NCBI GenBank assembly: GCA_944386305.1
Contig: CALXAN010000093.1
Span: forward strand, 1 to 35,054
Source of the DNA: an uncultured Clostridia bacterium
Lineage (GTDB): Bacteria > Bacillota > Clostridia > Oscillospirales > UBA644
Length of the DNA: 35,054 nt
Direction of reading: 5' to 3'
Numbering within the stretch: the stretch's first letter is position 1; every line of letters begins with the position of its first letter. Under the pieces are notes generated by a model that worked only from the letters and a program-made list of their open reading frames with translations, was not told the origin of the DNA and did no database searches. This document shows positions 1 to 35,054 of the stretch, piece by piece. Both the position numbers and the translations under genes were made by a program.

Positions 1-710
1 CTGACGGACCCGACAGCTACAGTGCGGGTCATATCGCTGCAATAGCCGCCCACGGAGCAGCCGTAGTCGAGAGTTATAAAATCGCCGTCCCGTATCTGCC
101 TATCGGTAGGCACAGCGTGAGGGCAGGCGGAATTGGGCCCGGAGGCGCATATGATATCAAACGGCATGCGACCCGAGCCGCTGCGGCGCAGAAAATACTC
201 CAGCTCAAGCGCGATCTGCTTCTCCGTAATACCGCGTGAGCGGCCGTCGCGGATAAAGCCGCAGATATAGTCGAAGCCCTTGTCCGCTATATCTTGAGCG
301 GCACAAATCAAACCCAGCTCCTCGTCCGACTTGACAGCGCGAGGAGAAGCTATCATATCCGAACCTGCGGCAAATTCCATATTCGGGCAACCTTTGCGCA
401 GCGCCTCAAACATTGCGCAGGTGACGAACTTCTCCTCATAGAATACCCGATTTACCCCCGACTCGCCCGCAAGACGCGCAAAGACCTCGGACACAGGCTC
501 CGACAGCAGACAAACCTCCATATCCCTGACTGACCGCCTTGCGTCCGAGATATACCTGAAATCCGTATAAAACCAGGCCCTATCGCAAAAAACTATCACC
601 GCGCCCTCAGAAGACTCCATGCCGCTGTAATACGCCCTGTTATACGGGTCGAGGATCAGAGCCGCATCGGTCGCGCAGAGAGTGGACTGAAGCTTTTGGA
701 CATTTGTCAT
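1..710 (-). CDS. Xaa-Pro aminopeptidase (M24 family), C-terminus cut off by window edge
   Basis: Reading from the ATG at 708-710, the frame stays open to the window edge (about 236 codons). The product resembles the creatinase-like N-terminal domain plus the start of the M24 metallopeptidase domain of proline aminopeptidases (PepP/YqhT type), which remove N-terminal residues next to proline in the cytoplasm. Supporting stretches are LILDPYNRAYYSG near the start, the ITEKQIALELEYFLRR helix, and FDIICASGPNSACPH followed by TLDYGC, where the first metal-binding aspartate of the M24 fold is expected. GGAG lies 9-10 bases before the ATG. It follows the yqeG-like gene by about 100 bases in the same direction, so the two may be co-transcribed. 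The remaining metal ligands lie outside the window and cannot be checked. Confidence 0.85.
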   Translation of the reverse strand, partial: MTNVQKLQSTLCATDAALILDPYNRAYYSGMESSEGAVIVFCDRAWFYTDFRYISDARRSVRDMEVCLLSEPVSEVFARLAGESGVNRVFYEEKFVTCAMFEALRKGCPNMEFAAGSDMIASPRAVKSDEELGLICAAQDIADKGFDYICGFIRDGRSRGITEKQIALELEYFLRRSGSGRMPFDIICASGPNSACPHAVPTDRQIRDGDFITLDYGCSVGGYCSDMTRTVAVGSV

Positions 711-816
711 AAAATATCACTCCATTTGAAATACACGCATTTTAGCTTTATCTAAATATATGTAAAGGCCGCGCATGAAAATATACGGCATATCGGTAAA
801 ACGCAGCGTACGTGTA

Positions 817-1317
817 TTAAAGCGCGGTCTTTCGGTATAAGCGTTTATATTTTTTTTCTTTTAACCTTTTTAGTCTTACAAACGCCGTAGACTCCTCTCC
901 GAGAGGGTCGGTAAGTATGCTTTTTGCGCCGAGCCTGACCGCCATGCGAAGGTCCGTAAATATTTGGTCTCCGATAACAGCGACCTCCGAGGGCTGCAGG
1001 CGGAGCACGGCGAGAGCCTTTTTTGCCGCAGACAAATTAGGCTTGAAGCACCTGCACATAAACGGCAGCCCTACGCTATCGGCAAACGGCCTTATCCTAT
1101 GCTGAGAATTGTTGGAAAGAATGCATACACGTATGCCGGCGGCCCTCAGAGCCCCCAGCCAAGCCACAAGCTCGGGAGTAGGAGTCCTCAGTCCGTGAGG
1201 CACAAGTGTTTCGTCAACGTCGGCAAGCAGGCCTTTTATACCCATGTCCAACAGCATCTGAGGGCTGATATCGCTGTAGCGATCTACATATATATCGGGT
1301 ATCAAAGTTTTATCCAT
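817..1317 (-). CDS. yqeG: YqeG family HAD IIIA-type phosphatase
   Basis: This 166-residue cytoplasmic protein has the HAD-superfamily motifs in order: DVDETLV at residues 33-39 (nucleophile Asp33 and acid/base Asp35), LSNN around residue 90 (motif II Ser) and VIGDQIFTDL (motif IV acidic pair). Length and order match the YqeG/Gep4-like HAD IIIA group. In yeast the relative Gep4 dephosphorylates phosphatidylglycerophosphate; the bacterial substrate is not settled, so only a phosphatase role is inferred. The chosen ATG has GAGGTG upstream. The C-terminus is strongly basic (KRLKEKKYKRLYRK), which could favour contact with membrane phospholipid or RNA. It lies between rpsU and the aminopeptidase gene on the same strand, downstream of the rpsU terminator. 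Confidence 0.9.
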   Translation of the reverse strand: MDKTLIPDIYVDRYSDISPQMLLDMGIKGLLADVDETLVPHGLRTPTPELVAWLGALRAAGIRVCILSNNSQHRIRPFADSVGLPFMCRCFKPNLSAAKKALAVLRLQPSEVAVIGDQIFTDLRMAVRLGAKSILTDPLGEESTAFVRLKRLKEKKYKRLYRKTAL

Positions 1318-1441
1318 ACCAAAAAAAGCACCTCGACTAAACCTTACGGCAGCGGACGCGCCGCTGCCGGCGGGGTCGTTACAGAACGGACCGTCAGCCG
1401 CAGCATAAGGCGGCAGCGCGGTAATCCAAGTCCGTCAACCG

Positions 1442-1474
1442 TAAAAAGAAAAGGGCCGCAATCGCTTGCAGCCC
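1442..1474 (-). terminator. Rho-independent terminator of rpsU
   Basis: On the minus strand a 9-bp stem (1453-1461 with 1466-1474, loop of 4, one G-T pair) is followed by a T-rich run TTTTCTTTTT. It starts about 10 bases after the rpsU stop codon. Confidence 0.85.
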
Positions 1475-1484
1475 CTCTTACGAC

Positions 1485-1661
1485 TTATTTGTACTTACGT
1501 TTTCTCGCCGCTTCGGACTTCTTCTTGCGCTTAACAGAAGGCTTCTCGTAATGTTCCCTCTTCCTCACCTCAGCAAGAACGCCCGCTTTGGCACATTGTC
1601 TTTTGAAACGACGGAGCGCATTATCAAGAGATTCGTTCTCTTTGACTTTTATCTCAGACAT
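1485..1661 (-). CDS. rpsU: 30S ribosomal protein S21
   Basis: The 58-residue product begins [20 protein letters not shown] and ends in a lysine/arginine-rich tail ([15 protein letters not shown]), as S21 does. S21 is a small-subunit protein near the anti-Shine-Dalgarno end of 16S rRNA that assists translation initiation. An upstream in-frame ATG would add 13 residues, but GGAGGGG sits at the right distance from the ATG at 1659-1661, and the shorter form has the usual length of the family. A consensus SigA-type promoter at 1757-1785 and a terminator immediately downstream make it a single-gene transcription unit. In many Firmicutes rpsU lies near the yqeY or phoH genes; here it sits between the kinase and yqeG. 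Confidence 0.97.
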
Positions 1662-1756
1662 AACACTATCCCCTCCTCTCCATCGTTTACCGCTGTGCAA
1701 AGAACACAGACCATACGACCGCTGAAAACTTATAAACCATACTGTTTACTTATATT

Positions 1757-1785
1757 ATTATACACAATCATATATTGATTGTCAA
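1757..1785 (-). promoter_or_regulatory. SigA-type promoter of rpsU
   Basis: Read on the minus strand, TTGACA (1780-1785), a 17-base spacer and TATAAT (1757-1762) match the consensus exactly. The start codon of rpsU is about 95 bases downstream. Confidence 0.9.
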
Positions 1786-1818
1786 GCGAATTTGATAAAA
1801 AAATGATTTTGAACAGGA

Positions 1819-2739
1819 TCAGCCTACAAATTCACGCAGCAGCGAATCACTCGGCAGCAGGGACGAGTCCATATCGGTGAACTCCGCAAGCGCATCAAGC
1901 AGGCGGCGTGCGTCGTCGTAATAGACGCTCTCGTGAGGCAGCTCGCCCAAGACTTTCTTGGCGTCATCCTCAAACAGGCACGGCTCGTACGCATGCGTGG
2001 TGTCTATGCGAAAATCTGCGTATTTAACCGACGGACGTATATACAAATCCTCCGCCGCGCACACGTCGCCCCACATGGAAAACGTATGCTCGGCCGAGCT
2101 GGCCCTAAACAGATAATCCCTGACCAGCCTGCGTATCTGCCGCATTTGGCGGCTGGTGAGCAGCATAGAACCGTTCTTGGAAAATCCGCTGTGCGGGCTG
2201 ACATATACCTTAGACACGGGATATCTGTCAAACAGAGCGATAAGCTGTCTGTTGAGAGCGTGTATGCCTTCTACAACTACCACCCCGCCCTCCGCAAGAG
2301 TTACCGGCTTTGAGTTTGGCCTGCCCCTGCGGATATGAAAATCATATTCGGGCAGCAGCGCGCGCCCCTCACTGAGCAGTTCGGTCACCTTGAGCTGCAC
2401 GAGCGAGGAATCTATAGCCTCAAAGACCTCGGCGTTGACCCTGCCGTCGATGACAGGCAGCTCGTCCCTGTCCTTATAGAAATCGTCGAGCGAGACCACT
2501 ACCCCGTCGCGGCCCGTCCGGATAAATTCATCGCGCAGCTTACCGGCCGTCGTCGTCTTGCCGCTGCCGGACGGTCCTGCAAGCAGCACTATGCGGGCGG
2601 ACGCCGCAAGCTTGACAAACTCCGAAACCTGACCATGATACGCCTCCTCGCCCGCAGAAATCAAACCTTTAGGGTCGGCGGCATAGGCAGCGTTTATTTT
2701 TTCGGCGCTGTAACAGCCGTTTTTATCTTTTAAATCCAT
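1819..2739 (-). CDS. Uridine kinase / phosphoribulokinase-family nucleoside kinase
   Basis: This 306-residue cytoplasmic P-loop kinase carries the Walker A motif GPSGSGKTT at residues 55-63, a DDFYKDRDELP motif typical of uridine kinases (substrate-binding Asp), and a VVVVEGIHAL strand matching the VxEGI motif of the family. It probably phosphorylates uridine or a related nucleoside using NTP. Many clostridia have a longer relative with an N-terminal TGS/threonyl-tRNA-synthetase-like region; here only about 50 residues precede the P-loop, so this is the short form. A possible TTG start 15 bases upstream is rejected because GGAGG lies between it and the ATG at 2737-2739, at ideal spacing for the latter. 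About 200 bases separate it from hemZ; no terminator is seen before the rpsU promoter. Confidence 0.88.
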   Translation of the reverse strand: MDLKDKNGCYSAEKINAAYAADPKGLISAGEEAYHGQVSEFVKLAASARIVLLAGPSGSGKTTTAGKLRDEFIRTGRDGVVVSLDDFYKDRDELPVIDGRVNAEVFEAIDSSLVQLKVTELLSEGRALLPEYDFHIRRGRPNSKPVTLAEGGVVVVEGIHALNRQLIALFDRYPVSKVYVSPHSGFSKNGSMLLTSRQMRQIRRLVRDYLFRASSAEHTFSMWGDVCAAEDLYIRPSVKYADFRIDTTHAYEPCLFEDDAKKVLGELPHESVYYDDARRLLDALAEFTDMDSSLLPSDSLLREFVG

Positions 2740-2938
2740 TTTTTCCTCCAGCAAATTATTACCGTCATATTCGGCTGCACATTACGCGCCCGAAATGCGG
2801 AACGGGACCGAATATTACGTTATGAAATCTGCCGCGCACAGACCAAAGAGCATTTCCGCAGAAGCATAAAATATGAGAAATGCCCTACAGAACGGAAAGC
2901 ATAACTCTACCATAGAAGCTTAATCTTTTATAAAGGCC

Positions 2939-4351
2939 TCAGTCGGCTTTCTGCAGCTCGGCGGCGCGGTAAAAATCAGATATATCTCTGTATGAATCTT
3001 TTATATAATTATACGCATATTTGGTATTGGCCAGGCGCAGCATTTTATCCTTAAGTACGAATTTTGACACCGCGTTGGCGCCTGCCGCGATTACGGTCTG
3101 GATATCGTCCATCATCAGGATATTATACAAGCCCTCCGTACCGGGTACGGCATAGCCCACATTTTCGTGATTGCCTATCGTGTTCTTCTGCCTATACAGA
3201 TAGTACGGCGTATATCCGCGCTCCGAGCACCTCCGCTCCGCATATGCGACCATACGGCCCGTAAGTTCGGCATGAGAACCGTCCGAGAGCATAGCATGGA
3301 TCTGCGGATCGGAAGCCTTTTTGATATAAAGCGTATGCAGGGTCACATTCTCTGCTCCGAGCGCCGACAGCGTGTCTATCGAGGAGCGGAACGTATCAAA
3401 TGTATCGCAGGGCAGACCGGCGATAACGTCTATATTTTTTACAAAATCATATTTACAAGCCGTATCATAGGCTTTAAAAAAATCCTCCGCCGTATGTCTG
3501 CGGCCTATCGCACGCAGCGCTTCGGGATTGAGAGTCTGCGGGTTTATGCTGACGCGGGTAACACCGCGGCGGGCAAGCACGTCGAGCTTTGGGACACTGA
3601 AAGTATCAGGGCGCCCGGCTTCGACCGTATATTCAAGCATATGCGACAGATCGAAACAACGTTCTACCGCACCCAGCAGTCTGTCGAGCAGGGCTTCGCT
3701 GAGTACGGTAGGCGTGCCGCCCCCGATATACACGCACGTTATTCTGTATCCTGAGCGGGCGATAAACTCGCCTTTCTGCTCAAGCTCGCGGCAAAGAATA
3801 TCTATATACTGCTCCAGCATGCCGTCCGAAGGCAGAGCCGACGAGACGAACGAGCAGTAAGAGCATTTGCCGGGGCAGAACGGGACGGACACATACAGGC
3901 TGACACTGTCGGGCGCACATACGTCCAGCGCGCGCTTGCGCGAGGACAGCACCTGTCTGCACAGCTCTATCTTGTCGGGACAAACCATATAAAGACGCTC
4001 AAATATATCGTCCGCGGCTTCTGCATGAGCTCCTCTGAGCTTATCATAGAAAAGGGCCGACTTTATCCCGGTAAGCAATCCCCACGGAGAGGAGCGGCCC
4101 GTAGCGGAGCTCATGAGCCTGTATGCGCAGCCTTTAAGGGCTATGCGCTCCGCGTCGTAGATATCTTCGAACGGTGCGCAGGCCGAGTAAGTACGGCCTG
4201 CATAATGCAGAGTCGCATTTACGACGCCGTCCTTAACGTCGCAATACAGCCGTCTGCCGTCGTCCGAGCTGAAGTCGGTATCAGGAAAAAACAGCTGGCA
4301 GACGGACTGCAGCTCGTACATGAGGCGGCTGCCGTTAAGCTCTACGATCAT
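2939..4351 (-). CDS. hemZ: HemZ-type coproporphyrinogen dehydrogenase-like radical SAM protein
   Basis: The 470-residue product has the radical-SAM cluster motif CPGKCSYC (Cys159, Cys163, Cys166 ligating a 4Fe-4S cluster), then YIGGGTPTVL (SAM-binding GGGTP), the TVEAGRPD strand and INPQTLN, all typical of the HemN/HemZ family. An N-terminal extension of about 140 residues before the cluster, containing GLLTGIKSALF, is characteristic of HemZ rather than HemN/HemW. Family members are named for oxygen-independent coproporphyrinogen III oxidation, but the physiological role of HemZ is uncertain. A longer reading from 4387 overlaps the SGNH gene. I prefer the ATG at 4349-4351, four bases after the SGNH stop, because MIVELNGSRL aligns with the usual HemZ N-terminus and suits translational coupling; neither start has a strong ribosome binding site. 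Confidence 0.9.
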   Translation of the reverse strand: MIVELNGSRLMYELQSVCQLFFPDTDFSSDDGRRLYCDVKDGVVNATLHYAGRTYSACAPFEDIYDAERIALKGCAYRLMSSATGRSSPWGLLTGIKSALFYDKLRGAHAEAADDIFERLYMVCPDKIELCRQVLSSRKRALDVCAPDSVSLYVSVPFCPGKCSYCSFVSSALPSDGMLEQYIDILCRELEQKGEFIARSGYRITCVYIGGGTPTVLSEALLDRLLGAVERCFDLSHMLEYTVEAGRPDTFSVPKLDVLARRGVTRVSINPQTLNPEALRAIGRRHTAEDFFKAYDTACKYDFVKNIDVIAGLPCDTFDTFRSSIDTLSALGAENVTLHTLYIKKASDPQIHAMLSDGSHAELTGRMVAYAERRCSERGYTPYYLYRQKNTIGNHENVGYAVPGTEGLYNILMMDDIQTVIAAGANAVSKFVLKDKMLRLANTKYAYNYIKDSYRDISDFYRAAELQKAD

Positions 4352-4355
4352 GGCT

Positions 4356-5411
4356 TTATTCGAGTCCCAGCGCTCGGCCGAGAACATGGCCTACGATAAG
4401 CGCTATGCGCATATGCCCTATATCGGACGGATGATTTCTGTCTACAGTGCAGCTGTCACGGAACGGGCCGTCGAATATACGCTCGCCGTCCACAAACCAC
4501 ACGTTGCGGTCGCCTGCGGCAAGGGCGTCGGTATAGGTTTTGAGAATGACGCTGCGCCGCTGTGCGCCGGAAACAGGATCGTCGTCAAAATCCGGCTTTG
4601 AAACAAGGACAATAGGCATATCGGGACGAGCGGCGCGCAGTATATTAAAGAATTTTTTATGCGTCTGCTCCAAACACTCGGCGTTGGGAGCGTTGTGATC
4701 GTAATCCATAACGAACGCGGACAAATCCAGCGTCGAAAAAGATTCGGCGATATACTCCTCGCCCCTGGCATTTGACGAAAAGCCCATGCATATCGTAGGT
4801 ACGTCCAGCATACGGCCTATCATGGACGTGTACAGGTTGCCCGGCCGAGACACGCATCCGCCCTGAGTTATAGAAGAACCGTAGACCAGCACAGGCCTGT
4901 CTATCCTGAAAGGGGTCGGGGCTTCTATATCCGCATCGGCACAAAGAGCTATTTCCAATTTTTCTATACCGCTGTAAAGCGGAAAATAAAAAGTGTAGTC
5001 CTCAATCGACCCGTCTGTACCGAATATTTCCGTATACTCCGAACGCGGACGGCCGTTATATATCACATGCCAAAATTTCTTATTCATGCCGGAGCCCTTG
5101 TATATGTCAAAGCTTGACGTGGCGTCGTCGGGCATATGCTCCATAAACTCGGGACTGTCCAGCTTGACGCGCAGACCTACGAGCCTGGAATCCGTGCGAA
5201 CGGCCAGCTGCACGCCGCTGGTGTTGTTAGAACGTATGGCGAGACCTTCAGACAGCTTGTCGCTGAGTCTGTCGTCGAGGCGGTGATAGTTGCCGTTTGT
5301 TTCAAGAAACGGCAAGCCGGTCAGTCTGAACACGGGACAGTGAAGCGCATCTATAAACACAACGCCGTTATCCTCTGCAGAAAGCTCGGGAAAAAGCTCT
5401 TTAATCTTCAT
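4356..5411 (-). CDS. SGNH/GDSL-family hydrolase with N-terminal beta-sandwich domain
   Basis: This 351-residue product has two parts. Residues 1-160 look like the N-terminal beta domain (GxDLY type; SSFDIYKGSG at 99-108) found before some SGNH esterases. Residues 172-351 are the SGNH domain, with block I as GSSITQG (178-184, probable nucleophile Ser180) and block V as DRNHPSD (Asp324, His327). No signal peptide is present, so it is probably cytoplasmic. Such enzymes deacylate sugars or lipids; the substrate cannot be read from the sequence. GGAGG precedes the ATG at ideal distance. It sits between the MBL gene and hemZ, which are usually adjacent in clostridia, so it looks like an insertion into a conserved block. 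Confidence 0.87.
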   Translation of the reverse strand: MKIKELFPELSAEDNGVVFIDALHCPVFRLTGLPFLETNGNYHRLDDRLSDKLSEGLAIRSNNTSGVQLAVRTDSRLVGLRVKLDSPEFMEHMPDDATSSFDIYKGSGMNKKFWHVIYNGRPRSEYTEIFGTDGSIEDYTFYFPLYSGIEKLEIALCADADIEAPTPFRIDRPVLVYGSSITQGGCVSRPGNLYTSMIGRMLDVPTICMGFSSNARGEEYIAESFSTLDLSAFVMDYDHNAPNAECLEQTHKKFFNILRAARPDMPIVLVSKPDFDDDPVSGAQRRSVILKTYTDALAAGDRNVWFVDGERIFDGPFRDSCTVDRNHPSDIGHMRIALIVGHVLGRALGLE

Positions 5412-5576
5412 ATATAAACCTCCACATAAACGGCTCCGAACGCCTCGGACCGCTGAAAAGTCATGCTATAAGTCTCCGAAGATATTTCACTCTGAGGTAA
5501 TATCAAAAGAGAACTTCCGCACTGTTAGTACAGTAAGCCGAAAATTCGGCTATGCTATTTTAATTTAACAATAACG
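5412..5576. other. Gap between SGNH and MBL genes with a short inverted repeat
   Basis: This 165-base gap interrupts an otherwise tightly packed minus-strand operon. It contains a small inverted repeat (GCCGAA-AA-TTCGGC around 5538) without a T-run. A weak promoter-like pair on the minus strand (TTGATA, 16 bases, TATCTT) could start a separate SGNH-hemZ transcript; support is poor. Confidence 0.3.
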
Positions 5577-6191
5577 CTACAACCCGTACGCCGCTCTTTC
5601 AGCGCCTACGGTAGTGCAAGGGCCATGCCCCGGCAGTACAATCGTATCGGCGGGCAGCGCCATCAGCCTGCGTATGGAGGACATGAGCTTGCTGCGGTTC
5701 CCTCCGGGGAAGTCGGTCCTGCCGTAAGAAGCCCTGAACACGGTATCCCCGCTGAACAGCAGCCCTTGAGGGCAATAAATGCTTATCCCGCCGGCGGTAT
5801 GTCCCGGAGTAGACAGTATGTGCAGCTCATAGCCGCCGAAGCTCACAGTATCGCCGTCGGACAGCAGCACGTCGGGCCTGATATCTACAGCACCGTACTC
5901 CAAGGCTATAGGTATCGGACGATATATCTGCTGTCTGCGCAAACCGTCGCAGTCGTCCTCGCCTATGCATATTTTAGCTCCGTATTTATCCCTGAAATAG
6001 CCGCACATACACACATGGTCCACGTGGCAGTGGGTCAATATCACATAAGGGACGGCACGGCCGCCTACTGCGGCGTCGATACGCTCGACTTCAAACGCAG
6101 GGTCTATCAGCAGCGCCTGCGTGTCATCGCGGCTGTAAAGTATGTAGCAGTTGGTGCCGTATTGTCCCACCTCAAGCACATCATATTTCAT
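5577..6191 (-). CDS. MBL-fold metallo-hydrolase (glyoxalase II-like)
   Basis: This 204-residue cytoplasmic protein has the metallo-beta-lactamase signature THCHVDH at residues 53-59 (His54, His56, Asp58 and His59 as metal ligands), then STPGHTAGG, FSGDTVF and LPGHGP, giving the remaining ligands of a binuclear metal site. Length and motifs fit the stand-alone hydroxyacylglutathione-hydrolase-like group that sits next to dtd and relA in many clostridia. It likely hydrolyses a thioester or phosphoester, but the substrate is unknown. Its ATG overlaps the dtd stop codon by four bases (ATGA), so it is translationally coupled to dtd. In the usual clostridial order hemZ follows; here the SGNH gene intervenes. 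Confidence 0.9.
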   Translation of the reverse strand: MKYDVLEVGQYGTNCYILYSRDDTQALLIDPAFEVERIDAAVGGRAVPYVILTHCHVDHVCMCGYFRDKYGAKICIGEDDCDGLRRQQIYRPIPIALEYGAVDIRPDVLLSDGDTVSFGGYELHILSTPGHTAGGISIYCPQGLLFSGDTVFRASYGRTDFPGGNRSKLMSSIRRLMALPADTIVLPGHGPCTTVGAERAAYGL

Positions 6192-6640
6192 TTTTTTATC
6201 AAATCCTTTGAATCCGCAATAATAGTAACCGGTCCGTCGTTGAGCAAACAGACCTGCATATCAGCACCGAACACGCCCTCGCATACGGACGACGAAGCGC
6301 CGAGCCTCGCAATAAAACGGCGGTAAAGCGCTTCGGCCTTTTCAGCGGCCGCCGCACGGTCGAACGACGGCCTTTTGCCGCGTCTGATATCTGCAAGCAG
6401 AGTAAACTGAGACACGACCAGTACGCTTCCGCCTATGTCATTGACGGACAGATTCATCTTTCCGTCTTGATCACCGAATATTCTCAGTCCGTCTATCTTG
6501 TCCGCCAGGACGTCGCAGTCGAGCTCCGTGTCCGTATCGGCCACTCCCAGGAGTATCAAAAGGCCGCGGTCTATACTCGCCCTCACTGTGCCGTCCACGC
6601 TTACGGATGCGCGGCTCACGCGCTGTATAACAGCCCTCAC
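6188..6640 (-). CDS. dtd: D-aminoacyl-tRNA deacylase
   Basis: The 150-residue product begins MRAVIQRVSRASVSVDG and contains the two active-site signatures of DTD: SQFTL and the cross-subunit motif GPVT (in LLNDGPVTI). The enzyme removes D-amino acids, and glycine mischarged on tRNA-Ala, as a homodimer in the cytoplasm. The start is GTG at 6638-6640, which overlaps the relA stop codon by four bases; the ATG of the MBL gene overlaps the dtd stop in the same way. relA, dtd and the MBL gene are therefore read as one coupled unit. The length is normal for the family and nothing looks broken. Confidence 0.97.
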   Translation of the reverse strand: MRAVIQRVSRASVSVDGTVRASIDRGLLILLGVADTDTELDCDVLADKIDGLRIFGDQDGKMNLSVNDIGGSVLVVSQFTLLADIRRGKRPSFDRAAAAEKAEALYRRFIARLGASSSVCEGVFGADMQVCLLNDGPVTIIADSKDLIKK

Positions 6641-8778
6641 TTGCTGCCTCCGCGTTTAACGCTCATAACGTCGGGGATCTTGCCCAGGCGCTTGGCCACC
6701 ATGTCCAAGTGCTCCAGCGTATGCACCTCTATAATGATATACACCTCGGCGCACCCGTCCTTGAGAGGCTTGTAGTTCATGCTGTGCATGGCTACCCTCA
6801 TGGAGGCCAGGGCCGTGCTGATATCAGCCATAAGATCTATACGCTCGATAGCCGTTATGACAAGCGTGGCGGCGAAATAATCGTTGGAGTAACCCTCCCA
6901 GTGTACGCTGACTATCCTGTCGGGCGAGGCCTTGAGAATATTGGGGCAATCAGTTTTATGCACGGTGACTCCGTAGCCCCTGGTCACAAACCCGGTTATC
7001 TGATCCCCGGGCAGCGGCACGCAGCAGCCGGCGAGCTTGACAAGGCAGTTGTCTATATCGTCCACAACTATGCCGTTGCAGTTCTTCTTGGCCTTGACAG
7101 GCACGGGTTTCTGCGGCTCATTGACCCGTATAAGGCGCGTATACTCGTCCTTAAGCTTGGGTAATATCTTGGATATCGATATCCCGCCGTAGCCTATCAT
7201 GGCGTAGAACTCGTCTATATCGTCCAAATTATAGCGCTTGAGCATACAGGCGTAAAGCTCTTCTCTGCTGACAGTATTGAAATTAATATTCACCCGGTGC
7301 AGTTCACGCTCCAAATCCTCCCTGCCGTGCAGGATATTCTCCTCGCGCTTCTCTTTCTTAAACCACTGGCGTATCTTGGCCTTAGCCTCGTTTGTGCGCA
7401 CGACCTTGAGCCAGTCCCTGCTGGGGCCTGCGGAATTGGCGGAAGTGAGTATCTCCACCACATCCCCGTTGTGCAGCGGCGTGGTAAGCTCCACTATCCG
7501 GCCGTTTACCTTTGCGCCGACCATTTTATTGCCTATAGCGCTGTGTATATGATATGCAAAATCTATCGGATTTGCATCCAAGGGCAGAGTGACGATATCG
7601 CCCTTAGGCGTGGAGACGAACACCTGGTCGGCATACAGATCGATCTTGAACGTTTTCATAAAATCGTCTGCGTCGCTGACGTTGTCCTGCACCTCCAGCA
7701 GAGTGCGAACCCACTCCAGCTTCTTATCCATATCCCTGTCGGCATGAGCGCCGGACTTATATTTCCAGTGCGCGGCGATACCCATCTCTGCAGTACGATG
7801 CATTTCTTCCGTGCGTATCTGTATCTCGAACAGATAGCCTTTATACGTCACGGTGGTATGCAGAGACTGGTACATATTCGGCTTAGGCGTGGCTATATAA
7901 TCCTTGAGCCTGCCCGGGATAGCTCGGAAGCAGTCGTGCATATAGCCCAGCACGTTATAGCAGTCGCTGACCTTTTGAACAATAATGCGGAAAGCATAGA
8001 GATCGTATATCTCGTTAAACTGCTTGTTCTGATTGAACATTTTGCGGTAGATACTGTATTTATGCTTTATCCTTCCGGTCACGCGGGCCTTGATACGCTC
8101 GGAGGCAAGCTTATCCTCTATGCGGCGGCGTATCTCCTCGAAAATATTGTTATTAGAATTAAATACCTCCAAATCCTCTTCTATCTCCTGATATCCGACA
8201 GGATCGAGGTATTTAAGCGACGTATCCTCCAGCTCGGACTTAAGGGACTGCAGACCGAGACGATGAGCCAGCGGCGCGTAGACCTCTATGGTTTCCAGCG
8301 CCTTCTCGCGCTGCTTGACGGCGGGCTGGTGGTCCATGGTACGCATATTGTGGAGTCTGTCGGCCAGCTTGATGAGTATGACGCGAATGTCTTTGGCCAT
8401 GGCCAGCAGCATCTTGCGCAGATTTTCGACCTGAAACTCCTCTTTTGATGAAAACTGAATCTTGCCGAGCTTTGTCACGCCGTCGACGAGCTCCGCCACC
8501 TCAGGGCCGAAAAGATGCTTTATATCATCGAGCGTATAAGCCGTATCCTCTACGGTATCGTGCAGCAGAGCCGCTATTATGGTATCGGTATCGCAGTCGT
8601 AATTGATCAGGATTTTGGCCACGCTTATAGGATGAGATATATACGGCTCTCCGCTCTTGCGCAGCTGCCCCTCATGCGCTTTGACAGCAAAATCAAGCGC
8701 ATCTGAAATGCGCTTCATATCATATTTATTGCCGCTGTCTTTCAGAGCTTTCTGAAACCCTAAACCGAAATCCTGCAT
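6637..8778 (-). CDS. relA: Bifunctional (p)ppGpp synthetase/hydrolase, RelA/SpoT family
   Basis: This 713-residue protein has the full Rel architecture. An HD hydrolase domain (YISHP, LLHDTVEDT with His73-Asp74, LADRLHNMRT) is followed by the synthetase domain (YDLYAFRIIV, MYQSLHTTV, FEIQIRT), a TGS domain (VFVSTPKGDIVTLP), a zinc-finger/helical region and a C-terminal ACT domain. Both catalytic halves appear intact, so it should make and degrade the stringent-response alarmone. A longer TTG start is possible, but the ATG at 8776-8778 overlaps the recJ stop codon by one base (TGATG) and gives the usual N-terminus. It is the central gene of the recJ-relA-dtd-MBL unit. Confidence 0.97.
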   Translation of the reverse strand: MQDFGLGFQKALKDSGNKYDMKRISDALDFAVKAHEGQLRKSGEPYISHPISVAKILINYDCDTDTIIAALLHDTVEDTAYTLDDIKHLFGPEVAELVDGVTKLGKIQFSSKEEFQVENLRKMLLAMAKDIRVILIKLADRLHNMRTMDHQPAVKQREKALETIEVYAPLAHRLGLQSLKSELEDTSLKYLDPVGYQEIEEDLEVFNSNNNIFEEIRRRIEDKLASERIKARVTGRIKHKYSIYRKMFNQNKQFNEIYDLYAFRIIVQKVSDCYNVLGYMHDCFRAIPGRLKDYIATPKPNMYQSLHTTVTYKGYLFEIQIRTEEMHRTAEMGIAAHWKYKSGAHADRDMDKKLEWVRTLLEVQDNVSDADDFMKTFKIDLYADQVFVSTPKGDIVTLPLDANPIDFAYHIHSAIGNKMVGAKVNGRIVELTTPLHNGDVVEILTSANSAGPSRDWLKVVRTNEAKAKIRQWFKKEKREENILHGREDLERELHRVNINFNTVSREELYACMLKRYNLDDIDEFYAMIGYGGISISKILPKLKDEYTRLIRVNEPQKPVPVKAKKNCNGIVVDDIDNCLVKLAGCCVPLPGDQITGFVTRGYGVTVHKTDCPNILKASPDRIVSVHWEGYSNDYFAATLVITAIERIDLMADISTALASMRVAMHSMNYKPLKDGCAEVYIIIEVHTLEHLDMVAKRLGKIPDVMSVKRGGSK

Positions 8779-10820
8779 CAATCGTCGCCTACCCTGTTCC
8801 AAGTCGCCGACCTGTGCAGATCGACCTTGGTCCTTGTATCTGATATGTTTATTGAAATATTGGAACTGCCCTCGCAGGTTATCAGCCCCAGCTCGCTGAG
8901 AGTGTCTATGCAGAAGCGCAGCTTGCAGTAGTTGAATCTGCCGGTACCCGCGTTTATGCTGCGAGCAAGCGCATGTGAGTCGTAAGACGTTATTTGAGCG
9001 TGAGCCTGACGGAGTATATATTTATAGAAAGATATCATATCCCCTCGGCTGACCCTCGACGCGGGAGTCACAATACCCGAAGACACATAAGCTCCGTACA
9101 GCTCGTCGCCCAGTCGGTCGAGATCGGCCGCCTGGCCGCAGACCCTGATGTTTTTGACATTAAGCACGATAGAGCTCACGCCGTTAAAGGTATTTTCACC
9201 AATCGTGCACATAATATCCACGGTATCTTTGGGCGCGGCGCAGCATTCAGAAAGCGAAACACCGAAACACATGGCCTGAAAAGTCTGCCGGCCGTCGGTA
9301 AGAATAAGCTTGACATGCCTGCCCGAACCGACAGCAAACACATCGGATACTCTCAAGCCTCGTACAAAGAACAGCGGCTGCGGATTGCCCGCGCCAAAAG
9401 GCTCGAACCGACAGAGCATCCTAACAAGCTCCGGGACTATATCATCGGACGCCAGCTCCATATCTGCCTCAACGACAGGAATGAGCATGTCTTCGGTCAC
9501 GCTGCTGTTGGCATTGGCTGTAATATCTGCCACAAAAGCGTCAAAATCATCTGCGCGCAAAGTCAGTCCGGCCGCCATATCATGTCCGCCGAATCTCTCA
9601 AGATGCGCCGAAGAGCGCGAAAGCAGCTCAAATATGCTCACTCCGCTCACGCTGCGGGCAGAGCCCTTGGCCTTATCGCCCTCAAAGCACACCAGCACGC
9701 ACGGCTTGCCGTATTTTTCACAGATTCTAGAGGCTACTATGCCTATAACGCCCTGGTGCCAGTTCTGAGAGCCGAGCACTATTATCTTGTCCTGCGGGTC
9801 CCTGTCTCTAAGCATGAGCTGCACATCAGCCAAAATAGACTGTTCCATAGCCTGCCGCGTACGGTTCTCCTCGCATAGAGTCTGAGCGAGAGGACGAGCC
9901 TCGTCGAGTCTGTCACACAGCAGCAGACGAACGCTCGTAGCAGGATCCCCGATCCTGCCCGCGGCGTTTAGCCTCGGAGCAAGCTGAAACGATATTACGC
10001 CCGCGTTTATCGGGCCTTTGCCGTATTTGCCCGCACATTCCAGCAGAGCACGTATACCGGCGGAGGGCCTTGAGGCAAGCAGCTTGAGCCCGTATGACAC
10101 AAGAGCCCGGTTTTCGCCCGTAAGAGACATGATGTCCGCCACGGTACCCACCGCGACTATATCTCCGTATAGGGACAATATCTTCTGCCAATCGCCGTCC
10201 AGGGCGCAAATAAGCTTGAAGGTAACGCCCACGCCCGCCAAATCCTTGAAAGGATACGTACTGTCACGGCGTTTGGGGTTTATAAGCGCCGTACAACGCG
10301 GGTAATCGTCCTTGCATTCATGATGATCGGTAACTATAAGGTCGAGCCCGAGCCGCTGCGCCGTTAAAGCCTCCGCAACGGCGGTAGTGCCGGTATCGAC
10401 CGTAATGAGCAGAGTCGTACCGCCGCTTTTAATTTTAGCCAAAGCGGCCTCATTAAGGCCGTAGCCCTCTTCGTGCCGGTCAGGGATATAATAATCCGCC
10501 TGCGCGCCGATGGATTTGAAATACCTGTATAATATAACCACCGAGGTTATGCCGTCCACATCGTAATCCCCGTATATGGTTATCTTCTCTCCCGAATCAA
10601 CGGCATGTCTTATGCGCTCGACGGCCGCGGCCATATCGTTGAGCATCATAGGGTCGTACAACGCGCCGGTATCCGCTCTGAAAAACGCCTCGGCGCTGTC
10701 GACGTCCGTAATCCCCCTGTTATAAAGCAGACGGGCCGCAACCTCGTCCATTCCTCGATTAACGGCACGCGCTACAAATTGCTCGTCCTGTCGCTTAACT
10801 CTCCATTCGACTTTTTTCAT
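8778..10820 (-). CDS. recJ: Single-stranded-DNA-specific exonuclease RecJ
   Basis: The 680-residue product has the DHH-phosphoesterase motifs of RecJ: YGDYDVDG at 83-90, a VTDHHEC motif at about 163-169, and RLNAAGRIGDP, followed by the DHHA1 motif FGGHDMAAGL and a C-terminal OB-like region. RecJ degrades ssDNA 5' to 3' in recombinational and mismatch repair, using Mn/Mg held by the Asp and His residues. The C-terminal ~100 residues (from about SRGDMISFYKYILRQ) form the extra Firmicutes-type winged-helix-like tail. The ATG has AAAGGCG about 10 bases upstream. About 100 bases separate it from pncB with no clear terminator. Confidence 0.96.
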   Translation of the reverse strand: MKKVEWRVKRQDEQFVARAVNRGMDEVAARLLYNRGITDVDSAEAFFRADTGALYDPMMLNDMAAAVERIRHAVDSGEKITIYGDYDVDGITSVVILYRYFKSIGAQADYYIPDRHEEGYGLNEAALAKIKSGGTTLLITVDTGTTAVAEALTAQRLGLDLIVTDHHECKDDYPRCTALINPKRRDSTYPFKDLAGVGVTFKLICALDGDWQKILSLYGDIVAVGTVADIMSLTGENRALVSYGLKLLASRPSAGIRALLECAGKYGKGPINAGVISFQLAPRLNAAGRIGDPATSVRLLLCDRLDEARPLAQTLCEENRTRQAMEQSILADVQLMLRDRDPQDKIIVLGSQNWHQGVIGIVASRICEKYGKPCVLVCFEGDKAKGSARSVSGVSIFELLSRSSAHLERFGGHDMAAGLTLRADDFDAFVADITANANSSVTEDMLIPVVEADMELASDDIVPELVRMLCRFEPFGAGNPQPLFFVRGLRVSDVFAVGSGRHVKLILTDGRQTFQAMCFGVSLSECCAAPKDTVDIMCTIGENTFNGVSSIVLNVKNIRVCGQAADLDRLGDELYGAYVSSGIVTPASRVSRGDMISFYKYILRQAHAQITSYDSHALARSINAGTGRFNYCKLRFCIDTLSELGLITCEGSSNISINISDTRTKVDLHRSATWNRVGDD

Positions 10821-10918
10821 ATCAATATGCGCCTTTCAGTCGCTTGCCGCAGGCGGCGTCCGTAAACGTCAAAGGCTCTCACAAACTCAGCGCCGCCCGT
10901 CGTAAGGTTTGAGGTCGA

Positions 10919-12376
10919 TTATTCCGACTCTCCCGCATTTCTTAACAGTTCCTGGCGGACGTTCCACAGCTTATCGGAAAGATCCACATAATAGTTCTGA
11001 GGATTTTCGAATCTCAGCACCTCGTCCCATATCTTGCCTATCTGCTCCTTGCAGTAAGCGCGGATATGCTGTATAGACGGCGAGTCGTACACTAATCTGC
11101 CGCCCTTATATATGGGAACGAGCAGCTCCTTGACCGTATAGTCGTCGAAAGTCTTGCGCTTCCAGGTATGTACCGGGTCAAAAAGGGTTATAGGCTTGCT
11201 GAAATCGAATTGCTCATCGTAGAGCGCTATAAGGTCGGCCACCATGTTCCCCGTTCGGTTGGAAAAGAGCCTGTATATCTTCTTATAGCCCGGGGTGGTT
11301 ATCTTCTCCACATTTTCGGATATCTTGATTTTGGGCACGAGCAAGCCGTCCTGCTCGGCGGCCACAAGCTTATACACGCCGCCGAAAACCGGCTCGCTCT
11401 TGGAGGTTATCAGGCGTTCGCCCACGCCGAAAAAGTCTATCTGCGCACCCTGCAGCAAAATATCGCGTATTATGTACTCGTCCAACGAATTGGAAACGAA
11501 TATTTTGCAGTCCTGCATGCCCTCGTCGTCGAGAGCTTTGCGCACTTTCTTGGTAAGGTAAGTGATATCGCCGCTGTCAACGCGCACGCCTTTAAGCCGC
11601 TTGCCCATGGGCTGAAGGACCTGCTTGTGGACCTTTATGGCGTTGGGGAGGCCCGATTTAAGGACATTATAGGTATCTATCAGAAGCGTGCAGTTGTCGG
11701 GATAGTATTTCGCATAATTTGCAAACGCCTCATACTCGCTGCCGTACATCTGCACCCACGAATGAGCCATGGTACCCACGGCCGGTATGCCGAAAAGCGG
11801 CTCGCATATCGTGCAGGCAGTACCGGAACACCCGGCTATATACGACGCTCTCGCGCCGTAAACCGCCGCGTCGTTGCCCTGTGCTCGGCGGGAACCGAAC
11901 TCAAAAACGTCCCGCCCCTGGGCAGCTCTGACAATCCTGTTGGATTTGGTGGCTATCAGGGACTGGTGATTGACGGTAAGGAGCATTATGGTCTCGAGCA
12001 TCTGAGCCTGTATCGCGGGACCCTTAACGGTTAAGATAGGCTCGTTCGGATATACGGGCGTACCCTCGGGGACAGCCATTATATCGCACTTAAATTCAAA
12101 ATTCTTCAAATAATCAAGAAATTCCTCGCAGAATATGCCCTTGGAGCGCAGAAACTCGATATCCGCCTCCGAAAAGCGCAGGTTCTCGATATACTCTATA
12201 ACGGTATCCAAGCCTGCGGCAATGGCAAACCCGCCGTTATCGGGCACCTGTCTGAAATACAAGTCAAAACAGGCCAGGGAATCTTTCTTCCCCGAACGCA
12301 TATATCCGTTAGCCATCGTGTATTCGTAAAATTCGCAGAGCAAAGAAAGGTTCTCAGGCTTACGTAAAAAAGACAC
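10919..12376 (-). CDS. pncB: Nicotinate phosphoribosyltransferase
   Basis: This protein of about 485 residues converts nicotinate and PRPP to nicotinate mononucleotide in the NAD salvage (Preiss-Handler) pathway. Diagnostic stretches are FYEYTMANGY near the N-terminus, FEFGSRRAQGNDAA, the ACTICEPLFGIPAVGTMAHS segment carrying the catalytic-region histidine, and RVDSGDITYL (PRPP-binding region). ATG-ATG at 12389-12394 would add six residues, but it lies only about 11 bases from the predicted transcription start and lacks a ribosome binding site. The GTG at 12374-12376 has GGGGGA at good spacing, so I use it. A strong promoter lies just upstream. The gene is transcribed toward recJ. Confidence 0.94.
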   Translation of the reverse strand: MSFLRKPENLSLLCEFYEYTMANGYMRSGKKDSLACFDLYFRQVPDNGGFAIAAGLDTVIEYIENLRFSEADIEFLRSKGIFCEEFLDYLKNFEFKCDIMAVPEGTPVYPNEPILTVKGPAIQAQMLETIMLLTVNHQSLIATKSNRIVRAAQGRDVFEFGSRRAQGNDAAVYGARASYIAGCSGTACTICEPLFGIPAVGTMAHSWVQMYGSEYEAFANYAKYYPDNCTLLIDTYNVLKSGLPNAIKVHKQVLQPMGKRLKGVRVDSGDITYLTKKVRKALDDEGMQDCKIFVSNSLDEYIIRDILLQGAQIDFFGVGERLITSKSEPVFGGVYKLVAAEQDGLLVPKIKISENVEKITTPGYKKIYRLFSNRTGNMVADLIALYDEQFDFSKPITLFDPVHTWKRKTFDDYTVKELLVPIYKGGRLVYDSPSIQHIRAYCKEQIGKIWDEVLRFENPQNYYVDLSDKLWNVRQELLRNAGESE

Positions 12377-12411
12377 CCGACTATCCCCCATCATAAAAAA
12401 TCTTAATATTT

Positions 12412-12440
12412 ATTATATCACAGCACACATTCAAAGTCAA
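12412..12440 (-). promoter_or_regulatory. SigA-type promoter of pncB
   Basis: On the minus strand, TTGACT (12435-12440), a 17-base spacer and TATAAT (12412-12417). Transcription should start near 12405, giving a very short leader. Confidence 0.85.
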
Positions 12441-12582
12441 TAAATCATAAGCATTATAATTGAGCAGCTATCCCCAATCCGAACCGCCGCAGCAGCGTGC
12501 AGTCTGCGTAAAAAATGAATGCGAGCCGCATATCCGACGCCATGCTGCCCCATACATTTTAAGCGGAGAACTGCGGGCATAA

Positions 12583-12622
12583 AAAAAATACGGTCCTCAT
12601 ATTATCGAGGACCGTATTTTTA
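12583..12622 (-). terminator. Terminator of the PQ-loop-like gene
   Basis: A perfect 10-bp stem (12589-12598 with 12607-12616, loop of 8) is flanked by A-runs on the left and T-runs on the right, so it can terminate in either direction. It lies 12 bases beyond the stop codon of the minus-strand gene ending at 12634. Confidence 0.9.
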
Positions 12623-12633
12623 AAATCAATAAC

Positions 12634-12960
12634 CTATGCTTTACAGGGCTGCTGCTGCGCGCTGTCGGATTTCAAGGCAGTCTCGGCCGAAAGCCTCTTT
12701 TTTTTTTTTTTTCTGTTATAGAAATAAACGCCCAAATCAACCGCTACTATGATAAAGTTGAGGAAATAAACGGCCAAAACAAAACTGACGCTGCCCGTCA
12801 TTATCTTGGCAGATATGCCTGCAATATACCCGGTCAAAATAAGCAGTATAAACAGTGGGCTCTTACCCTTTGCCGTACGAGCCTTAATGCTCTTATACAC
12901 CGATATGGGCCATGACAGCCCGAAGCAGACCAGCATGATTATCTCAAGAATTTCCGCCAT
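12634..12960 (-). CDS. Small SemiSWEET/PQ-loop-like membrane protein
   Basis: This 108-residue protein has three predicted membrane segments (about 4-22, 37-56 and 60-80) and a basic cytoplasmic tail. Segment 1 ends in SWPISVYKSIKARTAKGKS, which resembles the PQ-loop region of SemiSWEET transporters, and three segments in about 90 residues is the SemiSWEET size. SemiSWEETs dimerise to move sugars, but the exact PQ pair is absent (WP-I here), so substrate transport is only inferred. AGGAGG precedes the ATG. It is divergent from the LysR gene with face-to-face promoters, a layout in which the LysR protein commonly controls its neighbour. A 15-base homopolymer near the 3' end encodes the lysine run. 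Confidence 0.8.
   Translation of the reverse strand: MAEILEIIMLVCFGLSWPISVYKSIKARTAKGKSPLFILLILTGYIAGISAKIMTGSVSFVLAVYFLNFIIVAVDLGVYFYNRKKKKKRLSAETALKSDSAQQQPCKA
12698..12712 (-). repeat. 15-base poly-A (coding strand) homopolymer
   Basis: Fifteen consecutive T on the plus strand read as A15 in the mRNA of the PQ-loop-like gene and encode its KKKKK run just after the last membrane segment. Replication or RNA polymerase slippage here would change only the cytoplasmic tail. Confidence 0.95.
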
Positions 12961-12996
12961 ATGGATATAACCTCCTAATTTCCTTTTTCCCGTAAC

Positions 12997-13025
12997 ATTA
13001 TATCATTCAGCTGCAATAATGTCTA
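12997..13025 (-). promoter_or_regulatory. Promoter of the PQ-loop-like gene
   Basis: On the minus strand, TAGACA (13020-13025), 17 bases and TATAAT (12997-13002). It points away from the lysR promoter 42 bases away. Confidence 0.8.
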
Positions 13026-13066
13026 ATATATATTTTAATAAATATCAATAATTTTAAAATTATGGA

Positions 13067-13095
13067 TTGACTTGCAAATGAACATATTATATAAT
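13067..13095 (+). promoter_or_regulatory. Promoter of the LysR regulator gene
   Basis: TTGACT (13067-13072), a 17-base spacer and TATAAT (13090-13095), about 45 bases before the lysR start codon. The AT-rich stretch between the two divergent promoters (13026-13066) is where a LysR operator would be expected. Confidence 0.85.
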
Positions 13096-13141
13096 ATAAA
13101 TAAAGCATCGGCATATCGACATACTATCCGGAGGTCAGGAC

Positions 13142-14032
13142 ATGGAACTCACTCAGCTCAAATATTTCTGCGAAGTCGCCGCCACACAGCACGTCACAAT
13201 GTCTGCAAGGCGCCTGCATATAGCCCAGCCTGCGCTTACGCAGGCCATACACAGACTGGAGACGGAGCTCGGCGTACCGCTGTTTGTCCGCCGAGGCAGG
13301 AACATAGAGCTGACGGAATACGGCAAATACGCCTACTCTCAGCTAAAGCCGGCCATAGACGCTGTTACGGCTCTTCCGCGTACGCTGTCTGACATGGCGG
13401 GCCAAGCGGAACGTACAATAAGCGTCAACATGCCCGCGGCCTCGATAATAATCACGCAGGCGATTATATCCTACCGCAAGCTCAACGACGACGCACAGTT
13501 CCAGGTACATCAGAACGAGGAACAGGGCGTCTACGATATAGACGTCTCCACGCAGATTAAGAGCAGAAGCTCCGACAACGAGCTGCAACGCATATTTACC
13601 GAAAACATATATCTCGCCGTGCCCAGAAATGAGAAATATCGGGACAGGTCAAATATATCCCTGCCGGAGGTAAGAGACGAAAACTTCATAAGCCTGACCG
13701 GCTCAAGCCAATACCGCAACATATGCGACAGAATATGCGCAAACGCGGGCTTCACTCCGCATATAATTTTTGAAAGCGACAGTCCTGAGTCGGTACGAGA
13801 CCTTATATCCGCAAACGTCGGAGTCGGGTTTTGGCCGGAATTCACATGGGGCGCGCTCGATGCGTCAGACATGCTGCTGCTGCCCATAAGCGACGCCGAA
13901 TACAGAAGAGACGTTATAGTATCGTTCAACAAAGACCGTCTCGAACACAGACAGGCTTTTATATTCTACGAATATCTGACGAAGTTCTGCCATGATATAT
14001 TTGAATCCCCTTGCTCCCCCGAGCAAAACTGA
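13142..14032 (+). CDS. LysR family transcriptional regulator
   Basis: This 296-residue protein starts with the classic LysR winged helix-turn-helix (MELTQLKYFCEVAATQHVT, then AQPALTQAIHRLE and GVPLFVRRGRNIELTEYG, residues 1-58). A linker helix and an effector-binding periplasmic-binding-protein-like domain follow (about 90-290), with ANVGVGFWPEFTWG near residue 225. Such proteins bind DNA as tetramers and respond to a small molecule. GGAGG is eight bases before the ATG. The adjacent divergent target is the SemiSWEET/PQ-loop-like gene, so control of that transporter is likely; the effector is unknown. The gene is complete and followed by a long hairpin-rich non-coding stretch. Confidence 0.95.
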   Translation: MELTQLKYFCEVAATQHVTMSARRLHIAQPALTQAIHRLETELGVPLFVRRGRNIELTEYGKYAYSQLKPAIDAVTALPRTLSDMAGQAERTISVNMPAASIIITQAIISYRKLNDDAQFQVHQNEEQGVYDIDVSTQIKSRSSDNELQRIFTENIYLAVPRNEKYRDRSNISLPEVRDENFISLTGSSQYRNICDRICANAGFTPHIIFESDSPESVRDLISANVGVGFWPEFTWGALDASDMLLLPISDAEYRRDVIVSFNKDRLEHRQAFIFYEYLTKFCHDIFESPCSPEQN

Positions 14033-14294
14033 CGGCTCAATGCTTTCATCGATCAGACAAAACCATAAACGGCACGGGATAATAACGTTTTCCTCTTATA
14101 TAAAACAAAAGAAATACTTCTTTATCACCGAATTGCCTGTTCAAAAGCACTGAACAAAGCGCAAAATAAAACTGCTTATAAACCACCCGCGCATGCATGA
14201 CGGCGTTCTCAAGCCGTAAATCTCCCTGATAAATGACATATTTTTTACTAACTTTGCTCACACTTTCCACCTTTTTGATTGGTATACTTAAGAC

Positions 14295-14356
14295 AAAGAA
14301 GAGGATTTCTTTTCTTTTGTTTTTTACCTTTGTTGCCGCAAAGGGTTTTTTGTTTT
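14295..14356 (+). ncRNA. Candidate small RNA ending in a terminator
   Basis: An extended -10 element TGGTATACT (14280-14288) without a recognisable -35 would start RNA near 14295. The RNA could fold a small 6-bp hairpin (14295-14300 with 14307-14312), then a 6-bp hairpin (14327-14332 with 14339-14344) followed by a run of T. It could equally be the 3' end region of the lysR transcript. Confidence 0.3.
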
Positions 14357-14367
14357 CCCCCACCCTC

Positions 14368-14420
14368 CTTAAAGGGTTTTATAAGAGAGTAAAGCCCTTT
14401 AAATGTTTTTCTCCCTTCTT
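14368..14420 (+). terminator. Second hairpin with T-rich tail
   Basis: An 11-bp stem with one G-T pair (AAAGGGTTTTA pairing with TAAAGCCCTTT, roughly 14372-14401) is followed by a loose T-rich run. It probably supports termination after lysR or the candidate small RNA. Confidence 0.5.
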
Positions 14421-14484
14421 TTTAGGCAGATCCCATTTCTGCCGAATGCGTATTCGTCGGGATTTCGTCGACGGGTGCGCAGAA

Positions 14485-14518
14485 GCGCCGCCGACCCCCA
14501 ACGGCGGCGCTTTTTTTT
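14485..14518 (+). terminator. Strong Rho-independent terminator
   Basis: A perfect 9-bp GC-only stem (14485-14493 with 14502-14510, loop of 8) is followed by eight T. It would stop any transcript coming from lysR or from the 14280 promoter. Confidence 0.9.
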
Positions 14519-14630
14519 GTACAAAATTCCGCCGATGTATCCAAAGCTGCGTTCGCCGCACGGAGATATTTTTGCCTTAGAAAACCGCAGAGATAAAATA
14601 AATACGAATACCCGGCATTACTCAAAACTG

Positions 14631-14663
14631 CCGCGCCCGAACTATCGTTCGGGCGCGGTATTT
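14631..14663 (+). terminator. Perfect 11-bp hairpin upstream of the AraC gene
   Basis: The arms 14631-14641 and 14648-14658 pair perfectly around a 6-base loop, followed by a short T-rich TATTTTG. It may be a back-up terminator or a boundary element; the T-run is weak. Confidence 0.5.
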
Positions 14664-14706
14664 TGCCAAACACGGCAAAAAAAGCGTGCTGAAATAAAAA
14701 AAACTA

Positions 14707-14735
14707 TTGATTTGGCGAAAAAAATATTGTATTAT
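14707..14735 (+). promoter_or_regulatory. Promoter of the AraC-aspartokinase unit
   Basis: TTGATT (14707-14712), 17 bases, TATTAT (14730-14735); transcription would start near 14742, about 54 bases before the AraC start codon. Confidence 0.75.
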
Positions 14736-14795
14736 ATTATCATAACACTCAAAGACGCCGCAATCACGGACGGCATGCCGCAAAGGAGGGCACAG

Positions 14796-15587
14796 ATGAA
14801 GATCGACTCGGTAAATATACAGAGCTACATCGCAAGCACATATGAATGCAGTGAAGAGGGCTTGTATCACTGCAAGAGCCTTCCCACGCTGTCGGTAGTG
14901 CAGACGCTCGACGGCGAATATGAGTTCGGCTTTGAAAAAGACAAGCTTAAGCGTTATTCAAAGCTCGAGGCGTTCATCGCACCGGGCGGCAGGACGCAGC
15001 ACATTGTGCATCATCTCAATCCCGAAACTCATCACTTTTCGGGTCAATACGTTTTTGCAGACATTATAGTAAACAATAACTACAAGCTCGAAGATCTTTT
15101 TGAGCTGCCGGACTCGATACCGTCAAAATACGGATTTGAGATATTTGAACTGATAAGATATTTGCTGGCCAATGCAGAGAATATCTGCGGCTGCTATTCC
15201 AGGCTGTACAGGCTGGCGGAGATACTGCTGTCTATATCTTCGCAGAAAGAGAGCGCAGACCCGCTGATAACTGAGCTGCGCGCGTATGTAGGCAAAAACT
15301 ATGCCAAACGCATAACGGCCCAAACCATATCGGAGCAGTTTGCCGTGAGCGTGCCTACAGTGTTCAGAAAATTCAAGGCCGGGTTCGGCATGACTCCCGC
15401 AAATTACATAAATTCCGTCAGGCTCGCGCAGGCCGCAGTCATGCTGGAGATGACGCAGAAACCCGCAGGATCTATAGGATATGAGGTAGGGTTCGAGGAC
15501 GTGTTTTATTTTTCCAAGCTTTTCAAGCAGAAGTACGGAGTCGCGCCCACAATGTACAGGGAAAGGATGCAGGACACGCGCAAGTGA
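14796..15587 (+). CDS. AraC family transcriptional regulator
   Basis: The 263-residue product has an N-terminal cupin-like sensing region (about 1-130, with APGGRTQHIVHHLNPETHHF) and a C-terminal AraC double helix-turn-helix (about 165-258). The first HTH is ITAQTISEQFAVSVPTVFRKFKAGFG; the second is SIGYEVGFEDVFYFSKLFKQKYG, ending in the signature P-x-x-Y-R. A much longer reading frame runs upstream to 14403 through the terminators; the true start is the ATG at 14796, preceded by AAAGGAGGG. It lies 64 bases before the aspartate kinase on the same strand with no terminator between, so the two are probably co-transcribed. The effector cannot be read. Confidence 0.93.
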   Translation: MKIDSVNIQSYIASTYECSEEGLYHCKSLPTLSVVQTLDGEYEFGFEKDKLKRYSKLEAFIAPGGRTQHIVHHLNPETHHFSGQYVFADIIVNNNYKLEDLFELPDSIPSKYGFEIFELIRYLLANAENICGCYSRLYRLAEILLSISSQKESADPLITELRAYVGKNYAKRITAQTISEQFAVSVPTVFRKFKAGFGMTPANYINSVRLAQAAVMLEMTQKPAGSIGYEVGFEDVFYFSKLFKQKYGVAPTMYRERMQDTRK

Positions 15588-15651
15588 CGCGCGCGCAAAG
15601 CTCGGCATATGCTGTAAACAAGAAAATAAACATATAAATGAGGGTGTAATC

Positions 15652-16962
15652 ATGCTGAAAGTCGTTAAATTCGGTGGCAGTTCGCTTGCGGACGCAAACC
15701 AGTTCCGCAAAGTCGCGGACATAATAAGGAGCGAACCTTGCAGGCGTTATGTCGTAGCCTCCGCGCCGGGCAAAAGGAGCAAAGACGACGAAAAGGTCAC
15801 GGACATGCTTTTCGCGTGCTATAACCGTGTAAAGGACGGAGAGGGAGTAAACGACGTCTTTGAAAAGATAGAGCAGCGATATCAGGGCATAATAGACGAG
15901 CTTGGGCTGCATATAGATATGCAGCCGGACTTTGATAACATTAAATCCGCCATACTGTCCTACGCGGGCAGAGACTATGTAGCGAGCAGGGGCGAATATC
16001 TCAACTCCAAGATTTTGGCCGCTTATCTCGGTTTTGACTTCATTGACGCGGAAAAAGGGATATTTTTCGACGAAAGTGGACGGCTTGACGCGGACCGTAC
16101 CGACGCGGTGCTGTCGGCCATACTCTCCGAACACGAATATGCAGTCGTGCCTGGTTTCTACGGCTCCATGCCTAACGGCACGATAAAGACATTTTCACGC
16201 GGAGGTTCGGACATAACCGGTTCAATAGTCGCCAGGGCTGCGAACGCGGACATATATGAGAACTGGACGGACGTGTCGGGCATGCTGATGGTAGACCCTA
16301 GGTGCGTCAGCGACCCGGAACCGATAGACTGCATCACATACAGAGAGCTGCGCGAGCTGTCGTACATGGGCGCGACCGTCATGCACGAGGAGGCAATTTT
16401 CCCCGTGCGGGTATCGGGCATACCCATAAATATACGCAACACAAACGACCCCTCCGCACCCGGCACTATGATAGTGCCACAGACCGACCGCCCCGCAAGG
16501 CACACTATTACCGGTATTGCCGGGAAGAAGGGCTTTTCCGCCATAAGCATAGAAAAAGACATGCTGAAGGCGCGCGAAGGCTTTTGCCGCAAGACGCTGG
16601 AAGTCCTGGAGGACAATGACATAAGATTCGAGCATATACCGTCGGGCATAGACACTATGACATTCGTAGTGCCTACGGCGCAGATAACAGGCAAGAAAGA
16701 CGCCGTCACTTCGGCTATAATAAAGACCGTTGCCCCCGATATCATAACAATAAATGACGAGCTGGCTCTCATAGCCGTAGTCGGACGAGGTATGGTGCGT
16801 ACGCAGGGCACGGCCGTAAAGGTCTTTAAAGCGCTCGCGGACAGGGACATAAACGTGAGAATGATAGACCAGGGGTCCAGCGAAATAAACATAATCGTCG
16901 GAATAGACGAAAAGGATTATGAAAACGCGCTCGACGCCATATACAGAGAGTTTGTGAAATAA
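15652..16962 (+). CDS. lysC: Aspartate kinase
   Basis: This 436-residue enzyme phosphorylates aspartate, the first step toward lysine, threonine, methionine and diaminopimelate. Evidence: VVKFGGSSLA at the N-terminus (catalytic Lys6 and the nucleotide-binding GGSS), FSRGGSDITGS in the middle, the NWTDVSGMLMVDPR segment that contacts substrate and nucleotide, and two C-terminal ACT domains (from about residue 300; VVGRGMVRTQGTAVKVFKAL and INVRMIDQGSSEINIIVG). The size matches the monofunctional ACT-containing type common in clostridia, normally feedback-inhibited by lysine or threonine. GAGGGTG precedes the ATG. There is no lysine riboswitch in the 64-base gap, so control is presumably through the AraC gene promoter and allostery. 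Confidence 0.96.
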   Translation: MLKVVKFGGSSLADANQFRKVADIIRSEPCRRYVVASAPGKRSKDDEKVTDMLFACYNRVKDGEGVNDVFEKIEQRYQGIIDELGLHIDMQPDFDNIKSAILSYAGRDYVASRGEYLNSKILAAYLGFDFIDAEKGIFFDESGRLDADRTDAVLSAILSEHEYAVVPGFYGSMPNGTIKTFSRGGSDITGSIVARAANADIYENWTDVSGMLMVDPRCVSDPEPIDCITYRELRELSYMGATVMHEEAIFPVRVSGIPINIRNTNDPSAPGTMIVPQTDRPARHTITGIAGKKGFSAISIEKDMLKAREGFCRKTLEVLEDNDIRFEHIPSGIDTMTFVVPTAQITGKKDAVTSAIIKTVAPDIITINDELALIAVVGRGMVRTQGTAVKVFKALADRDINVRMIDQGSSEINIIVGIDEKDYENALDAIYREFVK

Positions 16963-16978
16963 ACAAATCCCACTTACT

Positions 16979-17021
16979 AAAACAGCCGCTCCGCGCCGAT
17001 ACGGCGCGGAGCGGCTGTTTT
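16979..17021. terminator. Bidirectional terminator between convergent genes
   Basis: Arms of 20 bases (16979-16998 and 17002-17021) pair perfectly around three bases, with A-run and T-run at the ends. It closes lysC on the plus strand and the WG-repeat-like gene on the minus strand. Confidence 0.95.
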
Positions 17022-17066
17022 ATCAGTATTAAGAAAGCCCGGTAAGGAAGCAATCCTGCCTATTAT

Positions 17067-18482
17067 TCAGCCGGCTGTCTGAGGCTGATCTCCGGGCAGA
17101 GTATAAGTCGCCTGCATGCCGTTGAGCAGCACGAGCTGATATACCGTGCCCTGCTCGTTGGGCGTGATACTCGAACACGGCGGAGTAAGGGGCTTTCCGT
17201 CAGCATCTATGACGTAATAGACGGGCGATCCGCCTTCATATTTAAAAGCCATGCCCGAAGTCAAAACATCGTATACGTCAAAATAGAACTCTGCCCAGGC
17301 GTACTCATCATTGACAACCCTGCAATCGCCGTCGTAAATAACGGCCTGCTCCGTGCTGCCGTACACATTGGGATCGGCCACGGCCAACAAGCGGTCGGGG
17401 CTAAGAACGAGCATGGAGCTGTACTCGGTCGGCACGGCCTGCGCGCCCTGAGAATCCTGCATGCCGTATAGGGCGATAATCTCATTACGTTCGCTTATAT
17501 AGCTGTACTCCTTGACCACAAACAGCTCGTCGGTAAAGCTGTACTGCTCCACTGGATAACGATCGGTAATATTGACGTCGGAGTTGCACACGACAAGCGT
17601 TTTATTGACGTCTTTGAAATACATGATTTCGAAGCCCTCGGGGCAGTATATATCGGTACACGGCCCGTCCGCCAAAGGCGTGCCGTTTATACTCAGCATA
17701 TATATGTCGCTGGTCTTAAACGCCAGTATAACGTAAGAGCCGGAAGACGACGCAACTGCAGTCATGCCGGTATAGCCGGACGCGCAAACTGCGTTGCCTA
17801 TATTTATAAGCGAATAAGAGCCGTCCTCGGGCATGGTCACGATAAAATGTCCGTTGTCCACCATGAGCAAAGAGGCGTACTGAGGCTCTATGAGAGCGTT
17901 TCCGTTGCGGTCGTACAGGCCGTAGAGCGTACCGTCCTCGGTAGTCATCTCTCCGAGCTGATAGCCAAACACGTCGCTGAGTAAAGAAAGCCTGACCTCG
18001 GGCTCGGGTGTTTCGGGCGTCAAGGGCTGCTCGGTCTGAGGTTCAGCCGTTGTTTGGGGCTGCACATCCGGCGTATCGGGCTGATGCGTGTCTACAGGAC
18101 CTACGGCCGGCACGTCCTGCCTGTCTATGCCGAAGATGATTATACACGATATAACTACTACAAATGTAACTACGGCCGCTGCAATAAAGATAATCCTGAG
18201 CTTTTTATCTGCGAAAATACTTTTGTGTTCCCGCGGTTCTGCTCCCGCGCGGCGGCTCACGCGCTTGGGATGCCTCGTGCGGCAATACGCCTCCCAGTCG
18301 GCATCGTCGTCGGTCGGGTCATCCAAATCCGACTCGTCGTATATATCGTAATCCTCGTCCTCCTGTTCCCGTCCGTCGTCGGCCGGTTCGGGCTCGGCGC
18401 CGTCAGGGTTTGTAAAAGCGTTTTCTTCCGATAAATCGTCGAGGAAATCGTCATTACGGTCCGATCGGTTGTTTTCGCTCAT
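17067..18482 (-). CDS. Single-pass membrane protein with WG-repeat-like extracellular domain
   Basis: This 471-residue protein has a very acidic cytoplasmic region (residues 1-70, many D/E), a basic patch, one membrane segment (about 95-118), a Pro/Thr-rich linker (about 120-165) and an extracellular beta domain. The segment GLYDRNGNALIEPQYASL at about 188-205 matches the WG-repeat pattern (W/L-Y-x-D-x-x-G-x-x-x-I-x-P-x-Y). Later strands are more divergent, so a repeat-built beta structure is inferred. WG-repeat proteins are common in Firmicutes envelopes; their ligands are mostly unknown. Its ATG overlaps the stop of the small upstream gene by four bases, so the pair is coupled, possibly as subunits or as small membrane partner and sensor. 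Confidence 0.8.
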   Translation of the reverse strand: MSENNRSDRNDDFLDDLSEENAFTNPDGAEPEPADDGREQEDEDYDIYDESDLDDPTDDDADWEAYCRTRHPKRVSRRAGAEPREHKSIFADKKLRIIFIAAAVVTFVVVISCIIIFGIDRQDVPAVGPVDTHQPDTPDVQPQTTAEPQTEQPLTPETPEPEVRLSLLSDVFGYQLGEMTTEDGTLYGLYDRNGNALIEPQYASLLMVDNGHFIVTMPEDGSYSLINIGNAVCASGYTGMTAVASSSGSYVILAFKTSDIYMLSINGTPLADGPCTDIYCPEGFEIMYFKDVNKTLVVCNSDVNITDRYPVEQYSFTDELFVVKEYSYISERNEIIALYGMQDSQGAQAVPTEYSSMLVLSPDRLLAVADPNVYGSTEQAVIYDGDCRVVNDEYAWAEFYFDVYDVLTSGMAFKYEGGSPVYYVIDADGKPLTPPCSSITPNEQGTVYQLVLLNGMQATYTLPGDQPQTAG

Positions 18483-18700
18483 TTTTTAGGCCTCCTTCGG
18501 CAACTTCTCATTATGGCAAGCAAAGACTGCAATATCACGGTAAGGCAAAAAACAAACAGTATCCATTTGGTATATTCATTGGCTAAAAAAGACATGGCTC
18601 TGTTAAATCTGTCTGTCACGAAAAGGGCAAGCAATACAAGCGCCAATATAAAATTGATCTGCGGCAGAATCTTGTTGAAAAATCTCGAAACGGCTCTCAT
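18479..18700 (-). CDS. Small two-segment membrane protein, unknown function
   Basis: The 73-residue product has two hydrophobic segments (about 13-28 and 44-64) and basic ends (MRAVSRFFNK; RSCRRRPKK), suggesting both termini face the cytoplasm. I do not recognise the family. A ribosome binding site (GAGGTG) and a near-consensus promoter (18733-18761) support it as a real gene, and it overlaps the WG-repeat-like membrane gene by four bases, so the two should be made together. Confidence 0.75.
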   Translation of the reverse strand: MRAVSRFFNKILPQINFILALVLLALFVTDRFNRAMSFLANEYTKWILFVFCLTVILQSLLAIMRSCRRRPKK

Positions 18701-18732
18701 ACCGACACCTCAGCGTAGTATTTAATACTGAT

Positions 18733-18761
18733 ATTGTAGCACATGGCGGTATACAAGTCAA
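18733..18761 (-). promoter_or_regulatory. Promoter of the small membrane / WG-repeat pair
   Basis: On the minus strand, TTGACT (18756-18761), 17 bases, TACAAT (18733-18738); the start codon is about 30 bases downstream. Confidence 0.85.
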
Positions 18762-18860
18762 TATTTATGTACGACACGCCGACAAAATCACATAGACAGG
18801 AATTTAGTTCGGAGAATGAACAGGCAGTAAAGCGCAGCAGATTCGAACAGTGCAGAAAGC

Positions 18861-18892
18861 AGAACGGAGCGGCACTATGTCCGCTCCGTTCT
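18861..18892 (-). terminator. Terminator-like hairpin after the large lipoprotein gene
   Basis: Arms 18861-18872 and 18881-18892 pair perfectly over 12 bp (loop of 8). The following T content is low on the minus strand, so it is a weak intrinsic terminator at best; its position 23 bases past the stop codon fits. Confidence 0.6.
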
Positions 18893-18914
18893 ATCTGTAT
18901 AATTTAGCCGAATA

Positions 18915-20819
18915 TCAGTCTCCGTACGAAACGGTAAGGAACACGCCGTCTCCGGAAGGTATCTCAAGAGTATAGGTACCGTTCGCATCGGGTCTGAGCG
19001 TCGTGGCGGTGAGGCCTGCGCCGTCTGCGCCGTCCAGGTAAGCTACTACTCTCTGAGCGCCGGGCAGCTTAAAGGTGACCTCAGCCGTTCTTCTCACGGC
19101 GTAAGGATTGCGCTGATTGGATATAACGAGCGCATATCCGCTGCCGTTAGTCTCTTCGAAGCCTCCGATAGCCATATCGTAATCGGAGTCAAAATCGGTG
19201 ATTATCTGCCTGATCCACTGGGCTTCTGCGGATGTGCTCTTATAAGAAGCTATATTCTTTATATAATCCGAGGGTTCATTGCCCCTGAAGCCGACAGTGT
19301 ATTTCCAGTTATAATCCTCGTATACGGAGGATATCGAGTGGAAGTCGGAAGCAAGCTCTTTGACATAATCGAACTGCTCGGTCTTGGAAGTACCGACAAT
19401 AAGACAGCCGGAGCCTGAAACCATCCAATAATTGAACTTGGACACGCCGAACGCAAGTCCCGAATAAGCCTGATAGCGGATACCCGCCTCGCTGAGAACA
19501 TGCATACCGGTCTCAAATATATTGGAATAAGACAACATATACAGACCGTGCGATACGCCGTGGTCCCTTGCGCTCTCCGCGGTGACGTTTATACCGCCGA
19601 GATATGTGCCGGAAATGGTAGTCTTCAGTCCTGCTCCGTTGAACGGATAAGTATCCTGACATATGACCAGGGCTCCGGAACCGTCGGCATAATTGTTGAC
19701 ATAGTTGGCGTAGTTGTTAAAGGTCTGCTCGTCGTTATTGCCTATAAATACGGCAGCATAGGTCGGGAAGAGGTTGACCAAATATATCGTATCGGGATAC
19801 CACCTATGGAACAGCGAAGTCTGCCTGTTCAAATCCGAGATAACCTGCGGACCGGGCTCATCTACGCACCAGTTGCCGTAATATCCGGGATGGTTCATAT
19901 ACGAATCAGTCAGAGCGTCGGCCTGCTCCTTAGTGGCGTTGTCGGAAGCAAGCAGATTGTCAAGCTCACTGTCAAGAATGAGCGCCTTGATGCCGTATGT
20001 GCCGTAGAGCAGGTCAAGCGAAGTCCTGCTGCCGGCCTCATCCGAATGATCCCAGGGGAAGAATACCCAGTCCATGCCCAGCTCGTCTACCAGCGCGTAC
20101 TGGTTCTGCTCAAAGCTATCGTATGTACCGAAAACTATGGTATTCCTGTCGGGTATAGTGTCCTCTTTTGCAGTCCAATAAGCATAAGCCGTAATGTTCG
20201 AGGTCAGTACGGTAGAAGCAGTTACCCTTTCTCCTCCGCCGTTCTTAGCGGTATACCAGCCCCTAAACACATAGCCGCTGCGAGTAGGAGTCTCGGGCAT
20301 GACGGCATGCTCGGAGGTATCGGCCTTGACAGTCGTGGTCGAATACGAGGCGTTGGTCGCGTCGGTATTGAACGTCACGGAATACCTGCCAGTATCAGGA
20401 TTAGAGTCGCCGCCGCCGGTATTTCCGCCACCGGTATTACCGCCGTTGTTTCCGCCGCCGGTATTACCACCGTTGTTCCCGCCGCCGGTATTACCACCGT
20501 TGTTCCCGCCGGAACCGCCGTTATTACCGCCATTATTGTCTTCGCCTGATCCGTCGGGAGGATCCACCGGACCGTCTACATCCTCGTCGTCTGTATCCGG
20601 CTCAGACGTAGACGGCACAGCAGTGTCAGGTTCGGACGTGGACGGTACTTCGGGAGTCGAAGGCTCGGAAGTATCTCCAGGCTCAAGCGTAGACGGAATA
20701 TCGGGCTCGTCTGTCTGCGGAACATCATCTTTACATCCTGCGCAGAATATCAAGGCAAAAACAAGCACGGCACTGATAAGCGCCGGAAATATTCGTTTAC
20801 GAACGCTATTGTTGCACAT
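18915..20819 (-). CDS. Large lipoprotein with Gly/Asn repeat linker and InlB-type B-repeat
   Basis: This 634-residue protein has a signal peptide ending in a lipobox (FCAGC, Cys29). Then come a Ser/Thr/Pro/Asp-rich spacer (30-95), a tandem Gly/Asn/Thr linker (about 95-145, 9-residue unit NNGGNTGGG), and a Listeria-Bacteroides B-repeat domain (about 148-218, with GYVFRGWYTAKNGGGERVT ending in AYAYWT). The last ~400 residues look like a TIM-barrel-type hydrolase: DELGMDWVFFPWDHSDEAG, GIKALILDSELDN, YGNWCVDEPGP and NYWMVSGSG, with acidic residues at strand ends, followed by a small C-terminal beta domain. Distant similarity to beta-galactosidase-like folds is my guess; the substrate is unknown. 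It should be anchored outside the membrane, the linker holding the domain clear of the wall. Confidence 0.75.
   Translation of the reverse strand: MCNNSVRKRIFPALISAVLVFALIFCAGCKDDVPQTDEPDIPSTLEPGDTSEPSTPEVPSTSEPDTAVPSTSEPDTDDEDVDGPVDPPDGSGEDNNGGNNGGSGGNNGGNTGGGNNGGNTGGGNNGGNTGGGNTGGGDSNPDTGRYSVTFNTDATNASYSTTTVKADTSEHAVMPETPTRSGYVFRGWYTAKNGGGERVTASTVLTSNITAYAYWTAKEDTIPDRNTIVFGTYDSFEQNQYALVDELGMDWVFFPWDHSDEAGSRTSLDLLYGTYGIKALILDSELDNLLASDNATKEQADALTDSYMNHPGYYGNWCVDEPGPQVISDLNRQTSLFHRWYPDTIYLVNLFPTYAAVFIGNNDEQTFNNYANYVNNYADGSGALVICQDTYPFNGAGLKTTISGTYLGGINVTAESARDHGVSHGLYMLSYSNIFETGMHVLSEAGIRYQAYSGLAFGVSKFNYWMVSGSGCLIVGTSKTEQFDYVKELASDFHSISSVYEDYNWKYTVGFRGNEPSDYIKNIASYKSTSAEAQWIRQIITDFDSDYDMAIGGFEETNGSGYALVISNQRNPYAVRRTAEVTFKLPGAQRVVAYLDGADGAGLTATTLRPDANGTYTLEIPSGDGVFLTVSYGD
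20411..20540. repeat. Tandem 27-bp repeats encoding the Gly/Asn linker
   Basis: About three copies of a 27-bp unit (containing CCGCCGCCGGTATTACCACC) plus partial copies encode the Gly/Asn/Thr linker of the lipoprotein. Copies differ by a few bases; copy number could change by slippage or recombination without breaking the frame. Confidence 0.85.
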
Positions 20820-20959
20820 ACAAATTTTCCTTTCTTAAAAATATTACTGAATATTAACCAAATATAACAATGGAAATATTACAATCAGCCATATCCTGAA
20901 TGCGAGTAAAGTTTAGCATATACTTACATACATGTCAATAGCCAACTTGTAAAATAAAA

Positions 20960-20991
20960 GTGTATTTTTTACAAAATTGTAAAAAATACAC
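20960..20991. promoter_or_regulatory. 15-bp perfect AT-rich inverted repeat
   Basis: Arms 20960-20974 and 20977-20991 are perfect complements around two bases. On the minus strand the 3' side is T-rich, so it may end the XRE transcript 109 bases past its stop. With such a short loop it may instead be a dimeric protein-binding site upstream of the lipoprotein gene. Confidence 0.5.
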
Positions 20992-21099
20992 AAAATATAA
21001 ATTTTTATGTAAATTTTTCGCGCAATAGGCTATATGTCCAATACGGCGCGACAGCACAAATAACCGTTAATATATAAAAAACATCTATGAAAAACTCGC

Positions 21100-21327
21100 T
21101 TACAGTTCAAAAACAGCGTCATACTCCACGCCCAATATCTCCTTTATCAGTATTATTTCGTCGGGATACAGGTGCCTCTGCCCTACTTCAATTTTCGCAA
21201 CGGCGCTGCGCGTTATATCGCAGCCCCGCAGCTGCATCTGTGCCGCAAGAGATTCCTGCGTCATATCTGCGGCCTCCCTGAGTCGTCTGATATTGTCACC
21301 GACACGCTTCTCTATCTGTTTATTCAT
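21100..21327 (-). CDS. XRE family helix-turn-helix regulator
   Basis: The 75-residue product is a single Cro/C1-type HTH domain: VGDNIRRLREAADMTQESLAAQMQLRG, then DITRSAVAKIEVGQRHLYPDE, with the recognition helix around residues 38-48. There is no other domain, so it should act as a small DNA-binding dimer. AGGAG precedes the ATG well. It is divergent from the small lipoprotein gene, and a 28-bp perfect palindrome lies between them on top of the plus-strand transcription start. That arrangement suggests it represses its neighbour and itself. It could be a mobile-element remnant, but no phage genes adjoin it here. Confidence 0.9.
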   Translation of the reverse strand: MNKQIEKRVGDNIRRLREAADMTQESLAAQMQLRGCDITRSAVAKIEVGQRHLYPDEIILIKEILGVEYDAVFEL

Positions 21328-21365
21328 CTTCTTCTCCTAAATTGCACTCATTTAAGAACAAAGTA

Positions 21366-21394
21366 TTGACTTTAGTATACATATGTGATACAAT
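21366..21394 (+). promoter_or_regulatory. SigA-type promoter toward the small lipoprotein
   Basis: TTGACT (21366-21371), 17 bases, TACAAT (21389-21394). Expected transcription start near 21401, inside the palindrome at 21395-21422. The leader to the lipoprotein start is about 180 bases. Confidence 0.85.
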
Positions 21395-21422
21395 ATTTTT
21401 GCACCTATATAGGTGCAAAAAT
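21395..21422. promoter_or_regulatory. 28-bp perfect palindrome, probable operator
   Basis: The sequence is fully self-complementary, with core GCACCTATATAGGTGC flanked by T5/A5. It starts one base after the -10 box of the plus-strand promoter, so a protein bound there would block initiation. The divergent XRE regulator is the obvious candidate. Confidence 0.75.
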
Positions 21423-21454
21423 ACAAAAATATAGAGAAAAAACAGAAAAATTAG

Positions 21455-21490
21455 ATATAAAGGGCCTGTATCGGAAAGGGCTTTTTTTAA
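21455..21490 (+). promoter_or_regulatory. Possible leader attenuator before the small lipoprotein
   Basis: Two copies of AAAGGGC (21459-21465 and 21475-21481) precede seven T. The foldable stem is only about 4 bp plus flanking A-T pairs, so termination here is uncertain. Confidence 0.25.
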
Positions 21491-21578
21491 TATAAAGACA
21501 ATTTTCTATTTATATTTTGGACAACGCTTAAATTTAATACTCATAACTGATTTTGTATATATAAGGAGAAAAACAGCA

Positions 21579-21884
21579 ATGAAAAAAATAACCGCATGTA
21601 TTGCATTTATACTTGTCAACTGCTTTCTTGCGCTCAGTCTTACAGCCTGCGGTTCGTCCATAAGAGGAACGTGGACGGACTCAAGCGGACTTATCAGCTA
21701 TACATTCGCCGGCAAAGGCAGGGGCTCTATAACTTTGTCGGGTGTTGAAACGCCTTTCTTTTATGAGATTGAAGACGATATACTGTTTATAAACGGCGCG
21801 CGTTATAAATATAAAATTGAAGGAGACAAGCTTACGCTTGAATTTATAGGCGCGCCCATTGCATATACAAAAAAACACAGCTGA
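21579..21884 (+). CDS. Small lipoprotein, beta-rich (DUF5640-like)
   Basis: This 101-residue protein begins MKKITACIAFILVNCFLALS and has the lipobox LTAC (Cys at about residue 25), so it should be secreted and lipid-anchored. The mature part (IRGTWTDSSGLISYTFAGKGRG, then DDILFINGARYKYKIEGDKLTLEF) is a run of short beta strands like the small lipocalin-type domains often seen in Firmicutes lipoproteins; the assignment to a DUF5640-like family is tentative. AAGGAG lies about ten bases before the ATG. It is read from the promoter overlapped by the palindrome and is closed by a perfect terminator, so it forms its own regulated unit. Confidence 0.85.
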   Translation: MKKITACIAFILVNCFLALSLTACGSSIRGTWTDSSGLISYTFAGKGRGSITLSGVETPFFYEIEDDILFINGARYKYKIEGDKLTLEFIGAPIAYTKKHS

Positions 21885-21903
21885 TACTGCGCAGATATAC
21901 TCA

Positions 21904-21942
21904 AAAGCCCGAGATTGTCACTGAGGGACAATCTCGGGCTTT
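21904..21942 (+). terminator. Terminator of the small lipoprotein gene
   Basis: A perfect 16-bp stem (21904-21919 with 21927-21942, loop of 7) ends in TTT, 20 bases past the stop codon. Confidence 0.9.
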
Positions 21943-22164
21943 CTTGGAGTCCAAATTCTACATGTAAAAGAATTACACAGAATAAAAACGCGGCCCACGC
22001 ACGTGCAGGTATAACGCGAACAGACATTCATCGTATCTCGGTTTTGTCATAAAAATAAACCTACATGCCTAGGACACGCCGCAAGGGCAATAAAAAAGTC
22101 GCCGATTATTACCAAAATAAAACACTGACGGCTGCGCTCCGCAGATGACAGCCATGCAGTACAT
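21943..22164. other. Non-coding gap between two terminators
   Basis: No gene, promoter or repeat could be supported between the lipoprotein terminator and the sensor-kinase operon terminator. The one reading frame crossing it covers the terminator and lacks a start site. Confidence 0.6.
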
Positions 22165-22204
22165 ATAAAAAGCCGAGGCCCGCACTGCAGTGCGGGCCTC
22201 GGCT
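22165..22204 (-). terminator. Terminator of the VTC/two-component operon
   Basis: The 34-base stretch 22171-22204 is a perfect palindrome (15-bp stem, 4-base loop). On the minus strand it is followed by TTTTTATATG. It lies about 125 bases past the kinase stop codon. Confidence 0.9.
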
Positions 22205-22328
22205 CGATTATCGCATTAAAAGTCCGTCATTATTACCGGATCAACCAACATATTGAATTAGCATATTTTTTATATATTCATTTGTACATAATTTTTCCCA
22301 AAAACAATGGTTCTTCCGTCAGACAGCC

Positions 22329-23912
22329 TTACGTCTCTGCCGAGGGCGGAGCCTGTTCGGTATCGCACAGCGGCAGACTGAACCAAAACCTTACCCCGTT
22401 GTCGATATTTTCCACGCCGTAAGAGCCTGAATGAGCGGTCACAATAGACTTGACTATATACAGACCCAGGCCTGCGTTCCCCTCGTCGCCTCTTGTGCGC
22501 GCCTCATCGACGCGATAGAAGCTGTCCCATATGCGCTCAAATTTCTCTTCGGGGATTCTGTCTCCGGTATTAAAGACGGAAAACACCGCTCTGCCGTCAC
22601 TTATGCTCAGCTCTGCCTCTATATATCCGCCTGCGGACACGTGCGCCACCGCATTTTGCAGATAATTCTTCATTGCCTGCTCTATATACTGAGAATTAGC
22701 CATGACAAAGCAGCCGGGCTGTACGCTGTAACGATAATCGGACGAAACTCCCTCTTTTGACGCCAGTACCTTAGTGCGTTCAAACACGACGCCGGCGACC
22801 TCGGACAAGTCTATTCTTGTCAGTTCCATAGATTTCAGCCCATGCTCGATAGCCGACACGTCGAGCATACTTTTTATCATATCATTCATCTTCGACGTCT
22901 CGTCTATTATTATATCGCAGCATGAGCCCACGTCGATGCCGGGCATATCGCGCAGCATTTCCGCATACCCGCCGATAACAGCCAACGGGCTCTTGAGGTC
23001 GTGCGAGACATTTGCGACAAATTCGCGCCGCATCTGCTCCATCTTTGCCAAACGCTCGTTGTCCTCGCTGAGGCGGCGGTTCTTTTCCATTATTTCGTTT
23101 ATAAACTGCTCGAGCTGCCGGCTCATGGAATTGACGCTTCGGGCAAGGTTGCCGATTTCGTCCTTCGAACGTTCGTCCGCGCGCATGGAAAAATCGAGGT
23201 CCGCCACGTGCCTGGCCACGATATCGACATTGCGTATAGGCCGGGTAAACCTGTCCGAAAGCACATACGCGACCGCACAGCCGAATACGAGCACGACACC
23301 CGCCACCATCGCGGACAATTTGTTAAAAGTCACGACAGAATCCTCAATAGCGGTGACAGGTGTGCTTATAAGCACATACGAATAGCTGTTTTGACTGACA
23401 GGTACGATGCCCTTCAGCGACAGTACCTTGCCGCCGGACACGGAATTGACGGACTCCTGCACCTCGGGGCTGAACGAATAGCCCCTGAACACTTCCAAAC
23501 TGATCAAGGCATAGCCGAGGACATTGAGCCCGTTGCGCTCCTCATAGAAATGGCGCAGGTTCGTCCCGTCCGGAAACGTGCCTATCCAAAGGTCAGACGA
23601 GGAAGCGCCGGAGCCCCCCGCATAACCCTGATCCATTTTGCGGCCGGTGGTATAAATGAGCTGGCCCGAAAAATCAAATATTTCTATCTGCAGGCCGTTC
23701 TTCTGCTCATAATCCGTCAGCATGGCGCTGAGCTTCTCCGAGTCCGAGGTATACCCCGAACGAATAACGTTGAAAGCCTCGTTTATGGCAGACTTTTTCT
23801 CATAAGTAAAATACGGCTCTGCGACGAAAAGATTGGCCGTTATAAGAAGTACGACAAAAACGAATACCGTCGAACCGACGATAAGCGATATCTTAGTTCT
23901 TATTGAATTCAT
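22329..23912 (-). CDS. Membrane sensor histidine kinase (HAMP, HisKA, HATPase)
   Basis: This 527-residue kinase has, in order: membrane segment 1 (about 8-30), an extracellular sensor region of about 165 residues, membrane segment 2 (about 200-220), a HAMP domain (about 220-272), a coiled stretch, HisKA with FVANVSHDLKSPLAVIGGYAE (phospho-acceptor His304) and the ATP-binding domain (N-box YLQNAVAHV, G-box GNAGLGLYIVKSI). All catalytic boxes are present. A start six bases upstream is possible, but GGAG is better spaced for the ATG at 23910-23912. The gene overlaps the response-regulator 3' end by 20 bases, so the two are coupled. The extracellular domain resembles a dCache/PAS-like sensor, but its signal is unknown. 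Confidence 0.93.
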   Translation of the reverse strand: MNSIRTKISLIVGSTVFVFVVLLITANLFVAEPYFTYEKKSAINEAFNVIRSGYTSDSEKLSAMLTDYEQKNGLQIEIFDFSGQLIYTTGRKMDQGYAGGSGASSSDLWIGTFPDGTNLRHFYEERNGLNVLGYALISLEVFRGYSFSPEVQESVNSVSGGKVLSLKGIVPVSQNSYSYVLISTPVTAIEDSVVTFNKLSAMVAGVVLVFGCAVAYVLSDRFTRPIRNVDIVARHVADLDFSMRADERSKDEIGNLARSVNSMSRQLEQFINEIMEKNRRLSEDNERLAKMEQMRREFVANVSHDLKSPLAVIGGYAEMLRDMPGIDVGSCCDIIIDETSKMNDMIKSMLDVSAIEHGLKSMELTRIDLSEVAGVVFERTKVLASKEGVSSDYRYSVQPGCFVMANSQYIEQAMKNYLQNAVAHVSAGGYIEAELSISDGRAVFSVFNTGDRIPEEKFERIWDSFYRVDEARTRGDEGNAGLGLYIVKSIVTAHSGSYGVENIDNGVRFWFSLPLCDTEQAPPSAET

Positions 23913-24600
23913 CTTCATCCACTCCGAACATATAACCGGTTCCGTGAATGGTCTTTATACACTTGCTCATTACGCCGAGCTTGGCGCGGAGCTGCTTTAT
24001 ATGCGTGTCCACTGTGCGCGGATCGCCGTTGTAGTCGTAGCTCCACACTGCGTTGAGTATTTGATCTCTCGAAAGCACAAGCCCCTTGTTGGATACAAGA
24101 TAGTGGATAAGATCAAACTCTTTCTGAGTAAGAGCTATGGTCTTGTCCTCTATCCTGACGTTCTTGGAAAGATTATTTATCACCATCGGTCCGCATTCGA
24201 TTTTGTCGTTGCGGTTCTTCATAGAAGTGCGGCGTATTACCGAATTTATACGCGCAAGCAGAACCGAAGGCGAAAAGGGTTTGCTGACATAGTCGTCGGC
24301 GCCCGCGCGGAAGCCCGCCAGCTGGTCGTACTCCTCGTCCTTTGCCGTAACAAGTATAACCGGGACCATGGACGCGGCGCGCAATTCGGCCAGCACAGAC
24401 AGCCCGTCTCTGTGCGGGAGCATAACGTCCAGCAGGATCAGGTCTATGCGGTTACTGTTCTTATAGAACTCGTCCAGGGCCGTCTGACCGTCGGCGGCCT
24501 CAAGGACGTCGAAACCGTTCCCGCGCAGGAATATGCTCACCATCTGTCTTATGCGGTTGTCGTCGTCCACTACCAATACAGTGTCTTTTGTTGCACTCAT
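23893..24600 (-). CDS. OmpR/PhoB family response regulator
   Basis: The 235-residue product has a receiver domain (LVVDDDNRIRQM; phospho-acceptor Asp58 in LILLDVMLP; switch Lys in VTAKDEEYD) and an OmpR-type winged helix (about 135-230; ALTQKEFDLIHYLV, LSRDQILNAVW, VDTHIKQLRAKLG, IHGTGYMFG). A longer frame to 24645 is rejected: the ATG at 24598-24600 has GAGGTG upstream and overlaps the DUF4956 stop codon (ATGA). It should be phosphorylated by the kinase encoded immediately downstream, and it may control this same operon, whose promoter lies at 26102-26130. Confidence 0.96.
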   Translation of the reverse strand: MSATKDTVLVVDDDNRIRQMVSIFLRGNGFDVLEAADGQTALDEFYKNSNRIDLILLDVMLPHRDGLSVLAELRAASMVPVILVTAKDEEYDQLAGFRAGADDYVSKPFSPSVLLARINSVIRRTSMKNRNDKIECGPMVINNLSKNVRIEDKTIALTQKEFDLIHYLVSNKGLVLSRDQILNAVWSYDYNGDPRTVDTHIKQLRAKLGVMSKCIKTIHGTGYMFGVDEDEFNKN

Positions 24601-25271
24601 ATCATGCTCACCTCGCTTACCTCGTCTATCACAGAACTGATGCATACCGTAAGATTACCGTTGCGGCAGCGTATTTTGTCGATAAATTCTTTTTCTTTTT
24701 TAGGATCCTTAAGATTGATTCGATATGTAAGCTCATACATACTGCCCAAATTGGTGGTCTTGCTGCGGACCAGCATGACCGAAGAGGCATATTCGTTGAA
24801 TATATCGTCGAACACCTCGTTGTAGTTGAGATTCTCCGGGATAAGGATTTTAAGCTGCCGCTGCTGCAGTCTGCCCTCCCCGTACCTCGTCTTGGTCACC
24901 AACAGGAATACGGCGCACACTATGACGGTAAAAATGGCGGCAAGCACCAAATATCCCGTACTAGTCACAAGCCCTATGCCCATGGCGAAAAACACATACG
25001 CCACTTCTTTGGCGCTTGCGGGTGCGGAACGAAAACGGATAAGGCTGAACGCTCCCGCAATGGCGATGCCGATGCTGAGATTGTCATTGACCATCATTAT
25101 TACCCATTGCACCAGCACGGGCATGATGACCAGGGCCACGGCCATGCTCTTGCTGCATCTGCCGTGAAACATATATACCACCGATATCAGGAACCCGAGA
25201 ACGATAGAGACTCCCGTAGACATAAGAATGGCGGAAAGCGTAACCCCATTATCCAAAACAGATGACAACAT
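24597..25271 (-). CDS. DUF4956 family membrane protein
   Basis: This 224-residue protein has about four membrane segments in its first 120 residues and a soluble cytoplasmic C-terminal half. The segment MPVLVQWVIMMVNDNLSIGIAIAGAFSLIRFRSAP is highly characteristic of DUF4956 (the AGAFSLIRFRS stretch). DUF4956 proteins are typically encoded beside VTC-domain proteins, and that is so here: the ATG follows the VTC stop by two bases and its ribosome binding site lies in the VTC 3' end. Its role is unknown; a membrane partner or channel for polyphosphate made by the VTC protein is a reasonable inference. The C-terminal half looks like a small alpha/beta ligand-binding domain. Confidence 0.92.
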   Translation of the reverse strand: MLSSVLDNGVTLSAILMSTGVSIVLGFLISVVYMFHGRCSKSMAVALVIMPVLVQWVIMMVNDNLSIGIAIAGAFSLIRFRSAPASAKEVAYVFFAMGIGLVTSTGYLVLAAIFTVIVCAVFLLVTKTRYGEGRLQQRQLKILIPENLNYNEVFDDIFNEYASSVMLVRSKTTNLGSMYELTYRINLKDPKKEKEFIDKIRCRNGNLTVCISSVIDEVSEVSMI

Positions 25272-25273
25272 TT

Positions 25274-25996
25274 CTATATTATCCTTTCAATCTCTCTTTT
25301 ATACAGCCTGCCGTACTTGGTAAAAGTGCCCTTGTATATATGCAGTTCGGACAGCATCCTTACCAGCCACAGCGGGAAAGAATCGCAGCCTTTCAGCTCC
25401 ATTACATATTTATAGCCGAAGTCATACGGTTCGCAGCCCTCAAGGCTACCGAGAGTAAGATTGGTCGTACGGCTGCGGATATTGCTGTCGAAAGTTATAC
25501 GCATGTTCCGGTCGCTTCTGTCAAAAAAAGCAGCCCTGTCGTAGGCGACGAACATAGCCGGCCTTATACCGTGAAAATGCACGAAATAATCTATCTCGTT
25601 AAATCTCTGCATGTGCTCTTGGCGGACCGGAGGGACAACCCCGTCTATCAGATAATCCTCCGCCTGCTGCAGTGTCAGGGAAATACGCCGCTTGTACACT
25701 ATCCTGTCGTATTTCTTCTTTATCTCCATAAAGACCATGCTGTCCGCATCCGGCACGCCGTAGCTCCTCAGCCGCAGCTTCTCTTTATACAAAGGCTTAT
25801 CTATAGACATTCTTATAAGGTCGTTGTCGGAAGTGTCGTAATACATATTGCAGATCGTGGTCAATCCGTGCACGTCGGGTATCGTGTGCGGCCTGATATA
25901 CGACATTATCATCCTGTATTTGTCCTCGTCAAGGAGGTATTTATACTCAAAACGCTTAAAGACCATACCGCAAGATGAGTCCTGTGGCATGTACAT
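25274..25996 (-). CDS. VTC-domain polyphosphate polymerase-like protein
   Basis: This 240-residue cytoplasmic protein matches the VTC catalytic tunnel domain, which in yeast Vtc4 polymerises the gamma phosphate of ATP into polyphosphate. Evidence: FKRFEYKYLL (residues 13-22, a conserved Glu/Lys strand), YDTSDNDL, KLRLRSYG (basic strand binding phosphate), MEIKKKYDRIVYKRR, and KYVMELKGC near the C-terminus. These Arg/Lys/Glu residues on successive beta strands are the hallmark of this tunnel fold. There is no SPX domain. It is the first gene of a four-gene operon. AGGCGGG lies just before the ATG at 25994-25996; an internal ATG two codons later is also possible. Confidence 0.93.
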   Translation of the reverse strand: MYMPQDSSCGMVFKRFEYKYLLDEDKYRMIMSYIRPHTIPDVHGLTTICNMYYDTSDNDLIRMSIDKPLYKEKLRLRSYGVPDADSMVFMEIKKKYDRIVYKRRISLTLQQAEDYLIDGVVPPVRQEHMQRFNEIDYFVHFHGIRPAMFVAYDRAAFFDRSDRNMRITFDSNIRSRTTNLTLGSLEGCEPYDFGYKYVMELKGCDSFPLWLVRMLSELHIYKGTFTKYGRLYKREIERII

Positions 25997-26101
25997 CTCA
26001 CCCGCCTTTCAGTATTCGGGACGATACACATCTGATTTTATACAGTATATGATATACATGTGTGCTGTTTGTGATGCATATATCATAAGCAGACTTTTTA
26101 T

Positions 26102-26130
26102 AGTCTACCATATATGTATCGGCGTGTCAA
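26102..26130 (-). promoter_or_regulatory. Promoter of the VTC/DUF4956/two-component operon
   Basis: On the minus strand, TTGACA (26125-26130), 17 bases, TAGACT (26102-26107). It would give an untranslated leader of about 100 bases, long enough for regulation, although no known riboswitch fold is recognised. Confidence 0.75.
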
Positions 26131-26235
26131 GGTAACGTCCTATAATATAATAAACAAAAACAATACCAAATTTTACCAATTCAAGGCTCGGCATAAAGAG
26201 CTGTATATACTTATTGTGATAAAGGAAGTGCCCGT

Positions 26236-26538
26236 GTGGGAAAACAGATTACGTACAACAATCGAGTTGCAATTGAGCGGCTGTGGAATTCAGGCAAGAC
26301 ATATAAAGAGATAAGTCAAGAGTTAGGCGTCAGCTATTCGTGCATATATCACGATATTCAAATGTGCGGCGGCCAAACAGACGAAGCGGGCCGCGTAATA
26401 TATTCCGCAGACAAGAGACAAAAGATATTGGACACGGGGCGGGCATGGGACAGGTCGCGCATCGACTGGAAATCCCGCAACGCTAAAATGCTGCAAACAA
26501 GGCGAAAAAATGAATCCGAACGCAAAAGAACACGGTAA
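26236..26538 (+). CDS. Small helix-turn-helix protein, phage-like
   Basis: The 100-residue product opens with an HTH: ITYNNRVAIERLWNSGKTYKEISQELG and then VSYSCIYHDIQ, resembling the HTH_38/IS30-type N-terminal domain. The rest is very basic (KSRNAKMLQTRRKNESERKRTR). The start is GTG at 26236, with AAAGGAAG seven bases upstream. No transposase catalytic domain follows, so it is a stand-alone DNA-binding protein, probably a phage regulator, or the surviving N-terminus of a larger gene. It is the first gene of the plus-strand phage-like block and may mark its left end. Confidence 0.7.
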   Translation: MGKQITYNNRVAIERLWNSGKTYKEISQELGVSYSCIYHDIQMCGGQTDEAGRVIYSADKRQKILDTGRAWDRSRIDWKSRNAKMLQTRRKNESERKRTR

Positions 26539-26913
26539 TAGCCTCAAAACCAGGACAAGCCTTATAGGCGCATCGGATGCCGGAATAATAACATGATATA
26601 GTACGAAAATCGATATGCAGCATTAATGCAGCCGTTTTGCCCTGAACGCGAGGACAAGCATGAAGTCAGTATATCATTACATACATAGCGGACGAAAAGC
26701 TATCTTTAAGATATGTTTCCGCCCGGCGCCGATTGGATTCGGCTGTGATTGAAGATTTCCGAATTTACCTGAAACCTCAAGGCCCCAGCCGAAGAGCAAA
26801 CTAGATAAGACCATACATTAGCATTAAACAACGAAGAGGCAGACGCACAAAAAACGCGCTCAAACTGACTATAGCCGCCAAAGACGGCAAACGCAGAAAA
26901 ATTCATAAAATAC
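26539..26913 (+). other. Degenerate stretch without an intact gene
   Basis: All three plus-strand frames are broken by stops. A short frame from the ATG at 26659 (about 30 codons) has no recognisable product. It looks like decayed phage coding sequence. Confidence 0.5.
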
Positions 26914-27123
26914 ATGCAGCCTTATCAGACGTTCGAGGCAGCGGCGCTCACGGCTGCAAAACCTATGGGACGGGACAGCAAAAAACACAAATCATTAAAG
27001 GCTATTATCGACAACGTATCTTTTACTTTAGCTTTAAAGGCTGAATCCGACTCGGAAGCGTCCGACTCACTGCCGACGATTGCGGACTTTTCGGACATTG
27101 AAGACAAGGATTTGCCTTTTTAA
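26914..27123 (+). pseudogene. Possible remnant of an SSB-like protein (C-terminal acidic tip)
   Basis: This 69-residue frame ends in DFSDIEDKDLPF, like the acidic D-L-P-F tail that single-stranded-DNA-binding proteins use to recruit repair and replication partners. The rest (KAIIDNVSFTLALKAESDSE) shows no clear OB-fold, and there is no ribosome binding site before the ATG. If it is SSB-derived, the N-terminal OB-fold is gone. A phage SSB would fit beside a replisome organizer. It could also be a chance ending. Confidence 0.35.
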
Positions 27124-27725
27124 TATAAAGACCCGGCCGGCAGTATGTCCTCTGCGCTGCCCCTGAAGATAAACTGTCAAACGCCTGACGAGGATATGAT
27201 ACGCCCCGAGGGACGACGGCTGTGCAGACGAATACTGTGTGAATGCTTTGCGGCGGGAAACGGCGCATACCCCCCACTGAGGACGACGGATGCGTCCGCG
27301 CTGTCAAAGCGGCTCCCCTTTTGAGGACGACGGAGCTAATCGAATATTTTACAGTTTAGATTTTAAGACTTTTCAACTGTGGAAACTGTTGAAATCTATT
27401 TACAACATTCACATTTGGCAAAAAGTCAGAAAATGTAAACCGACCTCGTTTACTCAAAACGCAAATAATGCTTTAAAATCAGGCTTTTTGCTCCCAAACA
27501 AGCGCAAAGCCCGCAGCAGTGGAAAACTTTTTCGCTCAAAAGAAAAACGAGAGAAAAACGAAAGAGACAAAAACGAAAACAAGAAAAAGAAGCAAAAAGA
27601 AAAAAAGCTAAAACAGAGAAAGAAAAAAGAGAGAAAAAAATAAAATACCCCACCCTGAAGCGCGCAGGCGCACACGCGAGAAATGAGTAAAAGCCGCGCT
27701 GCATCGTGGAATACGGAGGTTATGA
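27124..27725 (+). other. Degenerate stretch with short repeats and a purine-rich tract
   Basis: This ~600-bp stretch contains two exact copies of GAGGACGACGGA (27279-27290, 27323-27334) and a variant at 27208, an AT-rich segment with a 7-bp inverted repeat near 27371, and a purine-rich tract (27527-27643). A 117-residue frame across it has no ribosome binding site and ends in a lysine-rich run from the purine tract, so I do not call it a gene. Confidence 0.5.
27527..27643 (+). repeat. Purine-rich low-complexity tract
   Basis: Nearly all bases over about 115 positions are A or G on the plus strand, with short A-runs and GAGA/AAAC motifs. Such a tract can form unusual DNA structures or be decayed Lys/Glu/Arg-rich coding sequence. 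Confidence 0.8.
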
Positions 27726-27728
27726 GTG

Positions 27729-27923
27729 ATGATAACGTTGATTGTCGGTTTAGGCTGCTTGGTTATAGGCCTAATTGCAGGATATATCTTTGACGCATGC
27801 ATAGTGCGAAATCCCACAGTAACGAGGCTTAAAGCCCGAAAGAAAAAATCGGACGACCTTGCGTTGAGAACCCTCGACGCATACGAGAAAAACATCGCTT
27901 ACGTTTACGGACAGAGGCGGTAA
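27729..27923 (+). CDS. Small single-pass membrane protein, unknown
   Basis: The 64-residue product starts MITLIVGLGCLVIGLIAGYI, one membrane helix (about 2-22), followed by a charged cytoplasmic helix (LKARKKKSDDLALRTLDAYEKN). GGAGG at 27715-27719 gives nine bases to the ATG at 27729; a GTG three bases earlier is also possible. I do not recognise the family. Similar small membrane proteins are common in the early regions of Firmicutes phages. Confidence 0.6.
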   Translation: MITLIVGLGCLVIGLIAGYIFDACIVRNPTVTRLKARKKKSDDLALRTLDAYEKNIAYVYGQRR

Positions 27924-27940
27924 ACGATATGTCGGCATAG

Positions 27941-28093
27941 ATCCCGGGGAAAAGGTCGGAGATATCGGACCTGCGCAGGGACGGATACAATATACAAAGT
28001 GAATTTGAAACAGTAAAAAACAGGTTCGGAGAAAACGTGTCGTATAAAAGATACAGGCTTAATGCCGGCAGAAAGGATTACATATGGCGGTAA
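27941..28093 (+). pseudogene. C-terminal fragment of an HTH protein (HTH_39-like)
   Basis: The frame following a TAG at 27938-27940 encodes 50 residues, including EISDLRRDGYNIQSEFE and VSYKRYRLN. This is the recognisable C-terminal part of a phage helix-turn-helix family (HTH_39 type), in which a domain-organising helix pair precedes this region. No start codon is present and the N-terminal HTH is missing. It ends ten bases into the replisome organizer gene, an overlap that suggests the two were once coupled. Confidence 0.65.
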
Positions 28094-28713
28094 ACTGCAT
28101 ACTTCTTTCGGTCCATACGATGAAGAGCCGCAAGATAAGACAGATGCGCAAACTGAGCCGCGGCCCCGAATTAATCAACATATGGATATCGCTTTTGTGT
28201 CTTGCGGGCGAGTCCGGCGATTCAGGCTATCTGTACATGGCCGACGACGTACCATATACCGTAGAAACGCTGTCTATTGAATTGGAGTACGACGCCGGGC
28301 TCATAGCCGAGGCAATAACGCTTTTTCTGTCATGGAAAATGATAGCGTTAGACCGCGGAGCGATACGGCTCATGTCGTGGGACAAGTACCAAAACAGCGA
28401 CAACGTACCTCCATCAGCCAAAGCGAAGCGCAAAAAAACGCAGAACATACGCAAGCAGGCGGTAAAACGCATAGAAGTGGAGCCGAGCGAATTATCCCCT
28501 GAGGATACCGTATCCCCGCTGGGAGGACTGGGCAAAAACTTAGTATATCTGTCCGATGCGCAAATGGGAGACCTGCTGGACCGCATGGACGTCAATACGT
28601 TTGACAAATATATAGGCATCGTAGCGCAGCAGATAGAAATGGGACGTACGGTCAAGAATGCGTATAACCTTATACTGCGAATGGCTACAGAGGACGGTGT
28701 TATAAAAAAATGA
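28084..28713 (+). CDS. Phage replisome organizer (N-terminal domain family)
   Basis: This 209-residue protein matches the phage replisome organizer N-terminal domain in residues 13-110: SRKIRQMRKLSRGPELINIW, LLCLAGESGDSGYLYMADDVPYTVETL and the WDKYQN motif. These proteins bind phage origins and load the host helicase. The C-terminal part (KAKRKKTQNIRKQAVKRI, then an acidic stretch) differs from the usual DnaD-like tail. AAAGGAT gives good spacing to the ATG at 28084; MKSRKI at 28120 is an alternative start. It overlaps the next gene by four bases (ATGA). It looks intact although its neighbourhood is decayed. Confidence 0.85.
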   Translation: MAVNCILLSVHTMKSRKIRQMRKLSRGPELINIWISLLCLAGESGDSGYLYMADDVPYTVETLSIELEYDAGLIAEAITLFLSWKMIALDRGAIRLMSWDKYQNSDNVPPSAKAKRKKTQNIRKQAVKRIEVEPSELSPEDTVSPLGGLGKNLVYLSDAQMGDLLDRMDVNTFDKYIGIVAQQIEMGRTVKNAYNLILRMATEDGVIKK

Positions 28714-28970
28714 GGACAAGCGATTCTTGTAACGTCGATGTTAAATGTCCTTTTTTCATAAGCCTGAAAGGCGCAAATATAATGTGCAGGAGCATACCGG
28801 GGACAAAATTTAAAATCATGTTCGAAAAGACGGGAATGCTGTCCTCGTCGGAAAAAGCTGTGGAGCACCTCAGGCATTACTGCTACGAAATACAGGACAT
28901 CAATGACCCAGAATGCTGCCCTTTATTTGCAGCGCTGTGGCGACTGTGGGAGGTAAAACATAATGATTAG
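28710..28970 (+). CDS. Small Cys/His-rich phage protein
   Basis: The 86-residue product has regularly placed cysteines (KCPFF at 12-16, ANIMCRS, HYCYEI, PECCPLF), a pattern seen in small phage proteins that probably bind a zinc ion. It likely acts in gene regulation or replication, but I do not recognise the exact family. Its ATG overlaps the stop of the replisome organizer by four bases, so both are made from one message. It ends EVKHND. Confidence 0.7.
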   Translation: MRTSDSCNVDVKCPFFISLKGANIMCRSIPGTKFKIMFEKTGMLSSSEKAVEHLRHYCYEIQDINDPECCPLFAALWRLWEVKHND

Positions 28971-29078
28971 TTACTGCTCGAGGTTACAAAAAGCGATTTT
29001 TCTGACATTATATAAAATGGGAGACGGTTTTCAAGTGCTTAAACTCCCGCTGAATATATAAATAAAGGAGAGAAAAAG

Positions 29079-29369
29079 ATGTCTAAAATCAACTGGAGCG
29101 TAAGGCTCCGCAATCCCATGTTTTGGCTCACTGCCATACCTGCGGTCATATCGTTTGTGTACAGCATTTTGAGCCTGTTCGGCATTGTGCCGCAGATAGC
29201 GGAAAGCACCGTTGTAAGCGCGGTATCTACGATAATATCCGCGCTGACCGCGCTCGGCGTGCTCGTAGACCCCACGACCAAAGGCGTAACAGACAGCCCG
29301 AGGGCGCTGACCTACGCACAGCCCTATGAATCTACGCCGGAAGGAGAATATACCGATGCTGACGAATAA
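29079..29369 (+). CDS. Phage holin, phi-LC3 family
   Basis: The 96-residue product starts MSKINWSVRLRNPMFWLTAI, the signature of the phi-LC3 holin family, with two membrane segments (about 14-36 and 43-62) and an acidic C-terminus. Holins form pores that release the endolysin to the cell wall. GGAGAGAAAAAG precedes the ATG. The next gene, the endolysin, starts inside its 3' end (14-base overlap) with its own AAGGAG, as in lysis cassettes. Confidence 0.95.
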   Translation: MSKINWSVRLRNPMFWLTAIPAVISFVYSILSLFGIVPQIAESTVVSAVSTIISALTALGVLVDPTTKGVTDSPRALTYAQPYESTPEGEYTDADE

Positions 29370-30102
29370 AGATTTAGCGGATTTCTGCCTTAACAAGGCT
29401 ACCCATGTCTCCTCAAAATATATGTGGGGAGATTACGGCCGCACCATTACCAACACTACCATAGACCAAAAGGCCAAGCAATATCCTACAAGATATTCTG
29501 CCAGCCGAATAGCCGAGCTTAAAAAATGCACCAACGGCTACTGGATAGGCTGCGACTGCGCGGGCCTAATAAAATGGTTCTTGTGGACGGACAAAGGCGC
29601 GCACGATATCAGGTATAATTCCAAGACCGACCGCAACACGGGCGGGCTGTGGAACTGCGCCACGAGCAGAGGCACAATAGACACGCTGCCCGAAGTGCCG
29701 GGCATGATACTGTACAAAACGGGACATGTCGGCGTATACATAGGCGGCGGCAACGCCGTCGAATGCACGCTCGGCAGCTACGGAGACGGTATAGTACAGT
29801 CTAAGGTCAGCGGACGCGGCTGGACGCACTGGCTCACCATACCCGATATACAGTACGTCTACGACAATACGGACGATCTGCCTCAGGTCGGAGACGTCGT
29901 GACGTATACGGGCGACGTGCACTACACCAACGCCAACGCCGTCACAGGCAAAAGCTGTAAAGGCGGCACGGCCAAGCTCACGCAGATATACAAGCTCGGA
30001 CAGTCAAGGCACCCCTATCACCTGATATATGTCAAGGGTTCGGGCGCTACCGTGTACGGCTGGGTCGACGCGGATAAAGTGAAAAAGATAAATTCACTTT
30101 AA
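29356..30102 (+). CDS. Phage endolysin, NlpC/P60-like amidase or endopeptidase
   Basis: The 248-residue product has a cysteine-peptidase fold: catalytic Cys68 in GCDCAGLIKW and His124 in KTGHVGVYIG, with the conserved GGGNAVECT strand following. It cuts peptidoglycan peptides. The last ~70 residues (DLPQVGDVVTYTGDVHYTNA, then ATVYGWVDADKVKK) look like an SH3-like wall-binding domain. The ATG at 29356 has AAGGAG ten bases upstream; an earlier in-frame start is inside the holin and is not used. It lacks a signal peptide, as expected for a holin-dependent lysin. The gene appears intact. Confidence 0.93.
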   Translation: MLTNKDLADFCLNKATHVSSKYMWGDYGRTITNTTIDQKAKQYPTRYSASRIAELKKCTNGYWIGCDCAGLIKWFLWTDKGAHDIRYNSKTDRNTGGLWNCATSRGTIDTLPEVPGMILYKTGHVGVYIGGGNAVECTLGSYGDGIVQSKVSGRGWTHWLTIPDIQYVYDNTDDLPQVGDVVTYTGDVHYTNANAVTGKSCKGGTAKLTQIYKLGQSRHPYHLIYVKGSGATVYGWVDADKVKKINSL

Positions 30103-30567
30103 GTAAAAATAATGCTGTAAAAAAATGGGCATTTTTTTCAAAAACGTATTAGAAAAAACATATACAAACATGCTATACTGACATCGGAAAACAATTAAAA
30201 TATGCACTTTCAAACAGATGAAGGGAATTTCATCCCGCAGACCGGAGCGTGTCAAGCCAAAGCAACGGGACACAATGAGTCCTGTTATTGACCTGCGCGG
30301 AATTCAATCTGCGCCACTGATATGCTCTAAGCGTCAGCGGAAATTTTCCGCAATGGCTTCAATATTTAAGCGCATCAAAGACCACCGCACAGGTCAATGA
30401 AGCATTCTAAAAAACTTACGCGGCAGCGTTACCATGCCCAAGCGCGAATTTCTCAACGGCATGACCGCCTGGCATAGAAAAAAAATACTGAACAACGTCG
30501 CCCGTTTTCGGCAATGCTGGACGATATGAGAGTGACCAAGATTTTGTAACCCGGAGGAGGGTTAAAC
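30103..30567 (+). other. Decayed stretch between lysin and XhlA-like gene
   Basis: A short A/T inverted repeat (around 30124-30139) follows the lysin and could be a weak terminator. A possible extended -10 promoter lies at 30171-30179. The rest holds short broken frames, including one starting MPKREFLNGMTAWHRKKILN near 30435, that resemble no intact protein. Confidence 0.5.
30149..30179 (+). promoter_or_regulatory. Possible extended -10 promoter
   Basis: TGCTATACT (30171-30179) with TTAGAA 19 bases upstream. It could drive the downstream phage genes; the spacing is loose. Confidence 0.35.
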
Positions 30568-30795
30568 ATGCCCATAGAAACAGTCGTGACGTACCTGATT
30601 ACGCTTGTAACGTTCGGTATAGCCGTAGCGACGCCCATAATCAAACTCAACACCAATATAGCCCGGCTCAACTGCACCATATCCGAGCTGACGCATGAGA
30701 TGAACAAAACCGACGAACGGCTTGACTCTCACAGCAGCCAGCTCAACGACCACGAGCACCGTATAACTATCCTGGAAGAGCACAAGAAAGATTAA
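30568..30795 (+). CDS. XhlA-like phage membrane protein
   Basis: The 75-residue product has one N-terminal membrane segment (about 5-25) and a heptad-patterned coiled coil (LNTNIARLNCTISELTHEMN, DERLDSHSSQLNDHEHRITIL). This is the layout of XhlA/hemolysin-like phage proteins that accompany holins; in those the coiled coil faces the cytoplasm. GGAGGAGGG is well placed before the ATG. Unusually, it lies 465 bases past the endolysin, separated by decayed sequence. Confidence 0.75.
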   Translation: MPIETVVTYLITLVTFGIAVATPIIKLNTNIARLNCTISELTHEMNKTDERLDSHSSQLNDHEHRITILEEHKKD

Positions 30796-31005
30796 GCTAT
30801 AAGTAAAAATTTAAAATGGCTCCGATTAAAAAGCGGCGGTATGCAGAAACGCACCAACAAAATCAATGCCGGTACCTAAAGGCTGGAGTTTTTTGCGCCG
30901 TAAAAGAAAATGCGCAAGTACGGGCAGACCAAATTCTATGAACACATGATACCCTCGCCGAACCGACTCAAACTATAGCCTCTAAAACCGAAAGGAGTAT
31001 GTACA
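30796..31005 (+). other. Decayed stretch before the first virion-like gene
   Basis: Short broken frames (for example RKYGQTKFYEHMIPSPNRLK, interrupted by stops on both sides) suggest a vanished phage gene. GGAGTAT at the right end serves the gene starting at 31006. Confidence 0.4.
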
Positions 31006-31581
31006 ATGGCATTCGTTATAACTAAAGAAATGATTGAAAAAGCAAACACATATATGCCGATAGAGGAAAAGATATCCCTTTCCAAAATTATCGCGGAGAA
31101 ATGCGTGGATATTATCCCTCAGTCGCACAAGAACCCAGTGTCAGACAGAGCAAATAAGATGTTGTCGCTGCCTCTGCCCGAGGGCGAGCTGCCGTCGCTG
31201 AAGTCCATGCTGACCCTGTCCGTGCTGCTCGGATTTTATCTCGACATAGATATAGACACGGAGAACAAAAACGCGATGACTTTCGCCTCCTATGACGAAT
31301 ATGCAAACTCGCACCCGCTCAATCAGCTTGACAGGCTCAAGAGCAACGCAGAGCTTCGGGATAAGGTCTACGACCTTGTCGCTGACTTTAAAGAGTTTAA
31401 GAAAATGGTAGATACGGAGATATACAATATCCGCACCTACCGCAACGACCCGCTGGTACGCCTTGCCGCGACTGTCGGCCTGTATTTGACCAAAGAGAAT
31501 TTGGCCAAACTCAAAGACAATCTCTCTGAGATGACTAAACAGTTGCAGCAGACGCAGGCCCAAGAGAAAACGGAGGAATGA
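31006..31581 (+). CDS. Phage protein of unknown function
   Basis: This 191-residue protein begins MAFVITKEMIEKANTYMPIE and is mostly helical, with a C-terminal coiled coil (LAKLKDNLSEMTKQLQQ). I do not recognise it. The gene lies one base before the next, in the same frame orientation and with good ribosome binding (GGAGTATGTACA), so it is part of the virion-like operon. A role as a scaffolding or connector-type protein is conceivable from its position, but no motif supports it. Confidence 0.7.
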   Translation: MAFVITKEMIEKANTYMPIEEKISLSKIIAEKCVDIIPQSHKNPVSDRANKMLSLPLPEGELPSLKSMLTLSVLLGFYLDIDIDTENKNAMTFASYDEYANSHPLNQLDRLKSNAELRDKVYDLVADFKEFKKMVDTEIYNIRTYRNDPLVRLAATVGLYLTKENLAKLKDNLSEMTKQLQQTQAQEKTEE

Positions 31582-31582
31582 T

Positions 31583-32299
31583 ATGCCCGACGCCGTATCC
31601 CCGTACTACCCGTACTTTAAAGTGCAGGACGGGTATTACGATCTATCCGAATCGATAGACATACCCAAAAAGATATGCGACTATCTCTTAGACGCTCCGT
31701 CAGCCGGATATGCGCCCGCGGACGACAACAGTTATCCCCGCGCGCGGCTGTGGAAATACCTGTATTATGACGGCGAAAACCCGCTCGGTGAAACATTGCC
31801 GACGATTCAGCAGAAGACGAGCGTACTGTTCGACCCCGAGCGGCCCGAAGATCCGCCCACGGACAAGGGCTACAGGCTTATCCCGCAGAAATATGCCAAA
31901 CAGTCTCAGGACATAGCGCAGACCCGCATACATGTCTATATGGGCCGCACCGTGCCCGGCAACGAGGAATTTAATATATCACTGGGAATCTCTTTCAATA
32001 TTTGGACTCACTATACCTATGAGTTTAACGCCAAACCCGACGCATACAGCCGTGTATTCGCCATAGAACAGGCCCTTATAGAGGCTCTGCACGGCGTGAA
32101 TATGTCGGGAATAGGCACATTTTTCTTTTCCAAGCTCAAACACCCCGACTGCGGCAGCAACGCCGTGTCCGACGACAATGCCAACGTCGGACGCGAACTG
32201 ACCGTAGCGCTGGAGTTAGCGGCCCCAGCGGACAGGAATATGCCCGAAACCTATAATATGCCGACGGACGGCATAAACAGCAACGTGCATATTTTTTGA
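31583..32299 (+). CDS. Phage protein, possibly a head-tail or tail-terminator component
   Basis: The 238-residue protein is beta-rich. A stretch ISLGISFNIWTHYTYEFN, followed by RVFAIEQALIEALHGVNMSGIG, resembles the strand-helix arrangement of phage head-tail connector or tail-terminator proteins that use a conserved SGIG turn; this is a tentative reading. GGAGG lies in the 3' end of the preceding gene, with only one base between stop and start. The gene is complete and ends SNVHIF. Confidence 0.65.
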   Translation: MPDAVSPYYPYFKVQDGYYDLSESIDIPKKICDYLLDAPSAGYAPADDNSYPRARLWKYLYYDGENPLGETLPTIQQKTSVLFDPERPEDPPTDKGYRLIPQKYAKQSQDIAQTRIHVYMGRTVPGNEEFNISLGISFNIWTHYTYEFNAKPDAYSRVFAIEQALIEALHGVNMSGIGTFFFSKLKHPDCGSNAVSDDNANVGRELTVALELAAPADRNMPETYNMPTDGINSNVHIF

Positions 32300-32413
32300 G
32301 CAGCCGAAACGAAAAAGCGGAAGAAGCAATGTTACAAAAAATATCGAGCCGCCGAAAAAGACAAAGAATAACGGAGGCATGATATATATTCCGGCAAAGG
32401 AGAAAAAAACACA
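32300..32413 (+). other. Decayed gap between virion-like genes
   Basis: A 114-base gap with a short broken frame (MLQKISSRRKRQRITEA). GGAG at its right end serves the gene starting at 32414. Confidence 0.4.
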
Positions 32414-33229
32414 ATGTCCCAGTCTTTGCAGGACCGTAAAACTTTGATTCGGAGCGGACAACCCATAGAAGTGCTCCAATTGACGTTTTACCCCATCACA
32501 ATGGCGCAATACGACGAATATCTGCTGTGCAGGGAGGCCTTGTCTCTGAGGCTGGCAGCCCTACCTGTTGAGTACGCGTTTATGGATTATCTGTCCGCTT
32601 TGTGGGCCGCCGAGGTCGACGCCGTAAAGACCCGCAACGTAAGGGTAGGATTATTCGAGTGCGCGCTGAGATTAATGTACATGTCTTTGCGGATAGACTA
32701 TGACATAACCGAAGCGTTGCGCAATATTAAGCTGAAGCAGACGAACGGCCGGCTTGATATAGAGTATTTGTCGATAACCCAAAACGGAAACACCGTACGC
32801 ATCACCCCGCATGTATTTTCCATGCAGATACGTCCGCTGCTGGCGGAGATGAACGGGATAGAACTGCCCGACGAGTCGCATAACATAGACCTTGTGGAAT
32901 CGAACGAACAGCTCAAACGGCTCAAAAGCTCCGGCATACCCCTCAAGGTCAGCACCGACGACCTCATAGCGTCCGTGGCGTACCTGACCCATACGCCGAT
33001 AAGAAACATATACGGCTGGACGGTCAGGGATTTTGAGCTCCTGCGCAGGGCCATAGACCGCGACAAGCACTACATGCTCTACGCTCAGGCCGAGATGTCG
33101 GGCATGGTCAAGTTCAATAAGGGCAACCCGTTCCCGTCATGGTGCTACGATGTATCCGACGATTCCTACGGCACAATGGCTCTTTCGGAGCTGCAAAGCC
33201 GTATGGGACAAGCTGAACAAAAAACATAA
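32414..33229 (+). CDS. Phage protein of unknown function, tail-assembly position
   Basis: The 271-residue protein is mixed alpha/beta. Notable stretches are IEVLQLTFYPITMAQYDEYL, HTPIRNIYGWTVRDFELLRR and the C-terminal KGNPFPSWCYDVSDDSYGT. I do not recognise a family. It lies just upstream of the Ig-domain tail-like protein, where tail-assembly proteins are often encoded, so a tail-assembly role is plausible but unproven. The start codon at 32414 has GGAG ten or so bases upstream. It appears intact. Confidence 0.65.
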   Translation: MSQSLQDRKTLIRSGQPIEVLQLTFYPITMAQYDEYLLCREALSLRLAALPVEYAFMDYLSALWAAEVDAVKTRNVRVGLFECALRLMYMSLRIDYDITEALRNIKLKQTNGRLDIEYLSITQNGNTVRITPHVFSMQIRPLLAEMNGIELPDESHNIDLVESNEQLKRLKSSGIPLKVSTDDLIASVAYLTHTPIRNIYGWTVRDFELLRRAIDRDKHYMLYAQAEMSGMVKFNKGNPFPSWCYDVSDDSYGTMALSELQSRMGQAEQKT

Positions 33230-33244
33230 CAAAGGAGAATTACC

Positions 33245-34357
33245 ATGAATGCAATCACATTAGGTTCACCCAATCTCTTCGTCAAAGGCGTGGTAGAGGC
33301 TATCGTAACCGACCCCGCGACGGGCAATATCATAGGCTATGATACCGTAGCGTCCGAGAGCGCGATAACTTCCTCCATCAACCTGGGCGAAGTCACGGGC
33401 GGCTTCGGCAACCCCCTGCTCATCAATATCCCCGATACCACGCGTATCACGGGTACTCTCACGTCTCAGGCGTTTTCCATGCAGCAGAGAGCTCTCATTT
33501 CGGGCGGCTCGATAAGCTACAACGCCGTCAGCCGCGTATGCGAGACCATAGAGGCTACGGGCACGGCTCTCACCGTTACCCGTGCTCCCGCTTTGGCCTA
33601 CGGGCAGAGCGCGTCCGACACTGAGGGCTGGTGCTACGTCAGGGAGCACGGCTCGGACAGCTTTATAGGCACAAACTACGGCGTAGACCTGGTGTCCAAG
33701 ACCGTGTCCGGCTTCGTCGCTACGTCCGGCAAGAGCTACGACGTGATTTATTTCACACCGCTTACCTCGTCCGAGGCCCTCGCTCTGCCGACGATGTTCA
33801 ACCCCACCGTGGCTACTATCAGCCTCAAATTCGGCGTATACGCCAAGCAGAACAACTCCGTGTCCAACGGCACTCTGCAGGGCTACGTGTACTTTATCGT
33901 GCCCCGCGCCCAGTTTACCGGCGACGTCGGCCTGTCCGCCAATCAGACGGGCAACGCCACTACGGCCTATGACTGGACTGCACTGTCGCCCGACAGCGCT
34001 GTAATGGCCTGCAGCGACTGCAGCAGCACCGGCGAGGGCTACGCCTACTATGTGTACGTCCCCTGCGCGGGCTCAGCCTCTGCTGTTAAGGCTTTGGCCG
34101 TATACGGCGCGGGCGTATCCGTAGCGGTAGACGGCACGGCGCAGGTGCCCGTGGTATATATCATGGACAACGGCTCTGTACTCACTCCTACATATACCGA
34201 CCTGGAATATGTGTCCGAGACCCCGGGAACCGCCACCGTCTCGGAGAGCGGCCTGGTAACGGGCGTGGCTCAGGGCGACACCGAGGTCACCGTCACTCTG
34301 CAGAAGAGCGACTCGGAGACCCTCACCGCCGTCTGCAACGTAACCGTCACAGCCTGA
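33245..34357 (+). CDS. Major tail-like virion protein with C-terminal Ig-like (BIG2) domain
   Basis: This 370-residue protein is beta-rich and high in Ser/Thr/Gly/Ala. Its last ~75 residues (VSVAVDGTAQVPVVYIMDNG, then ATVSESGLVTGVAQGDTEVTVT) match the BIG2 bacterial Ig-like fold that decorates many Firmicutes phage tail tubes. The N-terminal part (LGEVTGGFGNPLLINIPDTTRITGTLTSQAF) looks like a tube-forming domain. GGAG precedes the ATG. It is more GC-rich than its flanks and uses more C-ending codons (for example ACC, GCC), as expected for a highly expressed structural gene. It is the last intact phage gene here. Confidence 0.75.
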   Translation: MNAITLGSPNLFVKGVVEAIVTDPATGNIIGYDTVASESAITSSINLGEVTGGFGNPLLINIPDTTRITGTLTSQAFSMQQRALISGGSISYNAVSRVCETIEATGTALTVTRAPALAYGQSASDTEGWCYVREHGSDSFIGTNYGVDLVSKTVSGFVATSGKSYDVIYFTPLTSSEALALPTMFNPTVATISLKFGVYAKQNNSVSNGTLQGYVYFIVPRAQFTGDVGLSANQTGNATTAYDWTALSPDSAVMACSDCSSTGEGYAYYVYVPCAGSASAVKALAVYGAGVSVAVDGTAQVPVVYIMDNGSVLTPTYTDLEYVSETPGTATVSESGLVTGVAQGDTEVTVTLQKSDSETLTAVCNVTVTA

Positions 34358-34371
34358 TTTTTAATTATACT

Positions 34372-34406
34372 GCGGCCCTGCCCCAAATCATATGAGGCAG
34401 GGCCGC
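34372..34406. terminator. 11-bp GC-rich hairpin after the tail-like gene
   Basis: Arms 34372-34382 and 34396-34406 pair perfectly (13-base loop), 14 bases past the stop codon. No T-run follows, so it may work as an mRNA 3'-stabilising structure or a weak terminator. Confidence 0.5.
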
Positions 34407-34420
34407 GCACAAAAAGGTAT

Positions 34421-34767
34421 TATGGGCTTTTTAAAGCTTACAATACAGGGCAAAGAAACATTGACTGAGTTTTAATCAACAGACGCAGAAAATATCCTCC
34501 GCCGTGCCCCTCGCCCTGCAGAACGTGGGCTCGGAAATGATTGTAAGCCTCAAAAAACGCATAACAAACGATTTCTACTCCGCATATTCGCCTAAAGTAT
34601 ATCCCCGCCGAGAATCCGCAGTTCGGCGTTCCGCTTGAACGGAGCGAAACATGAGCGTGAACGTTTCGGGGGACACCTTACAGTTCGGCTATTATCCCAC
34701 CGGCTACCATTCGGGCCGAATGAACGCCTTTATCGCAAGCTTTAAACCCCTCGGCTACATAGAATAA
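34421..34767 (+). pseudogene. Broken phage virion gene (gp10-like), frameshifted
   Basis: Four fragments in different frames read in order: MGFLKLTIQGKETLTEF then stop; LQNVGSEMIVSLKKRITNDF followed by YSAYSPKVYPRR; ENPQFGVPLERSET; and MSVNVSGDTLQFGYYPTGYHSGRMNAF. The joined series resembles phage gp10-like head-tail proteins (NVGSEM helix, then K-V-Y-P-R-R, then a strand ending P-T-G-x-H). At least three frameshifts or stops separate them, so the gene is dead. Confidence 0.65.
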
Positions 34768-34791
34768 AGCCGCAACGACGGACGAAAGAAA

Positions 34792-35054
34792 TTAGTCATT
34801 TTTATCTTTATGCATATTTATTTCTGCCATAAGCCTATAATCAGGAACAGCTTTGTCATTTGCTCCGGGGATATCTTGATAAGTAGGCTCGTCAAAGTCA
34901 GGAGCTTCTTTTTTAGATATTAAGGACACTAAATATTTCAAATAAAGCTCTAAGTTTTCATTGCTTCTCGTTATTCTGTTTATGCTACCTACAAACCATA
35001 TAAAACAGCCTATACCAAATAACGTCAATATAATGCCGAAAAAAATAATTAATC
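34792..35054 (-). CDS. Membrane protein, N-terminus beyond the window
   Basis: The minus-strand frame is open from the window edge (reading IIFFGIILTLFGIGCFIWFVGSIN, a membrane helix) to a stop at 34792. The cytoplasmic tail (NRITRSNENLELYLKYLVSL, then an acidic stretch) is unfamiliar. A TTG at 35028 could start a shorter version, but the frame continues past the edge, so the true start lies outside. Its AT-rich composition differs from the phage genes to its left. No function can be given. Confidence 0.6.
   Translation of the reverse strand, partial: LIIFFGIILTLFGIGCFIWFVGSINRITRSNENLELYLKYLVSLISKKEAPDFDEPTYQDIPGANDKAVPDYRLMAEINMHKDKND

Follow-up and report, generated by a model that had tools for sequence, protein, structure and literature searches.

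The locus

Why would a gene for a predicted polyphosphate polymerase share an operon with a sensor kinase and a response regulator? The question is raised by the minus strand at 22165-26130 of the window, as we call the whole stretch of clostridial DNA analysed here (35,054 nt). A sequence-only reading had described four coupled genes in this region and had placed the first two under their own sensor/regulator pair. Gene calls and Pfam searches recovered all four, with clear domain matches and the spacings described:

26102..26130, minus strand: alternative sigma-70-like promoter, TTGACA-17-TAGACT; weak evidence, not common to the sister operons L084 and L085
26043..26074, minus strand: predicted operator-promoter, direct repeat and -10 region; conserved in three operons and recovered by a matrix built from other promoters
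25274..25996, minus strand: VTC-domain protein, predicted polyphosphate polymerase, 240 aa, first in the operon (PF09359, E 5e-40)
24597..25271, minus strand: DUF4956 membrane protein, 224 aa, MgtC-like (PF16316, E 2.6e-16)
23893..24600, minus strand: OmpR-type response regulator (PF00072, Response_reg, and PF00486, Trans_reg_C)
22329..23918, minus strand: HAMP sensor histidine kinase with an extracytoplasmic domain (PF00672, PF00512 and PF02518; HAMP, HisKA and HATPase_c)
22170..22205, minus strand: intrinsic terminator closing the operon (16-bp stem and T-run)

Only 2 bases separate the stop of VTC (25274) from the start of DUF4956 (25271), and an ATGA overlap joins DUF4956 to the regulator, both as described before; the ATG of this overlap (24600) is likely the regulator start. 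The overlap between regulator and kinase, given earlier as 20 bases, has this length if the kinase starts at ATG 23912 and amounts to 26 bases with ATG 23918. The palindromic terminator was confirmed at 22170-22205 and is very strong (-38.5 kcal/mol, z = -7). The operon is neighboured by a large lipoprotein-like gene, a DUF5640 gene and a prophage. Among the genes of the window no pel, cotH or Cthe_2159 gene adjoining the operon was recognised, and neither a tRNA nor an Rfam family was found within the window.

The source assembly comprises 1.62 Mb in 129 contigs and is 85% complete. It contains Cthe_2159 genes, several CotH genes and one PPK1 gene, all on other contigs; since PPK1 is present, the VTC protein would be dispensable for bulk polyphosphate. 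Another contig carries a further VTC-DUF4956 pair, which belongs to a distant subfamily and has DUF4956 first.

The VTC protein and its membrane partner

The PF09359 match spans positions 1-229 of the 235 in the profile, and a profile of 16 VTC proteins retrieved the yeast Vtc4 chains from the PDB (E 1.5e-19). The profile alignment (numbering offset 3; it reproduces the known R264, R266 and E426) revealed that every checked tunnel and metal residue of Vtc4 is kept in the window protein: R15, K19, R75, R77, E91 and K93 correspond to Vtc4 R196, K200, R264, R266, E279 and K281, and K102, R154, R166, E200 and K227 to K294, R361, R373, E426 and K458. These residues are invariant in 16/16 aligned proteins from both VTC subfamilies. 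R75, R77 and E200 are the equivalents of R264, R266 and E426, and R264A/R266A/E426N is the inactivating set in yeast Vtc4, where mutation impairs the enzyme (PMC9911596). Loss of the tunnel residues had been named in advance as evidence against the operon's proposed role; since they are conserved, this objection falls away, and the conservation makes polymerase activity of the window protein likely.

The similarity to the yeast VTC complex thus concerns a TTM/VTC catalytic domain with equal tunnel and metal residues and the combination of a polymerase with a membrane protein. In yeast, however, the Vtc4 polymerase works with the Vtc1/Vtc3 membrane channel, while the partner here is DUF4956 and not Vtc1. 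The window protein consists of the VTC domain only, lacking an SPX domain and fused transmembrane helices, and the proposed control is transcriptional, via the two-component system, whereas the yeast complex is controlled by inositol pyrophosphates. No relative of the VTC protein was found among the viral contigs scanned.

The DUF4956 protein scores 60.2 bits (gathering threshold 30.6). Its AlphaFold2 model (pLDDT 80) shows transmembrane helices in the N-terminal part and an ACT/ferredoxin-like domain at the C-terminus; in a PDB fold search the matches, at Z about 9, concern this ACT-like C-terminus only. DUF4956 was the only Pfam match of the protein, with no direct match to MgtC/SapB (PF02308), and PF02308 had no match across the genome. 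Aligned by hhalign with an MgtC profile, built from proteins of relatives of this genome, DUF4956 gave Prob 98, E 2e-13 over 184 columns, as compared to Prob 1 for an unrelated membrane family used as control. By these profile comparisons DUF4956 is a remote MgtC relative. This relation is not new, as it was already noted in 2025 for a Streptococcus homologue: SIR_1592 is described there as an MgtC transmembrane domain plus an ACT domain (PMC12345266). Salmonella MgtC promotes phosphate uptake (PMC6658541).

The two-component pair and its origin

Receiver, winged helix, HAMP, HisKA with its histidine and HATPase domains are all present in the regulator/kinase pair, and the phospho-acceptor H306 of the kinase is invariant. 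The kinase model has a pLDDT of 75, with residues 94-142 disordered. In its domain make-up the pair resembles systems of the PhoB/PhoR, MtrA and WalK types, but all of its NCBIfam equivalog scores are far under the cut-offs. Identity with PhoPR was rejected (PhoB 202 of 296 bits, PhoR 165 of 334 bits), and no pst genes were recognised beside the relatives examined.

When 197 genomes of the order were searched, the kinases most similar to the window's (46-50% identity) were those of G173 and G103, which belong to one genus in another family than the window's genome. Both kinases are encoded in an identical operon, VTC-DUF4956-regulator-kinase (loci L084 and L085), and there the closest relatives of the regulator are found too (up to 61% identity). 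Because the same order and the closest kinase and regulator relatives occur together in two other genomes, the four-gene arrangement is not due to chance. In G173 (L084) a Cthe_2159 gene follows the operon. The 18 further kinase relatives in the 197 genomes have 40% or less identity, and none of them is near a VTC gene.

In the trees, the window, G173 and G103 form one clade (support 100/98 for the regulator and 100/100 for the kinase), to which a stand-alone system is sister (100/97 and 99/97, respectively). This clade is nested among stand-alone systems and is separate from the main VTC-linked clade. For VTC and DUF4956, the trees do not recover this clade, nor do they reject it (AU p 0.30 and 0.62, respectively), and in the free VTC tree the window is not grouped with L084/L085. 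Since the stand-alone rows in the regulator and kinase trees were picked for their closeness to the window, the trees support at least two recruitments and not an exact number. The tie between VTC and two-component genes proposed earlier is supported by the operons in G173 and G103, but the window's pair is not of the usual VTC-linked lineage; as judged from the trees, it is a recruitment independent of that lineage.

A shared predicted operator-promoter upstream of VTC

One upstream promoter had been assigned to the operon; a predicted operator-promoter lies at 26074-26043. The sigma-70-like TTGACA-17-TAGACT at 26130-26102 is weakly supported, as promoter-like matches of this type are not clearly above chance in the region (10 vs 6.8 expected). 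The better supported element consists of the direct repeat TCACA-N7-CACA with an 11-bp period, 9 bases and the -10 sequence TATACT; its distance to the start of VTC is 46 bp. The operons of the window, G173 and G103 all have TCACA-N7-CACA-N9-TATA(A/C)TG 24-46 bp before VTC, with the direct repeat at the place where a -35 box would stand. Direct repeats with an 11-bp period are typical of operators of OmpR-type regulators, for example in systems such as PhoB/PhoR.

Across the three promoters 18 of 32 columns are identical, while the maximum in 2000 dinucleotide shuffles was 14. Alone this test is not decisive, because the two partners are alike and of one genus and the window promoter compared with either of them is borderline (p about 0.05). 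The strength of the promoter case comes from the three-way match together with a separately trained matrix. Trained on the promoters of stand-alone relatives and of the two partners, with the window left out, this matrix placed the window site first among all 70,046 positions scored along the window, and this site falls precisely within the VTC promoter. Five genomes have a single match to the strict pattern: in the window's genome (G000), G103 and G173 it precedes the VTC operon, in G169 and G179 the stand-alone system. The G173/G103 consensus was also found directly upstream of the stand-alone relatives' own regulator genes, which points to the recruitment of a pair that already regulated itself, along with its operator. 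At the level of comparative sequence, the shared element supports the claim that VTC-DUF4956 is under its own sensor/regulator pair.

G103 has only one further site, with one mismatch, and it immediately precedes a gene for an FtsX-like permease. Downstream of the sister system L090 there is likewise a gene for an FtsX-like permease, and the element stands at the start of this gene. Because these permeases carry the element, an envelope signal for the kinase is plausible, if thinly so.

Among held-out VTC promoters (n = 104), 7 exceeded the 99.9th percentile of shuffles as opposed to 0.1 expected, and in 100 shuffled sets at most one promoter scored so high. None of the ten VTC loci above the 99th percentile (0/10) has an adjacent two-component pair; these genes may be controlled remotely by a related regulator. 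Tracing of such regulators gave mixed results: weak matches to the element are present upstream of the best regulator relatives in G205 and G207, but not of others. Where a genome has stand-alone relatives of the window's pair, its VTC promoters do not carry the element, and several VTC loci of these genomes instead adjoin a pair or a kinase.

Recurrence in Clostridia and known relatives

For the census we took 80 related VTC loci from named genomes, with flanks of 8 kb. In 76/80 a DUF4956 gene adjoins VTC, in agreement with the earlier statement that the pairs recur. The statement that they are often found with CotH-like kinases had to be revised, since the usual neighbour is Cthe_2159 (52/80 loci, as compared to 5/80 for CotH). 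The suggested search for adjacent regulator/kinase pairs gave a divided answer: of the 21 complete pairs in the flanks, 18 (in 18 of the 80 loci) lie no more than 1 kb from VTC, 12 of them on the same strand and upstream, 6 in divergent orientation, and 3 are elsewhere, but about three quarters of the VTC-DUF4956 loci are without an adjacent pair. The clustering within 1 kb has a binomial p of 2e-11, where the relatedness of the loci means fewer independent events. Adjacent pairs are also seen within the window's own family. The window order, with the pair downstream, otherwise occurs only in G173 and G103; L189 is similar with Cthe_2159 in between. The VTC-DUF4956(-Cthe_2159) module occurs widely in Clostridia, often with a two-component system of another lineage, and the two-component wiring of VTC recurs and seems, from these comparisons, to have arisen on more than one occasion.

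The membrane-predicted proteins of about 225 aa in NELoc-2 of C. perfringens are presumably DUF4956 proteins. This locus harbours a VTC-'tubulin'-VTC-'tubulin'-CotH cluster in which each VTC protein is followed by one of them, as in our operon, but no two-component pair is in its listed cluster (PMC2879425). In Gram-positive Pel loci, the cotH-PPP-DUF4956 set also has adjacent genes for a VTC-type polymerase and a DUF4956/MgtC-ACT protein (PMC7112168, PMC12345266). The window operon differs by its dedicated two-component system and by the lack of pel genes and of an adjacent CotH gene, and since neither a pel nor a cotH gene adjoins it, identity with a Pel accessory cluster was rejected. The 2025 paper reports no three-gene cotH-PPP-DUF4956 set outside Pel loci (PMC12345266); in our census, in which pel genes were not scored, VTC-DUF4956 is widespread, mostly with Cthe_2159. 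While VTC-DUF4956 pairs and the Pel/CotH context are already known (PMC7112168, PMC12345266, PMC2879425), in the literature searched we found neither an enzymatic function nor a control of VTC-DUF4956, and no dedicated two-component system, operator or repeated recruitment for it.

Proposed working of the operon and alternatives

We propose, with a probability of roughly 0.6, that an autoregulated operon ties the VTC polymerase and the MgtC-like DUF4956 protein to a dedicated two-component system. From domains, conserved residues and comparative sequence we infer polyphosphate synthesis, passage through DUF4956, regulator binding, activation and the signal. The kinase would sense an extracytoplasmic condition and phosphorylate the OmpR-type regulator, which would bind TCACA-N7-CACA before VTC and activate the whole operon including its own gene. 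VTC would then polymerise the gamma-phosphate of ATP into polyphosphate at the inner face of the membrane, held there by DUF4956, which may in addition pass the chain out or regulate via its ACT-like domain. The pair, formerly stand-alone and self-regulating, would have been recruited with its operator and would now drive VTC-DUF4956 and itself.

It is somewhat unlikely that VTC-DUF4956 serves a surface polymer or adhesin and not phosphate storage, with (poly)phosphate modifying or modulating a polysaccharide or a Cthe_2159/CotH protein and the pair acting as an envelope/biofilm switch. The accessory set of streptococcal and clostridial Pel loci comprises cotH, a polyphosphate polymerase gene and DUF4956 (PMC7112168), and deletion of the DUF4956-type SIR_1592 in S. 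intermedius increased Pel and decreased aggregation, whereas for the polymerase gene SIR_1593 the accessible text reports no change in aggregation upon deletion (PMC12345266). The frequent position of Cthe_2159 beside VTC, and downstream of the sister operon L084, is in line with such a role, but in the window's genome Cthe_2159 and CotH are on other contigs and the operon adjoins no Pel gene. We regard it as improbable that the pair is a general envelope-stress system which landed behind VTC-DUF4956, its true targets being FtsX-type permeases or others and VTC a passenger. Its closest relatives are mostly stand-alone with varied neighbours, and the element precedes FtsX-like permeases in L090 and G103. 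Against this, the four-gene order is kept across two bacterial families, the strict element is before VTC and nowhere else in G000, G103 and G173, and adjacency of two-component genes and VTC recurs with other lineages.

The enzyme itself could be another triphosphate tunnel metalloenzyme, such as a tri- or polyphosphatase or a nucleotide-dependent enzyme, which makes no polyphosphate. TTM enzymes use a single tunnel fold for a variety of reactions (PMC4641920), a PPK1 is already encoded in the genome, and the literature searched contained no direct assay of any bacterial VTC protein. The family match to VTC and the Vtc4 chains, the conservation of all checked Vtc4 polymerase residues and the constant membrane partner, which parallels the yeast synthase-channel arrangement, make this explanation quite unlikely.

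Returning to the autoregulated operon, it is tempting to extend the proposal, tentatively and at somewhat less than even odds: VTC and DUF4956 of Clostridia may be the counterpart of the eukaryotic synthase-translocase, making and exporting polyphosphate, with two-component systems recruited independently at least twice and one regulator family exerting control from within the operon or, where a genome has the operator but no pair beside VTC, from a distance. Work on bacterial polyphosphate centres mostly on PPK enzymes, and VTC-DUF4956 is common in Clostridia. The predicted operator, its cognate regulator and the movable four-gene unit make the synthesis and secretion of polyphosphate by a bacterial VTC protein, and the signal to which they may respond, accessible to experiments.

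Genes flanking the operon

Just past the VTC promoter, on the strand opposite to the operon, begins a series of prophage-like genes (26236-34357). The lipoprotein-like gene is a minus-strand neighbour:
18915-20819, minus strand, lipoprotein-like protein of 634 aa; contains one List-Bact repeat (PF09479) and a linker rich in Gly and Asn, with no domain assigned to the remainder
within 26236-34357, plus strand, prophage-like: HTH/transposase-like gene; replisome organizer gene; endolysin-like gene; structural/tail-like protein genes
29079-29369, plus strand, prophage-like: holin

Variant VTC loci

The same genome (G000) harbours on contig C64 an additional VTC-DUF4956 pair of a distant subfamily (L028:1522-2977; L002:1486-2941), which is arranged in the order DUF4956 to VTC, is not adjoined by a two-component pair and has its nearest relative in genome G014 (approximately 58-61% identity). 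In four other loci (L036, L038, L046 and L047), three genes separate the two-component pair from VTC: one of Cthe_2159 type, one for a highly diverged regulator and one for another histidine kinase, likewise divergent. This regulator and kinase look like an additional, altered two-component pair.

The promoter element outside the four-gene operon

In VTC promoters without a neighbouring two-component pair, the direct-repeat element was found more frequently than expected from shuffled sequences. Ten VTC loci without an adjoining pair carry it (L118, L120, L130, L131, L142, L161, L177, L181, L186 and L031). The element is also common to the promoters of two FtsX-like permease genes, L090:2446-4039, which follows the stand-alone sister system, and L213:3-1532 (G103:C45). 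It is possible that these permease genes are further targets of the regulator family to which the regulator of the window belongs.
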